Both the position numbers and the translations under genes were made by a program. A stretch of DNA of 64,000 nt from positions 1 to 64,000 of the forward strand of contig JAJDDM010000126.1 in assembly GCA_029260315.1 (NCBI GenBank). The letters are read 5' to 3'. Source of the DNA: Phycisphaerales bacterium (GTDB taxonomy: Bacteria; Planctomycetota; Phycisphaerae; Phycisphaerales; UBA1924). Numbering within the stretch: the stretch's first letter is position 1; each line of letters begins with the position of its first letter. Positions 1-64,000 of this stretch are shown in pieces. A model generated the notes under the pieces. That model ran no database searches and was not told where the DNA came from. It worked only from the letters and a program-made list of their open reading frames with translations.

Positions 1-2013
1 ACCGAACTGGCCAAGAGCAGCGAACTCGATCCGGTCATCGGACGCGAGAACGAAATCGAGCGTCTGATCCAGGTGCTTTGCCGGCGGACGAAGAACAACC
101 CGGTGCTCCTGGGCGAAGCCGGCGTTGGCAAGACCGCCATCGTCGAAGGCCTCGCACAGAAGATCATTGCGGGCGACGTGCCGGACATCCTGCACGAGCG
201 TCGCCTGGTCGTGCTCGACCTCGCGATGATGGTCGCGGGCACCAAGTACCGCGGTCAGTTCGAAGAGCGGATCAAGGCCGTGATGAACGAAGTTCGTCGC
301 GCCAAAAACGTCATCCTGTTCATCGACGAGCTGCACACGCTCGTGGGTGCAGGTGGTGCCGAGGGCGCGATCGACGCGTCCAACGTGCTCAAGCCCGCGC
401 TCAGTCGCGGCGAGATCCAGTGTATCGGTGCCACGACCTTCGATGAGTACCGCAAGTACATCGAGAAGGACGCGGCACTCGCAAGGCGATTCCAGGCGAT
501 CACCGTCGAGCCGCCCAACGCCGAGCAGACCGTGGAGATCCTCAAGGGTCTGCGCGAGCGTTACGAGCAGCACCACCGGGTCTCCATCACCGACGACGCA
601 TTGCGTGCGGCGGTGGATCTGTCCGGCCGGTACATCTCCGGCAGGGTCCAGCCCGACAAGTCGATCGACGTGATCGACGAAGCCGGTGCTCGGGTCCGGC
701 TCAAGACCATGACCAAGCCGCCGAACCTCGCCGAGATCGAGGGCGACATCGAGCGCCTGAGTGTGGACAAGGACGACGCGGTCAAGGCGGCGGACTACGA
801 GAAGGCCGCCGAGCTTCGCGACCAAGCCGAGCAGCTCCGCAAGAAGCGCGAGCAGATCCAGCAGGACTGGAAGAAGAAGGTGCAGGAGACCGACGGGCTG
901 GTGGACGAGGAGGTCATCGCCGAGGTCGTGAGCAACATGACCGGCGTGCCGCTCCAGCGTCTGGAGAAGGAGGAGGCCGCGCGTCTGCTCGATCTCGAGA
1001 AGGAGTTGCACAAAAAGGTCATCAGCCAGGACGAGGCGATCAAGGCCGTCTCCAAGGCGATCCGTCGCGCCCGCGCCGGGCTCAAGGATCCCAAGCGTCC
1101 GATGGGCAGCTTCATCTTCGTCGGGCCATCTGGCGTCGGCAAGACGCTCTTGAGCAAGGCGCTGGCGGAGTTCATGTTCGGCGACGAGGACGCGCTGATC
1201 CACCTGGACATGTCCGAGTACATGGAGAAGCACAACGTCAGCCGACTGGTCGGCGCGCCCCCCGGGTACGTCGGCTACGAGGAGGGCGGGCAGCTCACCG
1301 AGCGGATCCGCAGGCGCCCCTACAGCGTCGTGCTGCTCGACGAGGTCGAGAAGGCCCACCCGGATGTGTTCAATATGCTCCTCCAGATCATGGAGGAAGG
1401 ACGCCTCACCGACAGCTTCGGGCGCCACGTCGATTTCCGCAACACCATCATGATCATGACCAGCAACATCGGCGCTGATCTGATCAAGGGCGGCGGCGGG
1501 TTCGGCTTCCAGAAGCGCTCGACCGAGGTCGACTACGAGAACATCAAGGCCATCCTGATGAAGGAGATCGAGCGGTTCTTCCGCCCGGAGTTCATCAACC
1601 GCCTCGACGACATCATCGTCTTCCAGCCGCTGACACGCGACGACCTGGTCGAGATCATCGAGTACGAGGTCAGCAAGGTCTCCAACCGCCTCAGCGAGCA
1701 GGGGTTCTCGCTCAGCCTCGAGCAGTCCGCCAAGGACTTCCTGATCGACAAGGGCTACAACCCCGACTACGGCGCAAGACCGCTCCGCCGGGCCATCGGC
1801 AACTTCATCGAGGACCCACTGAGCGAGATGCTCCTCGCCGGCGAGCTGCACGGCAAGAACTTGCTCGTCGTCTCGCACAAGGAGGGCGCGGAGAACCTCT
1901 TCTTCGAGCCCAGCCACCGCCCGCCGGACGACGACGACAAGGGCGACGGCGGCGATGGCGAGCCCGCGCCGAACAACGGCGAGCCGATCGAGGCCGAGGC
2001 GTCCTCGACCTGA
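1..2013 (+). CDS. clpC: ClpC-type AAA+ unfoldase, 5'-truncated by window
   Basis: ATPase subunit of the cytoplasmic Clp protease; unfolds substrates and feeds them to ClpP. The frame is open from base 1, so the N-terminal substrate/adaptor domain lies outside the window and the ATG at 73 is internal. Visible are the first AAA+ module (Walker A GEAGVGKT, Walker [10 protein letters not shown]), a middle UVR-like coiled segment ([18 protein letters not shown]), and the second AAA+ module ([24 protein letters not shown], sensor TSNIGA, C-terminal GARPLRRAI). The UVR-like linker and overall pattern favour ClpC over ClpB or ClpA. The C-terminus ends in an acidic tail rich in Asp/Gly/Glu that is not part of the core. 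A hairpin terminator follows directly. ClpS is encoded about 40 kb downstream. Identification is firm; the missing part prevents checking adaptor-binding residues. Confidence 0.95.
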
Positions 2014-2039
2014 ATCCTCGCCCCACGAACGATCCATCA

Positions 2040-2070
2040 GGCCCAGCCGATCTCGGCTGGGCCTTTTTTT
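2040..2070 (+). terminator. Rho-independent terminator after clpC
   Basis: An 11-bp perfect stem (GGCCCAGCCGA / TCGGCTGGGCC) with a 2-nt loop is followed at once by seven T residues. It lies 27 bases after the clpC stop codon and before the ABC permease, so it should end clpC transcription. Confidence 0.93.
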
Positions 2071-2130
2071 CGTCCTTAGATGGGCAGTGCCATCGACCCG
2101 CCACGTCGCCCCGGACGAATACCATGGGCC

Positions 2131-3948
2131 ATGCCGCCCATCCTCCGCTGGCTGCTGAACCTGCTGATCACGAACCCAATCGCGGTGCGCCTGGTACAGA
2201 ACGGCTCGCGCCGGCCCAAGCACCTCTACGTCCGCTCGATCTACCTCGCCAGCCTGATCCTCGTCTTGCTGTGGATCCTGGTCGCGAACACCGGGGCGGG
2301 GAATCTCGACTATCGCGACCTCGCCGCGGCGGGCTCGACGGCGTTCGTCTGGATCGCCTACCTCCAGATTTTTCTCATCACGGTGCTGAGCCCGGTCTTC
2401 CTCGCCGGGGCGATCGCGCAGGAGGCGAACCCCTACACCTGGGAGATCCAGCTCACGACGCCGATGAACCGCCTCCAGATCGTGCTGGGGCATCTGTTGG
2501 GGCGGCTGTTCTTTGTCCTCGCGCTGCTGTTCGCGAGCCTGCCGCTGTTCGCCCTGACGCAGTACTTCGGGGGCGTGCCGGGCTCGAGCATCCTGGCGAG
2601 CTATCTCGTGGCGGCGTGCGCGGCGATCGCCGTCGGCTCGATCGCGGTCTCGCTGGCGGTCAGCCGGGTCGCCGGCAAGCGCGCGGTCTTTGCGTTCTAT
2701 ATCGCCGTCGTCAGCTATCTCGCGGTCACGATTGCGCTGGATCGTGGTCTCGGCGCAGGTGGGGTCACATGGTTCACGAGCCTGAACCCGTTTCTTGCAC
2801 TCCACGCCCTGCTTGACCCCTCGGGCTACCCCAGGGCCGGCGAGGGCGCGCCGTGGGCGCTCCAGAACCCCGTGACCGCCTTCTGCACGGGCGCAATCGT
2901 CCTCAGTGTCATCCTCATCACGCTCAGCGCCATGACCGTCCGCTCCGGCGGGCTCCAGCAGGTCGTCTCCGGCGGCTCTGCGATGCCCTGGTATCGGCGC
3001 TGGTTCAAGCTCGGCGCTGCCGGAAGCGAGCACCGCCCGCCAAGGACCGTCTGGCAGAACCCGATCACCTGGCGCGAGGCCGCGGCGAGGAACAGCACGC
3101 TCGGACGCATCGTCGCAAGATGGAGCTTCATCGCGGCGGGAGCGCTCTGGGGCATCGGCATCATCGCGGCGTTCCATGTGGGCGAGCTCGACGCGGGCAC
3201 GTTTCGCTTCGTGATGCTCTCCACCGTCGCGACCGAGCTCGCGGTCATCACGCTCATCGCGATCAACATGTCCGCGACCGCCGTCAGCCGCGAGCGCGAG
3301 GACGGCACGCTCGATCTGCTGCTCACCACGCCGCTCACGCCCAACGCCTACCTGCACGGCAAGATGCGCGGCCTGATCGCCTACCTCCTTCCGCTCATCG
3401 CCGTGCCGATCGGCACGCTCCTGCTCGCGGCGATCTACGCGATGAGCGGCGGGCTGGGGCGCGACGGCGGGGTGATGGTCAAGGCCGCGTTCCCCGGCAA
3501 GACCTACGACATCCCCGTCGTGCTGCCCGAGGCGGCGCTGCTCGCGCCGATCGTCTTCGTGCCGTTCATCGCGTTCTGTGTCATGATCGGCCTGCACTGG
3601 TCGCTGAAGACCAAGGGCACGATCGGCTCGGTCGTCAGCGCCTTCGGGGTGGTCGCCGCGATCGCGGGGGTCATCGGGCTGTGCGGCTGGAAATCGGGCT
3701 CTGACATCCAACTGCTGGGTCCGGCGCTGGCGGCGCTGAGCCCCGCGAGCTTGACCTATGCCCTGATCGAGCCCGCCGCGGCGCTGAATCAGACCATCGC
3801 GAGCACCGGGCTGAACAAGGCGCGGGTGTCGCTGGTCGTCGGTGGGCTGATCGCGGGGGGCGCGTACATCGCGATCGTCAGCGCCATGCATACCAATCTC
3901 GTTCGCGGGTTCGATATGACGGTGCGGAAGCTGGCGGGAATGAAGTAG
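2131..3948 (+). CDS. ABC-2 type transporter permease, two-unit
   Basis: Integral membrane permease of the ABC-2 class, 605 aa from the chosen start. It shows about ten to twelve hydrophobic segments arranged as two similar halves. The first half has TM segments near residues 35-55, 75-105 and 135-200. The second half opens with the hallmark cytoplasmic motif EREDGTLDLLLTTPLTP near residue 390, typical of ABC-2 permeases that export drugs, lipids or glycans. No ATPase gene is adjacent, so the partner must be elsewhere. The track start at 2080 adds 17 residues that lie very close to the terminator; the ATG at 2131 (MPPILRW) precedes the conserved region better, though no strong Shine-Dalgarno site is seen for either. 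The substrate cannot be told from sequence. Confidence 0.8.
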   Translation: MPPILRWLLNLLITNPIAVRLVQNGSRRPKHLYVRSIYLASLILVLLWILVANTGAGNLDYRDLAAAGSTAFVWIAYLQIFLITVLSPVFLAGAIAQEANPYTWEIQLTTPMNRLQIVLGHLLGRLFFVLALLFASLPLFALTQYFGGVPGSSILASYLVAACAAIAVGSIAVSLAVSRVAGKRAVFAFYIAVVSYLAVTIALDRGLGAGGVTWFTSLNPFLALHALLDPSGYPRAGEGAPWALQNPVTAFCTGAIVLSVILITLSAMTVRSGGLQQVVSGGSAMPWYRRWFKLGAAGSEHRPPRTVWQNPITWREAAARNSTLGRIVARWSFIAAGALWGIGIIAAFHVGELDAGTFRFVMLSTVATELAVITLIAINMSATAVSREREDGTLDLLLTTPLTPNAYLHGKMRGLIAYLLPLIAVPIGTLLLAAIYAMSGGLGRDGGVMVKAAFPGKTYDIPVVLPEAALLAPIVFVPFIAFCVMIGLHWSLKTKGTIGSVVSAFGVVAAIAGVIGLCGWKSGSDIQLLGPALAALSPASLTYALIEPAAALNQTIASTGLNKARVSLVVGGLIAGGAYIAIVSAMHTNLVRGFDMTVRKLAGMK

Positions 3949-4001
3949 CCGACGAACCGGCGACAGCATCCCTAGCGCCATCGTGGAAGGATGACCCGGG
4001 C

Positions 4002-4448
4002 TTGTCTTGGTCCCGCGCATGGAATCTCCTGAATGACCCGGCACCGCCGTGGTGGGCGGGAAGCGTCGCGTGGTCGGCGGTCGCGGCGCTGGTGCTGGTC
4101 GTCTTTCTCAAGGGACCCGCGCACGGCATGCCGACATCAATCGCATGGCGGGGGCTCACCGTCTGGTTTCTCGTCATGGTCCCGGTTCTGGTTGCGGCCA
4201 TGCTGCTCAGAACGCGCGAGCTGCGCCGATGCCAATACGCGACCAATCGCTGGTTCGCCGGCCTTTGTCCCGTGTGCAAGTACCCGCGCGACGACGACGC
4301 GGACGATATCTGCCCGGAGTGTGGGAGGGATATGCCCGAGCAGGCACGCCTCGCCGCGCGCCGCATGGGGCGCACGCTCGACGATCTGCGGGACTCATCC
4401 GGGCGGCACACGACGCTCAGCGCCGTAACCGATCGACGCCGGGCCTGA
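4002..4448 (+). CDS. Small two-TM protein with C-terminal zinc ribbon
   Basis: A 148-aa protein of unknown function. Two hydrophobic segments (about residues 17-37 and 47-67) are followed by a cytoplasmic zinc-ribbon-like pair of knuckles, CPVCKYP and CPECGRD, about 18 residues apart. The only start before the first membrane segment is TTG at 4002, with a GGAAGG-like site about 11 nt upstream. Short membrane-anchored zinc ribbons of this CxxC/CPECG type are common in Phycisphaerae, often as orphan genes; that statement is from general knowledge, not a search. The gene converges on neuB, with a palindromic repeat in the gap. A metal- or nucleic-acid-binding role is inference. Confidence 0.6.
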   Translation: MSWSRAWNLLNDPAPPWWAGSVAWSAVAALVLVVFLKGPAHGMPTSIAWRGLTVWFLVMVPVLVAAMLLRTRELRRCQYATNRWFAGLCPVCKYPRDDDADDICPECGRDMPEQARLAARRMGRTLDDLRDSSGRHTTLSAVTDRRRA

Positions 4449-4489
4449 CGGCGCAAGCGCCGCGTTGCCTCGCAGCGAGCCCACTCCCC

Positions 4490-4650
4490 GTGCCACCAGC
4501 CGTGGCTTTGCACGGCTGGTGCTTCTGGGAGAGTGCCATGAAACACCAACCGCTCAAAGCAGCGGTTGGTGGCACGACGCTCGACACCCGCGCAAGCATC
4601 CTGCCGCGAAGCGCTTGTGACAAACAACGCAAATGGCTCGCAAGCTCGCA
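4490..4650. repeat. Palindromic dispersed repeat, family A copy 1
   Basis: Core of 86 bp bounded by GTGCCACC and its complement GGTGGCAC (4490-4575). Inside are two separate hairpins: CCAGCCGTG...CACGGCTGG and CCAACCGCT...AGCGGTTGG. The similarity to copy 2 (35175-35409) continues past the core through GCAAGCATCCTGCCGCG and CTTGTGACAA to about 4650. It fills the gap between two convergent genes and ends about 30 bases from the neuB stop. No transposase is encoded; it resembles REP/MITE-type non-autonomous elements. Confidence 0.85.
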
Positions 4651-4678
4651 CAAGGTCGCACAAGCGCCGGCGGCTCTG

Positions 4679-5950
4679 CTATCCAGCCGCGCCGCCCGGC
4701 TCCAGATCCTCCCACGTCAGCGGCGCATCGCCCTCGACATCGCGCGCGAGCCTTCGCCCGATGACCTCGCCGAGCATGAACGGCTCGATGCCGGTGCCGG
4801 GGCGTTTGATGGTGAGGTCGTCGCTGTTCAAGACTACTCCGGTTTCGCACAACCGTTTCACCACGATCGACTGGCGTGATGCATACCGAACGTCGGACTC
4901 CCACTCGAAGATCTGCTTGCGATACGGGAACACGGCGCCATAGAGGCCTGTGTCAAACGCATACTCCAACTCCCACACAGACTCATAAAACTCGGGAGAG
5001 AACGACCTTGCGAACAGTGACTGGTGGTCGTATCGACTCATCACCTCGATGAGTCTTGCGTACATCTCCCCGCCGACCGACATGTCGCACTCGACATCCA
5101 ACTCATCCATATAGAAATCCCGGAACGGCTCGGCGTGATTGCGCAGACGTGTGAGCTCAACATACTCGGCGAACTGCGATGGCCCCAGTGACGCCGCATG
5201 GTCGGGCCCCTGAGAGTTGGGATCGAGCGTGATGTGCTTCTCGATGAGGCTCGCGCCGTAATGCGTTGCGAGCCAGCCGGTGATCGTCCCGGCTGTGTGA
5301 TCGCTGTAGCCAATTGGAGCAACCTCGTCAAACGTCGGTGGCCGACGTGTCACATTGCGGAGCGAGTGCATCGCGCCGACGTTTGCGGATGCGAGTGGAC
5401 ACGGATAACAACTCACACACTGCAACACCGCCAGCCGCTCCCTCGCGTCCTCCAACCACCCCACCGCCCGCTTGACCTCTTCGAGCGTGCTCGCCCCCGA
5501 GCTCACGATCATGGGCCTGCCCGTCGCCGTCAGCGCCTCCAGCAGCGGGCGATGGATGATGTCCGGGCTCGCGCTCTTGACCGCGTCCCAGGGCAGGGCC
5601 ATCGCCGGTTCGACGAGTTCGGTGCTGAAGACCGTCACGATCGCGTGGATGCCGCGCTCGTGGGCGCGGCCGACGACCCTCGCCATCTCGTCCAGGCTCA
5701 GCTCCAGACGCCTCAGCATCTTGATCGGATCATCCTCGCCCGCGGCCCTCTGGTACGCCGCGAGCTTGGCGGCCTTGCTCATGAGCAGATCGGTCTCGAA
5801 ATACTGGAGTTTGATGGCGTCTGCGCCCGCGCTCGCCGCGGCGTCGGTGAGCATGAGCGCCTTGTCCACCTCGCCGTCGTGGTTCACCCCGATCTCGGCA
5901 ATGATGTACACCGGCTCGCCGGGACCGATCTGTTTGACTCCTATCTTCAT
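4679..5950 (-). CDS. neuB: N-acetylneuraminate synthase family protein (NeuB-like)
   Basis: Condenses PEP with a ManNAc-type hexosamine to give a nonulosonic acid (sialic, legionaminic or similar). The N-terminal TIM-barrel motifs are clear: AEIGVNHDG (18-26), IKLQYFETD, SCYPCP, IGYSDHTAGT (213-222), IEKHITLDPNSQGPDHAASL (236-255). The C-terminal SAF (antifreeze-like) domain carries LTIKRPGTGI (379-388). At 423 aa it is about 75-80 residues longer than usual. The excess is one block, residues about 271-355, between barrel and SAF domain. It is rich in aromatics and acidic residues and is encoded by visibly less GC-rich DNA. Third gene of the minus-strand operon after the Maf fusion and neuA-like gene, separated from the latter by a palindromic repeat. 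Exact sugar substrate is undetermined. Confidence 0.9.
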   Translation of the reverse strand: MKIGVKQIGPGEPVYIIAEIGVNHDGEVDKALMLTDAAASAGADAIKLQYFETDLLMSKAAKLAAYQRAAGEDDPIKMLRRLELSLDEMARVVGRAHERGIHAIVTVFSTELVEPAMALPWDAVKSASPDIIHRPLLEALTATGRPMIVSSGASTLEEVKRAVGWLEDARERLAVLQCVSCYPCPLASANVGAMHSLRNVTRRPPTFDEVAPIGYSDHTAGTITGWLATHYGASLIEKHITLDPNSQGPDHAASLGPSQFAEYVELTRLRNHAEPFRDFYMDELDVECDMSVGGEMYARLIEVMSRYDHQSLFARSFSPEFYESVWELEYAFDTGLYGAVFPYRKQIFEWESDVRYASRQSIVVKRLCETGVVLNSDDLTIKRPGTGIEPFMLGEVIGRRLARDVEGDAPLTWEDLEPGGAAG

Positions 5951-5960
5951 AAAGGCATTT

Positions 5961-6160
5961 CACCACAGAGGGCGCAGAGAGCACAGACGAAGAGACGAAG
6001 AGACGAAGAGAAGAGTATGGACCACGGAGTCACACGGAGTGTCACGGAGTGGGGAAGAGAATGGTTGCGCTCGTGTTCTGAACTCCGTGCAACTCCGTGT
6101 GACTCCGTGGTGAGAGTTCTTCTCCTGTACTTCTCTGTGTGCTCTGTGCCCTCTGTGGTG
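5961..6160. repeat. Nested double palindrome (CACAGAGG / CACGGAGT type)
   Basis: Outer arms of 27 bases (5961-5987 and 6134-6160; CACCACAGAGGGC...) are nearly perfect complements and enclose a second 30-base pair (6021-6050 and 6082-6111; ACCACGGAGTCACACGGAGT...). The inner arm has internal ~10-bp periodicity around CACGGAGT. A GACGAAGA microsatellite runs between the left arms. The element lies between neuA-like and neuB and the neuA-like reading frame ends inside the inner left arm. Only one copy lies in this window, so dispersal is inferred from its form. Confidence 0.85.
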
Positions 6161-6893
6161 CATCCTCCCTTTCCGAAAGCAGCGCGTCCGCGACCAGCAG
6201 GTCAACCCGCGAGTCGATGTCCACGACCTCGCCCTCGCCGGTGAGGACGCCGCGCCTGTCGCGCCCGAAGAAGGCGTGCGGCCCGGGCTCGACGCCCTCG
6301 ATGCGCAGCTCCAGCGACCGCTTGGTCACGCACAGCACGCCGCCGTCGGGAATGAACGCCGCCGGCAGGTTCTGGCGGCGGTGTACGCCGTGGTTGAGCA
6401 CGTCGCCCTCCCATGCCCGCACGACGCCATCGCCCACGCCGACGCGGGCGGTCCACCAGGGGTGGTGCTTGCCGACGGGCGCGTAGCTCTGCACGCTGTC
6501 GCAGCGGGTCGAGCCGAGCAGCTCGACGGCCCTGTCGATCAGCCCCGCCGGCCGCACGGGTACGTTGGCGTACAGAATCACGGTTGGCGTGTCCTCGTGG
6601 GCGTCGGGCGCGATGCGCATGATCGCGTGGCGGGCCGCGTCGTCGACCGTCGCGGCGTCGCCGGCCAGCTCCGTCGGGCGATCCACCACGCCCACGCTCA
6701 TCACGCCCGCGATCCGCGCGACCTCTGGCGCATCGGTCGAGACCGCAACTGTGCCGACAGTGCGCGCGCGCAACGCATCCTCGATCGACCACGCGACGCA
6801 GGGCTTTCTCCCGACCTCCGCCCAGTTCTTCCCCGCCAAGCCCTTGCTGCCCGCACGCGCCAGCACGATCGCGATGGCGGGGATGCCGCTCAT
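6042..6893 (-). CDS. neuA: CMP-nonulosonate cytidylyltransferase (NeuA-like) with repeat-derived tail
   Basis: Activates a nonulosonic acid with CTP. The N-terminus has the nucleotidyltransferase signature AIVLARAGSKGLAGKN (residues 8-23). Later family features are VAVSTDAPEVARIA, a VILYANVPVRPAGLIDRAVELL segment, and DIDSRVDLLVADALL close to the expected end. The fold should end near residue 241. The remaining 42 residues (EDAPQRAQSTQRS...) are read straight out of the palindromic repeat at 5961-6160, which also supplies the stop codon, so the native 3' end was probably replaced. The ATG overlaps the stop of the Maf-like gene by 4 bp (ATGA), so translation is likely coupled. Functional call is good; exact sugar specificity is open. 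Confidence 0.85.
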   Translation of the reverse strand: MSGIPAIAIVLARAGSKGLAGKNWAEVGRKPCVAWSIEDALRARTVGTVAVSTDAPEVARIAGVMSVGVVDRPTELAGDAATVDDAARHAIMRIAPDAHEDTPTVILYANVPVRPAGLIDRAVELLGSTRCDSVQSYAPVGKHHPWWTARVGVGDGVVRAWEGDVLNHGVHRRQNLPAAFIPDGGVLCVTKRSLELRIEGVEPGPHAFFGRDRRGVLTGEGEVVDIDSRVDLLVADALLSEREDAPQRAQSTQRSTGEELSPRSHTELHGVQNTSATILFPTP

Positions 6894-9800
6894 GCGACCA
6901 GCCTCGCCCGTGATCTCGGCACCCGCACAATGTCCAACAGTGACTTCTCCACAATGCTCCCCAGCTTGCGCCCGCCCAGCACGACCGTCCCGTCGCTGCG
7001 CAGCACAAGCCCTTCCATCGTCCGCCGATCTCGCGCGATCCGCGGCACGGTCAGCGGCCCAATCCGCTCACCCGCGACCCGTCCCGGCAACGGGTCGATC
7101 ACGCACGCGCCCAGCGTCGAGATCCAGTGGTCGTAGAACCCCTCGAGCTGCTCGTACACGGCGTCGCATCGGGTGAGCCGCGGCACGATCCAGGGCATCG
7201 CCATCGGCCCGCCATCGCGCGCCCGCCGACCCTCGATCAGGCGATTGAGATTGGCGCTCACTCGCTCGAACGCATCCAGAGCCGTGAGCTCGGCGTAGGT
7301 TCTCGCGTCGTTCGCGAGCAGATCGACGCTGACAATGCCGACCGACGTATCCAAGAGACGATCGACGGCACGCTCGTCGAGAAGATCAGTCCGCATATGG
7401 ATCCCGGCAACCCCGGCATCCTCGGCGAGATGAATGAACTGGTCAAACTCGGGGTGCTGGAGCGGATCGCCGGCACCCGCAAACGTCACCGCCGCGTCAG
7501 GATACGCGTCCGACAGGGCCGTCAGCGCTCTCGCCGTGAGGTCGAGATCCGTCGGCGGGCGTTCGTCTGGCTCGCGGTTGCTTCGCTGCCACGAACCCCG
7601 CTGACCACTCGTCAGCCTGCCGGTGCAGAGCTCAATGGTGAGTTGTCTCGGCGTGCGCTGCTCGCGGTAGGCGAACTCCGCGAGTGCCGCGCCGAGTTGG
7701 GATCCAACAAGCGACTCAAGATCGCCCGCGTGGTCTTCGATGACCCGTGCGATGCCGCTCGCTCGGCTGGGCGAATCGGCGATGATACGCGCCCCGAGAT
7801 CGCGCAGACTCGGATGGATGCGCACGCATGTGTCCCGCGCGATCGGATCCGCACGCCCGGCGTCGGGGATATAGCCGGTCACGCCGCCAAGGCTCGCCAG
7901 CGGGCCCGCCCGCTCGATCTGCGCCGCGATCTCGCCGACGAGTTGACGAGCGATCACGCACGCCCCGAGCCCCGGCGCGGCCTGTGAGAACACGAACGTG
8001 TGAGACTCCGGATCCTCGCGATGGCGCTCGATCAGCCGGTCGATGAGCGTCGGATCGACGAGGCACCAGTCCGGCCCGATGAGGCACGCCGCGTCGATCG
8101 CCAGGTCCTGCATGACCTCGTGCAGCAGTTTCGGATCGAGGATCTCGTCGAAGACGGTGAGCCCCGCGAGCCCGCCTCGCCAGCTCGCGTGCGCAAACAC
8201 CCGCCCGAGCGACACGCTCTTGCGGCGCGCTCGCTCGCATTGGGCATGCACGATCTCGATCTCGCCGGGGCAGTCACGGACAATCGCCCGCACGCGCTCG
8301 GGCTCGTCGCTGAGCAGGATGACGCGATCGAGCCGCTCACACATCGCGAGGCGCTCGATGGTGAGTTGGAGGATGGAGCGGCCGAGCGCGAGCGGCTCCT
8401 CGATCGAGCGAAGGTTGCCCAGCCCGCCGCGTTCGAGATCGACCGGCACCACGGCGCACACCCGTGCCCGCCGGCACCCCACGCGAACGGCGTCCGCCGC
8501 GGGCGGGCGTGTCAGCTTCGGCCCACCATCCAGTGCGCTGAGAGTCCGATCCATCAGCTCTGCGAGGCGGTCGGCTGACTCCGCCAGGCCGGTCACGTTC
8601 CGCAGATCGCGTTCGATCTGCGCGAGCTGCTGCTGCAACGCCGAGCTGTCGCGATCCAGCGCGATGATCCGATCGCGTTTGGCCCTCTCCAGCGCCTCGG
8701 ACTGGCTGAGGAACTGGGTCAGCTCCCACGCGGACTCGAGCGAGGTGACCTCGTCGCGACAGACGTTGATCTTGTCGATGAGCTGGGCGACTCGCTTCTG
8801 GTTGTTCTGCACCTTCTTCATCTGGCGCAGCCACTCGCCGGCGCGCCGGCTCGCGGCGGCGACGGACCTCGCGTCACGCGCGATGCGCTCGATCCGCGAT
8901 CGCAAGGCGGCGATGGTCTCCTCGCGCCGAGACGTGCCGCGTCTCTCGTCCGTCCAGTCGGTGGGGATCGCGAACACGCCGGTGTCGAATCTCGCCAACG
9001 CCTCGTCGACCGCCATCGGCGGTGCGCACCGCTTCAGTGTCCCGCCCTCGGAGCAGTCGATCGTCCGCAGCCCCCGCTCGTGGTCGCGCGCGAACATCTC
9101 CTCGAACTGCACCTGGTAGGAGTGCATCTGCTCGTCGGCGTAGATCGTCCGCCCGAGCTGGTCCGGCACGCGCATCAGCAGGTGGCGCTGGCGCACGACC
9201 CGCTCGTGCTCGAACATCTCCAGCGTGCGGAACTCGTTGAGCTCGCACGCCCAGGTGTCGTGGATCGCCGCCCCGCCGGCGTAGTATTGGCCGTCGGTGA
9301 ACCCGAGGTCCTGCCCGACCAGCAGCACGGGGTCGCACCCGAGATATCGCGCGAACTCGTACGACAGGTGCGCGACCGTTGCGCCCGGGCGCAGCTCGCC
9401 CTTGACGCCCGCGAGTTCCTCGCCCAGCAGCGCGTCCAGGTGCTCGTCGCCGACCAGGCGGATCGCGCCGCAGAACGCGTCGAGCACGCCGGGATTGACC
9501 ATGGGCTCTGCGATGAGCGTCACGCCCCGCAGATCCTCCTCGCTCAGTCCCTCGTAGAAGCGATTGGAGATCTCGTGGTGGTCGAGGGCCGTGACGAAGT
9601 GCGGGCGGATGCCGCGTTCCAGCAGCGGCTTGAGCACCGTCTGCACCGCGATGAGCACGAACTTCTCGCGGATCTCCGGGCGCGCGAGCGCCTCCATCGC
9701 CTGCGCCAGGCTCGGCCCGGCGGCGATCACGATCGCCGGGCGGCCCCGGCACGCACCCTCAAGCTCAGCGATGCCCGGGCACGTCGCGTAGTGCTCGGCG

Positions 9801-10450
9801 TTCATCGCCAGATTCCGCAGCGTCGTCGGCGACTGCACGAGCGTCGTCATGATCGTCGTGCGCAGCGCCTTGACCGTGCGCGCGATCGTGTCGGCGAACG
9901 CCGGGGCGTGCGGGCCCAGTCGCGCGTTGCTCGGCGGGTGGTCGATGATCTGGAGCCCCATCGCGACCAGCCCCTCGAAGCCGCGCAGCGCCGCCGAGAG
10001 CGCCGCGGGCTGATCCGCGGTCTCGACGATCAAGAGATTTGTCCCGTTGATCCACTGGCTCATGTCCACGCTCTCGAAGACAGCGCGAAGCAGCCCGAGA
10101 TCCGGCTCGAACACGAGGATGACGCCCTGCCCGCCCAGACGCTTGGCGAGGGCCGCAACATGGGCCCCGGCACCGAAGCCCGCGATCGCGAACGCGCCGT
10201 GGGTCTCCAACTCGCCGCGGCTGGCGAACCGCTTGGCCTCCTCAAGCGGGCGACGCTTGCTCGCAAGCGCCCGCGACGAGGATCCGCCGACGATCTCGCC
10301 GGTGACACCCCCGTCGTCGGCGAGGAAGATCGACGCGTCCTGACGCGCGGGGATCGAGAGGAGGCGCTGCGCGAGTGCCGGGCAGGTCCGCCCGAGAGCC
10401 TGGAGATTCGACCGCAGGGTCTCCGGCGATGGTGAGCAGCAGATGATCAT
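6890..10450 (-). CDS. Maf-like glycosyltransferase fused to nucleotidyltransferase-like and degenerate radical-SAM-like domains
   Basis: A 1186-aa protein in three parts. Residues about 80-560 resemble Maf / DUF115 (MptE-like) motility-associated glycosyltransferases, with GFGAGAHVAALAKRL, AIVIAAGPSLAQAM and VLLVGQDLGFTDGQYYAGG. A helical, likely coiled-coil stretch follows (about 500-620). Residues about 650-870 look like a cytidylyltransferase (VCAVVPVDLERGGLGN...SILQLTIERLA). Residues about 910-1186 follow a radical SAM/SPASM layout (LTIELC..., GAGDPLQHPEF, final LRSDGTVVLGG) but lack the CxxxCxxC cluster and SPASM cysteines. The ATG at 10450 has GGAGGG 4 nt upstream; the track start at 10606 would overlap the divergent gene. 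In an operon with neuA-like and neuB genes, the likely job is attaching nonulosonic acid to flagellin. Third-domain assignment is inference. Confidence 0.75.
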   Translation of the reverse strand: MIICCSPSPETLRSNLQALGRTCPALAQRLLSIPARQDASIFLADDGGVTGEIVGGSSSRALASKRRPLEEAKRFASRGELETHGAFAIAGFGAGAHVAALAKRLGGQGVILVFEPDLGLLRAVFESVDMSQWINGTNLLIVETADQPAALSAALRGFEGLVAMGLQIIDHPPSNARLGPHAPAFADTIARTVKALRTTIMTTLVQSPTTLRNLAMNAEHYATCPGIAELEGACRGRPAIVIAAGPSLAQAMEALARPEIREKFVLIAVQTVLKPLLERGIRPHFVTALDHHEISNRFYEGLSEEDLRGVTLIAEPMVNPGVLDAFCGAIRLVGDEHLDALLGEELAGVKGELRPGATVAHLSYEFARYLGCDPVLLVGQDLGFTDGQYYAGGAAIHDTWACELNEFRTLEMFEHERVVRQRHLLMRVPDQLGRTIYADEQMHSYQVQFEEMFARDHERGLRTIDCSEGGTLKRCAPPMAVDEALARFDTGVFAIPTDWTDERRGTSRREETIAALRSRIERIARDARSVAAASRRAGEWLRQMKKVQNNQKRVAQLIDKINVCRDEVTSLESAWELTQFLSQSEALERAKRDRIIALDRDSSALQQQLAQIERDLRNVTGLAESADRLAELMDRTLSALDGGPKLTRPPAADAVRVGCRRARVCAVVPVDLERGGLGNLRSIEEPLALGRSILQLTIERLAMCERLDRVILLSDEPERVRAIVRDCPGEIEIVHAQCERARRKSVSLGRVFAHASWRGGLAGLTVFDEILDPKLLHEVMQDLAIDAACLIGPDWCLVDPTLIDRLIERHREDPESHTFVFSQAAPGLGACVIARQLVGEIAAQIERAGPLASLGGVTGYIPDAGRADPIARDTCVRIHPSLRDLGARIIADSPSRASGIARVIEDHAGDLESLVGSQLGAALAEFAYREQRTPRQLTIELCTGRLTSGQRGSWQRSNREPDERPPTDLDLTARALTALSDAYPDAAVTFAGAGDPLQHPEFDQFIHLAEDAGVAGIHMRTDLLDERAVDRLLDTSVGIVSVDLLANDARTYAELTALDAFERVSANLNRLIEGRRARDGGPMAMPWIVPRLTRCDAVYEQLEGFYDHWISTLGACVIDPLPGRVAGERIGPLTVPRIARDRRTMEGLVLRSDGTVVLGGRKLGSIVEKSLLDIVRVPRSRARLVA

Positions 10451-10587
10451 GGGCCCTCCGGACCGCGAACAAGGCCGCCCGTATCGCCCGGCGGCCCACG
10501 AAACGATCGAACCGATCGCGCGCCGATCGCGCACAACCAAGGAATCATCGGCCCTGGTACCCTCTCTCTGCCAACATTTGGAGCCCC

Positions 10588-11241
10588 ATGCCGCAGAATA
10601 CCCCACAGCTCCGAGAGATCGCCTCGCCCGACCTCGTCTCCCTGCTGCTGCTGGAGAACCCGTGGATCCTGGCGGGCCTGCTCGCCGTGAGCGCCGCGGC
10701 GGCGTTCATCATGCTGAACAATCGACGCCGAGCTCGCGCCGGAGCGATGGTGGGCGCGATCCTCACGCTGCTCGCTGTTGGCGTTCTCGCGACCGCGACG
10801 CTGGTCACGACCGATCGCGAGCGAGTGCGCGCGTTGTCGCGCGAGCTGATCGACGCCGTGGCCCGGGCCGATCCGGCGCCGGTCGACGCGATCCTCTCGC
10901 AGATCGCGACGCTCGCCGCCGAGGGCGCGCTGCGCGACGATCTGGACCGCGAACAGATCCTCGACATCGTCGCCGACGCGTCGCGCAATGGCGGGGAGTA
11001 CGACGCCGGGGGCACGCGCGTCGGGGCGGTCGAGCATCGGATCCGCGAGATCCGCGTGGGGATACAGACCGACGTGATCGCCCGCTCGCAGGTGAACGTC
11101 GTGGTGACGCCAAGTCTGACCAATGTTCCTACGGGAACGTGGTGGGAGATCGATTGGGACAGGCATCCGGACGGGGCCTGGAAGGCCCGGCGGATCGAGC
11201 TGGTCTGGGTCGCGGGGGCACCGGGGGCGGGGCCGCGCTGA
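10588..11241 (+). CDS. Hypothetical two-TM protein with extracytoplasmic domain
   Basis: A 217-aa protein with no family I can name. Two hydrophobic segments (about residues 25-43 and 52-73) are separated by the basic turn NNRRRARAG. The rest (74-217) is a soluble domain ending in a strand-rich section with WWEIDWDRHPDGAWKARRIEL; this has the feel of an NTF2-like or small alpha/beta fold, but that is only an impression. It is transcribed divergently from the Maf-like operon across a 137-bp gap. No Shine-Dalgarno site is obvious. Codon use and GC match the surroundings. Confidence 0.55.
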   Translation: MPQNTPQLREIASPDLVSLLLLENPWILAGLLAVSAAAAFIMLNNRRRARAGAMVGAILTLLAVGVLATATLVTTDRERVRALSRELIDAVARADPAPVDAILSQIATLAAEGALRDDLDREQILDIVADASRNGGEYDAGGTRVGAVEHRIREIRVGIQTDVIARSQVNVVVTPSLTNVPTGTWWEIDWDRHPDGAWKARRIELVWVAGAPGAGPR

Positions 11242-11377
11242 GCTACTCGTGCGGAGTTAGACCAATCTGAGCGACCTCGCGACTGAGAAAGCGCCGAGCC
11301 AGGCCTTCGCCGAGCCTCAGGCCCGGCGTCCATTCACAATCTCGGCTTCGGAACAGAACGAGACCCGGGGGCAAACG

Positions 11378-11409
11378 AAAAAGCGAGCCTCCCGAGAGAG
11401 GAGGCTCGC
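11378..11409 (-). terminator. Rho-independent terminator of the sugar dehydrogenase gene
   Basis: A 10-bp stem (GCGAGCCTCC / GGAGGCTCGC) with a 7-nt loop is followed, on the minus strand, by five T residues. It lies 24 bases downstream of the minus-strand gene ending at 11434. The convergent plus-strand gene ends at 11241. Confidence 0.85.
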
Positions 11410-11433
11410 GTCGTTCTCGTTCTCGTTGTTGAG

Positions 11434-12798
11434 CTAGCAGCCCTGGGCGAACAGATCCAAGTACCCGAAGAAGTCGTCGGCGTCGCAGTCCTCGTCCCCA
11501 TCAATGTCGCACACGCCGAAGTCGCCGCTGGCGAACGCGTCGAGGTACGCGAAGAAGTCGTCGGCGTCGGCGTCCTCATCTCCGTCGAGATCAGCGGCGC
11601 AGCCCTCGCACGAATCGGGGATCCCGTCGCCATCGCTATCCGGCGGCGGATCGGCGGGGATGATCTTGCGAATGATGCCGCCAAAGATGCAGAGATAGAG
11701 CTCCCCGTGGTAGTCCACACCAAAGCTCGTCACGCGCCCGTTGCCCATGAGCTCGACCGAACGGTCCATGAAGTCGGTGATCTGCGCGCCGTCGTATCGG
11801 AATGTCCAGTACGTCGACGTGCAGAAGTCGAGGAAGAAGTACGTTCCGTCGAGTTCTGGGATCGCGCAGCCGCGGTAGACGCGTCCGCCGGTGACCGCAC
11901 ACCTGTTGTCTTCCTGGGTGAACTCATGGATCGGCGCGACGTGATTGACCGGCAGATCCAGGCACCGCCCGGTCTCCTGCGAGCCCTCGAAACAGTCCCA
12001 GCCGAAGTTCTCCCCCCCGGGGCTCGTGCCCGAGACGAAGTCGATCTCCTCGATGCTCTGCTCTCCGACGTCGCCGATGTAGATATCGCCCGTCGCGGCG
12101 TCGAACGACGCCCGCCAGGGGTGGCGCAGGCCGTACACCCAGATCTCCGGCGCGGCACCCTGCACGCCGACGAACGGGTTGTCGGGCGGGACCGCGTAGT
12201 TCTTCAGATCGTCGTTGGGAAAGTCGTCACCGCGCGGATCGATCCGCACGAGCGTGCCGAGCAGGTTGGAGGTATCCTGGCCATTGGAAAAATCGCCGTT
12301 GGTGCCGAGCGAGAAGTAGAGCATCCCGTCGTTGGGCCCGAACTCGATCCACCCGCCGTGGTGATTCACGCCGAGCTGCTCGATCTCCATGACCGTGACC
12401 GCGGAGTTCGGATCGGCGCGATCCGGATCTCCCGAGACCGTGTAGCTCGCGATGATGACCGGGTCCTGGCCGAGCTGCTCGCGGGTGTAATGGACATAGA
12501 ACTTGCCGTTGGTCTGATAATCCGGGTCGAACGCCATGCCCAGCAGGCCGCGATCGAACCCGTCAATGGTCACGATGTCGGTGATATCCAGGAACGTCTC
12601 CATGGGCTCGCCCGTCCGCTTCACACGGATGCGCCCGGGCTGCTCCACGATGAAGATCCGATCGGGATCGCCCGGCGCGAAGGTGACCTCGAGTGGTTGC
12701 ACCAGCCCAACCGCGATGTCCACCACGTCGAGTGTCTGAGCCAATGCCGCCTGACCAAGGGCCCACAGCCCGCAGGCAACGATCATCCGCGTCTTCAT
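11434..12798 (-). CDS. Secreted PQQ-dependent sugar dehydrogenase-like protein with GC-type dockerin
   Basis: A 454-aa exported protein. A signal peptide (MKTRMIVACGLWALGQAALAQ) leads into a glucose/sorbosone dehydrogenase beta-propeller: FIVEQPGRIRV, GLLGMAFDPDY, VNHHGGWIEFGPND, WVYGLRHPWRASFD and GENFGWDCFEG. These match the soluble aldose/sorbosone dehydrogenase family that uses PQQ, although cofactor use here is unproven. The last ~55 residues form two EF-hand-like dockerin repeats, DLDGDEDADADDFFAYLDAF and DIDGDEDCDADDFFGYLDLF, ending in ...GC. This tail is typical of Phycisphaerales exported proteins and probably acts in surface retention or sorting. The start at 12798 has GGAGGA 5 nt upstream; the longer track start adds non-coding-like residues. 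A terminator follows. Confidence 0.85.
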   Translation of the reverse strand: MKTRMIVACGLWALGQAALAQTLDVVDIAVGLVQPLEVTFAPGDPDRIFIVEQPGRIRVKRTGEPMETFLDITDIVTIDGFDRGLLGMAFDPDYQTNGKFYVHYTREQLGQDPVIIASYTVSGDPDRADPNSAVTVMEIEQLGVNHHGGWIEFGPNDGMLYFSLGTNGDFSNGQDTSNLLGTLVRIDPRGDDFPNDDLKNYAVPPDNPFVGVQGAAPEIWVYGLRHPWRASFDAATGDIYIGDVGEQSIEEIDFVSGTSPGGENFGWDCFEGSQETGRCLDLPVNHVAPIHEFTQEDNRCAVTGGRVYRGCAIPELDGTYFFLDFCTSTYWTFRYDGAQITDFMDRSVELMGNGRVTSFGVDYHGELYLCIFGGIIRKIIPADPPPDSDGDGIPDSCEGCAADLDGDEDADADDFFAYLDAFASGDFGVCDIDGDEDCDADDFFGYLDLFAQGC

Positions 12799-13139
12799 GG
12801 GATCCTCCTCGCCGCGACGCCCACCGTCCCGGCCGCCCCCCCTGCACGGAAAGTACCGGAATGTCCGCGGTCGATCCACACAACTGGCAGATTTCTTCCG
12901 ACGCGCTCGGGCCCAGCGACTTTGCACGCGACCGAAGACCTGACAGTTCGGGGCATAACCCCTATTCGGTGGCCTCGGGGTCCAGCATCAAGGGTCTCGG
13001 TGCTCCAGAATGACGAGCGTCAGAGGCCTCTAGGTCGCTCGGAACGTCCCTCGGTCTGCGAATGTACATCACTCGCTGAATGTGCCTCGAATAGTCACCA
13101 AACGCACTCAAATGGGGCTCGATCCGCCAGATACTTGTC
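12799..13139. other. Intergenic gap of 341 bp, no gene seen
   Basis: Lies between the sugar dehydrogenase start and the end of the GH57 gene. It should hold the promoter of the dehydrogenase gene; the GGAGGA ribosome site at its left edge is clear. The distal part (about 12880-13130) is less GC-rich than the genes around it. I found no convincing ORF, RNA gene or long inverted repeat in it. Confidence 0.5.
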
Positions 13140-14402
13140 CTACGCCCCCACCCGCCGCCGCAGATCATCCAGCACATTCATGAAGTTGATATACCCGTCG
13201 TACGGCGAGTCGTACGGGCTGAAATACTTGTGCACGTCCCCGTCCGCCCAGTACTTCGTGCACATGTAGTAAAAGTGATCGCTCGTGCTCAGCTTGCGCC
13301 AGTCGTTGAGCAGGTGGCTCGCGTTCTCCAGGCGATTGGGGTCGCCCGTGTCCTTGGCCTCGACGATCCGCTCGTGGATCGGCCTCTCCAGCTTGTAGAA
13401 CGCGTCGATCGCGTTGTGCTGCATCGCGTTGCCCAGCCACGCGCTCAGGTCGCGCTCGGTGTCCGCCCACGAGATCGGGTTCGGCGCGTCGTACTCGCCC
13501 ACCGGCGTGAACATCTGCATCGCCTCGCTCGGCGTGTTGAAGTGGTTCTCGCCGGGGTTCACATCGAAGACCTTCTCCGGCATGGCCTCCAGAAAACTGA
13601 AGATCCCGGTATCGGCCCACTGGTGCTCGCCGAACGTCTCGTAGTCCATGAACAGGTTGCACAGATGCCCGTCGCCGTTGATCTGATCGACCCACTTCGC
13701 GAACTTCTCGGCGCTCAGCGGCCACTCCGCCCAGTTGCGATTGCTGAAGCGGAACGCGATGTCGTCGCTCAGCCGGTAGTTCTTCAGCAGCAGCGTGAAC
13801 GCCCGCCCGTCGCGCCCGATGAGCCCGCCCGGCGGCGCATACGGATAGTTCGGCGAGCGGTATCCGAGGATCCGATCCACGCCCTCGCACAGCGTGCCGT
13901 AGAACCGCGGGTTGCCCGACGCGTCCTTGATCGACGCCAGCTCGCTGGCGATGTCGTTGTTATAGATCAGCTCGGTGTCGCGAAAGACCGTCGGCGTCTG
14001 GTCGAACAGGCTCTCGATCCGCGCCGTGTGCAGATCGATCTGACGCCGGAACTCCTCGCGCGAGTACAGAAAACTCAGCGAGTGGTAGTAGGTCTCCGCC
14101 AGGAACTCGCAGCACCCGGTCTTCGCCAGCTCCTGGAACGTCTGAAGCACGTCCGGACAGAACCGCTCCCACTGGTCCAGCACCGTCCCGGTAATCGAGT
14201 AGCTGACCTTGAAGTTGCCCTTGTGCCGCCGGACGAGATCGAGGATGAGCCTGGTCGCCGGGCGGTAGCACTTGTCGGCGACCTTCTCGCAGATCGCCCG
14301 GTTCTTCTCGTCGTCAAAGTAGAACGGGTGGTCGTCGAAGACGGTGTACCGCTTTAGGCGGTGCGGCTGGTGGACCTCGAAATAGAACACGATCGACGCC
14401 AT
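13140..14402 (-). CDS. Glycoside hydrolase family 57 (alpha-amylase type)
   Basis: Cytoplasmic glucan-processing enzyme, 420 aa. The N-terminus carries FYFEVHQPHRLKRY, the first GH57 signature. Further conserved segments are ETYYHSLSFLYS, FRDTELIYNND and LFMDYETFGEHQW; the last contains the Asp that acts as acid/base in the family. No signal peptide is present, so it probably acts on stored glycogen or maltodextrin. The ATG at 14402 is preceded by GAGGAG about 4 nt away; the track start at 14468 adds an unlikely basic extension. It appears monocistronic, after the nucleotidyltransferase remnant. Whether it cuts alpha-1,4 bonds or transfers glucan chains cannot be decided from motifs alone. 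Confidence 0.88.
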   Translation of the reverse strand: MASIVFYFEVHQPHRLKRYTVFDDHPFYFDDEKNRAICEKVADKCYRPATRLILDLVRRHKGNFKVSYSITGTVLDQWERFCPDVLQTFQELAKTGCCEFLAETYYHSLSFLYSREEFRRQIDLHTARIESLFDQTPTVFRDTELIYNNDIASELASIKDASGNPRFYGTLCEGVDRILGYRSPNYPYAPPGGLIGRDGRAFTLLLKNYRLSDDIAFRFSNRNWAEWPLSAEKFAKWVDQINGDGHLCNLFMDYETFGEHQWADTGIFSFLEAMPEKVFDVNPGENHFNTPSEAMQMFTPVGEYDAPNPISWADTERDLSAWLGNAMQHNAIDAFYKLERPIHERIVEAKDTGDPNRLENASHLLNDWRKLSTSDHFYYMCTKYWADGDVHKYFSPYDSPYDGYINFMNVLDDLRRRVGA

Positions 14403-14497
14403 GACGCTCCTCTTCCAGTCGCGACCCTGAGCACCATTGTTCCGCTCGCCAACAGATCGGCAAGGCACGCCCCGAGATTGAGCGCAGGCCGCTCAGA

Positions 14498-15017
14498 TCA
14501 TGGCGGATTCTCGCCCTCCATCCGCTCGCGCTCGGCCTTGATCGCCCGCAGTTCCGCCAGCGAGGCCTGATCCTTCGGGCGATTGATGTGGTTCTTGATG
14601 CGGATGAGATCGTCGACCGACATGACCAGCAGCGGCTCGCCTTCGAATGTGTACGCCTCGGCCCGCCCCTCGAAGGCCTCATAGGATCCCAGCGGCTCGA
14701 CCCAGCCCAGCAGATCCAGGCCCCCATTGGTCAGTCTCGAACGTAAAGTTCGGTCCGAGGGCGAGCGATCTCGCGTCCAGGAGAAAAGGCAGATCGGGCG
14801 GAGCGCCCCGCAGACGCGGATGCATCTCTCTCAGCGCCTCGGCGAGCCGCTCAAGATTCGCCTCGCTCCGCCGATATGCCAAGTCGATGTCATAGGTGAC
14901 CCGCGCTCCCCCGTGGAGCGTCTCGGCCTGCCCACCGATCACAATGAACTCCACGCCGTGCCGCCGGAGCGTTTCAACGACCCTGTGAAACGGAGTTTGC
15001 CCGGTGTCGTCTGCCAA
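14498..15017 (-). pseudogene. Nucleotidyltransferase (AbiEii/MNT-like) broken by a single-base frameshift
   Basis: The first frame reads FIVIGGQAETLHGGARVTYDIDLAYRR, the nucleotidyltransferase-fold motif (GG plus D-x-D), and continues to LGPNFTFETD near 14730, after which that frame stops. The other frame resumes the same protein: GGLDLLGWVEPLGSYEAFEG, then VMSVDDLIRIKNHINRPKD, ending ERMEGENPP at 14498. Removing one base near 14729-14735 joins the two into a normal ~172-aa protein. This is either a real recent mutation, an assembly error, or unlikely frameshifting. It overlaps its small partner gene by 44 bp. Such pairs are common in planctomycetes and resemble MNT-type toxin-antitoxin modules, but no function is shown here. 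Confidence 0.75.
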
Positions 15018-15183
15018 TCTCTCGCAATGCTAGTGCCTGGCGCCGCGCCGTGTCGGCCCGCGAGATCCGCTCCTCGGGGGTTCGACGCAGGTTCTCCCGG
15101 ATGAGCGTCAGATCCACCCCGTCGGCGTTCTGCTCCGGAAACTCCGGCTTCGGACATGGAGGAAGCTCGCCCATCAACGCCAT
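14974..15183 (-). CDS. Small partner protein of nucleotidyltransferase
   Basis: A 69-aa ORF from ATG 15183, hidden inside a longer track line. It reads GVDLTLIRENLRRTPEERI followed by a basic helix with ALALREIGRR. Short proteins with a GVDLTLIR...TPxER pattern typically sit just upstream of nucleotidyltransferase genes in planctomycetes, as here. The two frames overlap by 44 bp, suggesting coupled translation. By position it could be the antitoxin-like or regulatory half of the pair, but this is inference. It follows the LptG-like gene by only 8 bp on the same strand, so it may be co-transcribed with that operon. Confidence 0.6.
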   Translation of the reverse strand: MALMGELPPCPKPEFPEQNADGVDLTLIRENLRRTPEERISRADTARRQALALREIGRRHRANSVSQGR

Positions 15184-15191
15184 TGTATCGC

Positions 15192-16334
15192 CTAGCTCCG
15201 CACCCGCATCATCAGCCCCGCGGCCATCGGAAACAGGATCACCACGGGCAGAAACACCCCGATCACCGGCGCAAGCCCCGGGAACGCCACGCTCGAACCG
15301 ATGATCGCACCCATGATCGCACCCAGGCTCACCGGGGCGCAGCGGACCGACACCAGCAGCATGTTCCTCGGCACCCGCGTCAGGAAATACGGCAACCCGA
15401 TCAGCAGCCCCACCAGGTTCGCCAGCGCGATGCTGAACCGCCCCCAACGCAGCCGCTCAAGACGCTCCTTCCGCCGCTCGATCTGCTCGGCGTCGCCCCG
15501 GGCGTCCTCCAGCCCCTCGAGCATCCGTCCGAGCTGCGAGAAGCTCAGGCTCTGGCTGTACGCCGCGTATTGGATGGTCGTGACCGTCCGCGGGTCGAGA
15601 TCGGTCTCGATCCGCGCCACCAGCGTCGGCTCAGGCTGGCGGACCTCATCGCTGACCACCTCTGCGAAGCCGCGCTCCAGATCCCACCCGCCGTCGCGCC
15701 ATTCTGCCCGCTCGGCGTGGATCCGGCGCGAGACGAGCCCGCGCTCGTCGCGTTCCCAGACATAGAGATCGCCGATCGACTCCTCGCGGGCGTTGAAGCT
15801 TCCCGCGATGAACACCCTGCCGAAGCCGTCGCCGGCCAGCGGGATCGCGTCGGCCCCGGCGACCTGACGCCCAGCGTCGCCGTGATCGCGCGTCAGCCGC
15901 GGCCCGATCCTCGGGATCACCAGCTCCTGGCTCAGAAGCTGCACGACCACCAGCAGCACGCCCACGATCAGGATCGGGCGGGCCACCCGGCGGAGGCTCT
16001 GCCCGCTGGCGAGGATCGCCACGAACTCGCGATACCGCACCATCTGCGCACAAGTAAAACCCATCCCCCCCACCATCACGAACCCGAGCAGATACGGCAC
16101 GAGCTGCAGCAACCGCGGCCACCACAGATCGAAAACCAGATACCCCGTCTTGAGAATCCGTCCGAACGCCCCGAGATCCTGCCCCTGATCGCTCGCCAGA
16201 TCGTCCGCCGCGTTCACGAACCGATCGATATTCAGCGTCGCGTCCACCGCCACGATGAACGTACACAGGATCACCAGCAGCGCCAGGGTGTTCAGCACGA
16301 AGTGGCGCGCGATGTAGCGATCCAGCAGGCTCAT
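15192..16334 (-). CDS. LptF/LptG family permease (YjgP/YjgQ)
   Basis: Inner-membrane component of the LptBFG transporter that extracts LPS for delivery to the outer membrane; 380 aa, the usual size. N-terminal MSLLDRYIARHFVLNTLALL is the classic opening. Three TM segments lie within residues 10-125, then a periplasmic beta-rich domain (about 130-280), then three C-terminal TM segments (GRFSIALANLVGLLIGLPYF...). The start ATG overlaps the stop of the PAP2 gene by 4 bp. It is the last of four tightly packed genes (LptF-like, GT39, PAP2, this one). Assignment to LptG rather than LptF rests on size and operon order only. Confidence 0.88.
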   Translation of the reverse strand: MSLLDRYIARHFVLNTLALLVILCTFIVAVDATLNIDRFVNAADDLASDQGQDLGAFGRILKTGYLVFDLWWPRLLQLVPYLLGFVMVGGMGFTCAQMVRYREFVAILASGQSLRRVARPILIVGVLLVVVQLLSQELVIPRIGPRLTRDHGDAGRQVAGADAIPLAGDGFGRVFIAGSFNAREESIGDLYVWERDERGLVSRRIHAERAEWRDGGWDLERGFAEVVSDEVRQPEPTLVARIETDLDPRTVTTIQYAAYSQSLSFSQLGRMLEGLEDARGDAEQIERRKERLERLRWGRFSIALANLVGLLIGLPYFLTRVPRNMLLVSVRCAPVSLGAIMGAIIGSSVAFPGLAPVIGVFLPVVILFPMAAGLMMRVRS

Positions 16335-17032
16335 CCGCGCCCTCCACCCCGCGTCGGATAGGCCGGGTATCGATCCCGCGGCAAGAACATCTCCACGACC
16401 ATCCACGCGACGATCGCTCCCAGAACGACATCGCTCAGGAAGTGCGCCCCCATCCGCACGCGCGTGTACGCACACCCCGCCGCCAGCGGCAGCGCGATCA
16501 GCCCCGTCCCCGGACGCAAACGCGAGATGACCAGGGCCCCCGCAAACGCGATCGCCGCGTGGCTCGAAGGCGTCGCCAGATTCGACCCATCGACGAATCC
16601 CTCGAAAAGAGACTTGAAGTACAACTCGCCGTCGTGCTCCGAAGGGCGTTCCCGCCCGATCAACGCCTTCAGCAGCGCGACAACAGCTCCCGTGACGACG
16701 GTGCAGACCAGCATCCCCGGCGTCACCCACGCCGCCCGCGCTCCCCCTCGATCCAGCCCCGAGTTCGCGCGACGCCGCGACGCCAGATCAACCCCGATCG
16801 CCACCGCCAGCCACACCGGCACGAACCCGACGAGGCGCAGGAACTGATAGAACTGGCTCTGCTCGAGCTTCCACTTGGGCCCGCCCTCGCCCTCGTCCTG
16901 CCATTTGAAGCTGATGAGCTCATACGCGAGCCCATCGAGGAGCAGCGCAAGCACCAGCGCTGCGATCGCGATCATCGCGAACAACCGCCAGCGGTCCCGC
17001 CGAAGCTCGCGATGGAAGACGCTGACGCTCAT
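16331..17032 (-). CDS. PAP2-family membrane phosphatase
   Basis: A 233-aa membrane phosphatase of the PAP2 (type 2 phosphatidic acid phosphatase) superfamily. The three catalytic motifs are present: KALIGRERP, PSSHA and RVRMGAHFLSDV, in that order between about residues 120 and 200. Five to six hydrophobic segments surround them, placing the active site on the periplasmic face. Family members dephosphorylate undecaprenyl pyrophosphate, phosphatidylglycerol phosphate or lipid A. Packing between a GT39 transferase and LptG points to lipid A or carrier-lipid phosphate removal, but this is inferred from context. It begins 26 bp after the GT39 gene and overlaps the LptG-like gene by 4 bp. Confidence 0.87.
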   Translation of the reverse strand: MSVSVFHRELRRDRWRLFAMIAIAALVLALLLDGLAYELISFKWQDEGEGGPKWKLEQSQFYQFLRLVGFVPVWLAVAIGVDLASRRRANSGLDRGGARAAWVTPGMLVCTVVTGAVVALLKALIGRERPSEHDGELYFKSLFEGFVDGSNLATPSSHAAIAFAGALVISRLRPGTGLIALPLAAGCAYTRVRMGAHFLSDVVLGAIVAWMVVEMFLPRDRYPAYPTRGGGRG

Positions 17033-17058
17033 GGAACACCCGCCGCTAGGCTAGCGGC

Positions 17059-18717
17059 CTACTCAAAGCCCCGGAACCCGTACCCCACGAACGTCACCCG
17101 ATCCTGCTCCCTGCCGTCCTCGAGCAGCTCCGAGACCTCATCAAACGCCTCCAGCCATTGGCGGCGCGTCGCGCCCAACAGAACCGCCGGTCGCCCGCGC
17201 AGACGCTCGATCACCGCCGGATCACGCAGATCCGTCTCGCTCCAGAGGTCGTACTGCGTCCTGCGGCCCGGGCACAGACCCTCCTCGGGAAATGAAGCCA
17301 GCACCGCCGAGGCGCAGTACAGATCGGCCTCGACCCCGAGCCTCGCCAGCTCGAACGCCAGCAGGCTCACCCGCCCGTAGTGGCTGCCGACGACGAACGG
17401 CTCCTGCCCGGTCTGCTCGCGGATCGCGTCGAGCCGATCGCGCACATGCTGCGCGAGCCTCGGCCCCCGCCGAACGCGATCGAGGCTCAGCAGCTCGCCC
17501 GCCGCCCCGTCGCCCGCGATGCGCGAGATCGGATCCAGCAGCACCAGCCCGAACCCGGACACCAGCCCGAACGCGATCGTCGCGTGCCAGAGCACATGCC
17601 GGAGATTCGCCGGCGGCCTGCCGGGAAGATCCTTCCGCCGCCAGCGGCGCCGCTTGTGCAACAGTCGGTCCATGCCGCGGATCGCCGCCCGCGCCGCCAG
17701 CGGCAGCAGCGTGAGATACCCCGCGATCGCCCAGTTCGCCTCTGCGTCGCTGACGAGCGTCACCAGCAGATAGAAGACCAGAATCGGCATCGCCAGCCAG
17801 ACGCACAGCAGCACACCGATGCGCCGTTCGAACGGCTTCTGACGGAGCGTTCGTACGATCGCCAGCGCCGCCAGCGCGAGCGCCGGCCCGATGATCGCCG
17901 CCTGCGTCGCCATGAACTCCAGCGTCGCCAGGCCGAAGAAGCCGTCGCGCCCGCCGCAGCCCTCGGGCGTCGGGATATCCCCGCCCGCGACGCCCAGATG
18001 CCCGAGCAGGTGGCGCACCGTCGGATAGCCCTCGCGGGCGTTCCAGACCACCACCGGCAAGAGACACAGCACGAACAACCCGAGCCCGATCAGCACCGCC
18101 GAGGCGTTCTGCCTCGCAAGCCGAGGGCGATGGATCAGGGCAAAGAGCACCAGACCGACGACTAGAAGCAAGATCGTGTACTTGAAAAGAAATCCCACGC
18201 CGAGCGCGAGGCCCAACCCCCACCACGCCCGGCTCGACCCGCCGACGAGCGCCCGATGCGCGAAGACGCTCGCGACGATCCAGCACGCCAGGTACGGCCC
18301 GTCGATCGTCATCAGCAGGCTTGTGAGCTGATACGCCGGGATCAGCAGCACCATCGCGGCGGCGACGAACGCCACCCGCCGGTCGCCGAACACCTGCCGC
18401 GCCAGCGCCCCCGCCCCCAGCGCCGTCACCGCCCCGAACACCGGCGACAGCGCCCGCACGCCGAACACCCTGTCGCCGAACACGCCCGTGCTCAGCCAGA
18501 TCGTCCACGCGATCCCTGGCCCCTTGGAGTAATACGACAGATCCAGCCGACGCGACCACTCCCAGTAATGCGCCTCATCCTCCGAGAACGCATACGGGCT
18601 GATGTACGCGAGCCAGAGAAGACGGAGCACCGTCACCCCCAGCACCAGCGCGACCGTCCATCGCCACGATCGTGCCCACGGCGCGAACTGCCCCGAGTTT
18701 GCCCCCGTGTGCCCCAT
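17059..18717 (-). CDS. GT39/ArnT-like membrane glycosyltransferase
   Basis: A 552-aa polytopic GT-C transferase that uses a polyprenyl-phosphate sugar donor on the periplasmic side. The catalytic loop SPYAFSEDEAHYWEWSRRLD (about residues 37-56) carries the key acidic pair, followed by the YYSKGPG motif of the PMT_2/ArnT group. About ten TM helices follow, then a soluble C-terminal domain of ~130 residues. The ATG overlaps the stop of the LptF-like gene by one base (TGATG), so translation is coupled; the 826-aa track version is an artefactual extension into that gene. Lying between LptF-like and PAP2 genes, it may decorate lipid A or core sugar in the manner of ArnT. The donor sugar is unknown. 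Confidence 0.83.
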   Translation of the reverse strand: MGHTGANSGQFAPWARSWRWTVALVLGVTVLRLLWLAYISPYAFSEDEAHYWEWSRRLDLSYYSKGPGIAWTIWLSTGVFGDRVFGVRALSPVFGAVTALGAGALARQVFGDRRVAFVAAAMVLLIPAYQLTSLLMTIDGPYLACWIVASVFAHRALVGGSSRAWWGLGLALGVGFLFKYTILLLVVGLVLFALIHRPRLARQNASAVLIGLGLFVLCLLPVVVWNAREGYPTVRHLLGHLGVAGGDIPTPEGCGGRDGFFGLATLEFMATQAAIIGPALALAALAIVRTLRQKPFERRIGVLLCVWLAMPILVFYLLVTLVSDAEANWAIAGYLTLLPLAARAAIRGMDRLLHKRRRWRRKDLPGRPPANLRHVLWHATIAFGLVSGFGLVLLDPISRIAGDGAAGELLSLDRVRRGPRLAQHVRDRLDAIREQTGQEPFVVGSHYGRVSLLAFELARLGVEADLYCASAVLASFPEEGLCPGRRTQYDLWSETDLRDPAVIERLRGRPAVLLGATRRQWLEAFDEVSELLEDGREQDRVTFVGYGFRGFE

Positions 18718-20414
18718 CAGTGGCGCGCGAGCCCTCGATAGGCGATCAATGTGTACAACGCCAGCGCCACGTTCCCGCCCCAGAGTAGCGGCAGCCCCGC
18801 CTCGCCCAAACGATGCACCAACTGCTGGCCCCCGTTGATCGTGATCAACGCACCCAGCGCCGGGAAGAAGCTCCAGAGGTACACCGTCAGCGGCGTCGCG
18901 TGACGCAGCCGCAGCGCCACCACCGCCCCGGTCATCACCATCACGAAGCAGCTCACGCTCATCGCCAGCCGCTCGTGCTGCTTGGAGAGGATCTCGCGTT
19001 TGAGCCGCGCGATCCGCTCGACTAGATCGTCGCGCGCCGCGATCAGCGGCCGCCCCCGGCGCTCGCCCATCGCCGCGATCTGCGCATCGACATCCTCCAG
19101 CAGCGCCTCGGTGGGCTGTTCCGCCAGTTCGTCGGGATCGACCCCCGCGAACGTCAGCGACCCGAACGCGAGGCGCTCGCGTTCGCCCTGCCCGACCGCA
19201 TCCTGCCCGCTCACGACCCGAGCCTGCTCGAGCTCCAGCTCGAACTCCAATCGCCTCTCCTCGCGCGTCCGCCCCAGATTGGCCCGCAGAATCGCCCGAT
19301 CGGTCTGCCAGCGATGCACCCGCCCCCCGCCGCGAATCTGGAGCACCTCGATCACCCCGCCCTCGCCCGGAGCCACCCGCCAGTCCCCCTGCTCGGGTTC
19401 GAGATCCGAGCCCTCGACCCGGATCGGCTGGCCCAGCGGCGTCTCCAAACGCACCTGCCCGCTGTCGCGCAGCGACGCGCGAATCGCGTCGATCGCCCGC
19501 GCCTCGCCCAGGCGATACGCCAGTTCCCGCTTGCGCCACGCGATGAACTCCATCCGCTCGGGATTTCCCGGCAGCTCGCGCAGCTCGCCGAACGTCAAAA
19601 ACTTCGGATCATTGCTGAACGCCCCCGGCAAAAACGTCGGCCCGATCTCGATGCGATCCTCGACGCGCACCATCGTTCGGTCGCCCTCGCGCCGCAGCAC
19701 CGAGTCGTCCAGGCGGATCACCGCGACCGTCCCGTCGCCCAGCGTCGGATCATCCAGATCCGCGCCCTGGAACAGCCAGATCGTCGCGCTGGAGGTGAAC
19801 AGCTCGGCCTTGATCTCGACCGAATCATCGCTCTGGGGCTCACCAAGCTCGAGAAACGCCACGCCGCGCATCGCGATCCGCTCGTACGCCCCCGACGCCG
19901 GATCCGGCCCCAGCGCCTGGGCCGCCTCGGCGTAGATCACCCCGTCGCCGAACTCCACCGCCCGCCCCTGTTCGACAGAGCGCACGACGACCCGCGCCAG
20001 ATTGCGGGTCACCATCTCCTCCATCGACCGCAGGAACCGCGGGATGACCTGTTCATTGAGCGCCAGCAGCGCCAGCGAGAGTACCAGCCCGCTCATCGCC
20101 GCCGGCATCAGCACGCTGCGATGGCTGATCCCCCCCGCGTGTGCCGCCAGCGTCTCGTTGTCCTGGGCGATGCGATGGAAGGCCAGTGTCGTGCCGAAGC
20201 CCCCGGCAAACGGCAGCGTGTAGGCAAGCATGGGCACGATCGCCAGCAGCATGAACTTGGGGGCGTCCAGCGGATCGAGGTTGCCGTCGGCGATCGGCTT
20301 GATCGCCGCGGCGAACACGATCACCGCCACGACGACCGCGATCGTGACCAGCACAAGCCTGAGCTGCTCGGCGAGCATGTGACGCCAGAGCGTGATGGGC
20401 AGGCCTCGACGCAT
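18717..20414 (-). CDS. Enlarged LptF/LptG family permease
   Basis: LPS-export permease, 565 aa, well above the usual 360-400. It has the expected N-terminal block of three TM helices (LWRHMLAEQLRLVLVTIAVVV..., MLLAIVPMLAYTLPFAGGFG, a third near residue 105) and three C-terminal helices (SVSCFVMVMTGAVVALRL...). The extra length lies in the periplasmic part, about residues 130-460: a beta-rich domain followed by a charged segment with many Glu/Arg that may form a helical hairpin. First gene of the four-gene operon ending with LptG-like. The ATG at 20414 (MRRGLPITLWRHML) is preferred to the 20444 track start, although no strong ribosome site is visible for either. Confidence 0.82.
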   Translation of the reverse strand: MRRGLPITLWRHMLAEQLRLVLVTIAVVVAVIVFAAAIKPIADGNLDPLDAPKFMLLAIVPMLAYTLPFAGGFGTTLAFHRIAQDNETLAAHAGGISHRSVLMPAAMSGLVLSLALLALNEQVIPRFLRSMEEMVTRNLARVVVRSVEQGRAVEFGDGVIYAEAAQALGPDPASGAYERIAMRGVAFLELGEPQSDDSVEIKAELFTSSATIWLFQGADLDDPTLGDGTVAVIRLDDSVLRREGDRTMVRVEDRIEIGPTFLPGAFSNDPKFLTFGELRELPGNPERMEFIAWRKRELAYRLGEARAIDAIRASLRDSGQVRLETPLGQPIRVEGSDLEPEQGDWRVAPGEGGVIEVLQIRGGGRVHRWQTDRAILRANLGRTREERRLEFELELEQARVVSGQDAVGQGERERLAFGSLTFAGVDPDELAEQPTEALLEDVDAQIAAMGERRGRPLIAARDDLVERIARLKREILSKQHERLAMSVSCFVMVMTGAVVALRLRHATPLTVYLWSFFPALGALITINGGQQLVHRLGEAGLPLLWGGNVALALYTLIAYRGLARH

Positions 20415-20462
20415 GAGCGGGGATGATACGGGCCCCGCCCACACTCCCGCCCGAACGCCAAG

Positions 20463-21434
20463 TCATCCCGGAATCGCCACCAGGGCGCTGCGCTGGAGCG
20501 ACTCGACCGGCCTGCCGCTGGCGTTGCGCCGGGTCTCCATGATCCCCTTGCCGTTGAGCAGGTTGTGCGGGTGGCTCTCGCGGGCGGCCCGAAGGCGCGG
20601 GCTCTCGCCCCGAACGCCCGTTGACGGGTCGTGGTCCTCCTCGTCGAAGATCCCCACGCTCACAATGCTGCTGGTCGGCCCGTGGTAGTAGAACGCCTCC
20701 TCGCCATCGGCCCGGAGCTGCGCCACCGCCTGCTCGGCCGCCTGGCGGTACTCCATCAGCTCATCAGGATCCGGGCGCGTCCGGTCGATCCTGCCGTAAA
20801 TACCCACCTGGAGCGTGTACAGGGCGTCCTTGCCGTATTGCGCCTTGGCGTTGCGCAAGTCGAACTCGGGCATCGAGCCCGCCGACTCATCTGCCCACGG
20901 CGGGGCCAGAATCGCCCCCTGATACGGCTTCACGGGCGTGCCGTCGCTTCGCAGCTCGAGGTTGCGGACATGGGCCAGCTCTCTGCGGGCCTGCTCGATG
21001 GTGCCGTGACGCCCCACGATCAGCGCGATCGACTCGCCGCGCTCTTCCAGGAACGCCCCCGGCAGCCCACCCTGGGACCGGACCCTCGGCAGCGCCGCGC
21101 GAGCGCTTGCCTGGCCCGCCGCGTCTGCCGAGAACTGGGCGATGAGGACCCCCCACGTCGGTGCCGAGGCGTCCGCCGGCGCGCCCGATCGCGGGTTCGG
21201 TCTCACCCCGCCGACATCCGCGAAGACCTCCCCTGCCTCCTCGCGGAAGCTCCGCTGCTCATCGCGCGTGGAGCGAATCTCGCCGGGGCGCGAAGAGCCG
21301 CCGGAGCCGCAGCCGACGCCCACCACCACGAGCAGCGCGCCTGCGAAAGCGCACCCCGCGGCACATGCCGGGATCGGCGAAAAAAACTGTCTGGTCCCGG
21401 AAGCGGTTATCCGAGCTAAATGCCTGAGGGTCAT
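20463..21434 (-). CDS. Predicted lipoprotein of unknown function
   Basis: A 323-aa exported protein I cannot assign to a family. The N-terminus has a basic start and a hydrophobic stretch (GCAFAGALLVVVGVGC) ending in a lipobox-like VGVGC, so the mature lipoprotein would begin at Cys 42, followed by a Gly/Ser/Arg-rich linker. Two similar segments, WGVLIAQFSADAAGQASAR and LYTLQVGIYGRIDR, each followed by a section of the type ALPRVRSQGG or AAEQAVAQLRADGEEAFYYHG, suggest a duplicated SPOR-like or ferredoxin-like fold; this is a visual impression only. It lies 48 bp upstream of the LptF-like gene on the same strand and could be co-transcribed with it. Confidence 0.6.
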   Translation of the reverse strand: MTLRHLARITASGTRQFFSPIPACAAGCAFAGALLVVVGVGCGSGGSSRPGEIRSTRDEQRSFREEAGEVFADVGGVRPNPRSGAPADASAPTWGVLIAQFSADAAGQASARAALPRVRSQGGLPGAFLEERGESIALIVGRHGTIEQARRELAHVRNLELRSDGTPVKPYQGAILAPPWADESAGSMPEFDLRNAKAQYGKDALYTLQVGIYGRIDRTRPDPDELMEYRQAAEQAVAQLRADGEEAFYYHGPTSSIVSVGIFDEEDHDPSTGVRGESPRLRAARESHPHNLLNGKGIMETRRNASGRPVESLQRSALVAIPG

Positions 21435-21575
21435 GGGGTTTCTTTATTTCGGATCCCGAGGTGTGTTTTGAAGCGAGTCCCGCCGGTTCGACGATAGTCG
21501 CAGTGTCAGCCAACCAAGCACGCTTGGACTCGGCGGTGTATTCTTGACAGTCGAACGAGGGAAGGAGCTCGGCGC

Positions 21576-21863
21576 ATGTCTGAGATCTCAGGAGTCGGAG
21601 GAGAGGGCGTCAGCCCGGTGCGTTTCCAGCAGGGCCCGCTGTCGGGACGATCGGTCGATTCGCCCGCGGTCCGGCGCGGATCCGACGAGGTCGATGTCTC
21701 GCGCTTGTCGACGTATCTCCAGCGTCTGCGGGCGACGCCGACCCTGCGCGAGGATCTGGTCGCCGAGGTTCGGCGCGAGCTCGAAGCGGGCGTTTATGAC
21801 GAGCCCCATCGCTTGGACGTTGCGCTCGATGAGATGATCCGTGAGATCGGCGAGGATCTCTAG
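21576..21863 (+). CDS. FlgM-like anti-sigma-28 factor (tentative)
   Basis: A 95-aa protein. The first ~38 residues are low-complexity, as expected for the disordered part of FlgM. The C-terminal half, VSRLSTYLQRLRATPTLREDLVAEVRRELEAGVYDEPHRLDVALDEMI, fits the FlgM pattern of R..V.E.R..I..G.Y followed by an acidic helix. GGAG lies about 8 nt before the ATG. If correct, it would hold back the flagellar sigma factor until the hook is finished; the Maf-like and nonulosonic acid genes nearby also point to a glycosylated flagellum. No other flagellar gene is in the window, so the assignment is moderate. Its 3' end overlaps the M28 peptidase gene by 4 bp, tail to tail. Confidence 0.5.
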   Translation: MSEISGVGGEGVSPVRFQQGPLSGRSVDSPAVRRGSDEVDVSRLSTYLQRLRATPTLREDLVAEVRRELEAGVYDEPHRLDVALDEMIREIGEDL

Positions 21864-22885
21864 TCCTCGCCCGCTTGAACCGCTTCTGAGGCGCTTGGAT
21901 TGGCCAGCGCCCACACACCCGCCGCCACACCCCGTATCGCGTTTGTGAATCGCTCGGCGTCGATCGTGTCCACACGATCCGACGCCTTGTGATAATGCGG
22001 CGTGCGGAACTCCGAGGTGTCGGTCAGCATCACCGCCGGCACGCCGATCCGCCAGAACGGATCCTGATCCGACCGGCGCATGTCCGGCAGCGGCTCGGGC
22101 AGCATGTCGAACACCAGCAGCTTCAGGTCCGGCGCACCGGCCTGCATCGCTGAGGCGAGCGGGCGAACGAATGTCTGCTGATCGCGCAGCAGGCCGACCA
22201 CGGCGACAAAGTCGCCCTTCGTCGGCGGCTTGAACACGCCCGGGATCCCCTTGATCGGCGTCCGCTGCGAGCCCTCCTCGTCGCTGTAATACCCCAGCAT
22301 CTCCAGGCTCATCATGCCCACGACCTCGAGCTCCTCGGCGTCGATCGCGGGCTTGATCGACGTGTTCGCATGGAATCGCGAGCCGATCAGCCCGATCTCC
22401 TCGAGATTGAAAAAGACGATCCGGATCGTCCGCTCGGGCTCGAGGCCTCGGAACACGCGCGCCAGCTCGAGCGCCCCGGCGGTGCCGCTGCCGTTGTCGT
22501 CGGCGCCGGGCGAGCCGGGAACCGCGTCGAAGTGCGCCCCGACAATCATCATCTGCTCGGGCGAGACCGTGCCCTCGATTTCGACCCAGAGGTTGTGCCA
22601 CGCCGGATCCTTGACCTCGACGCCTTCGGGCGGCTGGAAGGCGACGATCCGCTGCTGATGGACCTCGTAGCCCATGTCCTCCAGCGTCGTGCGCAGCCAC
22701 GCCTCGGTCTCGATGAGCCCGCGGACATGGCGCGCATCGCCATTGGGTGCCCGCGCCTCGGGCAGAGCGCGCAGATAGCCCATCAATCGGGTCTGATCGA
22801 CCTCCTCGTGGGGCTTTGCCTCTGGCGAGAGCGAGCAGCCGAGCAGCGTCAGGGCGCTCAGCGACGCGGTGATTACGGTGAGCAT
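21860..22885 (-). CDS. M28-family zinc peptidase, lipoprotein
   Basis: Exported metallopeptidase, 341 aa. A short signal ends in the lipobox LTLLGC, anchoring the protein in a membrane. The M28 zinc site is readable: VGAHFDAVPGSPGADDNGSG (His and bridging Asp), FNLEEIGLIGSRFH (Glu catalytic base and Glu ligand), VGMMSLEMLGY, and the final His in RTPHYHKASD. Members are aminopeptidases or glutaminyl cyclase-like enzymes; the substrate is not predictable. The ATG at 22885 shares its A with the TGA of the upstream ROK gene, so the two are probably translated together. A GTG at 22888 is an alternative start. Confidence 0.87.
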   Translation of the reverse strand: MLTVITASLSALTLLGCSLSPEAKPHEEVDQTRLMGYLRALPEARAPNGDARHVRGLIETEAWLRTTLEDMGYEVHQQRIVAFQPPEGVEVKDPAWHNLWVEIEGTVSPEQMMIVGAHFDAVPGSPGADDNGSGTAGALELARVFRGLEPERTIRIVFFNLEEIGLIGSRFHANTSIKPAIDAEELEVVGMMSLEMLGYYSDEEGSQRTPIKGIPGVFKPPTKGDFVAVVGLLRDQQTFVRPLASAMQAGAPDLKLLVFDMLPEPLPDMRRSDQDPFWRIGVPAVMLTDTSEFRTPHYHKASDRVDTIDAERFTNAIRGVAAGVWALANPSASEAVQAGED

Positions 22886-23922
22886 CACAGGGACTGTAGC
22901 GAGGCCTCGGGGCTCTCAAATCGCGGATCGCCAAGTCTCTGAGCCGCGAGCATCGCGGCGCCCAGCACGCCCGCGTCGTCCTCCAACATCGTCGCGAAGA
23001 CCTCCAGAGCCTTTGCCGAGTCGGGAAACGCGACTTTTCGGGCGCGGGCCGCGACCCGATCGACCCAGCCCTGGCCCATCGCCTCGGTCAGCCCCCCGCC
23101 GAGCACGACCCGCTGGAGGCTCAGGAGTGTCTGGAAGCTGCCGATCTGGGTGCCGAGCATCTCGCCGGCGTGGTCGGCGACCTCGACGGTCAGCGGGTCG
23201 CCCTCGGCGTAGGCCTGCCCGATGGTCTTGGACTTGATCTTGTCCAGATCGCCCCCCACCAGTTCGCTGATCTTGCTGTCGTGGCTGGAGAGGATCATCG
23301 CCCGCAGGCGGTTGACGATCGCGGTCCTGGAACAGACCTGTTCGAGCGTCCGCAGGCCCGGCGGGCCGGAGGGATAGAGCCAGGTCTGCCCGATCTCCCC
23401 GGCGGAGAAGAACTTGCCGTAGTGCAACTGTCCGCCGAGCATCAGCGCCCCGCCGACGCCGGTCCCAACCCAGACGCCCATGAGCGGGTCGGCGTCCTTG
23501 CCCGCGCCGAAGTGGGCCTCGCCGACAAGGGCGACGTTGACGTCGTTATCCAGGAAGACGCGCGTGCCGAGGCGGCGCTCGAGCAGCGACGAGAGGGCCA
23601 CGTTCTTCCATCGCAGATTGACCGCGTGCAGCAGGATCCCGCGGTAGGGATCGACCGGGCTGGGCGCGCCGACGCACAGGCCCGAGAGGTCGCTCGGGCG
23701 GATCCCGATCTCGGTGCAGATGTCCTCGACGCCCCCGACCAACCGCCCGAGCACATGCTCCATCCCCTGATCCGCCTTGGTCTTGAGCTTGCGGCTGGTG
23801 GTCACCTCGGCGTGCTCGGCGGCCTCGCCCGGGGCCTTGTCCAGATCCACCAGCCCGATCTGCATGTTCGTCCCGCCGAGATCGATCCCGATGTAGCGGC
23901 CGGGGGTGAACGACTGGGTCAT
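22885..23922 (-). CDS. ROK-family sugar kinase lacking the usual zinc motif
   Basis: ATP-dependent sugar kinase of the ROK group, possibly a glucokinase; 345 aa. The phosphate-binding segment YIGIDLGGTNMQIGLVD is at residues 10-26, the active-site region VFLDNDVNVALVGEAHFGAG near 130-150, and the adenosine motif VVLGGGLTEAMG near 280. The family zinc-binding signature (GHxxxxxxGxxCxCGxxGCxE) is absent: the segment reads AGEIGQTWLYPSGPPGLRTLEQ, with Gln in place of the sugar-binding His and no cysteine cluster. The ATG at 23922 is used; the longer track ORF reads through repeat family B. Kinase activity and substrate should be regarded as uncertain because of this loss. Confidence 0.82.
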   Translation of the reverse strand: MTQSFTPGRYIGIDLGGTNMQIGLVDLDKAPGEAAEHAEVTTSRKLKTKADQGMEHVLGRLVGGVEDICTEIGIRPSDLSGLCVGAPSPVDPYRGILLHAVNLRWKNVALSSLLERRLGTRVFLDNDVNVALVGEAHFGAGKDADPLMGVWVGTGVGGALMLGGQLHYGKFFSAGEIGQTWLYPSGPPGLRTLEQVCSRTAIVNRLRAMILSSHDSKISELVGGDLDKIKSKTIGQAYAEGDPLTVEVADHAGEMLGTQIGSFQTLLSLQRVVLGGGLTEAMGQGWVDRVAARARKVAFPDSAKALEVFATMLEDDAGVLGAAMLAAQRLGDPRFESPEASLQSL

Positions 23923-23993
23923 GGAGCGGCTCCGCGAGGGCGATCGAGAGGGCGAATCGACGATGATATGGGCCGAGCGTCGCGTTCGAGTAT

Positions 23994-24180
23994 GGGTGCC
24001 GTAGTCTGAGGAGGCTCCGCGGGCGAACGCCCTGCCGGGTGCCGTGGTCTGAGGAGGCTCTGCGACGAAGGCCACGCCATCGGCACAGCGATCACCCATG
24101 AAGCAGTAAACGCCGGTATCGAACAAACCCAGGTGCATCCGCGTGGCCTTCGCTCGAAGACTCACTCAGACCACGGCACC
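23994..24180. repeat. Palindromic dispersed repeat, family B copy 1
   Basis: Long inverted repeat with ends GGTGCCGTGGTCTGA (24038 onward) and TCAGACCACGGCACC (to 24180); GGCCACGC / GCGTGGCC pair further in. A truncated extra left end (GGGTGCCGTAGTCTGAGGAG, from 23994) sits just before it. It fills most of the 297-bp gap between the ROK and ispE genes. Other copies are at 48053-48145 and 51611-51750. Confidence 0.85.
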
Positions 24181-24219
24181 GCGCGCTCGGGACCGTCCGA
24201 CGCGCGGATGGAGCCTGCG

Positions 24220-25107
24220 CTACACCAAGCGTGCGCGAACGAGCGCGGCCCCGTGCCGATCGGCGATCTCCGTGATCCGATCCGGATCGGTGGAGAATGT
24301 GAAAAGGGCCGAGCCCGAGCCCGTGAGATGGACCCGCGCCGCGCCAAGTTCACTCACCAGATCCTCGTACAGGGTTTCGAGCCGTGGCGCAACGCCGAGG
24401 GCTGCCTCGAAGAGGTCGTTGAACAGGAGATCATCCACCAACGTCGAGCCCTCGGCTCGCTGAATGATCCCTTCATCGCTTATTGGCGTAGACCTCGCCC
24501 CGAGCGCGTCAAACGCCCGATACACGTCGGGCGTCGGACACGAGACATCGGACAGGATGAGCGTGAGCGCGTCGTCGCGGGGCGCGACGCGCCGGATCGT
24601 CTCGCCGAAGCCGGTGACGACCGCAGGGCGCGCCGGCGTCTCGACATCGATGAGAAACGGCACGTCGCTGCCCAGGCTCAGCCCGATGGCGCGCAGCTCG
24701 TCGCTTTCCAGACCGAGCTCGAACAGCTCGTTGAGCGCACGCAGCGCACACGCCCCATCGGACGATCCGCCGCCCAAGCCCGCGCCCGTCGGGATCCGCT
24801 TGCGCACGCGGATCCCGACCGGAAGCTCGCGCCCGCATCGCACTTGCAACGACGCGTGCGCTCGCGCGACAAGGTCGCGATCCATCGGCCAACCGATCGG
24901 CGTCGGACGAGGCGCATCGTCGGCCCACTCGACGACAACGCGAGCCGTCTCGCCCTCCTCGAGCCGCTCGAACGTCAGCTCGTCGGCGAGATCGATCGCG
25001 TGCATCCAAGACGCGATCGGGTGCCAGCCGCGGCGCGCGCCCTCGGCGACCGGCGCATCCACCCGCAGGATCAGGTTGAGCTTCGCGTGGGCGAGGCGGG
25101 TGAGCAT
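24220..25107 (-). CDS. ispE: 4-diphosphocytidyl-2-C-methyl-D-erythritol kinase
   Basis: GHMP kinase of the non-mevalonate (MEP) isoprenoid route; phosphorylates CDP-methylerythritol at O2. 295 aa, normal size. Signatures: AHAKLNLILRV at the N-terminus, the ATP loop RIPTGAGLGGGSSDGACALRALN near residue 110, SLGSDVPFLI, and the C-terminal HLTGSGSALFTF. The ATG at 25107 (MLTRLAHAKLNL) is chosen over the track start five codons earlier because it sits right before the first strand. The gene stands alone on the minus strand, with a repeat of family B downstream and a divergent NIF3 gene upstream. Confidence 0.93.
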   Translation of the reverse strand: MLTRLAHAKLNLILRVDAPVAEGARRGWHPIASWMHAIDLADELTFERLEEGETARVVVEWADDAPRPTPIGWPMDRDLVARAHASLQVRCGRELPVGIRVRKRIPTGAGLGGGSSDGACALRALNELFELGLESDELRAIGLSLGSDVPFLIDVETPARPAVVTGFGETIRRVAPRDDALTLILSDVSCPTPDVYRAFDALGARSTPISDEGIIQRAEGSTLVDDLLFNDLFEAALGVAPRLETLYEDLVSELGAARVHLTGSGSALFTFSTDPDRITEIADRHGAALVRARLV

Positions 25108-25293
25108 GGGGAAAAGTAGCAAAGCGGCAAAGCGAAGAACAGCAAAGCGCGAACTGGCGGGTTCGCCGCCCGTCCCGGCGTCATTTCACCGGTCGATGAG
25201 TGTAAACCGAGCCTCCAAGCTACCCTCTCCCGCTATCGGCTCGGAGAGCCGATCCACCCGGGCCATCGGCCGATCTACCCAGGAGGACCTCGC

Positions 25294-26430
25294 ATGCGTG
25301 TCGCCGACCTGATCCACGCGATGGACCTGATCGCCCCGTTGCGCTACGCCGAGCCGTGGGATCGCGTCGGGCTGCACATCGGGCGTCCCGAGGCGGCGCT
25401 CGCCGGCGGAGTGCTGCTGACGATCGACCTGACCGAGCGCGTGCTCCGCGAGGCGATCGAGCGCGGCTCGCGCGCGATCGTCGCGTATCACGCCCCGATC
25501 TGGGATCCGATCAAGACCATCACCAGCACGACCAGCCGCGGGCGGATCCTGCTGGGCTGTGCCGAGGCGGGGATCAGTGTGTACACGCCGCACACGGCCC
25601 TCGACGCCGCGCCCGGGGGCGTGACCGACTGGTTCTGCGAGGGCCTGAGCGCCGGCGACGGTCGCATCGAGGGCGATTGCCGGGCGCTGACGCCATTGAT
25701 CGAGGACGAGAAACAGCGCGTCAAGATCGTCACGTTCGTGCCCGAGAAGGATCTCGAGCGGGTGCGCTCTGCCCTGGCGACCGCCGGTGCCGGGCGCATC
25801 GGCGACTACGAGGTCTGCTCGTTCAGCTCATCGGGCGAGGGCACGTTCCTGGCGGGAGATACGACCAACCCCGCCGTGGGCAGCGCCGGGCACTTCGAGA
25901 CCGTCGACGAGCGTCGGCTGGAGATGATCTGCAACAAGGGCGCCGTGGCCCTGGCGATCGAAACGCTCCGCCAGTTTCATCCCTACGAGGAGCCGGCGAT
26001 CGACATCTACGAGCTGCTCGGCACCCCGATGCGCAGCATCGGGACCGGGCGTCGCCTCGTGCTCGACCAGCCCGCGACGATGCGCGAGCTCGCCCAGCGC
26101 CTGCGCGGGTTTCTCGATCACGCGCGGATCAAGATCGCGCTGCCCGCGAATGACGAGCCGATCACGCACCTGGGCGTGGTGCCGGGCGCGGGCGAGAGCC
26201 TGCTGCCCGAGGCGATCCGCGAGGACTGCCAGGCGTTCATCACCGGCGAGATGCGTCATCACCAGGTCGTCGATGCGCTGCACGCGGGGCTCGCGGTCAT
26301 GCTCTGCGGGCATACCAACACCGAACGCGGCTACCTGCCTCGCCTCGCCGACCGCCTCCGCGAGGCGCTCGCGGGCGTCGAGATCGCGTGCAGCGAGGCG
26401 GATCGGGATCCGCTGAGAGAGGTGGAGTAG
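25294..26430 (+). CDS. NIF3-family dinuclear metal protein
   Basis: 378-aa member of the widespread NIF3/YbgI/YqfO family, which forms hexameric rings with a dimetal site; reported as GTP cyclohydrolase I-like in some bacteria, but the cellular role is unsettled. The metal-ligand segments are visible: AYHAPIWDPIKTI, YTPHTALDAAPGGVTDW, EMRHHQVVDAL and GHTNTERGYL. The central ~130 residues (about 125-235) form the insert typical of the longer YqfO-like members. A strong AGGAGG site lies 7-8 nt before the ATG. No operon partner: ispE is divergent and the next gene converges. Confidence 0.88.
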   Translation: MRVADLIHAMDLIAPLRYAEPWDRVGLHIGRPEAALAGGVLLTIDLTERVLREAIERGSRAIVAYHAPIWDPIKTITSTTSRGRILLGCAEAGISVYTPHTALDAAPGGVTDWFCEGLSAGDGRIEGDCRALTPLIEDEKQRVKIVTFVPEKDLERVRSALATAGAGRIGDYEVCSFSSSGEGTFLAGDTTNPAVGSAGHFETVDERRLEMICNKGAVALAIETLRQFHPYEEPAIDIYELLGTPMRSIGTGRRLVLDQPATMRELAQRLRGFLDHARIKIALPANDEPITHLGVVPGAGESLLPEAIREDCQAFITGEMRHHQVVDALHAGLAVMLCGHTNTERGYLPRLADRLREALAGVEIACSEADRDPLREVE

Positions 26431-26580
26431 AGAGGCTCAGCGAGAATCGGCAAGGGAGCGGTTCGAGCCGCATGCCGCGACGCAAGGCCGAGTTCGGGCG
26501 CTTCGGACTCGCTTGCTTGCTGTGCTTCGTCTTGCCGCCCCGTTCGCTCGTCCTCCGCCACGGAGTGGCGCTGCGATTCT

Positions 26581-26680
26581 GGCGAGGGGCGATAGCCCCT
26601 CGATTCTCGCGACGTGAGATTTCAGCCGCGGAGCGGCTGGGTTCCGTGTTGCCACTTCCGAGGGGCTATCGCCCCTCGCC
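26581..26680. repeat. Inverted repeat, 22-bp perfect arms (GGCGAGGGGC type)
   Basis: Left arm GGCGAGGGGCGATAGCCCCT.. (26581-26602) and right arm (26659-26680) are perfect reverse complements, and each arm is itself a near-palindrome around GATAGC. A small hairpin (CAGCCGCGGAGCGGCTG) sits between them. It lies in the 331-bp gap between the convergent NIF3 and LEA-2 genes; the remainder of that gap (26431-26580 and 26681-26761) shows nothing recognisable. Confidence 0.8.
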
Positions 26681-26761
26681 ATTTTCGCAGGCTGCTCGGC
26701 AGCAAGGGATCCGAGGCGCCTCAAGAGGTGCGGCCCAGCGATGATCTGCCCTATACCAGCT

Positions 26762-27253
26762 CTATTTGTTGCTCTGCTGATTCTCGATTTGCTGATCTCC
26801 GACCAGCGTCCCCGCATCGCGAAACGACACCGAGGGCCGACGCACGCCGTTGTCGTACATCGCGTCGGCAAGCGGCCCCGGCGCGACGTAGCTCACGCTG
26901 CCGCGCAGCACATAGCCGACGGGCTCGCCGGACAGCGCCATCGGCAGGCTCACCGGCAGCGTGAAAATGATCCGCCCCTGACTCGGCACGGTCACCTGCG
27001 GCGCGCGAGTCCCCGAGAACACCCGCTGCCCGCCCGCGTCCAGCGAGTACGAGACCTCCCGTAGCGGCAGCGGATCGGGCCCGTCGTTGCTCGCCTCGAT
27101 GTCGAACTCGACGACCGCGGCGCTTGCCGTTTGCTGCACGACACGCGCATCGGCGACGCGCAGCGCCGGCGATTCGGTCAATGCGCACCCGCCAGGGAGA
27201 ATGGCGAGCCCAAGCCCGATAACCGCAGAGACGCCGCGCGCAGAGCCGATCAT
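26762..27253 (-). CDS. LEA type 2 (WHy-like) lipoprotein
   Basis: 163-aa exported protein. The signal peptide ends in LPGGC, a lipobox, so it is probably membrane-anchored. The mature part follows the LEA-2/WHy pattern: VVEFDIEASNDGPDPLPLREVSYSL..., GQRVFSGTRAPQVTVPSQGRIIFTLPVSL, then YVLRGSVSYVAPG. This immunoglobulin-like fold occurs in plant desiccation proteins and in many bacteria; its bacterial role is not well defined. The reading is by eye, with a good fit to the spacing of the family. It lies just upstream, on the same strand, of the DUF5658 gene, although that gene is on the far side of it in transcription order from 27764. Confidence 0.65.
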   Translation of the reverse strand: MIGSARGVSAVIGLGLAILPGGCALTESPALRVADARVVQQTASAAVVEFDIEASNDGPDPLPLREVSYSLDAGGQRVFSGTRAPQVTVPSQGRIIFTLPVSLPMALSGEPVGYVLRGSVSYVAPGPLADAMYDNGVRRPSVSFRDAGTLVGDQQIENQQSNK

Positions 27254-27296
27254 GGTGCAGAGGATACCACGCTCAGGTGGGTCTCACTCGCCGAGG

Positions 27297-27764
27297 CTAT
27301 TCGGGGGTCATGGCGAGCCACTGCCCGCCGGGCATCTCGCGGGCGAAGTCGAGATAGGGCGTCAACTCGCTCGCCGAGTCGATATAGCGGAGCCAGTGGA
27401 TCGTGAGAGCCACGAGCACCAGGCAGGCAATCCAGGCCCCGACCTCGGCGACCCGCGCCCGCCTGCCGAGAAAGACCACCATGCACGCCCCACCCACGAT
27501 GCCGAGCTTCCAGAGCGTCAGGAGCGTCGGCGAGCCGTGGGCCATGACTTTGCGGGCCAGCGGATTGAGTTCCACCATCCCCACGCCCTGGACGTATGTA
27601 AGGGTGAGCAGGAGGTCGAACACGCTCATGGTGAAGATGGCGACAAGCAGAATCACGATTCGGCGGGTCCGTGGCTCAGAGCGACGGACCCATGCCAGGA
27701 AGTCGCTTGCCCGCTGGCGGAGGCGGCCGATGACACGCTGGGCTGGATCTCCCGCCTTCTCCAT
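27297..27764 (-). CDS. DUF5658-like membrane protein
   Basis: 155-aa protein with about four hydrophobic segments (residues 36-60, 78-97, 107-125 and a weaker one). The segment FDLLLTLTYVQGVGMVELNPLARKVM is the feature that recalls DUF5658, a small planctomycete/proteobacterial membrane family of unknown function with a conserved E-x-NP motif. A basic N-terminus before the first helix suggests a cytoplasmic N-terminus. It runs into the LEA-2 lipoprotein gene 43 bp downstream and may share its transcript. It is divergent from the giant PQQ-repeat gene, separated by 132 bp. Confidence 0.6.
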   Translation of the reverse strand: MEKAGDPAQRVIGRLRQRASDFLAWVRRSEPRTRRIVILLVAIFTMSVFDLLLTLTYVQGVGMVELNPLARKVMAHGSPTLLTLWKLGIVGGACMVVFLGRRARVAEVGAWIACLVLVALTIHWLRYIDSASELTPYLDFAREMPGGQWLAMTPE

Positions 27765-27896
27765 AGGCTCTCAGGTCGGCCGGTGGAGCAGCGGGCTTTC
27801 TGGGATAGGCGCGGGCAAGCCGTCGCCGGCGGGGCGAGCGGGAGGCCCGGAGCGCATGGGCGATCTGGTCCGGTCCGAGTGCGCGGGAAGGACACG

Positions 27897-30800
27897 ATGA
27901 GGCATTTGCGACAGAACCGTCCGATATTGCTCGCGGCATTCTGGGCGCTCTTGTGCGCCAACGCCGCGTTCGGGCAGCGCCCGGCGGAGAACCCGGTGTA
28001 TGTGGACGACGCCCCGCTCGCCGAGGAGGCGATGGCGCTGATCCCGGGCTTGGTGGACTCGGGCAACCACGCCGAGGCGATCCGGGTGCTCCAGCGGATG
28101 CTGGATGAGTCGGGCGAGCGGCTGATCCCGCTCGCGAGCGATGGCGAGCGGTTCACGAGCGTTCGGGCGCGGGTTCACGCGAAGCTGCTCGCAGACGCGG
28201 CTCTGCTCGAGCGGTATCGCCAGTCCCAGAACCCCCTGGCCCAGCGGATGCTGGCGGAGGGCTCGTTCGAGGGCGTCGAGCGGACCCGCCTGCTGACAGC
28301 CAGCGGCTACGAGGCGGCGCTGCGGGTCGCCCAGCGCCTGCTGGAGCGGGGCGATTTCGAGGGGGCGCGTCTGGTCGCGACGCAGTTGCTGACCCATCCG
28401 GATCGCGGCGAGGGGCCCGACGAGGTGGGCGAACTGTTGACAACGATCGCGCGATACCTCGATCGCGAGGCGGTCTGGCTCCAGGCCGAGGCGGCCCGGG
28501 GCGAGGCGGTCGAGCGCGAGCCGATTCAGCCACCGGCGATCGTCGTCGAGCCCAAGCGCACGCCAATGGCACAAGTGGAGGCTGTCGACCTGAACGAGAT
28601 GGTCGCCAGCCCGCTGCACTCGACGGACTTGCCGGGGCTGACGAGCGACCCGAGCGACGGGGGGATCAACTTCGACGCGTTCAGCCCGTGGGCGATGCCG
28701 CTGGTGACCGCCGACGAACTGATCGTCAACGACGGGGGCGCGATCACGAGCTGGGACCGCTTCACGTTCGAGCGGCGCTGGTCGGCCCGCCCGCCGGGGT
28801 ATGAGTATCCGAACCGCATCCCGGGCTATCGCCCCGGTCGGCGCGGGCGGAGCGAACTGCAGATGCAGGACGTCTCGACGGTCGATGCGCGCGGCGATCT
28901 GGTCGCGGGGATCACCGGCTGGGTCGTGACCTACGGGCGCGGCGGGGTCGCGCAGCGCCACGGCGACCCGCGCCTGCACGTCATCGAACGCGACACCGGC
29001 AGGGTCCTGTGGTCGTGGTGGCCCGTGCTGCACGATCTGGACATGGCCCAGGCGATCCTCGTCGGACGACCGGTCTTCGTGGGCGATCTGGTGCTCGTCC
29101 AGGCCCGCAAGCAGGTCGCGGCGAGGCGGAGCCTCGGAACGTACCTGTACGCGCTGCACGCGCGCAGCGGCGAGGTCGTGTGGTCGCGTCTGGTCGGCTC
29201 CAGCGGCTCGCTGCCGTACCAGTCGCAGGCGGGGCTCATCAGCCCCGATCTGCTGGTCCACGAGGGCGTTGCGTACATCTCCAGCGAGATCGGCGTGATC
29301 GCCGCGATCGAGGCGTGGTCGGGCAGGTTCGTCTGGGCGCGCGTGCGCGCGGGGGCGACCTTTGGCGGATATGACCCAGCGCCGGCGCACGCGCTGTGCC
29401 CGCCGGTGATGGCCGACGAGGGCCTGTTCGTGCTCAGCGCCGATCGCACCGACGTGCTGCGCATGGATCCGGGGGATGGCGCGATCCTGGGTGAGCGCAG
29501 CGCCGATCGCCTGGGTCGCCCGCGGTATCTGCTCGCGGTCGACGGCATGCTCGCGGCGGTCGGGGACGATCAGCTCACGGTCACGCCGATGGAGAACTTC
29601 GAGACCGCCACCGTGCGGCTTGTGCTCTATCCCTCGGACCAACAGCCCGCGGGGCGGGTCGTCGCGGCGGGCGATCGCCTGCTGGCGCCGGTCGAGGGCG
29701 GGCTGTTCGAGATCGTGGCGCGCGACCCGGATCGCACGCGCCTGCTCTCGCTGCGGGCCTCGGGGCTGGTGACGCCGACGAACGGGCAGCTCGTGGTCTC
29801 GGACTCGTCGGCCGTGCATGGCTACCTGGTCTGGAGCACCGCCGAGCGCGTGCTGAGCGAGCGGATGGACGCGGACCCCGACGACCCGACGCCGGCGATG
29901 ACGTTCGCGCAGCTCAGCGTGCAAGCGGGCCGCCCCGAGCGGCTGGTGGAGGCGCTGGAGCGGGCGCTGGCGGCGATCGAGCGTCAGGGCTCGGGCGATC
30001 TGGCGGGGGCGTATCGCGATCGCCTGTTCGAGCTGATCCTCGCGATGATCCGCGAGAACTCGTTCGAGGTCGCGATGATGGATGAGCTGGTCGGCCTGCT
30101 CGAGGCGTCGGCGGATGCGCCGGCGCAGCGCGTGGCGCACCTGATCGAGCTTGGGACCCATCGCGATCGCCAGGGGCGGGCGCGCGAGGCGATCGACGCC
30201 TACCAGCGGATCCTGCTCGACGACGAGCTCGGCTCTGCGACATGGCCCGGGCCGCGGTTGAGCGTGCGGGCGGATCTGGAGGCCGCCCGCCGATTGCGCG
30301 GCGTGCTGGCGCGCAACGGGCACGAACTGTATCAGCGGTACGAGACGCTCGCCAGCAGCGAGCTGCGGGCGCTCGGCGCGGACGCGACTCCGGCGGCGCT
30401 CGAGCAGTTCGCCAGGCGCTACCCGGCTTCGGGTGCGGCAACCGAGGCGTGGCTCGGCGCGGCGGATCGCTACGGCGCGCGGGGCGAGGGCCACCAGGCG
30501 GTGCGGGCCCTGCGGCTGGGGCTCCAGAGCGGCTCGCCCGACGGCTCGGCCCGCGCCGAGCTCTCCGGGAGGCTGCTCAACTCGCTGGTCGAGCAGGAGC
30601 GTTGGGGCGAGGTCGCGGGTGCGCTGCGCGCGCTCGACGACGCCGCGAGCCCGACCAATCGGGGGGTCGCGGTCGATCTGGCGATCATCCGGCGGACGGT
30701 CGAGCGACAGCTCCGGGAGCGCCGCGCCGTGGCAAGCGTCGGTGCGCCCGACGCCGAGGGGCTGCTCTTCGTCGAGTCGTGGACGCTCGCGCGACCGGCG

Positions 30801-32045
30801 CTGAAGAGCGACTGGGCGCACGTCGGCTACGCGGCCATCGAGCAGCGCCGCGACGATCGCGTGCGCGTGGGTGCGATGCAGAGAGAGGGCGAGATCCGCT
30901 GGGAGCGGGATCTCGCGCCGGGGGCTCGGATCGTGCGCGCCGATCCGCACGCCATGCTCGTGCTCGAGAACATCGACGACGCGACGCGGATCGCGAAGCT
31001 CGATGCGATCAGCGGCGAGACGGTCTGGACCAGCGAGCCGCTCGACCTGCGCCATCCCGGCGATGAGATCGAGTTCAACACGCCGATGGATGGGCCCGTG
31101 CGTGCCAGCGAGCTGATCGCCGTGGGCGATGCGCACACGCTCGTGCTCGGCACACGCGGCGGGCGGGCGGTGGGCATCGATCTGGGCGACGGGCGCAAGC
31201 TGTGGACCTCGCAGATGCCGATCCGGCGGGTGCACGACATGGCGATCGGCGCGGGGATCGTCGCCGTGGGCGGCGCGGTCGAGCCCGCCGACGCCACCTG
31301 GCCCTTCCTCGACGCCAGCACGCCGATGATCGCGGCGCTGGACGCGCGCAGCGGGCAGGCGATGTACACGGCGCTCGGCGAGGCGGGGGGCATCCAGAGC
31401 GAGGTCCGCTGGCTGCGCGTCGCGATGGGCGGGCGCGTCGTCGCGGGCGTGGGCGACGGCGTGCTGTCTGCCGACCCGCTCGCGGGCGAACTCGCCTGGC
31501 TCAACGACGAGCAATCGCTGCGGGGCAGCCTGGACGCGTGGATCGTCGATGGCGGTGGCGGGCGGGCGCTGGTGTTGAGCGCCAGCCGCGACCTGTGGAG
31601 CGTGGCGCTGGAGAGCGGCAGGACCGATCCCGCGCCGCTGCCGACGCGCAGCACGACGTACACCAAGTCGCGGATCGAGGTCGCGGCTCTTGATGGATTG
31701 CCCAATGACGGACGAGCCGGCGGGCTCGTGGTCTCTTCGGCGCGCGGCGCTGTGGTGCTCGACGCGGACGATGTCGTCGTAGGCGCGGACGCGATCCCGG
31801 CGCAGGACACGCTTCTCCCCGCGCTCGTCGGCTCGGGCGCGCTGCTGACCATCGACACCGCGGCGACCCCCAGCGGGCGCGAATACCCGCTCTACGCGCT
31901 GGACTTCACGGGCAAGCTCATCGCCAAGCCGATCGGCGTCGTGCTCAACCAGGCGATCGGGCCCGAGGCGATCGGGCTGCTCGATGGCGAAGTGCTGATC
32001 TCGACCGGCGCGGGGATCGTCGTCGTGCCGGCGCCGGCGCAGTGA
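27897..32045 (+). CDS. Giant secreted PQQ-like beta-propeller protein
   Basis: 1382-aa exported protein. A signal peptide (RPILLAAFWALLCANAAFGQ) supports the ATG at 27897; the 1652-aa track version runs back through the divergent DUF5658 gene. Three parts can be seen: an N-terminal helical, TPR-like region (about 30-200) with paired ALL/AEEAM helices; a first WD/PQQ-like propeller (about 240-650) with blades such as RDTGRVLWSWWPV, RSGEVVWSRLVG, IEAWSGRFVWARV; a second helical region (about 670-960); and a second propeller (about 980-1382) with SGETVWTSEPL and GDGRKLWTSQM. Such repeats occur in BamB and in quinoprotein scaffolds. No catalytic motif is visible, so a binding or scaffold role is more likely than an enzyme. 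Confidence 0.75.
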   Translation: MRHLRQNRPILLAAFWALLCANAAFGQRPAENPVYVDDAPLAEEAMALIPGLVDSGNHAEAIRVLQRMLDESGERLIPLASDGERFTSVRARVHAKLLADAALLERYRQSQNPLAQRMLAEGSFEGVERTRLLTASGYEAALRVAQRLLERGDFEGARLVATQLLTHPDRGEGPDEVGELLTTIARYLDREAVWLQAEAARGEAVEREPIQPPAIVVEPKRTPMAQVEAVDLNEMVASPLHSTDLPGLTSDPSDGGINFDAFSPWAMPLVTADELIVNDGGAITSWDRFTFERRWSARPPGYEYPNRIPGYRPGRRGRSELQMQDVSTVDARGDLVAGITGWVVTYGRGGVAQRHGDPRLHVIERDTGRVLWSWWPVLHDLDMAQAILVGRPVFVGDLVLVQARKQVAARRSLGTYLYALHARSGEVVWSRLVGSSGSLPYQSQAGLISPDLLVHEGVAYISSEIGVIAAIEAWSGRFVWARVRAGATFGGYDPAPAHALCPPVMADEGLFVLSADRTDVLRMDPGDGAILGERSADRLGRPRYLLAVDGMLAAVGDDQLTVTPMENFETATVRLVLYPSDQQPAGRVVAAGDRLLAPVEGGLFEIVARDPDRTRLLSLRASGLVTPTNGQLVVSDSSAVHGYLVWSTAERVLSERMDADPDDPTPAMTFAQLSVQAGRPERLVEALERALAAIERQGSGDLAGAYRDRLFELILAMIRENSFEVAMMDELVGLLEASADAPAQRVAHLIELGTHRDRQGRAREAIDAYQRILLDDELGSATWPGPRLSVRADLEAARRLRGVLARNGHELYQRYETLASSELRALGADATPAALEQFARRYPASGAATEAWLGAADRYGARGEGHQAVRALRLGLQSGSPDGSARAELSGRLLNSLVEQERWGEVAGALRALDDAASPTNRGVAVDLAIIRRTVERQLRERRAVASVGAPDAEGLLFVESWTLARPALKSDWAHVGYAAIEQRRDDRVRVGAMQREGEIRWERDLAPGARIVRADPHAMLVLENIDDATRIAKLDAISGETVWTSEPLDLRHPGDEIEFNTPMDGPVRASELIAVGDAHTLVLGTRGGRAVGIDLGDGRKLWTSQMPIRRVHDMAIGAGIVAVGGAVEPADATWPFLDASTPMIAALDARSGQAMYTALGEAGGIQSEVRWLRVAMGGRVVAGVGDGVLSADPLAGELAWLNDEQSLRGSLDAWIVDGGGGRALVLSASRDLWSVALESGRTDPAPLPTRSTTYTKSRIEVAALDGLPNDGRAGGLVVSSARGAVVLDADDVVVGADAIPAQDTLLPALVGSGALLTIDTAATPSGREYPLYALDFTGKLIAKPIGVVLNQAIGPEAIGLLDGEVLISTGAGIVVVPAPAQ

Positions 32046-32060
32046 TGCGCCGGTCCATCG

Positions 32061-32193
32061 GAGCCGCGTGCGTGAGCACGCGGACCGAGATCGCTCGCCC
32101 GGCGAAGACGCCCGACCCCGCGGGATCTCGGCCTCATTCCGAGACCTCGTTCCATTCCTGAGCGCAAGGCTCGCGTGCTCACGCACGCGGCTC
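32061..32193. repeat. Inverted repeat, 22-bp perfect arms (GAGCCGCGTGCGTGAGC type)
   Basis: Left arm GAGCCGCGTGCGTGAGCACG.. (32061-32082) and right arm (32172-32193) are perfect reverse complements. A second inverted pair, CCGAGATC / GATCTCGG, lies between them. It occupies nearly the whole 173-bp gap between the convergent PQQ-propeller and rpiB genes. Confidence 0.8.
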
Positions 32194-32218
32194 TGATCCA
32201 ACTCATGCGCAAGTTGCG

Positions 32219-32683
32219 CTATTCGCTGACGGTCGACGGCTGCTCGCCGCGCTCGATGGCCTCCATCTTGCGGATGCGCCGCGCGTGCCGCCCGCCCTCG
32301 AAGGGCGTGCGCAGGAAGGCGCTGACGATCTTCTCGATCAGGCGCTGGCCGAGCAGGTCGCCCGAGAGGCAGACGACGTTGGCGTCGTTGTGGCTGCGGC
32401 TGAGCTCGGCGGTGAGTTCATCCTGCACGACCGCGGCGCGGACGCCCCGGATCTTGTTGGCGGCGATCGACATGCCGATGCCCGTGCCGCAGATCAGGAT
32501 GCCACGTTCGACCTCGCCCGAAGCGACGAGGTTTCCGACCTCGTACGCCGCCTCGGGATAGTCGCTGGGCTTGTCGTCGCAGAGGCGGACGAGCTTGGCG
32601 TCGTGCCCCTCGCGGGCGAGCACGGTCTGGATGGCGCGGGCCGCGGTGGCCCCACGATGGTCGGCGCTGATGGCGATCTTCAT
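32219..32683 (-). CDS. rpiB: Ribose-5-phosphate isomerase B
   Basis: 154-aa RpiB/LacAB-family isomerase that interconverts ribose 5-phosphate and ribulose 5-phosphate in the pentose phosphate route. N-terminal MKIAISADHRGATAA, then SDYPEAAYEVGNLVASGEVERGILICGTGIGMSIAANKI, which contains the catalytic Cys and the anion-binding GTGIGMSIAANK loop, then SRSHNDANVVCLSG. The ATG overlaps the stop of the upstream Sua5/phosphatase fusion by 4 bp (ATGA). That order matches the ywlC-ywlE-rpiB neighbourhood known in Bacillus. The longer track ORF at 32219-33793 is rpiB plus an out-of-frame extension. Confidence 0.93.
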   Translation of the reverse strand: MKIAISADHRGATAARAIQTVLAREGHDAKLVRLCDDKPSDYPEAAYEVGNLVASGEVERGILICGTGIGMSIAANKIRGVRAAVVQDELTAELSRSHNDANVVCLSGDLLGQRLIEKIVSAFLRTPFEGGRHARRIRKMEAIERGEQPSTVSE

Positions 32684-33633
32684 GGGTCCAGCTCCTTCAG
32701 ACGCCCCTCGATGGCCTCTTTGATCCGCGCGGCGCACTCGCGATACTCGCGCAGCGGGCCGCCGATGGGATCGGGGATATCGCCCGCGACGTCCAAGCGC
32801 TCGGCGGGGGCGAACGGATCCATCGACAGCACGCCCCGCAGATGGGTGTCGGTCATCGTATAGATCGCGTCGGCCCCGGCAAGCTGGGAGAGGCTGAGGG
32901 CACGCGATCGATGGGTCTCCATCTCGTAGCCCATCTCCCGCAGGGCCTCGATCGCCTGCGGCGTCGCGGGCGAGCCCTCGCCCGCGTGAAGCCCGGCACT
33001 CAAAATCTCGGTCTCCAGCGGCTCGGCCTCCTTGGAGACCCGGGATCGCGCGATCGCCTCGGCCATCGGGCTCCGGCAGGTGTTGCCCGTGCAGACGAAC
33101 ACGATCCGACGCCGAAGCCTCTCCCGGATCGCCTTCTCGCCGATCGCGCCGACCCGCACGATCTCCGGCGACGGGCTGGCGTTGAGGCGCACAACCGTCG
33201 GCTCGACGCCCTCGCGGATCGGGCCCTCGTCGATCGCAAGCGTGGCGTCTTGGAGCGGGGCGATCGACTCGGGCGTGATCGCCGAGTCGTTCGCGACGCC
33301 GAGGTCCGCCAGCGGGTATCCGACGATCGGGCCGCGTGCGCCCTCGACGACTCTGGCCAGCAGCGACAGCTCGCTGACGCGCACGGCGTACACGCCGTCG
33401 CGATCGAAGACGCCGGCGGGCTGGCTGGCGCTGGAACTCGGAGGCAAGATGAGATGGAAGACAACGGGCCCGGGAGCGAGCCGGCGGATGGCCCGCCGAT
33501 CGATCCGGGCGGGGGGTGAGAGTGCCTCGATGATCCGCCGGGGCGACGGCGCGAACCAGGTGCCGGGGGCTTCGGTGGTCCGTGCGTCGCGGAGCCTTGC
33601 CACCGCGTCGGGATCGTCGGCCCGCGCGTACAC
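32680..33633 (-). CDS. YrdC/Sua5-like domain fused to YwlE-type low-MW phosphatase, 5' end unclear
   Basis: 317 aa as annotated. The C-terminal ~145 residues are a low-molecular-weight phosphatase: P-loop IVFVCTGNTCRSPMAEA and acid loop DIPDPIGG. The CTGNTCRSP form, with Thr in the loop, matches the protein-arginine phosphatase YwlE; the residue after DP is Ile rather than Phe. The N-terminal part resembles YrdC/Sua5, which makes threonylcarbamoyl-AMP for tRNA. Its first strand is encoded upstream of the only available start (GTG 33633): the frame continues for ~52 more codons (DVAEAIRRLDAGDLVILASESSYGVY) to a stop at 33790 without ATG, GTG or TTG. An ATG at 33793 is in another frame, so a frameshift or odd start is likely. 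The usual KxR motif of Sua5 is not seen, so that domain may be inactive. Confidence 0.7.
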   Translation of the reverse strand: MYARADDPDAVARLRDARTTEAPGTWFAPSPRRIIEALSPPARIDRRAIRRLAPGPVVFHLILPPSSSASQPAGVFDRDGVYAVRVSELSLLARVVEGARGPIVGYPLADLGVANDSAITPESIAPLQDATLAIDEGPIREGVEPTVVRLNASPSPEIVRVGAIGEKAIRERLRRRIVFVCTGNTCRSPMAEAIARSRVSKEAEPLETEILSAGLHAGEGSPATPQAIEALREMGYEMETHRSRALSLSQLAGADAIYTMTDTHLRGVLSMDPFAPAERLDVAGDIPDPIGGPLREYRECAARIKEAIEGRLKELDP

Positions 33634-33991
33634 GCCGTAGCTCGATTCGCTGGCGAGGATGACAAGGTCGCCGGCGTCGAGTCGGCGGATCGCCTCGGCG
33701 ACATCCTCGGACTCCGTCTGCGGAGCGTGCTGGCGAAGGATGGCGGATCGGGTTGCGATACGGGAGTATCCCGCGAATCGGGAGAATGTTCAAATGGGCG
33801 TGTTTGTACGGTTTTTAGTTGGTTGCCCGAACCGTGACTGACCTGAAGGTGGCTTGGGCGTCCGTATACTGTCGTCGGCGGATTTGGTGGAAACACCGGC
33901 GCGCGGGGCGACGAATGGACAGTCGCGGGCCGTTCTGGCCCCGGTTGGGCGCCCGATCGGGTCGCCGGTGGGATTGCATGGGGAGCACGTC

Positions 33992-35104
33992 ATGGCGGAT
34001 AGGCGGTCTACATCGAACTTGGCGACCAGTGGACGGGGCTTCAGCCTGATCGAGTTGCTCGTGGTCATCGTGATCATCGTGATCGTGGTCTCGCTGCTCT
34101 TGCCGGCGATCGGGGGTGCGCGCGACATCGCCAAAGCCGCGACGACCCGCTCGGTCATCAAGGAGTTCGGCAACGCGGTCGATCGCTTCCGGCAGGACAA
34201 CAGCGGCTTCCGCCCGGGCGTGTTCAGCGAGCAGGAGATGGGCAATAGCGAGAACGCCGACGTGTACGGCTTCACGGCCCAGGAGAACATGATGCTCGAA
34301 CTCGCCGGCGGCATCGTGTTCGACGAAGGCGGCGGGGGCCCGCAGCTCAAGACCTTCGGCCCGACCCAGCTCGCCCACCAGGAGAACGACGACAGCGGGC
34401 GGTTCGTCCGCGAGGATCTGATCGGGGCCGACGTCGAGGGCAACCCGGGGTACTTCCAGCCCGATTCGAAGTTCTTTGCCGCACAGTCTCGCCCGGAGGG
34501 CCAGTTCGCCGACAGCGCGGGATTGAGCCAGGGTGAGGCGAACATTCCCGATTTTCTGGATGCGTGGGGCAACCCGCTGGTCGTGTGGGTCCGCGACGGG
34601 CAGGCCCCGCCGGTGGTCGATCAGGAAGAGCAGTTCGCGCGCGAGGATAGCGACAGCGACCCGGCCCTCTTCTACTGGGCCTCCAACGCGGGATATCTGA
34701 AGGCGACCGAGCTTGGGCGTTCGAGCAAGGACCAGAATCGCAACAACAGCGAGCCGTACAGCCTCATCGGCGGTAACGCGCAGAACATTGAGACCTCGAT
34801 CACGGGGCTGCTGGGCAACTCGTCCTCGCCGCTGCAGGAGCTCGACGGCGGCGTCGCGCTCGATGCCCTGCTGCCCGCCAGCGCCCGCGGCGAAATCGTC
34901 GTCCACTCGGCCGGGACGAACGGCTTGTTCCTTGGCACCAAGGAGCGGGCGAGCAAGTCCTATGACGCCGAGGCCAATGGCCTGCGGTACGGGCTCACCT
35001 ACTTCACCAGCGGCTCGAATCGGCGTCTCAGCAGCTCGGGATCGATGGAGACCCAGGAGCTCACCGAAGGCTTCGACGACATCATCCTGACCTTCGGGAA
35101 CTGA
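33992..35104 (+). CDS. Type II secretion / type IV pilin-like pseudopilin
   Basis: 370-aa prepilin-like protein. After a short basic leader (MADRRSTSNLATSGR) comes GFSLIELLVVIVIIVIVVSLLLPAI, the canonical prepilin peptidase site G|FxxxE plus the N-terminal membrane helix. The long C-terminal domain (~330 residues) is polar, with many Asp, Asn, Gly and Ser, unlike short major pilins. Planctomycetes have many such large pseudopilins, mostly unassigned. The ATG at 33992 keeps a normal leader length and has GGGGAG about 8 nt upstream; the track start at 33854 would give an abnormally long leader. It is divergent from the YrdC/phosphatase fusion. The partner secretion genes are not in the window. 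Confidence 0.82.
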   Translation: MADRRSTSNLATSGRGFSLIELLVVIVIIVIVVSLLLPAIGGARDIAKAATTRSVIKEFGNAVDRFRQDNSGFRPGVFSEQEMGNSENADVYGFTAQENMMLELAGGIVFDEGGGGPQLKTFGPTQLAHQENDDSGRFVREDLIGADVEGNPGYFQPDSKFFAAQSRPEGQFADSAGLSQGEANIPDFLDAWGNPLVVWVRDGQAPPVVDQEEQFAREDSDSDPALFYWASNAGYLKATELGRSSKDQNRNNSEPYSLIGGNAQNIETSITGLLGNSSSPLQELDGGVALDALLPASARGEIVVHSAGTNGLFLGTKERASKSYDAEANGLRYGLTYFTSGSNRRLSSSGSMETQELTEGFDDIILTFGN

Positions 35105-35174
35105 GCCTTCCTCGCGGGCGAACCTCGTCCCTTTGCAACGATCGCGTAGCAATCAGCATCCGCGACATCAATCC

Positions 35175-35409
35175 CAGGCCCGACCGTGAGAGCCATTTGC
35201 GTCAACCGGCGGAGAGATCGAACAACTGCGGATGACCGAGCGACGTGCCACCAGCCGTGGCTTTGCACGGCTGGTGCTTCTGGGAGAGCGCAAAAAAACA
35301 CCAATCGCTCAAAGCAGCGGTTGGTGGCACGACGCGAGACACGCGTGCAAGCATCCTGCCGCGCAGCACTTGTGACAAGCGACGAAAATGGCCCTCACGG
35401 TCGGGCCTG
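35175..35409. repeat. Palindromic dispersed repeat, family A copy 2 (fullest copy)
   Basis: Outer arms of about 29 bases (35175-35203, CAGGCCCGACCGTGAGAGCC..., and 35381-35409) pair with about three mismatches. They enclose the 86-bp core (35245-35330) bounded by GTGCCACC / GGTGGCAC, with two inner hairpins as in copy 1. The element fills most of the 410-bp gap between the pseudopilin and comEC genes; no gene is seen in the remainder. Confidence 0.87.
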
Positions 35410-35514
35410 TGAGGGGCAGGCTCGCGCACGGATGCTTCGACTGATCTTGCGACGCTCCGGGGCGACGCCCGCTTCGGGCTTGCATTTTGACCACAACCTC
35501 GCCAGAGTGTGGCG

Positions 35515-37980
35515 ATGCGTCCTGCGCGTCGGTCCCTGGCCGTCTTTGCTCTGCTCGCCCTCGGCGTCGTGCTGGGGCGCGTGCTGCCCGAGGGCCCCGC
35601 GCCCGGGTGGTTCGCGATCGCTTGTCTGGGTTGCGCGATGGCTGCTATGACGCACGGGTGGACTTGCCGAGTGGCGCTGATGCTCGCGTGCGTCGCGTTC
35701 GCGGGCGGGTGGTGGACGCTCCAGGTGGCGATGCGGGGTGGCTCGACGCTCGATGTCGCGCTGGAGGCTGATCGCCCACCCGCCGAGCGCCGCGTCGTCG
35801 AGGTCGAGGGCGTCGTGCTGGGAACGCCCCTCGCGAGCGAGCGAGGCGGGGCGTTGGCCCGGTTCGTGCCCGCCGAGGCGAGCGAGTCGTTCCAGCTCGA
35901 AGTGAAACGAGTTCGTGGCCAGCGCGGGTGGCGTGAGGCGAGCGGGCGACTGCGCGTCTTCGGCGAGCGGTTCGCGGTCGGCGCGGGACAGCGCGTTCTC
36001 ATCGTGGGACTGCACACGCCGACGCGCCCCGCCATGAACCCCGGCGACCCCGACGCACGCCTGTGGGCGGCGACGCGGCGCGACGCGGGGTCGCTCAGCG
36101 TCCCGAGCATGGATCTTGTGAGCGCGGTGCAAGATGACGGGCGATCGCTGTCGGGGGCGTGGGTCTCGGCCCGCGCGTGGCTGCGCGATCGGGCGCGCGG
36201 CGTGCTGAGCCGACAAGACTCCGACGGCGGCGCGCTGCTGCGCGCCATCACGATCGGCACGCACGACCCCGAACGGCGAGACGTCCGCGATGCGTTCACG
36301 CGCGTCGGCCTGGCGCACCTCATGGCGATCAGCGGGTTCCACCTGGCCCTGCTCGTCGCGCTCGTGCTGCTCGCGCTACGACTCACGGGCGATTGGGGGC
36401 GGCTGGAAGCGGTCGTGCTGATCGCGTTGGTGCTGGGGTATCTGATCATTGTTCCGGCCCGCCCGCCGATCGTGCGGGCGGGGCTGGTCGTTCTGGCGAT
36501 CGTCCTGAGCGAGTCGCGGGGGCGTCGCTACGACCGGCTGAGCGTGCTCGGCTGGGTGGGCGTCGCCCTGCTGCTCTGGCGGCCCATGGACCTGTTCACG
36601 CTGGGGTTCCAGCTCAGCCTCGGGCTGACCGCGGCGTTGCTCTGGCTCGCGCCGAGAGTCGAGAACCGCCTCCGCCCGACGCGCATCCGCGGGCTTATCG
36701 AGCGCCCGGATCCGCGCCTGTCCAGGGCGATCCTGCCCGTCTTCGGCGCTCGCGTGCGTTCGGCGTTCGTGGTCACGCTGGTGTGCTGGCTCGTCGCCCT
36801 GCCGGTGGTGATCCACCACACGGGGCTGGTGAGCCCGATGGCGATCCTGACGACGCTGCTGGTGACGCCGGTGATCGTGCTGATTCTGGCGCTGGGATTC
36901 GCGGGCGTGGTGATCGGGCTCGCCTCGCCGGCGATCGGCACGGCGATCGCGGGCCTTGGCGCGAGTGTCGGCGACGGGCTCGCGTGGTCGGTGCAAGCCC
37001 TGGACGAGATTCCTGTCTCGTCGTTCCGCCTGCCGGCCGTGTCGCTCGCCTGGGCCGCGCTGGGTGTCGTGCTGGCGGTCGCGTGGCTGCGGCTGGGGAC
37101 GGCGCGATGGCGCGCGCTGCTCGCGGGAACGGCGCTCGCGCTGGTGTGGCTCGGCGTCGAGGTGCGAGCATCGAGGGTGGATCGCGATGTCGTCCTGCGC
37201 GTGGATGCGCTGAGCGTCGGCGACGGGACGTGCTTCCTGCTGCGATCCGGGGGCGAGGCTCTGCTCTGGGACTGCGGCTCCTCGCGCCCGGCGTTCGGCG
37301 AGCGCGAGCTCGGGCGGATCGTGCGGGCCCTCGGCGCGTGGGAAGTGCCGCGGGTCATCATCACGCACCCGAATCTCGATCATCACAACGCGCTGCTGGA
37401 CGCGATCGAGGCGCTGGGGGTGCGCGAGGTGCTGGTCAATGACGCGTTCCTGCGACGGGGCGAGCTCCGACGCGCTGGGGCCGAGGCCTTCATCCTCGCG
37501 GAACTGGCCGAGACAGATGTTCGCGTGCGCGTCCTCAAGGCGGGCGACACGCTCTCGCTCGGCGGGGTCTCGCTCGACGTGCTCTCGCCGGATGCGGGCT
37601 GGTTGCCCGCGAATGTCAACGACTCGTCGCTGGTCGCGATGGTGCGAGCGCCCACATCCGAGGGCGAGCGACTTGTGCTCCTGACCGGCGACATCGAGCG
37701 TGAGGCCATGGCCCGCCTGCTCGCCTCGGGCGAGGATCTGCGGGCCGACGCGATGGAACTGTCCCATCATGGCAGCCACCATGCAACCGCCGAGGACTTT
37801 GTCGAGGCCGTGGACCCCACGATCATGGCGCAGAGCACTGGGCCGACGCGCCTGCTCGACGAGCGGTGGGAGCGGGCTCGCCTGGGGCGTGAGTGGCTCG
37901 TGACGGCGCGCGATGGGGCGGTCACGCTGGTCGTTCATAAGAACGGTCGCGTGGAAGCGCGGGCGTTCAACGGGAGGTGA
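35515..37980 (+). CDS. comEC: ComEC/Rec2-family DNA-uptake channel
   Basis: 821-aa inner-membrane protein that forms the channel for single-stranded DNA entry in natural transformation. Order of parts: two to three N-terminal TM helices; a soluble OB-like segment (about 90-200); the competence core with VGLAHLMAISGFHLALLVALVLLALRL and about eight more TM helices (270-560); and a C-terminal metallo-beta-lactamase-like nuclease domain (about 570-821) with VDALSVGDGTCFLLRSGG, ITHPNLDHHNALL and ELSHHGSHHAT. Metal ligands fit the HxxxDH pattern. The ATG at 35515 is preferred to the GTG two codons earlier. Its 3' end overlaps the convergent downstream gene by 14 bp. The pseudopilin gene just upstream may belong to the same uptake machinery, but the repeat between them argues against a simple operon. 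Confidence 0.9.
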   Translation: MRPARRSLAVFALLALGVVLGRVLPEGPAPGWFAIACLGCAMAAMTHGWTCRVALMLACVAFAGGWWTLQVAMRGGSTLDVALEADRPPAERRVVEVEGVVLGTPLASERGGALARFVPAEASESFQLEVKRVRGQRGWREASGRLRVFGERFAVGAGQRVLIVGLHTPTRPAMNPGDPDARLWAATRRDAGSLSVPSMDLVSAVQDDGRSLSGAWVSARAWLRDRARGVLSRQDSDGGALLRAITIGTHDPERRDVRDAFTRVGLAHLMAISGFHLALLVALVLLALRLTGDWGRLEAVVLIALVLGYLIIVPARPPIVRAGLVVLAIVLSESRGRRYDRLSVLGWVGVALLLWRPMDLFTLGFQLSLGLTAALLWLAPRVENRLRPTRIRGLIERPDPRLSRAILPVFGARVRSAFVVTLVCWLVALPVVIHHTGLVSPMAILTTLLVTPVIVLILALGFAGVVIGLASPAIGTAIAGLGASVGDGLAWSVQALDEIPVSSFRLPAVSLAWAALGVVLAVAWLRLGTARWRALLAGTALALVWLGVEVRASRVDRDVVLRVDALSVGDGTCFLLRSGGEALLWDCGSSRPAFGERELGRIVRALGAWEVPRVIITHPNLDHHNALLDAIEALGVREVLVNDAFLRRGELRRAGAEAFILAELAETDVRVRVLKAGDTLSLGGVSLDVLSPDAGWLPANVNDSSLVAMVRAPTSEGERLVLLTGDIEREAMARLLASGEDLRADAMELSHHGSHHATAEDFVEAVDPTIMAQSTGPTRLLDERWERARLGREWLVTARDGAVTLVVHKNGRVEARAFNGR

Positions 37981-39970
37981 GCCCTCGCCTGGCGTCCAGC
38001 AGGACCTGACGCTCGCGCTGGGTGCGCGGCTCGATCGAATCGAGGTACTCCATCGCCGCGGCGGGCGATTGGAGCTGGGCGATCGCCCCCGTGAGGTCCG
38101 CCGCGTCCTCTGCCCGCTGGTCCTCGCGCAGGCGCGTGCGGAGATACGCGATCATGGCCCGGTCGTCCTCACCGGGCGCGTTGAGGCGCAGACGCACGAG
38201 ATTCCAGAGATGATCGAGGCGGTACGGGTCGCGCGATCGCTCGTCGTCGAGGCGGGCGTAGATCGCGAAGAACTCTGATGGAAGGGCTGTCCGGCCCACC
38301 GCGAACATGGCGACTGCCGCGAGATCGGAGTTGATCGCCTCGGGCCGCTCGCGGACCAGGGCGCGGACCAGTCGCAGCGCATCGTCGTCGCGCCCGAGCA
38401 GGCTCAGCGCCGCGAGGGCGTCGGCGAATCGCTCCTCGCGGGCCGCGACGCCGACCGACTCGCCGAGATCCTCGGCCCCATCCAGTTCGATCTGCGCGTC
38501 GTCGCGAGAGAGCGGCGCGCCGAGCGTCACCAGCGGGTCGCCGAAGCACGCGAGCTTCCAGACCGGCGAATCCTTGATCCGCACGCCCGCGGCCCAGGGA
38601 AACGCGCCACGCATGCGCGCGACGACCTGCCCCGGTGGGACAAACGCCTGCAAGAAAGGCTCATCGACAGAGCCGTAGTACGCATGCGCCCCGCGCTCGA
38701 ACCAGCGCCCCGCGACGGTCGTGCGATCGCTCGGGCGCACCGCCGACCACGAGTGGATGAAGTGGATCATCGCGGGGCGAGCCAGGATCGGCAGCGACCC
38801 CGGGCGGAGCCTGCCGGGCGAGAGATTGAACGCGTCGCGCATGCCGTGGGTGTTGACGAAGATGAGCCCGGCGTCGAGTGGGCGGGCGGCGAGGATCAGC
38901 CAGCGATCGCGCCCGTTCGTCGGCGGCCCGAACGTGGTGACGGTCAGCCCGCCGGATTCGAGCATCGGGCGGGCGGACTCGAGCTCGTAGTTCGAGTACG
39001 GCGGCTTGTTGTCGTAGCCGTCGAAGAGCAGGGCGGTCTGGGGCGTGAGAAACAGCCCGCACATGGCCGCGTACGACGATTGGGCCTCGTCGCCGAATAT
39101 CTGGCTCGTAAACGCCCAGCGGGTCTCGCCCAGCTTGTCGCTGGCGAAGCGTCCGATGCGGTCGGTCGTTGCGCGAATCTCGCCCTCGGCGTGGGTGTAC
39201 TTCGCCGGCGCGTTCAGACAGAGCGCGACGGCGTCGATCTGGTCGCCGAGCTTTTTCCAGGAATAATCCAATCGCTCGCAGCCGGACTCGATGGTCTCGC
39301 TGAGTTCTTCGACCTGCTTGCGAGAGAGCTTGCCGCTTGGGTTCTTGGGGCTGAGCGCCCAGGCGATCGGCTGGGCGCGGAACGAGGCCAGCGCGAGCGC
39401 GGCGGGCCAGGCGGCATCGCCCGGGTGTGCGACGACGACGCCGGGGGCGAACTGGTCCTGATCTCGCCATATCTCGTACAGAGCATCGAGCGGCTGATCG
39501 AACCCCCATGAGGCGACGAGGGCTCGTTCGATCGCGGCTTGGCGCTGGGGATTCGTGCCGGAGAGCCGGACCGACGCGGCGTCTTGGCCATCGGCGGGCT
39601 TGCCGACTCGCCATCGGAGAACATGCTTCGGGTCATACGCGCGCACGAACCGGGCGATGTTCTCGCGCGTCTCGACCGAGCCGTCGTCGATGAGCACGGG
39701 GAATCGCAGTGTCGGGCGCCAGCGGGTGATCGCGGCGAGGTACGACACGCCGTCGGGTACGAGCACGACCGTGTCGCTCGCGCTCATCGCGGTGCGGATG
39801 ATCTCGCATCGCAGGCCCAGCCGAGCCGGAGACGGGATCTCCCGCGGCTGGGCGTTCTCCGCTTGGGCGCTTTCTTGGCCAATTGCGCCAACCCGTCCAG
39901 CGGACAGCCAGAGCACAAGAAACGCGAAGAGCGCAACGGAGCGAGGCCCGGTCGTCTGAGGCATGGTCAT
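37967..39970 (-). CDS. Secreted C25/gingipain-like fold protein, catalytic Cys not evident
   Basis: About 667 aa with a signal peptide (SVALFAFLVLWLSAGRVGAIG). The N-terminal ~150 residues (TVVLVPDGVSYLAAITRWRPTLRFPVLID) recall cell-wall-binding-2/Rossmann-like repeats. The middle follows the layout of C25 peptidases in the caspase-hemoglobinase clan: LIFVNTHGMRDAF supplies the expected His-Gly, and GRWFERGAHAYYGSVDEPF plus LACFGDPLVTLG fit the strand and GDP-L ending. Where the catalytic Cys should lie (end of the strand before the helix) the sequence reads MIHFIHSWSA, with no Cys. If the fold call is right this is a pseudo-peptidase. The C-terminal ~150 residues are helical repeats. ATG at 39970 or 39964 are both possible starts. 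Confidence 0.5.
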   Translation of the reverse strand: MTMPQTTGPRSVALFAFLVLWLSAGRVGAIGQESAQAENAQPREIPSPARLGLRCEIIRTAMSASDTVVLVPDGVSYLAAITRWRPTLRFPVLIDDGSVETRENIARFVRAYDPKHVLRWRVGKPADGQDAASVRLSGTNPQRQAAIERALVASWGFDQPLDALYEIWRDQDQFAPGVVVAHPGDAAWPAALALASFRAQPIAWALSPKNPSGKLSRKQVEELSETIESGCERLDYSWKKLGDQIDAVALCLNAPAKYTHAEGEIRATTDRIGRFASDKLGETRWAFTSQIFGDEAQSSYAAMCGLFLTPQTALLFDGYDNKPPYSNYELESARPMLESGGLTVTTFGPPTNGRDRWLILAARPLDAGLIFVNTHGMRDAFNLSPGRLRPGSLPILARPAMIHFIHSWSAVRPSDRTTVAGRWFERGAHAYYGSVDEPFLQAFVPPGQVVARMRGAFPWAAGVRIKDSPVWKLACFGDPLVTLGAPLSRDDAQIELDGAEDLGESVGVAAREERFADALAALSLLGRDDDALRLVRALVRERPEAINSDLAAVAMFAVGRTALPSEFFAIYARLDDERSRDPYRLDHLWNLVRLRLNAPGEDDRAMIAYLRTRLREDQRAEDAADLTGAIAQLQSPAAAMEYLDSIEPRTQRERQVLLDARRGLTSR

Positions 39971-40037
39971 CTCAAGAGTGTATTGGTCGGGGGATAGGGT
40001 GGTTCCCAGGACGGGATTCCTACACTGGCATTCGCCC

Positions 40038-41651
40038 ATGCCCAGCCTCAGCTTTGCACAGTTCGAGCGGATCGCCGAAGAGCGTGCCGGGGGCGCGCTG
40101 TGCGTGCCGATCTCGATCCGCGTGCTGGGCGATCAGTTGACGCCGGTGCTTGCCTATCGTCGGCTCGTCGCCGACGACGAGCGGACGGCGCCGTCATTCC
40201 TGCTGGAGTCGGTCGAGGGCGGCGAGCGTCAGGGGCGTTACTCAATCATGGGCGCACAGCCCGTGCTGCGGGTGATCGCAAAGGGGCACGAGGCGCGTGT
40301 GCTGGACGCCGCCGGGGGCGAGCTGCACCGACAGTCCCACGCCGATCCGGTGTCTTTGCTCCGCGAGATCCAGGGCGAGTATTGCCTGGTGACGCCCGAG
40401 GTCGGCGAATCGCTGCCGAGGTGCGTGCTCGGCGGGTGGTTCGGGTACGCGGGGTACGACACGGTCCGCTACGCCGAGCCTTCGAAGCTGTCGTTCGATC
40501 ACGCGCCGCGCGACGACCGGGAGCTGGCGGACCTGGAGTTCGGACTTTATGACGGCGTGATCGTCTTCGACCATGTGGACAAGATCGTTCACGTCGTGCA
40601 GCTCGCGATCCTGCGCCCGGGCTTGGACCCGCGAGGTGTGTACGACGAAACGATCTCTCGCCTCGAAGAACGCGCGGCGAGGATCCAGCGCCACGCCAGG
40701 CCCCTGCCCCTCGGGCGGATGGGCCCCGATGCGCCGCCGAGCCCGATGCGCTCGAACATCGACGAGGCGGCGCACGCGAGGATGGTCGCTCGAGCCCAGG
40801 AGTACATCCGCGCCGGCGACATATTCCAGGTCGTCGTCGGCCAACGATTCGAGCGAGAAAGCACCGCCGACCCGTTCGACGTGTATCGCTGCCTGCGCGC
40901 CGTGAACCCGAGCCCGTACATGGTGTACATGCAGACGAGCGGGTGCATGCTGGTGGCGTCGAGCCCGGAGATTCTGTGTAGGGTCCGACGAGGGCGTGAA
41001 CGACGGGTCGAGCACGAGAACGAGAACTTCGTCGTCACGAATCGTCCGCTGGCGGGGACGCGCCGGCGGGGGGCGACGCCCGACGAGGACTTGGCCCTGG
41101 AGCGTGAGCTGCTGGCGGATCCCAAGGAGCGGGCCGAGCACGCGATGCTGGTGGATCTCGGGCGCAACGACGTGGGCAAGGTCGCGCTCGCCGAGTCCGT
41201 GACGCTCGAGCGATGCATGGAGATCGAGCGGTATAGCCACGTCATGCACATCAGCTCGACGGTGACAGGGCGATTGCGCGGCGGGCTCGACGCATGGGAT
41301 GCCTTGCGAGCAGCCCTACCGGTAGGGACGATCTCCGGAGCGCCCAAGATCCGGGCCATGCAGATCATCGACGAGCTCGAGCCGCTCCGCCGAGGGCCCT
41401 ACGGCGGGGGGATGGGCTACGCCAGCCTCGACGGCGAGATGGACCTCGCCCTATCGCTGCGCACGATGGTCGTCCCGATCGCGCTGAGAAATCGCGAAAC
41501 CTGGACGTACCATGTCCAGGCGGCCGGCGGCATCGTCACGGACTCGATCGCACACGACGAGTTCCAGGAGACGGTGAACAAGGCCGCGGCCCTCGCGCGG
41601 GCGATCGACCTCGCCGAGAGCGCTTTCGCCCAGGATCCGAAGGGAGGATGA
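40038..41651 (+). CDS. trpE: Anthranilate synthase component I
   Basis: Chorismate-utilising subunit of anthranilate synthase, first step of tryptophan synthesis; 537 aa. The N-terminal feedback-inhibition element SFLLESVEGGERQGRYS (about 54-70) is intact, so tryptophan inhibition is likely. The catalytic domain shows VASSPEILCRV, TNRPLAGTRRRGATPDEDLALERELL, HAMLVDLGRNDVGKVA, LPVGTISGAPKIRAMQIIDELEP and AAGGIVTDSIAHDEFQETVNKA. No trpG lies next to it; the amidotransferase subunit must be elsewhere. No Shine-Dalgarno site and no leader peptide or attenuator were found in the 67-bp upstream gap. The UPF0173 gene starts one base after the trpE stop and may be translationally coupled. Confidence 0.94.
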   Translation: MPSLSFAQFERIAEERAGGALCVPISIRVLGDQLTPVLAYRRLVADDERTAPSFLLESVEGGERQGRYSIMGAQPVLRVIAKGHEARVLDAAGGELHRQSHADPVSLLREIQGEYCLVTPEVGESLPRCVLGGWFGYAGYDTVRYAEPSKLSFDHAPRDDRELADLEFGLYDGVIVFDHVDKIVHVVQLAILRPGLDPRGVYDETISRLEERAARIQRHARPLPLGRMGPDAPPSPMRSNIDEAAHARMVARAQEYIRAGDIFQVVVGQRFERESTADPFDVYRCLRAVNPSPYMVYMQTSGCMLVASSPEILCRVRRGRERRVEHENENFVVTNRPLAGTRRRGATPDEDLALERELLADPKERAEHAMLVDLGRNDVGKVALAESVTLERCMEIERYSHVMHISSTVTGRLRGGLDAWDALRAALPVGTISGAPKIRAMQIIDELEPLRRGPYGGGMGYASLDGEMDLALSLRTMVVPIALRNRETWTYHVQAAGGIVTDSIAHDEFQETVNKAAALARAIDLAESAFAQDPKGG

Positions 41652-41652
41652 C

Positions 41653-42324
41653 ATGGCGGTCACGATCGAGTTTCTCGGACACTCCGGCTTTCTGATCAGC
41701 GCTGGCGAGCACACGCTGGCGATCGACCCGTTCCTGGAGGGCAATCCCGTCGCGGTCAAGAAGCCGCTCAATGTCTCGTGCACCGCCCTGGCGCTCACCC
41801 ACGGGCACGCCGACCACATGGGCGATAGCGTGACCATCGCCGAGGCCAACAAGGCGACGGTCTACGCGGCGTACGAGATCTGCGAGCACTTCCAATCCCA
41901 GGGGTACGAGAACTGCGAGCCGGGCAACCCAGGCGGCAAGATCGAGACCCCCTTCGGCTGGATCGCCTTCACCCAGGCGTTCCACTCCTCGAGCTTCGAG
42001 GGCAGGTACATGGGGATGCCCTGCGGCGTGGTCGCCAACATCGGGGGCGTCACGCTGTATCACCTGGGCGACACCGGCCTCTTTGGTGACCTGAAGCTCC
42101 TCGGCGAGATCTACAAGCCCGATGTCGCCATGATCCCCGTGGGCGACCGGTTCACGATGGGCCCGGAACTGGGCAAGCTCGCCGCCGAGATGATCCGCCC
42201 CCGCATGGCCATCCCGATCCACTACGGGACCTGGCCGCTGCTGGTGAGCGACATCTCGGCGTTCCGCCCCGAGGGCGTCGAGGTGCGGGCGATGAAGCCG
42301 GGCGAATCCATCGAAGTTGGCTAG
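41653..42324 (+). CDS. UPF0173 / UlaG-like metal-dependent hydrolase
   Basis: 223-aa metallo-beta-lactamase-fold hydrolase. The opening VTIEFLGHSGFLIS and the metal motif LTHGHADHMGDS (HxHxDH) are clear. FTQAFHSSSF, VTLYHLGDTGLFGDL and AIPIHYGTWPLL supply the remaining ligands. UPF0173 members act on unknown phosphoester or lactone substrates. The ATG lies one base after the trpE stop, with GGGAGG inside the end of trpE, so the two genes are in one transcript. A direct link with tryptophan synthesis is not implied by the fold. Confidence 0.87.
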   Translation: MAVTIEFLGHSGFLISAGEHTLAIDPFLEGNPVAVKKPLNVSCTALALTHGHADHMGDSVTIAEANKATVYAAYEICEHFQSQGYENCEPGNPGGKIETPFGWIAFTQAFHSSSFEGRYMGMPCGVVANIGGVTLYHLGDTGLFGDLKLLGEIYKPDVAMIPVGDRFTMGPELGKLAAEMIRPRMAIPIHYGTWPLLVSDISAFRPEGVEVRAMKPGESIEVG

Positions 42325-42448
42325 ATCAAGGCGGGCTGAGGCGTCAGGTCGGCGTTGGGGTCCGAGAAAATCCCCCAGACCGTCCGCCGATTCGTGGTGA
42401 TAGCCTGGCGCTGCTGACTTCCCGCGATCGGAATCGTAAGATAGAGCG

Positions 42449-42793
42449 ATGCCAGGAACGCAGACTCAGACCCAGACCGAATCGACGCCGAGCACCCAGC
42501 GCCCGGTGCCGTGGAACGTGGTGCTGCTCGACGACGACCAGCACACCTACGACTATGTGATCCGGATGATGCAGCAGCTCTTCGGGCATCCGCTGGAGAG
42601 GGCCTACCAGCTCGCCAAGCAGGTGGACGCCGACGGGCGGGCGGTGTGCAAGACCACGCACAGGGAGCTCGCGGAACTGAAGCAGGAGCAGATCCACGCG
42701 TACGGTCGCGACGAGCTGATCGCCGGGTGCGCGGGCGCGATGAGCGCGATCATCGAGCCCGCCGAGCACGATGGCGAGGACGACGACGACTAG
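42449..42793 (+). CDS. clpS: ClpS adaptor (N-end rule)
   Basis: 114-aa adaptor that delivers N-degron substrates to ClpA or ClpC. A ~20-residue Thr/Gln-rich N-terminal extension precedes the core: PWNVVLLDDDQHTYDYVIRMMQQLFGHPLERAYQLAKQVDADGRAVCKTTHRELAELKQEQIHAYG. This contains the substrate-pocket region DDDxHTYDYV and the conserved helix with the CKTTHRELAELK segment. A short acidic tail (EHDGEDDDD) follows. Its 3' end overlaps the next gene by 23 bp in a different frame, so the pair is probably co-translated. The likely partner ClpC is encoded at the start of the window. No strong ribosome site is visible. Confidence 0.92.
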   Translation: MPGTQTQTQTESTPSTQRPVPWNVVLLDDDQHTYDYVIRMMQQLFGHPLERAYQLAKQVDADGRAVCKTTHRELAELKQEQIHAYGRDELIAGCAGAMSAIIEPAEHDGEDDDD

Positions 42794-43721
42794 CAAGGCG
42801 ATCGTCCTTGTTGCCGAGGAGCTGGAGCCCGAGGCTCTGGCGTGGCTTGCGGCTCGTTGCTCTGTGGTGCGCGAGAATCCGGACAGCGATGCGTTCGAGT
42901 GCGCGCTCGCGGCTTGCCGGGGGCTCGTCGTCCGCACCTATACCCAAGTCGATGAGCCGCTGCTGAATCGAGCGCCCGAGCTGCGCGTCGTCGCGCGGGC
43001 TGGCGTCGGGTTGGACAACATCGACCATCAGGCGTGTGAGCAGCGGGGCGTCCGCGTCGTGCATACGCCGGACGCCAACACCCAGAGCGTCGTCGAGTTC
43101 ACGCTCGGCGCGATCCTCGATCATGTCCGACCGCGCACGCCGGCACGCCCGGGGCTCTCCCTCGCGGACTGGAAGAGCGACCGCGAGCGGGCGAGGGTGG
43201 AGCACGATCTGGCGGATCAGACCCTGGGGATCTGGGGCCTGGGACGGATCGGCACTCGCCTCGCCCGGGCGAGCAACGCGCTGGGCATCGAGACGATCTA
43301 TCACGACATTCGTGAGATCCCCGAGACCGAGCGTTGCTTCGCCGAACCCGTGACATGTGACGAGTTGCTGGCGCGAAGCGACATCCTGACGCTCCACATG
43401 GACGGACGATCCGAGAACCACTACCTGCTCGCAGCCAAGGAACTCGCTCGCGTCCGTCCCGCTGTGCTGATCGTCAACACCAGCCGAGGCTTCGTGATCG
43501 ACAGCGCCGCCCTCGCGGCATTCCTGACATCGAACGGCGGGGCCCGCGCGATCCTCGACGTGCACGATCCGGAGCCGATTCCCTCGGATTCACCGCTTGT
43601 GGGGCTCGCGAACGCGACGCTGACCCCGCACATCGCCGCGGGGACGCGCAGCGCCAAGCTCGCGATGAGCTGGGTGGTCCGCGATCTGTGGGACGCGCTG
43701 CGCGAGGACGAACCCGCGTGA
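42771..43721 (+). CDS. D-2-hydroxyacid dehydrogenase (phosphoglycerate dehydrogenase-like)
   Basis: 316-aa NAD-dependent oxidoreductase. Substrate domain with RVVARAGVGLDNIDHQACEQRGV; Rossmann loop GIWGLGRIGTRLARASNALG; catalytic Arg in VNTSRGFVIDSAAL; Glu in DVHDPEPIPSDSPL; His in LTPHIAAGTR. The length matches the short form without ACT or other regulatory domain. It could be a 3-phosphoglycerate dehydrogenase for serine synthesis or a general 2-hydroxyacid enzyme. Start ATG at 42771 lies inside clpS. It is followed, after 33 bp, by a short leader ORF and neuC. Confidence 0.88.
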   Translation: MARTTTTSKAIVLVAEELEPEALAWLAARCSVVRENPDSDAFECALAACRGLVVRTYTQVDEPLLNRAPELRVVARAGVGLDNIDHQACEQRGVRVVHTPDANTQSVVEFTLGAILDHVRPRTPARPGLSLADWKSDRERARVEHDLADQTLGIWGLGRIGTRLARASNALGIETIYHDIREIPETERCFAEPVTCDELLARSDILTLHMDGRSENHYLLAAKELARVRPAVLIVNTSRGFVIDSAALAAFLTSNGGARAILDVHDPEPIPSDSPLVGLANATLTPHIAAGTRSAKLAMSWVVRDLWDALREDEPA

Positions 43722-43754
43722 GACGCGGATAATCGAGCCACCGAGAGGAGTTCG

Positions 43755-43787
43755 ATGAAGCTGAGCGACGCGAGAGGCCCACGATGA
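43755..43787 (+). CDS. Possible 10-codon leader peptide coupled to neuC
   Basis: ATG at 43755 with a strong GAGGAG 4-9 nt upstream reads MKLSDARGPR and stops with a TGA that overlaps the neuC ATG (ATGA, 43784-43787). The good ribosome site thus belongs to the small ORF, and neuC itself has none. Termination-reinitiation is the simplest reading. It is too short for the ORF track. Confidence 0.45.
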   Translation: MKLSDARGPR

Positions 43788-44968
43788 TCGGCGACGGCTG
43801 GGCGGGAGAGCCCGCGACCAGGCCGGGCGAGTATGGTGATGTGCCGCAGCGCCCTCGCAGGGTCGCGATCGTCACGGGCTCGCGCGCGGACTTTGGATTG
43901 CTGGAGCCGGTGATCGAGGCGTGCCGGGAGCGTCCGCTGCTCGAGCCGCTGGTGATCGCCGCGGGCTCGCACCTGGTCGGCCCGACGCTGACCTATCGCG
44001 AGGTCGCGGCGAGGTTCGAGGTGATCGACAAAGTCCCGATGCAGGTCGCCGGGCGGACCGGCAGGGCCGCGGATGTCGAGGCCCTCGGGCGCGGGATCCA
44101 GCGCCTCGGCAGAGTGCTGGAGTTCCATCAGCCGGACTGGACGGTCGTGCTGGGCGATCGGATCGAGGCGATGGCCGCGGCGACCGCGGCGAGCGTGGGC
44201 GGGTTCGCGCTGGCGCATATCCACGGCGGGGACCGGGCCGAGGGCGTCGCCGACGAGGCGATGCGCCACGCGATCACCAAGCTCGCGCACCTGCACCTTG
44301 CCGCGAGTGAGCACTCGGCAGAGCGGATCCGGCGGATGGGAGAGCCGCCGGAGACGGTGCATCTGGTCGGCTCGCCGGCGCTGGACGGGCTGGATGCGAT
44401 CGAGGCGATGGAAGATGAGCCGTTCGAGGAGCTGGGCTCGCCCGAGTTGCTCGTGCTGATGCACCCGATCGGCAGGACGAACGAGGCCGAAGAAGCGATC
44501 ATGTCCGGCGTGCTCGCAGCGTGCGCGGGACGCCGGGCGCTGGCGCTGATGCCCAACTTCGACGCCGGGCGCGTCGGCATCGTGCGGGCGATCGAGGCGT
44601 GGGGCGGACCGCATCGCTACCACCTCGCCCGCCCGCAGTTCATCGCGTTGCTCAAGCGGCTGGCCCGGGATGGCGGCGTGCTTGTGGGCAACAGCTCCGC
44701 GGCGCTGATCGAGGCCTCGGCGCTGCGGTTGCCTTCGGCCGACATCGGGCCGAGGCAGGGTGGACGCGAGACGGCGGGCAACGTGCTGCACGCGCAGAGC
44801 GAGTCGGCCGAGGAGATCCGCGCGACGATTGAGCGCGCGGGCGGCATCGATCGCGACACGATCGCGGACTCCTTCGGGGATGGACACGCGGGCGCCCGGA
44901 TCGCCTCGATCCTCGAACGCGTAGATCCCGGCGCACCAGGTTTCACGCGAAAGCGCTGCGTCTATTAG
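43784..44968 (+). CDS. neuC: UDP-GlcNAc 2-epimerase (hydrolysing), NeuC-like
   Basis: 394-aa GT-B-fold enzyme that converts a UDP-HexNAc into a ManNAc-type sugar for nonulosonic acid synthesis. Motifs: VAIVTGSRADFGLLEPVIEAC, VVLGDRIEAMAAATAASVGGFALAHIHGGD, DEAMRHAITKLAHLHLAASEHSAERI, LVLMHPIGR, GVLVGNSSAALIEASAL and IGPRQGGRETAGNVL. These are those of NeuC/NnaA rather than WecB. It lies about 33 kb from neuA/neuB in this window, so the pathway genes are split. The first ~20 residues (before RRVAIVTGSRAD) are not conserved and the ATG lacks its own ribosome site, being overlapped by a leader ORF. A palindromic repeat follows the stop codon after 12 bases. Confidence 0.9.
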   Translation: MIGDGWAGEPATRPGEYGDVPQRPRRVAIVTGSRADFGLLEPVIEACRERPLLEPLVIAAGSHLVGPTLTYREVAARFEVIDKVPMQVAGRTGRAADVEALGRGIQRLGRVLEFHQPDWTVVLGDRIEAMAAATAASVGGFALAHIHGGDRAEGVADEAMRHAITKLAHLHLAASEHSAERIRRMGEPPETVHLVGSPALDGLDAIEAMEDEPFEELGSPELLVLMHPIGRTNEAEEAIMSGVLAACAGRRALALMPNFDAGRVGIVRAIEAWGGPHRYHLARPQFIALLKRLARDGGVLVGNSSAALIEASALRLPSADIGPRQGGRETAGNVLHAQSESAEEIRATIERAGGIDRDTIADSFGDGHAGARIASILERVDPGAPGFTRKRCVY

Positions 44969-44979
44969 GCTCCCGTGAA

Positions 44980-45160
44980 ACGAGCCCGACGCGCGAGCGA
45001 GGTTCTTGGTATCACCCAGCGCATCCAATACACGATGGACTCACTTGCGCGCCGTGCGCGCAAGATATCTCTCGGTAAGGAACACGAGATTGTGAGGCGC
45101 GGACCTTGGTTGTCAATGCAAGGACGCTTCGAGGAAACCTCGCTCGCGCGTCGGGCTCGT
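44980..45160. repeat. Inverted repeat, 25-bp perfect arms (CGAGCCCGACGCGCGAG type)
   Basis: Left arm (44980-45004, ACGAGCCCGACGCGCGAGCG..) and right arm (45136-45160) are perfect reverse complements. A second hairpin, CTTGCGCGCCGTGCGCGCAAG, lies near the middle. Read as protein, all parts give the spurious RRARRASEV / SLARRARR peptides in the track. It occupies the gap between the convergent neuC and PilZ genes; the PilZ stop lies just 5 bases from the right arm. Confidence 0.85.
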
Positions 45161-45164
45161 CGGC

Positions 45165-45509
45165 TCACGCCGCCAGCAGGTCGCAGGTGCTGATGCCCAG
45201 GATGTACCCGCCGTCGGTCTCGGCGACCCGTGCGACGACACCGGAGGTCCGCCCAGGATGCAGCTCATCGCGGAAGATCGTGCAGGGCTCGCCCGTGGGG
45301 ATGTGCTCGGTGCAGAACACGCCGTAGCCCTCGGCGCTGATATCCAAGAGCTCGACGCCCAGCAGGCGCTGGAAGCCGTCCTCGCTGCTGGCCGCCAGCA
45401 TGGCCCGCTCGCACTTGGGCTCGCGCTCCGACCGTCTGCGGTCGTAGCCCTGCTCTCGCGTCCAGGTTTGCCTCTCAGAACCCAAGTCCAACAGCTCGGC
45501 GATCGCCAT
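45165..45509 (-). CDS. PilZ-like domain protein (tentative)
   Basis: 114-aa soluble protein, start ATG 45509. The segment YDRRRSEREPKCERAMLAA recalls the RxxxR of PilZ domains, followed by GVELLDISAEGYGVFCTEHIPTGEPCTIF, which matches the D/NxSxxG strand pattern, and GVVARVAETDGGYILGISTCDLL. If genuine it binds cyclic di-GMP and could tie motility or surface glycan production to that signal. The longer track ORF begins in a non-conserved extension. The stop codon lies next to the palindromic repeat at 44980-45160. Confidence 0.65.
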   Translation of the reverse strand: MAIAELLDLGSERQTWTREQGYDRRRSEREPKCERAMLAASSEDGFQRLLGVELLDISAEGYGVFCTEHIPTGEPCTIFRDELHPGRTSGVVARVAETDGGYILGISTCDLLAA

Positions 45510-45609
45510 GTCTGTGCCCTCGGTGGCTCTCGACCCTTGGGCCGATGCTAACCAGCGCCATCGGACCGCTCCAAGAGTGACTTCAGCCCGGAAACATGAA
45601 ATTCTGGGA

Positions 45610-46980
45610 TCATCCCCCCAGCTTGCGGGCCAGCAGAAAGGCCATCTCCAGGCTCTGCTCATAGTTGAGGCGGGGATCGCAGGAGCTGGTGTAGTTCTGG
45701 TGCAGATCCTCGGCCCGCAGGCCAGCGGCCCCACCCACGCATTCGGTCACATCGTGCCCGGTCAGCTCGAAGTGGACCCCGCCCAGCGGATGCCCCTCGC
45801 TGGCGTGGATGTCGCAGGTCGCCTCGAGCTCTTTCAGGATGTCGTCGAACGAGCGGGTCTTGACGCCCTGTGGCGTGGTCATCGCGTTCGCGTGCATCGG
45901 ATCGCACACCCACAGCACGCGCTTGTGCGCGCTGCTGACGACGCGGACCAGACGCGGCAGGACCTCCTCGACCCGATCAGCGCCCATGCGCGTGATCAGC
46001 GCCAGCTTGCCGGGCTCGCCGTCGGGATTGAGTACGTCAATGAGATCGAGCAGCTCGACGGGATCGGCGTCCGGCCCGACCTTCACGCCGATGGGATTGG
46101 CGATGCCGCGGAAGTACTCGACGTGCGCGCCATCCAGCGCCCGGGTTCGCTCGCCGATCCAGGGCATGTGCGTCGTGAGGTTGTAGAAGTCCTGTCGCCG
46201 CGGCACCTTGCGGGTCTGGGCGCTCTCGTAGTAGAGATTCAGCCCCTCGTGCCCGGTGAAGAACCGCACGCGCGAGAGGTCGTCCACGCTCTTCTCGCCC
46301 AGGGCCTCCATGAACCGCAGGGCCGAGGCGAGCTCGCGGCTGGCCGACTCGAACCGCGCGCGTTTCTCGGGGCTGAGCCCCGCGTTAGAGAGAAACCGCA
46401 GGTCCCAGTACTCGGGGTGGTGCAGGTCGGCGAAACCCGCCTCGCAGAGCGAGCGGACGAAGTTGAGCGTCATCGCCGCGTGGTGATAGCCACGCAGCAT
46501 CCGCTCGGGATCCGGCGTGCGGTCGGCCTCGGTGAACGGCGCGCCGTTGACAATGTCGCCGAAGTAGCTGGGCAGCGTGACTTCATTGCCGTCGATCTCG
46601 CGGGTCTCGCTAGGGCTGGATCTGGGCTTGGCGTACTGCCCGGCGAACCGCCCCATCCGCACCACCGGCTTCTTGGTCCCCTGCACCAGCACCAGGCTCA
46701 TCTGGAGCAGGATCTTGAGGCGGCTTGTCACCTCGTCGGGCGTGCAGGCGTCCAGCGACTCGGCACAGTCGCCCCCCTGGAGCACGAACCGCTTGCCCGC
46801 CTGGGCCTGTGCGAGCTGGGCCTTGAGGGCCTCAATCTCCCAGGAGGTCACCAGCGGCGGCAGCGCCCGCAGACGCCCGACGGCCTCGCCCAGCGCCGCC
46901 TCGTCCGGATAGGCGAACTGGTGGCAGGGCTCCAAGGCTCTCCACGAATCGGGCGACCAGGATGGCTTGGACTTGATCAT
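45610..46980 (-). CDS. Class II DAHP synthase (shikimate pathway)
   Basis: 3-deoxy-D-arabino-heptulosonate-7-phosphate synthase of the plant/actinobacterial type, first step of aromatic biosynthesis; joins PEP and erythrose 4-phosphate. 456 aa. Signatures: SWSPDSWRALEPCHQFAYPD, FVLQGGDCAESLDACTPDEV (metal Cys), VVRMGRFAGQYAKPRSS, GHEGLNLYYESAQTR, WVCDPMHANAMTT, GGVHFELTGHDVTECVGG and YTSSCDPRLNYEQSLEMAFLLA. The ATG at 46980 is used because conservation begins there; the track start adds 34 residues. It and trpE are the only aromatic genes in the window and are not adjacent. A class I enzyme could also be present elsewhere. Confidence 0.94.
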   Translation of the reverse strand: MIKSKPSWSPDSWRALEPCHQFAYPDEAALGEAVGRLRALPPLVTSWEIEALKAQLAQAQAGKRFVLQGGDCAESLDACTPDEVTSRLKILLQMSLVLVQGTKKPVVRMGRFAGQYAKPRSSPSETREIDGNEVTLPSYFGDIVNGAPFTEADRTPDPERMLRGYHHAAMTLNFVRSLCEAGFADLHHPEYWDLRFLSNAGLSPEKRARFESASRELASALRFMEALGEKSVDDLSRVRFFTGHEGLNLYYESAQTRKVPRRQDFYNLTTHMPWIGERTRALDGAHVEYFRGIANPIGVKVGPDADPVELLDLIDVLNPDGEPGKLALITRMGADRVEEVLPRLVRVVSSAHKRVLWVCDPMHANAMTTPQGVKTRSFDDILKELEATCDIHASEGHPLGGVHFELTGHDVTECVGGAAGLRAEDLHQNYTSSCDPRLNYEQSLEMAFLLARKLGG

Positions 46981-47222
46981 GCGCCCTACATCATTCGGCC
47001 CCGGGGGCCCCGGCGCGCGACAATCCTCCACCCTTACCAGCAACTTTCGCGCGATAGAAGGAATTTTGCACCAAAAGCTCATCTTCGGTCATTGTGAGGT
47101 CGATTGGCGGCAACGTCCGCGTCATTCCCCATCAGTGGATGGGAGGCGGACGCCGCCCCAACGGGCGATCATGGACGATCGGCGGGCAGAGGCCTCGCCG
47201 GATATGACCAGGAGTCAATCAC

Positions 47223-47981
47223 ATGCCCAGCAGGACCACCACGCGGAAGTCGACGCACAGCGCCGGCAGGAAACGAACCCCGGCCCGCAAGTCGGCGAGC
47301 CCCCGGAAGTCGGCGACGACCCGCAAGCCCGCTCGCAAGAGCCCCACCCGCAAGAGCACCACCCGCAAGAGCTCGACCGCGACCAAGGCCCGCAAGAGCC
47401 CGGCACGCAAGAGCACCACCCGCAAGCCCGCCGCTCGCAAGACCACCGCCGCCAGCAAGCGCCGCACGACTACCGCGAGCAAGGCCCGCAAGAGCCCGAC
47501 GCGCAAGTCGACGACCGCTCGCAAGCCCGCGGCCCGCAAGACCACGACCGCACGCAAGACCACCGGCGCCAAGCGGACGACCGCCCGCAAGGCGACGACG
47601 GCCCGCAAGCCCGCCGCTCGCAAGAACACGACGGCCCGCAAGAACACCGGCGCCAAGCGGACGACCGCCCGCAAGACCACGACCGCCAGCAAGCGCCGTC
47701 CCGCGACCGCGCGCAAGAGCACGGCCCGCAAGCCCGTCGCTCGTAAGAGCACCGCACGCAAGACCACCGCGCGCAAGCCCGTGGCCCGCAAGAACACCGC
47801 TCGCAAGGCAACAACCGCCCGCAAACCGCGCACCACGGCCCGCAAGGCCAGCACGAACAAGCGGACCACCGCGAAGCGCACTATCGCTCGCAAGCCCGCG
47901 GCCCGTCGCACGACCGCGCGCACGCTGCGCATCGGCAACGCCCGCAGCAGCAGCCGCGCGACTTATCGTCGCGCCGCCTGA
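47223..47981 (+). CDS. Histone H1-like Lys/Arg/Thr repeat protein
   Basis: 252-aa, extremely basic low-complexity protein made almost wholly of Ala, Arg, Lys, Thr and Ser. The basic unit is TTARK / KPAARK, repeated about 40 times, resembling the C-terminal tails of eukaryotic H1 and chlamydial Hc1/Hc2 proteins. It should bind DNA through charge and help pack the nucleoid. The last ~15 residues (RIGNARSSSRATYRRAA) leave the pattern. AGGAG lies 7 nt before the ATG and a strong terminator follows, so it is a single-gene unit. In the DNA, CGCAAG recurs throughout, which keeps the other frames open and makes slippage likely; the opposite-strand ORFs are artefacts. Expression in growth or stationary phase cannot be judged. 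Confidence 0.8.
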   Translation: MPSRTTTRKSTHSAGRKRTPARKSASPRKSATTRKPARKSPTRKSTTRKSSTATKARKSPARKSTTRKPAARKTTAASKRRTTTASKARKSPTRKSTTARKPAARKTTTARKTTGAKRTTARKATTARKPAARKNTTARKNTGAKRTTARKTTTASKRRPATARKSTARKPVARKSTARKTTARKPVARKNTARKATTARKPRTTARKASTNKRTTAKRTIARKPAARRTTARTLRIGNARSSSRATYRRAA

Positions 47982-48004
47982 TCGCGGCTGACCTGATCGA
48001 CCGG

Positions 48005-48031
48005 AGCCCCGGGCGTTGCCCGGGGCTTTTT
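48005..48031 (+). terminator. Rho-independent terminator of the histone-like gene
   Basis: A 9-bp stem (AGCCCCGGG / CCCGGGGCT) with a 5-nt loop runs into a T5 tract. It starts 24 bases after the stop codon at 47981. Confidence 0.9.
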
Positions 48032-48052
48032 CGTGCGCTGCACGTCCTCCCT

Positions 48053-48145
48053 GGTGCCGTGGTCGAAGCGAGTCTTCGAGCGCAGGCCACGCGATTGCAC
48101 ATTCGACGTGGCGTTCGTCGCAAAGCCTCCTCACACCACGGCACC
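48053..48145. repeat. Palindromic dispersed repeat, family B copy 2 (short)
   Basis: 93 bp with ends GGTGCCGTGGT and ACCACGGCACC. The inner part keeps CTTCGAGCGCAGGCCACGCG and GACGTGGCGTTCGTCGCAAAG from the longer copies but is internally reduced. It lies right after the histone gene terminator. Its last 21 bases recur at 48251-48271. Confidence 0.8.
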
Positions 48146-48157
48146 CTCACGACACCC

Positions 48158-48245
48158 GTGCCACCGACCGCTGCTCTGAGCGGTCGGTGCTCTTACGCGA
48201 TCAGGACGAGAAGCACCGACCATGCAAAGCCATGGTCAGTGGCAC
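48158..48245. repeat. Palindromic dispersed repeat, family A copy 3 (reverse orientation)
   Basis: 88-bp core bounded by GTGCCACC and GTGGCAC. Compared with copies 1 and 2 the two inner hairpins are in reverse order, so it is inverted. Stem bases differ but changes are mostly paired: CCGACCGCT / AGCGGTCGG here against CCAACCGCT / AGCGGTTGG. It is flanked by a 21-base direct repeat from family B. Confidence 0.82.
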
Positions 48246-48250
48246 GAATC

Positions 48251-48271
48251 GCCTCCTCACACCACGGCACC
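48251..48271. repeat. Duplicated right end of family B element
   Basis: These 21 bases (GCCTCCTCACACCACGGCAC..) are identical to 48125-48145, the right end of family B copy 2. They lie on the far side of family A copy 3, two bases before the stop codon of the PHP-GT4 gene. Confidence 0.85.
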
Positions 48272-48273
48272 GC

Positions 48274-50919
48274 TCACATCTGCGGCTTGACGACCCGCTC
48301 CGGCGTCGCCTCGCGCGTGCCGTTCGCCAGCCCCTGGCGATCGAGGTGCCCCTGCCACGCCCGCTCGTGGACGCCCCAGAAGTGCTCGAACATCCGGGCG
48401 TTGGAGTATCGGTCCGTGGCGGCGAGGGCCGCGGCTCCCATGCCCTCGCGCCGGTCGCGATCGCGCGCCAGCCCCACCACCGCCTCGACCCACGCCTGGA
48501 CGTCGCTCCCGGCGACGACGAGCCCCGTGTGATCGTGCTCGACGATCTCCTTGGGCCCACCCGCGTCGCTGACGATCGCCGGCAAGCCCGACGCCTGGGC
48601 CTCCATCACCGCCTGGCCCAGCGTGTCGGTCAGCGAGGGGAAGACGAACACGTCGCCGGAGGCGTACAAAGCCGAGAGCTCCTCGGCGTGCCGGAAGCCC
48701 AGGAAGGTCGCCGGGGTGCGGGCGAGTTCTCGGGCCATGCGCGCGCGGTAGGGTCCGTCGCCGACGACGACGAGCTGGGCCTGGACGCCGAGGTCCGCCA
48801 GACGCCGGCTGGCGCGGGTCCAGACATCGGTGAGCATGTTCAGGTTCTTCTCGACGCTGACGCGCCCGCAGTAGATGACCTTGACCCCCGGGCCGACGCC
48901 CAGGCGCTCCCAGATCGCCTCGTCGCGCCAGCGGGGGTTGAAGGCCTCGGTGTCGCAGCCGGCGGGCAGAACCTCCAGGCGGTCGTCGTCCACGCCGATC
49001 TGGCGCAGGGGCTCCAGGTACGCGCTGCTGCGGGTGAGCACCGTCGAGAACCGCCGATAGAAGAGCTTCATGGAGCGGTTGGCGGTGCGGGTCATCACAT
49101 GGTCGTCGAAGAGGTCCTCGACGTAGGCGGGGAAGTCGGTGTGGTAGGTGCCGACGACGGGCACGCGCTTCATGCTCGAGGCGATCAGTCCCAGCACGCC
49201 GACCGGCCCCGGCGTCGAGACGTGGATCACGTCCGGCTGGAGGTGGTCGACGACCCGCAGAGCATCGAGGATCGGCGGGAGGACGATCTCCAGGTGGTCA
49301 TAGCGGGGCATCTTGGCCGCGAACCGCGGACGGAGGTTGTGGATGTACGCCTCGCCGGGGACGTCCATGTTGGTGGACGTAATGATGTTGAGCTCGCGCC
49401 CGCTGGAGCGCGCGAGCGATCCCATCGTGCGGATGAAGCGCGTGACGCCGTTGACATCGCCCAGCGTGTCGGTGAATAGCGCCACGCGGATCGGGCGGTC
49501 GCGGATGGGCACATGCCCATCAAGCGTCTCGCGCAGGCGCTCGGCGAGCCAACGCTCTTTGTTCTGCTGGAACATGCTGTAGACATAGGGCATCTGGGCC
49601 ACCTCGAGCATCGCGTAGGACATCGCGTGATTCAGGATCGCGACCCGATCGTTGCGGGCGATCGAGCGCAGGGTCCGCTCGCTGAGCAGTTCACTCACCG
49701 CTCCGCACAGGTCACTGACGAACCGCTCCATCTCCTCGTGGCGGCTGAATGGCGGGCCGTCGGTCCATGTTTGCGGGTCAAGCCGCGCGCCCAGATCGGG
49801 GTACCGCTCCAGCGTCCGCGGCAGGGCCTCGCGCAGGGCTCGGACCAGCGGGTGCGAACGACGCTTGTGTTCGAGCAGCCGCTTGCGGAGCGTGTCGACC
49901 GCCAGCGCCACGCGGCCGGGCTCGCGCTCGCGAACGCCCGCGAAGCGCAGCAGCCGGGCGCGGGCGATGCGGGTCCGGGCCCGCCCCTGCCCCTCGTAGC
50001 GCTTCGCGGCGAACTGGGCGCCCACGCCCATGAACTGATGGGCCAGTCGGGCTGCGTGGCCTCCCTCGCCGCGCGCCCGGCAGCGGGTCGCCATCACCTC
50101 GGCGAGGAAGCGACCGGGCGTCTGCTCACCGTCGGCGGGCAGGTCGATCTCCGTCCAGGTGCGCCCGATATGCAGATCCGCGTGGTCGTCCGAGCCCCCG
50201 GTTAGGCCCTTCTGCCAGCACCGGGGCCAGACAGGCTCGAGGTCGTGGCGATTGGCGAGATCGAGCACGCGTCTCGGCGAGAGCGATCGGCAGAAGCGCT
50301 CGATCGTGTCGCGATGGGAAGCATCGTGCCCGCCATTGAGCGTCTCGAAGCACTTGAACAGCAGCGCGCAGCGCTCGACGTGCCGGACGCCCAGACGGGC
50401 GTTCTGGTCATAGAGCGGATGGGCGAGCGAGTGCGCGAGGTTTCGCCGCTTCAGCCAGTGCGCGAAGTCGTAGATGTCGTTGCGCAGGCCGAGGGCGTGG
50501 ATCTGCTCGTGCAACTCGGGCGTGAGGCCCCAGACGAGCACATGCATCTTGCAGCGGTCCTCGGAGAAGTGGGTCGTGACCTCCTCGCCGACGATGAGGT
50601 CCTCGAAGCCGCGCTCGACGAGGGACATCGCGCCGTCGATGGTGTCGTGGTCCGTGATGGTGACCAGGTCCATGCCGCGCGCCCGCGCCCGGTCGTAGAC
50701 CTGCTCGGGCGTGGTATAGCACTCGGGCACGCCCAGCAAGCCCAAGGCCGCCAGCGCCGAGCCGCTCGAGGCGTTGGTGTGGACGTGGGTGTCCATGCGG
50801 ACGACCGTCGTCGGCGCTGCGCGCTGCGAGGGCTGGGTGTCCGACGATGCGGGCATGCGGTCTGATTGGGCACCCGTGCCCGCGGTTTTCTCGCCCACCG
50901 GCGTTGATGCGTCGTTCAC
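48274..50919 (-). CDS. PHP-domain phosphoesterase fused to GT4 glycosyltransferase
   Basis: 881-aa fusion. The N-terminal ~25-300 region is a PHP domain: MDTHVHTNASSGSA (HxH), LVTITDHDTIDGAM, SLAHPLYDQ and TGGSDDHADLHIG give the metal ligands of the PHP/histidinol-phosphatase fold. A helical linker follows (about 320-470). Residues about 490-860 are a GT-B glycosyltransferase: RVALFTDTLGDVNGVTRFIRTMG, VDHLQPDVIHVSTPGPVGVLGL, VIYCGRVSVEKNLNMLTDVW, VVVGDGPYRARMARELAR and FVFPSLTDTLGQAVMEAQASGLP, with the GT4 E-x7-E type ending. The product may be a glycolipid or surface sugar. The start at 50919 is the longest; ATG 50856 or 50796 would also keep the whole domain. The stop codon abuts the repeat patch. 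Confidence 0.85.
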   Translation of the reverse strand: MNDASTPVGEKTAGTGAQSDRMPASSDTQPSQRAAPTTVVRMDTHVHTNASSGSALAALGLLGVPECYTTPEQVYDRARARGMDLVTITDHDTIDGAMSLVERGFEDLIVGEEVTTHFSEDRCKMHVLVWGLTPELHEQIHALGLRNDIYDFAHWLKRRNLAHSLAHPLYDQNARLGVRHVERCALLFKCFETLNGGHDASHRDTIERFCRSLSPRRVLDLANRHDLEPVWPRCWQKGLTGGSDDHADLHIGRTWTEIDLPADGEQTPGRFLAEVMATRCRARGEGGHAARLAHQFMGVGAQFAAKRYEGQGRARTRIARARLLRFAGVREREPGRVALAVDTLRKRLLEHKRRSHPLVRALREALPRTLERYPDLGARLDPQTWTDGPPFSRHEEMERFVSDLCGAVSELLSERTLRSIARNDRVAILNHAMSYAMLEVAQMPYVYSMFQQNKERWLAERLRETLDGHVPIRDRPIRVALFTDTLGDVNGVTRFIRTMGSLARSSGRELNIITSTNMDVPGEAYIHNLRPRFAAKMPRYDHLEIVLPPILDALRVVDHLQPDVIHVSTPGPVGVLGLIASSMKRVPVVGTYHTDFPAYVEDLFDDHVMTRTANRSMKLFYRRFSTVLTRSSAYLEPLRQIGVDDDRLEVLPAGCDTEAFNPRWRDEAIWERLGVGPGVKVIYCGRVSVEKNLNMLTDVWTRASRRLADLGVQAQLVVVGDGPYRARMARELARTPATFLGFRHAEELSALYASGDVFVFPSLTDTLGQAVMEAQASGLPAIVSDAGGPKEIVEHDHTGLVVAGSDVQAWVEAVVGLARDRDRREGMGAAALAATDRYSNARMFEHFWGVHERAWQGHLDRQGLANGTREATPERVVKPQM

Positions 50920-51019
50920 GGCGCCTATAGCCTACCGCGAGGGAGCGCCGGCGGCGCGGAATAGATCGCCACCCGGCACCGTTGTCCCTGCGGTTCACCA
51001 CTCTTCATGGGAGCTTGAC

Positions 51020-51553
51020 ATGGCACGTTTACAGATGATCGACCCGAAACAGGCCGACGGACGCGTGAAGGAGATCTTCGAGGGGCCCCTCAAGGGCAAA
51101 GAGATCAACATCTTCAAGGGGATGGCGAACTCCCCGGCGGTGCTGGACGCCTACCTGGGCATGTCCGGCGCGCTGCAAAGCGCCTCGCTCAGCGCCAAGG
51201 AGCAGGAGGTGATCCAGCTCGTCGTCGGCGAGGCGAACGATTGTGACTATTGCCAGGCGGCGCACACCGCCCTGGGCAAGAAGGCCGGGCTGAGCGAGGA
51301 GCAGACCGTCCAGGCCCGCAGGGGCAAGATCGAGGACGACCCGAAGCTCAACGCGATCGCCAAGTTCGCCTCGGCGATGCACGAGAAGAAGGGATTCGTC
51401 AGCGACGACGACCTCTCGGCGTTCCGCGACGCGGGATTCGACGATGGCGCGATCGCCGAGGCCGTCGCGACGTACGCGCTGGCGAGCTTCACCAACTACT
51501 TCAATCATGTGAACCAGACGCCGGTGGACTTCCCCGAGCCGCCCAAAGCGTAG
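51020..51553 (+). CDS. AhpD-like / carboxymuconolactone decarboxylase family protein
   Basis: 177-aa all-helical protein of the AhpD-like superfamily. The catalytic segment NDCDYCQAAHTALGKKAGLSEEQ holds the CxxC...H redox site that serves alkylhydroperoxidase in AhpD. LNAIAKFASAMHEKKGFVSDDDLSAFRDAGFDDGAIAEAVATYALASFTNYFNH matches the second conserved half of the fold. The likely role is peroxide or redox defence, although many such proteins have no confirmed substrate. The ATG at 51020 follows GGGAG; the track start at 50774 overlaps the divergent gene and is rejected. Confidence 0.87.
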   Translation: MARLQMIDPKQADGRVKEIFEGPLKGKEINIFKGMANSPAVLDAYLGMSGALQSASLSAKEQEVIQLVVGEANDCDYCQAAHTALGKKAGLSEEQTVQARRGKIEDDPKLNAIAKFASAMHEKKGFVSDDDLSAFRDAGFDDGAIAEAVATYALASFTNYFNHVNQTPVDFPEPPKA

Positions 51554-51610
51554 CGCGACATCCGATCCGTCTTTCGAATAGAGCATCTTCGCTCATCGCA
51601 TAGCGGGTTC

Positions 51611-51750
51611 GGGGTGCCGTGGTCTGACGAGGCTCTGCGAGGAAGGCCACGCGAGCCGCCGGCGATACCCGAACGGCAAGGCTGTTTGAGAGCGCATGGC
51701 GGTGTCGGCGTGGCCTTCGCTCGAAGACTCGCATCAGACCACGGCACCCC
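51611..51750. repeat. Palindromic dispersed repeat, family B copy 3 (full)
   Basis: 140 bp with ends GGGGTGCCGTGGTCTGA and TCAGACCACGGCACCCC; GAAGGCCACGC / GCGTGGCCTTC pair further in. The central ~40 bases differ from copy 1. It lies in the 430-bp gap between the AhpD-like and coaD genes; apart from this and one hairpin no feature is seen there. Confidence 0.87.
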
Positions 51751-51816
51751 CCAACGGCCTGCCCCGAAACGCTACGCGATCACAAAGACCGCTCTAGCCA
51801 TCGCAGAAAATAACAG

Positions 51817-51850
51817 GGCCCCGCGCCGGTGAGGCTTCCGACGCGGGGCC
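51817..51850. other. GC-rich hairpin without T tract
   Basis: GGCCCCGCG (51817-51825) pairs with CGCGGGGCC (51842-51850) around a 16-nt loop. On the plus strand no T run follows; on the minus strand the flank is T-rich (GTTATTTTC) but no minus-strand gene ends here. It could be a structured 5' leader of coaD or a degraded terminator. Confidence 0.35.
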
Positions 51851-51983
51851 TGTCGCAGGGGATGCCTGAGTTGCTGAGCCTCAGCCCCGAGTATCCGATT
51901 GCGTGCGCGGATGGGCAAACTGCGCAAGCGAACTCGTGCCCCTCACCCGCCGGTCGTGCCGCGCCTGCGGTCTACACTGGCCC

Positions 51984-52532
51984 ATGGCTCGCACGCATGT
52001 GGGCGTCTTCCCGGGCTCGTTCGATCCGATAACCTTCGGGCACATCGACGTGATCGTGCGCGGCAGGCGTCTGTTCGACGAACTCGTCGTCGCCGTGGGC
52101 CAGAACCCGGGTAAGGACGAGCTGTTCAGCCCCAGCGAGCGCGAGCAGATGGTCCGCGAGCTGATCGACGAGATCGTCGGGCAAGACCCCGACGAGGCGA
52201 GCGTGCGGGTCGAGACCTACTCGGGACTCACCGTCGACTTCGCCCGCTCGGTCGGGGCCACCGCCCTGCTGCGCGGCATCCGCAACCTCTCGGACCTGCA
52301 ATACGAGATCCAGCAGGCGGTGACCAACCGCGAGGTCGCCAACCTCGAGACCGCCTTCGTCGTCGCGGGCCAGAGCCTTGCGTACGTCTCCAGCAGCCTC
52401 ATCAAGCAGGTGACGGCCCTGGGCGAGGATCTGAGCGTGCTCAAGGCGATGGTGCCGGAGCGGGTGATCGAGCAGCTGCAAGCAAAGAAAGCCGAGCGGC
52501 ACCCAACGCTGGAGCGGCTGCGGCAGGTGTGA
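51984..52532 (+). CDS. coaD: Phosphopantetheine adenylyltransferase
   Basis: Fourth step of coenzyme A synthesis: adenylates 4'-phosphopantetheine. 182 aa, slightly longer than the usual 160. Motifs: GVFPGSFDPITFGHIDVI (the T/HxGH nucleotidyl-transfer motif), LLRGIRNLSDLQYE, and AYVSSSLIKQVTALGEDLS (ISSSxxK/R type). A ~20-residue C-terminal extension is charged. The ATG at 51984 starts at the conserved strand; the track start 27 codons earlier has no support. Stands alone between repeat family B and a lower-GC two-gene island. Confidence 0.94.
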   Translation: MARTHVGVFPGSFDPITFGHIDVIVRGRRLFDELVVAVGQNPGKDELFSPSEREQMVRELIDEIVGQDPDEASVRVETYSGLTVDFARSVGATALLRGIRNLSDLQYEIQQAVTNREVANLETAFVVAGQSLAYVSSSLIKQVTALGEDLSVLKAMVPERVIEQLQAKKAERHPTLERLRQV

Positions 52533-52635
52533 CGGTCCGCTCAGGATTGATGAAATCGATGGTGAGCTGATATCCGCTCGTGTACCCGGCACTAGTCGAA
52601 CGATATGGGAGTTGATTCGGTATGATGATCCTGCC

Positions 52636-53124
52636 ATGACCGTCCTCCTTCAAGATGAAGCCGATGCACTGCGAACGATGCCCAAGAGGCTGACGAACGT
52701 GGCACGTCGTAGCTTCGAGATGCCAATGGCTGGAGATGGGCATACATACACAGTCGAATCCCTGGATGGCAGAAGCGCTTTTTTGATCGATGTGAACCGG
52801 CGCGGGAAGATCAAGCTCACGCGATGCTCATACCAAGAACGGTTTCGGGTTACGGACATCCTCGCCCGGCTGGATATCGACGGACCGCCGCACACCAACC
52901 CGACAGTGGATCACCCCCCGCTTCCAGAGCTTGCCGCCCATATCGGAGCGAGCATCTCGTGCCCGAACTATCACTTCTACGTTGAGGGGTTTGGTGCCCG
53001 TTGGGCGGTCCCGGCCAACGAAGCGGGTTTTCATCACGCCACCGACCTTGTCCTGGCGCTTCGAGAGTTTATGGCACATTGTGGTGTACAAAGCGTACCA
53101 GAGATTCAGTACCCGACCTTCTGA
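52636..53124 (+). CDS. DUF6978-like protein, first gene of two-gene island
   Basis: 162 aa from ATG 52636 (track TTG start at 52612 is less likely). Soluble alpha/beta protein with SFEMPMAGDGHTYTVESLDGRSAFLIDVNRRGKIKLTRCSYQERFRVTDILARLDIDGPPHTNP, then PNYHFYVEGFGARWAVP. The RGKIxLxRxxYQER and DIxGPPHTNP segments are what make me think of DUF6978, an uncharacterised family often found beside DUF1828 proteins; this is from memory without a search. DNA here is clearly poorer in GC than neighbours. The next gene starts three bases after the stop, so they form one operon. Function unknown; an accessory or defence role is speculation. Confidence 0.55.
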   Translation: MTVLLQDEADALRTMPKRLTNVARRSFEMPMAGDGHTYTVESLDGRSAFLIDVNRRGKIKLTRCSYQERFRVTDILARLDIDGPPHTNPTVDHPPLPELAAHIGASISCPNYHFYVEGFGARWAVPANEAGFHHATDLVLALREFMAHCGVQSVPEIQYPTF

Positions 53125-53127
53125 GCC

Positions 53128-53892
53128 ATGGATAAGCCAATCAGCCAACTCATCGACGAGTACGCCCGCTGGCTGCGGGCCGGAATCACCGTCACCGAGA
53201 TCGGCGACGCCTACGAGATCACGACTCCATTTCTTGACCGGCACAACGACCACATTCAGATATTTGTGCGCAGGGAAGATAACCACCTCATCCTCACCGA
53301 CGATGGGTACGTTCTCGCCGACCTTCGGCAGAGTGGATGCGTGCTGGAGAGCCCGCGGAGACGGTCGCTTCTCATGTCAATTTTGGGTGGCTTTGGCGTG
53401 TCGCTGTCAGGCGACGAGCTGACGACCGTGGCACACAACGGAGACTTTTCGCAGCGAAAGCACTCGCTCATCCAGGCGCTGCTTGCCGTGGGAGACCTCT
53501 TTTCCACGGCGAGATCCCATGTGCGAAGCCTGTTTCTTGAAGACGTAGCTGTATACCTGGATTCGATTCAGGCCCGCTGTCTTCCAAACATTCAACTTGT
53601 TGGCAAGAGCGGCCTCCAGCACAAGTACGACTTCGCCATCCCCAAGTCCGCAAAGGCACCGGAACGACTGATTCTCGCTCTCAGTAACCCATCCAAGCAA
53701 ACCGCGAAGCTGGCTATCTTTGCGTGGACGGATACCAGAATGGTTAGGGCCGACAAAGCAATGATGTATGCGATGCTCAATGACTCCGAGGCACCGGTTG
53801 CGGGCGAAGTCGCAGACGCACTCAAACAGTACGACATTGTACCGGTCGCGTGGAGTGATCGACGACAATATGCAGACAAGCTCGCGGCATAG
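53128..53892 (+). CDS. DUF1828/DUF1829-like protein
   Basis: 254 aa. The N-terminal half, ISQLIDEYARWLRAGITVTEIGDAYEITTPFLDRHNDHIQIFV with ILTDDGYVLADLRQSGC, fits DUF1828. The segment VAHNGDFSQRKHSLIQALLAVGDLF and the C-terminal half (YLDSIQ..., YDFAIPKSAKAPERLILALSNPSK) fit DUF1829. The later part has the look of a restriction-endonuclease-like or nuclease-type fold, but no catalytic set is certain. Paired with the upstream DUF6978-like gene. Such pairs are scattered across unrelated bacteria, consistent with horizontal transfer, as is the lower GC. No known function. Confidence 0.7.
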   Translation: MDKPISQLIDEYARWLRAGITVTEIGDAYEITTPFLDRHNDHIQIFVRREDNHLILTDDGYVLADLRQSGCVLESPRRRSLLMSILGGFGVSLSGDELTTVAHNGDFSQRKHSLIQALLAVGDLFSTARSHVRSLFLEDVAVYLDSIQARCLPNIQLVGKSGLQHKYDFAIPKSAKAPERLILALSNPSKQTAKLAIFAWTDTRMVRADKAMMYAMLNDSEAPVAGEVADALKQYDIVPVAWSDRRQYADKLAA

Positions 53893-53929
53893 GGCCGGAA
53901 GCTAAGCAACCACGACCTCCCGGAGAAGA

Positions 53930-54151
53930 TCAGAAGGCTCCATGCGAGAGCCTCCGGGCCGTCTCATGTGCAACCTGTGACTCGTCCCACTCGGAATGGC
54001 ATCGGCGCACGCTTTGGCGGATCATCTTCGACGCCGAGCGCCACATCGCATCGAGGATTGCCAGCCGCTCCGCCGGCGACTTCGCGCGAAGCACCGCCTG
54101 CATCCGGATCCTGGCCTCGGGCGATGTGTCTGTGGCAGACATGCCGGTCAT
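53930..54151 (-). CDS. Small Rv0078B-type antitoxin-like protein (tentative)
   Basis: 73-aa helical protein: TSPEARIRMQAVLRAKSPAERLAILDAMWRSASKMIRQSVRRCHSEWDESQVAHETARRLSHG. The SPAERL helix, the H-x-x-W-x-E turn and the ending ARRLSHGA recall a small antitoxin-like family seen in actinobacteria and planctomycetes (Rv0078B-related). Normally a nucleotidyltransferase-like partner lies beside it; here the neighbours are the DUF1828-like gene (convergent) and gmd, so it would be an orphan. Either ATG at 54151 or the one three codons later could start it. Confidence 0.45.
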   Translation of the reverse strand: MTGMSATDTSPEARIRMQAVLRAKSPAERLAILDAMWRSASKMIRQSVRRCHSEWDESQVAHETARRLSHGAF

Positions 54152-54176
54152 TCTATCGAGCAGACTCGACGCCGCG

Positions 54177-55232
54177 CTACTGATCGTGCCCGGTGAACTC
54201 CGGCATCGCGTGCCCGGCGTCCTTCAGCGTCTTTTCCCTCGACGCAAGCTCCAGGTCGTGCTCGACCATCATCGTCACCAGCTCGTCGAAGCTGGTCGTG
54301 GGCTCCCAGCCGAGCGTGTCCTTGGCCTTGCTCGGATCGCCCAGCAGCAGCTCGACCTCGGCGGGCCTCAGATAGCGCGGGTCAAACTCGACGAACTCCT
54401 GGAAGTCGAGATCTGCCTTGGCGAAGGCCATCTCCGCGAACTGGCGGACCGACCAGGTTTGGCCGGTAGCGATGACATAATCGTCGGGCTGCTGCTGCTG
54501 GAGCATCATCCACATCATGCGGACGTAGTCGCCCGCGAAGCCCCAGTCGCGCTTGGAATCCAGATTGCCGAGAAAGAGTTTGCTCTGGAGCCCGAGCTTG
54601 ATCCGCCCGACCGCGCGGGTGATCTTGCGGGTGACGAACGTCTCGCCGCGCCGAGGGCTCTCGTGGTTGAAGAGGATGCCGCACGAGGCGTGCATGTCGT
54701 AGCTCTCGCGATAGTTCACCGTCGCCCAGTGGGCCATGACCTTCGCGCAGGCGTACGGCGATCGCGGATAAAACGGCGTCACCTCGGTCTGCGGCGTCTC
54801 GATGACCTTCCCATACATCTCGCTGCTGGAGGCCTGGTAATACCGGACCTGCTTGCCGCTCTTGCGCTGGAAGTCCCGCACGGCCTCGAGCAGCTTGAGC
54901 CCCCCCATCGCGACCGTCTCGGCGGTGTAGATCGGCATGTCGAAGCTCACACGGACGTGACTCTGGGCCCCGAGGTTGTACACCTCGTCGGGCTCCACCT
55001 CGTCCAGGAGCTTGCTGATGACGTTGGCGTCGCACAGGTCGCCGTAGTGCAGGAACAGGTTGGTGCCCTGGAGGTGCGGATCCTGGTAGATGTGATCGAT
55101 CCGCTCGGTGTTGAAGCTGGAGGCCCGGCGGATGATGCCGTGGACCTCGTAGCCCTTGGCGAGCAGGAACTCGGCGAGGTAGCTGCCGTCCTGCCCGGTG
55201 ATGCCCGTGATCATCGCCTTTTTGCCGGCCAT
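54177..55232 (-). CDS. gmd: GDP-mannose 4,6-dehydratase
   Basis: 351-aa short-chain dehydrogenase/reductase-type enzyme converting GDP-D-mannose to GDP-4-keto-6-deoxymannose, precursor of GDP-fucose, GDP-rhamnose or perosamine. Near-textbook signatures: [57 protein letters not shown] (catalytic Ser), [15 protein letters not shown] (YxxxK), [15 protein letters not shown] and [14 protein letters not shown]. First of the polysaccharide cluster in this window and transcribed toward lower coordinates; the next upstream gene is the polymerase-like protein 120 bp away. No GDP-fucose synthase or RMD partner is seen in the window, so the final sugar is unknown. Confidence 0.95.
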
Positions 55233-55352
55233 CGAAGCCCCTTTCGTGGTGCCATCATCGGCCCGTGAGAGCCGAGACTCAGGCTACGCCGGGGATCGGG
55301 ACGGGTTCGGTGCAAGGATTATCCGGACTGATGCGGCGTGGATGCACGCCCG

Positions 55353-56753
55353 CTACATCACCTGCACTTGGGGCGCGTGCTCGTCGTCTTCGGCGTAGTC
55401 GTCCCAGGCGTCCTCGGACTCATCGTCGATCGGCGGCGGGATGGCGACCGAGGGGAAGCCGCCGATCAGGGCGCTGGCGGTGTATCGCACGAAGTAGAGC
55501 ACCGCGAACGCCGAGATCCACGCGGCGATGATCTGGACGAAGAACAGACCGGTGTCGCCCCGAGCGAGCGCCATGACATTGGCAAGGCCCGCGCCGATGA
55601 CGGCGACGAAGAACGGATGGTCGGCCCTGCGCCGGAGCGTCGTGTCGATGATGGTGACGAACGCACCGAAGAAGAGCCCGTAATAGACGATGCCGACCCA
55701 CGCGAACTCGGACCAGCCGTGCCCGAGGATGCCGGGCCCAAGCGTCGCGTCGGCATCGAGCTGGTCCTGCACGGCGACGCCCAGCGCGTTGGGTTTCTCC
55801 GCCCAGAACGCCCGGGGGATGGGCATCGCGAACACATACGCAAGCCCGTTGAGCGGCGTGCGCTCGTAGGAATCCGGATACGCCTCGAATATGAACGACG
55901 TGATCGCCGGCGTGTCGGGCGTAAACACCTTGATCGCATCGCCCATGCCGCCCAGCGGGTTCTTGGCGACATCAACGAGCTGGGAGACGCGCTGGTTGTA
56001 GGACGCGTCGGTGCCGTAGTCGTGGCGAATCGCCGAGTACGAGATCATGATCACAAGCGTCGCCACGACGACGGGGGTGAGCTTGATCGCGACGGGGACC
56101 AGCGATCGGTAGCGCAGCGTCGCGTAGTACCACGTCCACGCGATCGCGAAGAAGATCGTGAGCCACTCGCGACGCCCCGTCGTGTTGAACGTCGTCACGA
56201 CGGACGCCAGCACGAATGTGACGCCGAAGATCGACCAGGCGAGTGGGTTGTACTTCCTGCTCACCAGGTAGTAGGTCGCCAGCCCCATGGCGCAGGCGGC
56301 AAAGCCGCCGGAGAACTGGAGAATGAGCACGTCGGTATAGGTCATCCGCTCGCCGCCGCGCAGCGTGATGACGACGCCGACGGCGATCATCATCAGCGCG
56401 ATAATCGAGAGGATGAGCGACGGGCTGGTGACCGGGAAGTTCGCGGGGGGGATCGCCCGCCCCAACGACGTGACGCGCTTGCCCAGGAGTTCTCCGACGA
56501 AGAAGCTGCCCATGAAGATGGGTAGCCCAATCGCGATCAGGCCCATGCCCTCGCCTCGCGAGACATAGGGGAATCCGCCGGGGCTGGAACCGTACACGAT
56601 GCCGGCCCAGCCGTAGAAGAACGCGATGCCGAGGAGGAAGAAGTTGCGGACGCTCAGCAGGTCGCGCTGGCGGTGGACCATGTCACGAAAGAAGATGACC
56701 CCGATCAGGACAAGGACCAGCGCCGAACTCAGCATGAGCGAGGGAGATTCCAT
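55353..56753 (-). CDS. Wzy-like polysaccharide polymerase (putative)
   Basis: 466-aa polytopic membrane protein with about 11-12 hydrophobic segments and little homology readable by eye. A large extracytoplasmic loop follows residue ~235 (about 235-330, YGTDASYNQRVSQLVDVAKNPLGGMGDAIKVF ... YAFDSYERTPLNG-like composition, with many polar residues), as in O-antigen polymerases. The C-terminus is a long acidic tail (DDESEDAWDDYAEDDE). Its place between gmd and a Wzx-like flippase supports an O-antigen or exopolysaccharide polymerase. Other readings, such as an O-antigen ligase-like protein, remain open. Confidence 0.6.
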   Translation of the reverse strand: MESPSLMLSSALVLVLIGVIFFRDMVHRQRDLLSVRNFFLLGIAFFYGWAGIVYGSSPGGFPYVSRGEGMGLIAIGLPIFMGSFFVGELLGKRVTSLGRAIPPANFPVTSPSLILSIIALMMIAVGVVITLRGGERMTYTDVLILQFSGGFAACAMGLATYYLVSRKYNPLAWSIFGVTFVLASVVTTFNTTGRREWLTIFFAIAWTWYYATLRYRSLVPVAIKLTPVVVATLVIMISYSAIRHDYGTDASYNQRVSQLVDVAKNPLGGMGDAIKVFTPDTPAITSFIFEAYPDSYERTPLNGLAYVFAMPIPRAFWAEKPNALGVAVQDQLDADATLGPGILGHGWSEFAWVGIVYYGLFFGAFVTIIDTTLRRRADHPFFVAVIGAGLANVMALARGDTGLFFVQIIAAWISAFAVLYFVRYTASALIGGFPSVAIPPPIDDESEDAWDDYAEDDEHAPQVQVM

Positions 56754-56823
56754 GGGGCATCGGAGGGTATCGGTCTATCGGGTGCGGTCGTGAAGGCGTT
56801 TCTGGCCAAGGCCGAAGCGGAGG

Positions 56824-58425
56824 TTACGCCCCGGGCGGGTTGGGGGTTCGGCCCCCGCCTCGCAGCACGACCCGGCGGATCGTGCGGACCGCCCGCCCCC
56901 GCTCCTGGCGATCCAGCACGAACGCCCAGGTCGCCCCGAGATAGACCAGCCCGAAAACCACGCCGACGAGCAGCAGATACACGGCCCGCCAGCGCCCATG
57001 AAAGTACCAGCCGCCCAGAACGAGCACCGGCGAGGCGATGGCCGTCGCGAGCATGGGCCCGAGCAGCGGGCGCAGGTAGGCCGAGATGCTTGTGTTGAGG
57101 ATCCGGGCGCCGAGGACCGGCAGCAGCACCAGATTCACCATGATCGCAAGCACGGCGTAGGCGAGCGCGGGGGTCTCAAAGCGGATCGAGGCCGGCACCG
57201 TCTCCATGGCGATCCAGAGCAGCAGGGGCGTGCCAAGGTTGGAGAGGATAACCAGCGGGGCGAACTGGCGGACATGCCCCGCGCCATAGAGCAGGCGCTG
57301 CCAGCCCTCGCTGATCCCTCGGACCGTCGTGCTGATGACCAGGATCCGGGCGATGATCGCGCCGTCGTCGGCGAAGCTCGGATCGTCGGTCGAGCGGGCG
57401 AGCCAGAGCTTGATCAGCGGCTCGACGAGCACGAAGATCGCGACCCCCGCGGGCAGGGCCACCCACGCGTTGAGCCTGGTGGAGTGCTTGAGCAGCCCCT
57501 CCATCGCGCCGTCGCGGTTGTCCGAGCTCACCCGGGCCGAGACGGCGTCGATGCCGAACGTGACGCCGACCGAGAGCATCCGCGCGTACGCGCCGAGCCT
57601 GCGAGCGATCCCGTAGATCGCGTTGGCGCCCAGGCCGAAATAGAGGTTGACGAACAGCAGCGGGAGGTTGTCGGCAAGGGTCGTCGTCGCGACCACGCCC
57701 GAGTTCCAGCCGAACGTCGAGCGGATCTCCCGAAGGGCGTCGCGGTCGGTCCGACGCAATCGAGGAATGAGCTCCCGGTTTCGAACCCACAGGATCACGA
57801 TCGAGAGCGCCATTTGCAGGATGTTGAGGCCCTGCGCAACCACGGCGTAGAGGATGACGCCGAGAGGCGGATCGTCCTTGATCCCGACGATGAAAAAGAG
57901 CACGACAGCCGCGATGACCTGCGAGAGTCGCCGGCAGAGCAGCCAGAGGTTCTGCCACCCGAACCGCTCTTGGACGGCGTACATGTTGAAGGTGGGCGTG
58001 ACGAGCACGGAGAAGCTGTTGAACGCGGCGGTGCAGATCGCCATGATCAGCGCCGGCGTCATGAGCTCGTCGCTGATCGTCAGGCGCGGCAGGAGGAACG
58101 CGATGACAGCGGTGAACAGGGCGATGCTGACCAGAAACGCCCCGATCGAGTACACCCAGCAGCCGTTGTAGATTCGCTGGAACGCCCGCTCGTCGCGCAG
58201 GTGGTGGGCCTGCCCCAGCTCGCGGACCATCGATCGGCTGACGATGTCCTGCACGATGGCGCCGATCCCGATCGTCGGCCCGAGCAGGCTGATGAGCCCG
58301 AAGGCGTCCTTGCCGAGCCAGGCGATGAGGATCGGCACCTCGATGATGCCCAGCAGGAGGGTCGAGCCCAGGCGCGAGTAGTTGCTGAAGACGCGCCAGA
58401 ATCCCCGCCGCACCTCGCCGCTCAT
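56824..58425 (-). CDS. Wzx-like oligosaccharide flippase
   Basis: 533-aa MOP-superfamily transporter (MATE/Wzx type) that flips lipid-linked sugar repeats across the inner membrane. Twelve to fourteen hydrophobic segments are spread over the length, beginning with FSNYSRLGSTLLLGIIEVPILIAWLGKDAFGLISLLG, the typical first helices, and later NLPLLFVNLYFGLGANAIYGIARRLGAYARMLSVG. The ATG at 58425 overlaps the stop of the sulfotransferase gene by 4 bp, so they are co-translated. Polymerase, flippase, sulfotransferase and GT4 genes share one orientation and likely one transcript. The C-terminal 25 residues are basic and Gly-rich. Confidence 0.82.
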   Translation of the reverse strand: MSGEVRRGFWRVFSNYSRLGSTLLLGIIEVPILIAWLGKDAFGLISLLGPTIGIGAIVQDIVSRSMVRELGQAHHLRDERAFQRIYNGCWVYSIGAFLVSIALFTAVIAFLLPRLTISDELMTPALIMAICTAAFNSFSVLVTPTFNMYAVQERFGWQNLWLLCRRLSQVIAAVVLFFIVGIKDDPPLGVILYAVVAQGLNILQMALSIVILWVRNRELIPRLRRTDRDALREIRSTFGWNSGVVATTTLADNLPLLFVNLYFGLGANAIYGIARRLGAYARMLSVGVTFGIDAVSARVSSDNRDGAMEGLLKHSTRLNAWVALPAGVAIFVLVEPLIKLWLARSTDDPSFADDGAIIARILVISTTVRGISEGWQRLLYGAGHVRQFAPLVILSNLGTPLLLWIAMETVPASIRFETPALAYAVLAIMVNLVLLPVLGARILNTSISAYLRPLLGPMLATAIASPVLVLGGWYFHGRWRAVYLLLVGVVFGLVYLGATWAFVLDRQERGRAVRTIRRVVLRGGGRTPNPPGA

Positions 58426-59276
58426 AGCGCAGTCCGCGCGGGCTCGCCCGCGCCGCCGACGGACTCCACCCACCGCCGATCCGCCTCGTACCCAAGTCGA
58501 ACCAGCTCCTCGCCGGCGACGCGATCGAACTCGCGAGCCGCCTCCGCCGTGAAGTGGTTCTTCCAGTCGCCCACGATCCCCTTGCGGATGAAGTGCCCCC
58601 TGCTCTCCTCGCCCGGCTTGCGACCGGTCTGGTTGGCCATGGAGAACTTCTCGATCGTCATCTCGATCCGCCAGGCGGGGATCTCGCGGTCGGCGGCCGC
58701 CTCACAGACGCGCCGGAGGTGGGCGACGGGATCCTCGCGGAGCTGCTCGTAGCTCACATAGCAGACGTGGGGCCTGCCTCCCTCGGGGCGCCACTGGTTG
58801 ATGTGATCGGCCCAGGTCATCCTCGCGCCCCAGGGGTGCTTGTAGAGATCCTCGATGAACCGGGGCAACAGCGACCCGGCGTCCTTGCTCTCGAATCCCG
58901 CGCCGAAGATACGGTCGAGCGCCCGCCGGGTTCGACGCCGGATCACCGTGTTGTCGCTGTCCATATCCCGCAGGCGGTGAAACAGGGCCGAGACCACGAC
59001 GTCGCGCCCGTCCCGATAGAGGTAGGTGACACGGCGCAGGCGGGGCATGTACTCCCAGTGGTTGTGCAGCACCGACGCGCAGCCGATCGGGAAGATCGAG
59101 CGATCCGGTCGCTGGGCCTGTAATACGTCGGCCATCATGTTGCAGAGCCAGGTGCCGCCGCTCTTGGGATACTCCGAGACGTAGAAGAACGGAAAGGTCT
59201 CGCCGTACCGCTGGGCGACGAAGCGGTTAACGAGGTTGGACGCCCGCCGCATGAGCTGGAGCACCGCGTCAGGCAT
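58422..59276 (-). CDS. Sulfotransferase domain protein (PAPS-dependent)
   Basis: 284 aa from ATG 59276 (the track start at 59303 lies inside the GT4 gene). 5'-phosphosulfate loop VSEYPKSGGTWLCNMMADVL near residue 40, 3'-phosphate motif TYLYRDGRDVVVSALFHRL near 95, and the C-terminal RKGIVGDWKNHFT loop of PAPS-dependent sulfotransferases. No signal peptide or TM segment, so it acts on nucleotide- or lipid-linked sugars in the cytoplasm. It overlaps the GT4 gene by 8 bp and the flippase by 4 bp, which ties it to the polysaccharide repeat unit. The second sulfotransferase at the window end suggests more than one sulfate position. Confidence 0.88.
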   Translation of the reverse strand: MPDAVLQLMRRASNLVNRFVAQRYGETFPFFYVSEYPKSGGTWLCNMMADVLQAQRPDRSIFPIGCASVLHNHWEYMPRLRRVTYLYRDGRDVVVSALFHRLRDMDSDNTVIRRRTRRALDRIFGAGFESKDAGSLLPRFIEDLYKHPWGARMTWADHINQWRPEGGRPHVCYVSYEQLREDPVAHLRRVCEAAADREIPAWRIEMTIEKFSMANQTGRKPGEESRGHFIRKGIVGDWKNHFTAEAAREFDRVAGEELVRLGYEADRRWVESVGGAGEPARTAL

Positions 59277-60483
59277 GGTTCGCGCTCGGCTCGGCGTGGC
59301 CAATGGTCGCCGGTAATTGCGCCGCTCGATCGCCCGCCGAGCGGTACAGATCCAGGAATCGCGCGACTGTCCGGTCCGAATGGAGCTCGCGCATCACCCA
59401 CTCGCGTGCGCCCTCGCCTCGGCGATCCAGGGCGGCTCGATCGCCCAGGAGCCCGATCACACGCGACGCGAGTTCCTTTGGAGGAGTCTCGGTCTCGACG
59501 ATCTCACCGGCGCCGCTGGCCTCGATCTCGGGCCATGCATCAACGCCGCGTGTCGTCACCACCGGCGTCCCGCAGGCGAGCGACTCGAAGAACACGAACC
59601 CCCAGTTCTCCTGGCTCGTCGGCAGCACGAACAGATCGGTCGCCTGGTACAGGCTGATCTTGAGCGAGCCGGTGACCATGCCGACAAAGCGGACGCTCTT
59701 GCCGAGTTCGAGCTCGCGGTGCAGTGCCTCGAGCTGGGCGACATACGGCGCGTCGCCCGTGCCGGCGATGAGAATCTGCGCGTCGCTTCCGGCGTCCCGC
59801 ATTGCCTTCGCCATGCGCAGCAGCCGTTCGACGCCCTTCTTGGGGTGCAGCCGGCTCAGGAACAGGACGTGCGCCGTGCGCGGATCCATGGCGAACGCCT
59901 CGCGCGCCGCCGCCGGACCCGGAAGCTCCTTGAACTCGCCGAAGTCAAAGACATGCGGCACGACCGCGACGCGCCCGTTCCCGATCCATTGCTTCGCCTG
60001 CTCGCCCTCGGCACCGGCGGTCGTGTGGACCCAGCCCGCCCGCTCCAGCCTCCGGCGCAGCACCAGCCGCAGGTACGCTCTCTTCTTGCCGCCCCCTTGG
60101 CGCATGCACCAGTCGTCGAGCATGCCGTGGGCGCTGATCACATACGGCACGCCCGCGCCAGCGCAGGCGTCGGCGAACTGAGCCGCGGCGTATTCCCAGA
60201 GCCCATGCACATGCGCCGCGTCTGCGCCCCGCAGCCTCGCAATGAGCCCCTTGGCGGCGCCCTTGCGCATCTTTCGCAGGGGCGTCGACGTCGGGCCCAG
60301 CTCGTGCACACGCGGCCCGGGCGCGTCCGCTGATCGCCAATGGTCGGGCGCATCGGTCGCGTCGTGGGTGTAGACATCGATCTCGCAGCCGCGGGCGCTC
60401 AGCTCCTCGCACAGGTCGAGCACCGTTCGCACCGTACCGCCAGATTCCAACCGGAGGTTGTCGATGTAGTGTGCGATTCTCAT
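59269..60483 (-). CDS. Glycosyltransferase family 4
   Basis: 404-aa GT-B-fold transferase. N-terminal acceptor domain: MRIAHYIDNLRLESGGTVRTVLDLCEEL (GG loop), AHVHGLWEYAAAQFADAC, YVISAHGMLDDW. C-terminal donor domain: VLFLSRLHPKKGVERLLRMAKAM, ILIAGTGDAPYVAQLEAL, and LFVLPTSQENWGFVFFESLACGTPVVTTRGV, the E-x7-E-containing segment of GT4. First gene of the minus-strand polysaccharide operon; divergent from the acetyltransferase operon across a 234-bp gap in which I see no gene, so both promoters should lie there. Donor and acceptor unknown. Confidence 0.88.
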   Translation of the reverse strand: MRIAHYIDNLRLESGGTVRTVLDLCEELSARGCEIDVYTHDATDAPDHWRSADAPGPRVHELGPTSTPLRKMRKGAAKGLIARLRGADAAHVHGLWEYAAAQFADACAGAGVPYVISAHGMLDDWCMRQGGGKKRAYLRLVLRRRLERAGWVHTTAGAEGEQAKQWIGNGRVAVVPHVFDFGEFKELPGPAAAREAFAMDPRTAHVLFLSRLHPKKGVERLLRMAKAMRDAGSDAQILIAGTGDAPYVAQLEALHRELELGKSVRFVGMVTGSLKISLYQATDLFVLPTSQENWGFVFFESLACGTPVVTTRGVDAWPEIEASGAGEIVETETPPKELASRVIGLLGDRAALDRRGEGAREWVMRELHSDRTVARFLDLYRSAGDRAAQLPATIGHAEPSANHA

Positions 60484-60717
60484 GTGCTGGTCGAAGCCCG
60501 GGCCCCAATGAACAAGCGGCGGGTCTGCGCCCGCGAGCGTACGATAGGGCGATATCCGGTGTCATCGGGTGTCCGCCGACCCCGCTTTATCGCCGACCGA
60601 GAACAGGATCGGACCTCGGGCCGACCAGAGAATCCGCAAGGCCGCTCGCCTCCCTCTCATCGCGCGATCGCGATGCTCCGATCATTCCCGAGATTCTGAG
60701 CGTATGAGTTCCGAGAC

Positions 60718-61350
60718 ATGAAAGACGCACCCCCGGTCGGCGCCGCCACGTCGCCGACCGACCCAACCAGGGCGTCCGCACCCGAGGTGTTTCAGCGTCT
60801 GGACACCTGCGCCGCGTTTCCGTACCGGCGCTCGGAGTACGCCCGCCGAGCCCTCTGGCTGATCGTCTCTCGCGTGCTCATCCGCCCAAGCCCGGCAAGG
60901 CTCAAACGCTGGCGGATCTTCTGGCTCCGGCGCTTCGGCGCAAGGATCGACTCAACGTGCAACATCCGCCCCTCGGCGCGCATCCGCCACCCCTGGCTGC
61001 TCACCATGGGCGCGTACTCGACCCTCGCCGACGACGTGGATGTGTACAACCTGGGTCCCATAACGATCGGCTCGCACACGGTCATCAGCCAGAACTCGCA
61101 CCTGTGCAACGGCACGCACGACTACAAGGATCCCAGCCTGCCGCTGCTGCGACCGACGATGACCATCGGCTCGGGCGTCTGGGTCTGCGCCGACGCGTTC
61201 GTCGGACCCGGCGTGAATATCGGCGACAACGCGCTGGTGGGCGCTCGTGCGGTGGTCACCCGCGACGTGCCGGCGGACATGATCGTCGCCGGCAACCCCG
61301 CCAATGTCATCCGCGCCCGGTTTGACGAGCGACCCGGGGCCGACGCGTGA
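60718..61350 (+). CDS. Hexapeptide-repeat acetyltransferase (WcaF-like)
   Basis: 210-aa left-handed beta-helix acyltransferase. The N-terminus (about 35-75) has a short hydrophobic/basic region with RRALWLIVSRVLI; the C-terminal half shows hexapeptide turns: IDSTCNIRPSARIRHPWLLTMGAYSTLADDVDVYNLGPITIGSHTVISQNSHLCNGTHDYKDPS (catalytic His and acetyl-CoA site), then GSGVWVCADAFVGPGVNIGDNALVGARAVVTRDVPADMIVAGNPANVI. This resembles colanic acid O-acetyltransferases. It starts a plus-strand operon; the next gene overlaps by 4 bp. Confidence 0.88.
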   Translation: MKDAPPVGAATSPTDPTRASAPEVFQRLDTCAAFPYRRSEYARRALWLIVSRVLIRPSPARLKRWRIFWLRRFGARIDSTCNIRPSARIRHPWLLTMGAYSTLADDVDVYNLGPITIGSHTVISQNSHLCNGTHDYKDPSLPLLRPTMTIGSGVWVCADAFVGPGVNIGDNALVGARAVVTRDVPADMIVAGNPANVIRARFDERPGADA

Positions 61351-62321
61351 GCCCCGTATGGCTGGGCCATCCAACCCTCGCGCCAATCCGTGGCCAGCGC
61401 GCCCTGGTCACCGGCGGGGCCGGGTTCATCGGCTCGCACATCGCCCAGGGTCTCCTGGATTGCGGCGCGCAGGTCACCGTCCTGGACGATCTGAGTTCCG
61501 GGCACGCGCACAACGTCCCCGCGGACGCGGCGTTCATCGAAGGGTCGATCCTCGAAGAGCGCAGTCTGGATCGGGCGATCGAGGGCTGCACCCTAGTCTA
61601 CCACCAGGCGGCGATGGTCTCGGTGCCCCAGAGCGTCGAGCAACCCGAGCAATGCCTGATGGTCAACGTGCTCGGCACCCAGCGTGTGCTCGAGGCCGCC
61701 CGTCGGGTCGGCGCCACACGAGTCATGTTGGCCGCGAGCGCCGCGGCATACGGCGACACGCCCCAACTGCCGAGCTCCGAGACCGACCCGACGGCTCCCT
61801 GCTCGCCGTACGCGATGAGCAAGCTCGCCGGCGAGCAACTGCTGCGTGTCTGGAACCGCACCCACGGACTGGAAACGCTCAGCCTGCGGTACTTCAACAT
61901 CTTCGGCCCGCGCCAGGATCCCCGCTCGCCCTACGCCGCGGTCATCAGCGCGTTCGCCGATCGCCTCGCGGCGGGCAAGTCCCCGATGATCTTCGGCGAC
62001 GGGTCGCAGACACGGGATTTCACGCACATCTCCAACGTCGTGCTCGCCAACCTGCTGGCCGGCGCGGCAGAGAGAAGCTGGGCGGGCGAGGTCGTCAACA
62101 TCGGCACCGGGCGGTCGATCAGCCTGCTCGAACTCGCGAGAACGATGTCGACCGTCGTCGGGTTCTCGGGTGAGCCCGTGCACGAGCCCGCCCGAGCCGG
62201 CGACGTGGCGCACTCGCGGGCGGACATTGCCGTCGTGCGAGAGCTGCTTGGATACGAGCCGATGACCGACCTGGAGGAGGGCCTGCGGGATACGCTGGCG
62301 TGGCACGCATCGACGACATAG
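61347..62321 (+). CDS. NAD-dependent sugar epimerase/dehydratase (GalE-like SDR)
   Basis: 324-aa extended SDR enzyme on nucleotide sugars. Rossmann loop ALVTGGAGFIGSHIAQGLLDCG, DDLSSGHAHNV, catalytic YxxxK in APCSPYAMSKLAGEQLLRVW, and RYFNIFGPRQDPRSPYAAVISAF. The Ser/Thr of the triad region reads AASAAAYG instead of the usual SSSxxYG. Closest in layout to UDP-glucose/UDP-GlcNAc 4-epimerases (WbpP-like). GTG start at 61347 overlaps the acetyltransferase stop (GTGA), so translation is coupled. The GT2 gene starts 9 bp after its stop. Confidence 0.88.
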   Translation: MSPVWLGHPTLAPIRGQRALVTGGAGFIGSHIAQGLLDCGAQVTVLDDLSSGHAHNVPADAAFIEGSILEERSLDRAIEGCTLVYHQAAMVSVPQSVEQPEQCLMVNVLGTQRVLEAARRVGATRVMLAASAAAYGDTPQLPSSETDPTAPCSPYAMSKLAGEQLLRVWNRTHGLETLSLRYFNIFGPRQDPRSPYAAVISAFADRLAAGKSPMIFGDGSQTRDFTHISNVVLANLLAGAAERSWAGEVVNIGTGRSISLLELARTMSTVVGFSGEPVHEPARAGDVAHSRADIAVVRELLGYEPMTDLEEGLRDTLAWHASTT

Positions 62322-62329
62322 GAGAGTCC

Positions 62330-63175
62330 ATGGGCGAGCGGTTTCCCATCTCGGTGATGATCCTGACCAAGGACGAACAGATCAACATCGGCGCGTGCCT
62401 GGACTGCCTGGGCTTCTCCGACGACGTGGTCGTCTACGACAGTCTGAGCACCGACAAGACCGTCGAGATCGCGCGCGGCTACGGCAACGTCTCCATCGTC
62501 GAACGCAAGTTCGACAACTGGTCGAGCCACCAGAACTGGGGCGCAAAGAACATCGCGTTCAAGCATCCCTGGGTCCTGTATGTCGACGCCGACGAGCGCG
62601 TCGATGAGGAACTCGCACAAGAGGTCCAGCGCAGGGCGGATCCGGACGCGCCCGAGTCGGCGTTCCGGATGCGCCGCAAGGACTACTTCATGGGTAAGTG
62701 GCTCAAGAGGGCACAGCTCTATCCCTCGTGGTTCGTGCGGATGTACCGCCCGCAGAAGATCCGCTACGAGCGCCTGGTCAACCCCGTCGCCCACGTTGAC
62801 GGGCCCATCGGCGACCTGCAGGGGCACATCATCCACTATCCCTTCAGCAAGGGGCTGGTCCACTGGTTCGAGCGCCACAACAGCTACTCGGGCTTCGAGG
62901 CCGCCGAGCAGCTCAAGGTCACCGGCGGCGACCGGCGACCCATCTGGCAGGTGCTCAGTCGCGACCCCAACGATCGGCGCGCGGCCCTCAAGGACATCTT
63001 CTTCCGCCTGCCGCTGCGCCCGCACGTCAAGTGGCTGTACTTCATGCTCTGGCGTCGGGCGTTCATGGACGGGCGCGCGGGCATGACCTACGCGAGGCTT
63101 CAGTACATGTACGAGTACATGATCCAGATGAAGGCCCGCGAGCTGCGCCTGAAGCAATCGGGCGAGCAGCTGTAA
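62330..63175 (+). CDS. Glycosyltransferase family 2
   Basis: 281-aa GT-A transferase of the WaaE/KdtX-like subgroup: ISVMILTKDEQINIGACLDCLGFSDDVVVYDSLSTDKTVEIARGYG at the N-terminus, HPWVLYVDADERVDEELAQEV (DxD, near residue 90) and FRMRRKDYFMGKWLKRAQLYPSWFVRMYRPQKIRYE. The C-terminal region (about 175-260) has one or two hydrophobic stretches that may bind the membrane. AGGAG lies 6-7 nt before ATG 62330; the track start ten codons earlier would overlap the epimerase. Followed by a second sulfotransferase. Confidence 0.9.
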   Translation: MGERFPISVMILTKDEQINIGACLDCLGFSDDVVVYDSLSTDKTVEIARGYGNVSIVERKFDNWSSHQNWGAKNIAFKHPWVLYVDADERVDEELAQEVQRRADPDAPESAFRMRRKDYFMGKWLKRAQLYPSWFVRMYRPQKIRYERLVNPVAHVDGPIGDLQGHIIHYPFSKGLVHWFERHNSYSGFEAAEQLKVTGGDRRPIWQVLSRDPNDRRAALKDIFFRLPLRPHVKWLYFMLWRRAFMDGRAGMTYARLQYMYEYMIQMKARELRLKQSGEQL

Positions 63176-63227
63176 CCACGATCCTGCACCACGAGGGCCT
63201 GCACGACGAGGGTGGGAGCAACGACCG

Positions 63228-64000
63228 TTGACCAGCGTCCCCGAGAATCCCGGCACACCGGACCAGCCCGGGCTGTTCATCGTCGGGATGTCGCGCGCGG
63301 CGACCACCTGGCTCGCCAAGTGCCTCAACGAGCACACAGAAGCCGCGGTCTTCGGAGAAAACGGATACTGGGGCAAGCGATTCGTCAAGCCGGACACCGA
63401 CGGCAAATACTCCAGGGCGCAGATCGACCAGATCCTCGCCCAGCAGCGCGACGGGCGGATGGTGCGGGCGGTCGTCGGCGAGGGCCCGGGCAACCTCAAG
63501 CACGTCACGACCGAGAACATCGGTGACCTGCTCGAGAAGGCATACGCGAAGCTCTCGCCGCCCGTCACACCCGGCGAGCTCTATCGCGCCGCGCTCAAGG
63601 CCGTCGCCCAGGCCGAGGGCAAGCGGATCGCGATCGACAAGACGCCGCAGAACGTGTACTGGATCTCCCACATCCTCCAGGAGATGCCGGGCGCCCGCTT
63701 CGTGTCGATGGTGCGCGAGCCGTACGGCTTCATGCTGAGCTACAAGTACCAAGGCAAGCGCAAGGGCGAGGAACGCTGGAGACAGTTCCGCCGGCTCTAC
63801 CACCCCATCGCCTGCTCGTTCGTCTGGCGCGCGTATGTGCGGGCCTCGCTCCGCTCGGCGGGCGAGCATCCCGATCGCGTGCTCATCGTGCGCTTCGACG
63901 AGGTGCGCGAGAACAACGAGGACGTCCTGCGCAGAGTTCAGGAGCACTTCGGGCTCCCCCACGAGGACCTCGCGTCAAGGATACCTCCGGACAACACCAG
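63228..64000 (+). CDS. Sulfotransferase, 3' end beyond window
   Basis: Not in the ORF track because it runs off the window. From TTG 63228 the frame reads 257 codons: TSVPENPGTPDQPGLFIVGMSRAATTWLAKCLNEHTEAAVFGENGYWGK. FIVGMSRAATTWL is the PAPS 5'-loop, AIDKTPQNVYWISHILQEMPG is the conserved DKTPxN helix, and RFVSMVREPYGFMLSYKYQG the 3'-phosphate motif; VLIVRFDEVREN follows. These identify a sulfotransferase of the Stf/heparan-like group rather than the class at 58422. The start lies upstream of the P-loop and no ATG or GTG is available there, so TTG is the likely choice (GGGAG 12 nt upstream). Last visible gene of the acetyltransferase-epimerase-GT2 operon. Confidence 0.85.
   Translation, partial: MTSVPENPGTPDQPGLFIVGMSRAATTWLAKCLNEHTEAAVFGENGYWGKRFVKPDTDGKYSRAQIDQILAQQRDGRMVRAVVGEGPGNLKHVTTENIGDLLEKAYAKLSPPVTPGELYRAALKAVAQAEGKRIAIDKTPQNVYWISHILQEMPGARFVSMVREPYGFMLSYKYQGKRKGEERWRQFRRLYHPIACSFVWRAYVRASLRSAGEHPDRVLIVRFDEVRENNEDVLRRVQEHFGLPHEDLASRIPPDNT

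Follow-up and report, generated by a model that had tools for sequence, protein, structure and literature searches.

A REP-type hairpin pair carried by a palindrome-targeting MITE, with a likely DDE insertion sequence partner, in Phycisphaerales

The window, a stretch of 64,000 nucleotides from a Phycisphaerales bacterium, contains three copies of a palindromic element, which a sequence-only reading had placed at 4490-4650, 35175-35409 and 48158-48245. On re-reading the window, we found these coordinates and sequences to be correct. The reading had also described outer ends and two internal hairpins common to all three, and this agrees with the cores at 4490-4575, 35245-35330 and 48158-48245, which run from GTGCCACC to GGTGGCAC, with AGTGGCAC in place of the latter at the end of copy 3. 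The common core measures 86-88 bp: GTGCCACC is followed by a hairpin with the loop GCTYTG and, after ~22 nt of spacer, by an inverted version of that hairpin. The sequence confirms that copy 3 is inverted relative to copies 1 and 2. The named stem differences, in which both arms change together, are present and paired, and these paired changes mark separate subfamilies. When folded as RNA, the three copies were far more stable than dinucleotide shuffles (z = -7.9, -6.4, and -5.6). The minimum-energy RNA fold of each was a single long hairpin, indicating that this structure and the two local hairpins are alternatives.

The three copies are not equivalent: one is a complete MITE, one a left-truncated MITE, and one a lone hairpin pair. 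Copy 2 is a complete 205-bp MITE on the forward strand at 35190-35394 (221.8 bits with nhmmer against the full-copy consensus), bounded by the terminal inverted repeats GAGCCATTTGCGTC (35190-35203, forward) and GACGAAAATGGCCC (35381-35394, reverse). Within it, sequence and folding define an 86-bp head-to-head REP-like hairpin pair, or BIME core (35245-35330, forward), made up of hairpin 1, CACCAGCCGTG-GCTTTG-CACGGCTGGTG (35249-35276, forward), and hairpin 2, CACCAATCGCT-CAAAGC-AGCGGTTGGTG (35299-35326, forward). Flank comparison places the MITE in a target palindrome of class ii, whose left arm occupies 35174-35189, with the loop GTGA at 35186-35189, and whose right arm, TCAC followed by GGTCGGGCCTG, occupies 35395-35409 (both forward). 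The interval 35175-35409 of the earlier reading covers the entire MITE together with both arms of this host palindrome. Copy 1, at 4489-4639 on the forward strand, is the left-truncated MITE (nhmmer positions 55-205, 168.6 bits); it begins at the hairpin core and continues from the pair into the right tail and the terminal repeat, so that copies 1 and 2 also have ~64 bp in common on the right-hand side of the hairpins. Copy 3, at 48158-48245 on the reverse strand, is a lone hairpin pair of another subfamily, with stems that differ from those of copies 1 and 2, and nhmmer with the MITE profile found no MITE ends there. Copy 3 is adjoined by another family of palindromic repeats, GGTGCCGTGGTC...ACCACGGCACC (48053-48146 and 48251-48271), which has more members at 24037-24180 and 51611-51750; the 21-bp sequence GCCTCCTCACACCACGGCACC flanks copy 3 on either side (48125-48145 and 48251-48271). 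Nearby, 47223-47981 encodes a Lys/Arg-rich repeat protein that matches histone H1-like HC2 (PF07382) and has internal repeats of 15-18 bp.

The hairpin has the consensus GTGC-CACC-N7-GCTYTG-N7'-GGTGC and is found throughout the Phycisphaerales, lying between genes alone or as inverted, BIME-like pairs, some of them with different stems, as in REP/BIME. The search for further genome copies proposed by the sequence-only reading found the half-site to be abundant: GTGCCACC-N7-GCTYTG has 101 forward and 110 reverse exact matches in the source genome (4.18 Mb, 195 contigs), compared with zero for a reversed half-site control pattern. A scan of named genomes with GTGCCACC-N7-GCTYTG-N7-GGTGC returned at least 55 stretches, and among the matches listed, nearly all came from Phycisphaerales or other Planctomycetota records. 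The scan pattern imposes no pairing on the N7 arms. Among the matches listed, these arms pair at 262 of 280 stem positions, compared with 175.6 (maximum 205) when the arms were re-paired. A formal covariation count, which left out two sequences from non-planctomycete records and in which 4 of the 11 stem pairs are constant because the search pattern fixes them, covered 38 distinct sequences among the matches listed; 97.4% of the cells were paired, and the score in register was 0.534, a value that 0 of 500 shuffles reached (0.153 for shuffled sequences), while slid versions scored no higher than 0.116. The hairpin fold is kept across species by compensatory change.

REPs of the GTAG and CGTC super-families are dispersed short palindromes, one end of which bears a constant unpaired tag; inverted dimers with differing stems are frequent, most lie downstream of genes, and GTAG repeats have been reported from the PVC group (PMC3733652). 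The family described here likewise consists of dispersed palindromes with a constant tag at one end and inverted dimers with different stems. As in REP/BIME, it is short, present in many copies, and mostly intergenic, the location having been counted on MITE copies only and with crude gene calls. It differs from the two super-families (PMC3733652) in its tag, GTGC, in its constant stem foot CACC/GGTG and loop GCTYTG, and in having no associated RAYT found in the source genome. The GTAG/CGTC tag is absent, and all copies seen carry GTGC, although GTGC is part of the search pattern, which misses relatives with other tags.

With a profile of full copies (205 positions), nhmmer identified 32 complete 205-bp MITEs, and truncated ones besides, in 1.57 Mb of the source genome, a sample enriched for MITE copies because its first stretches were picked at matches. 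The element is short, fixed at 205 bp, and without a transposase gene. It starts with GAGCGCTTTGCGTC, finishes with GACGCAAATGGCTC, and has 14-bp terminal inverted repeats of the GAGCGCTTTGCGTC type, which are identical between the two ends at 8-13 of 14 bp (at least 10 in 29 of the 32 copies). Fifteen of the 32 are flanked by an exact 4-bp target duplication, compared with 2.4 expected for re-paired flanks (0 of 20,000 shuffles as high); the duplication is missing from the other 17, window copy 2 (GTGA/TCAC) included. If the repeat is extended by one base at either end, 11 of the first 29 copies show 6 bp repeated, indicating a duplication length of 4 or 6 bp. Copies without a matching duplication often join arms from different palindrome classes and were probably produced by recombination between copies. 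In several truncated MITEs, the break lies near an edge of the hairpin core, at positions 51-55 or 143-150, which would fit recombination of lone with MITE-borne hairpin pairs. By crude gene calls, 20 of the 32 full MITEs are extragenic, versus 9.5% of random sites. Covariation within the MITE copies is almost absent: across the stems of the 32 complete copies, both arms were changed and paired at 1 of 704 positions, and one arm was changed at 9.

We found no MITE outside the source species: a search of the GTDB r220 contigs excluding the source genome gave 0 matches, and a further 149 genomes of the family showed the exact terminal repeats only at background level (0-2), one occurrence being the IS of a congener. 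A long autonomous copy with two intact ends was sought in the source genome and rejected, the exact pairable terminal repeats there being all ~205 bp apart. The element resembles bacterial MITEs (PMC10969869) in being short and non-autonomous, in its terminal inverted repeats and target duplication, and in having an IS whose ends match its own; it differs in having a palindrome axis as its target and a REP hairpin pair as its cargo.

Short dispersed palindromes of four classes host the MITEs, which sit at the palindrome axis. When MITE flanks are joined, 6.19 of 10 positions around the insertion point pair, compared with 2.68 at random sites, and the joined flanks form hairpins in which the loop corresponds to the duplicated 4 nt. 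Unoccupied palindromes with the predicted junction gave 33, 21, 28, and 43 matches for the four classes versus 0-4 for shuffled letters, and some match the junction letter for letter. According to crude gene calls, none of them lies inside a gene, and they are found between convergent genes more often than intergenic spaces overall. In the window, two unoccupied class iii targets of the GGTCCGCGTGCTCACGCACGCGGCTC type lie ~110 bp apart, at 32058-32086 and 32168-32196.

The flanks of copy 2, GTGA/TCAC, repeat each other in inverted, not direct, orientation. They are complementary at 15 of 16 positions; among the other 31 MITEs, 30 have 3-10 such positions and one has 14. The left terminal repeat of copy 2 looks like the usual right end of the MITE. 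We interpret these odd flanks and the left end as the result of homogenisation of the arms, or of an exchange, once the MITE had inserted. The sequence-only reading had allowed that arm homogenisation might account for the paired stem changes; this seems to have occurred in the outer arms of copy 2 but not in the stems that it named.

We looked for the partner of the MITE by searching the source genome for DDE transposases. On contig C28, a DDE_Tnp_1 gene is directly followed by GACGCAAAAAGCTC and then by TCACGGTCGGGCCTG, which is half of a class ii palindrome, and the terminal repeat beside this gene exactly matches the MITE ends. The likeness seen between MITE and IS is that of the terminal repeat, with no match shown beyond it. 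This is the only IS copy assembled in the source genome; the contig start cuts the gene, and the left end is unread. A congener genome has a complete 981-bp IS, whose protein is 68% identical to the C28 fragment; its left end is GAGCCTTTTGCGTC (orientation as read), it has a TGAC duplication, and it lies inside a class ii palindrome. In a genome of another genus (G092), the IS gene is present in 21 copies. The 16 copies with both flanks read are 972 bp long and represent three near-identical versions; 12 have a 4-bp duplication, compared with 4.3 under random re-pairing (P = 5e-5), and their flanks form 7.6 of 10 centred pairs, the palindrome AGCCCCGGGC-GCGA-GCCCGGGGT being one target. This IS has the same ends and target preference as the MITE.

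Relatives of the IS were detected in 18 of 400 genomes searched across the order, the source genome counted. For 14 ISs of the group from 11 genomes, with ends picked by the terminal repeat alone, the flanks form 7.2 of 10 centred pairs versus 2.6 at random sites; an exact 4-bp duplication stands at the chosen ends in only 5 of the 14, and some have 5- or 6-bp repeats. The transposase scored 75 bits against the NCBIfam IS982 model (NF033520; cut-off 130) and at best 51 bits against the IS5 models (NF033579-NF033581; cut-off 110). We assigned it to no family because these scores fall under every curated NCBIfam cut-off. A search for an IS1380-type transposase gave no match. Together, the shared ends and targets suggest that the ~975-bp IS with its DDE transposase is the likely mobiliser of the MITE. 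Another candidate for this role, encoding a 289-aa transposase and ending in AGGTTCTGTCTGACGG/CCGTCAGGCAGAACCT, was discarded, as it is a different IS5-type element that has inserted into a MITE copy, separating the two hairpins of that copy (L265:998-2120, G000:C179).

Insertion at a REP axis has precedents in several IS families: ISRm22 (IS4 family, Sinorhizobium meliloti) and ISPsy8 (IS3 family) insert exactly at the REP symmetry axis, with direct repeats of 6 and 3 bp, respectively, and some ISRm22 copies lack matching repeats, which was put down to recombination between copies (PMC1525189). The present system has in common with them the insertion at the axis of REP palindromes, the direct repeats, and, as for ISRm22, copies without a match. 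In contrast to ISRm22 and ISPsy8 (PMC1525189), the transposase here is nearest to the IS982 and IS5 models, under their cut-offs; several unrelated palindrome classes serve as targets; and a MITE exists with the same ends that itself bears REP hairpins.

The sequence-only reading had compared the elements with REP/BIME or structured RNAs, with the fold maintained. The REP/BIME likeness holds for the hairpin pair, which is abundant, mostly intergenic, inverted, and compensated across species. The three copies alone are insufficient for it, covariation within the MITEs is nearly lacking, and copies 1 and 2 were probably spread by a palindrome-targeting transposable element, which that reading had not anticipated. 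According to the classical REP/BIME explanation, a RAYT (Y1 HUH transposase) moves the hairpins directly, and the extra 120 bp are a longer BIME. The anatomy, inverted pairing, abundance, and cross-species covariation of the hairpins are all REP-like, and the source genome has RAYT-type genes, with 11 Y1_Tnp matches, some of them weak. However, the RAYT link suggested by the sequence-only reading failed, as a close flanking pair of GTGCCACC hairpins occurs at none of the RAYT-type loci of that genome, and the two best RAYTs (L031 and L032), which have open frames, are flanked by other repeats. For lack of GTGCCACC hairpins alongside, we also rejected a source-genome RAYT as the mover of the 205-bp unit. 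The hairpin is headed by GTGC, not GTAG, and the fixed terminal repeats and 4-bp target duplication of the MITE are unlike the products of Y1 enzymes; Y1 (HUH) transposition is not known to leave such ends. We consider this explanation quite unlikely for the element as a whole. An origin of the hairpin itself from a RAYT is possible, because RAYTs in two genomes of the same family are flanked by similar hairpins, headed by GTGCCAC with the loop GCTTCG in one (L140) and with the loop GCTTTG in the other (L141). Inverted hairpins 461 bp apart in G014 were considered as a RAYT REPtron and dismissed, with no RAYT gene in between. Two RAYT-type genes of the source genome, L075:2550-3007 and L076:8159-8985, each give matches in two overlapping frames and look frameshifted.

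The hairpins might instead work in transcripts, as 3'-end stabilisers or terminators, with the covariation reflecting selection on RNA. Strong covariation across species, a constant asymmetric loop, RNA folds far better than those of shuffles, and the largely extragenic position of full MITEs and of all unoccupied palindromes speak for such a structured RNA. A REP acting at the DNA level predicts the same anatomy, however, and copy number and distribution follow the mobile element, while the copies vary in orientation and genic neighbourhood. An Rfam search of the window gave no match, and a known RNA family was discarded as the identity of the element. We regard a structured RNA as highly improbable; selection on the stems may act on DNA, as in REPs, or on RNA.

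We consider it very probable that a REP hairpin pair is nested in a palindrome-targeting MITE with a DDE IS partner. At the sequence level, this is supported by the fixed ends, the target duplication, and the palindromic target with its unoccupied counterparts, by an IS that shares both ends and target, and by the cross-species stem covariation. In this nested arrangement, a REP-type hairpin of Phycisphaerales, single or in inverted pairs between genes and first spread by a RAYT-like or other enzyme, would form the first layer, and one pair of it would have become the cargo of a 205-bp non-autonomous MITE in the source species. The ~975-bp IS, which shares its terminal repeats with the MITE, most likely supplies the DDE transposase that moves the MITE in trans, and the MITE would insert at the axis of other short palindromes, duplicating their 4-nt loop (6 nt counting the closing pair). 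Copies 1 and 2 would have spread by this transposition, and copy 3 would be an independent member of the REP family; truncated copies and those without a duplication presumably arose by recombination between copies. Since unrelated palindromes are all hit at their exact centre, we tentatively suggest, as a possibility we hold with some doubt, that an unassigned DDE IS group across Phycisphaerales picks its target by shape (a hairpin or cruciform tip) and not by sequence, and that its MITE captured a REP pair here, so that palindromes of one family spread into the loops of other families.

Each component is of a known kind (REP/BIME, MITE, and REP-targeting IS). As far as shown, the GTGC-tagged Phycisphaerales hairpin family, the MITE bearing that hairpin, and the palindrome-targeting IS group that hits the centres of differing palindromes are new, and so, it seems, is the nesting of a REP pair in a MITE. 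A class of planctomycete repeats would thereby be explained as nested mobile palindromes, with a MITE for which a likely IS partner is identified, and palindrome-targeted transposition becomes testable in a little-studied phylum. Whether a DDE transposase recognises the shape of DNA can be tested directly on the targets of the 14 ISs, which are unlike in sequence and alike in symmetry. With its clean covariation set, the hairpin family also lends itself to the question of whether selection at the DNA level or at the RNA level maintains REP stems.

Many contigs of the source genome (G000) begin or end within a MITE (for example, C30, C53, C68, C79, C100, C113, and C138), indicating that the assembly breaks at the MITE and that its real copy number is above our count. 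Finally, we observed a second MITE subtype at L076:12959-13137 (G000:C163), with similar terminal repeats, a hairpin pair, unrelated inner arms, and a TCGC duplication.
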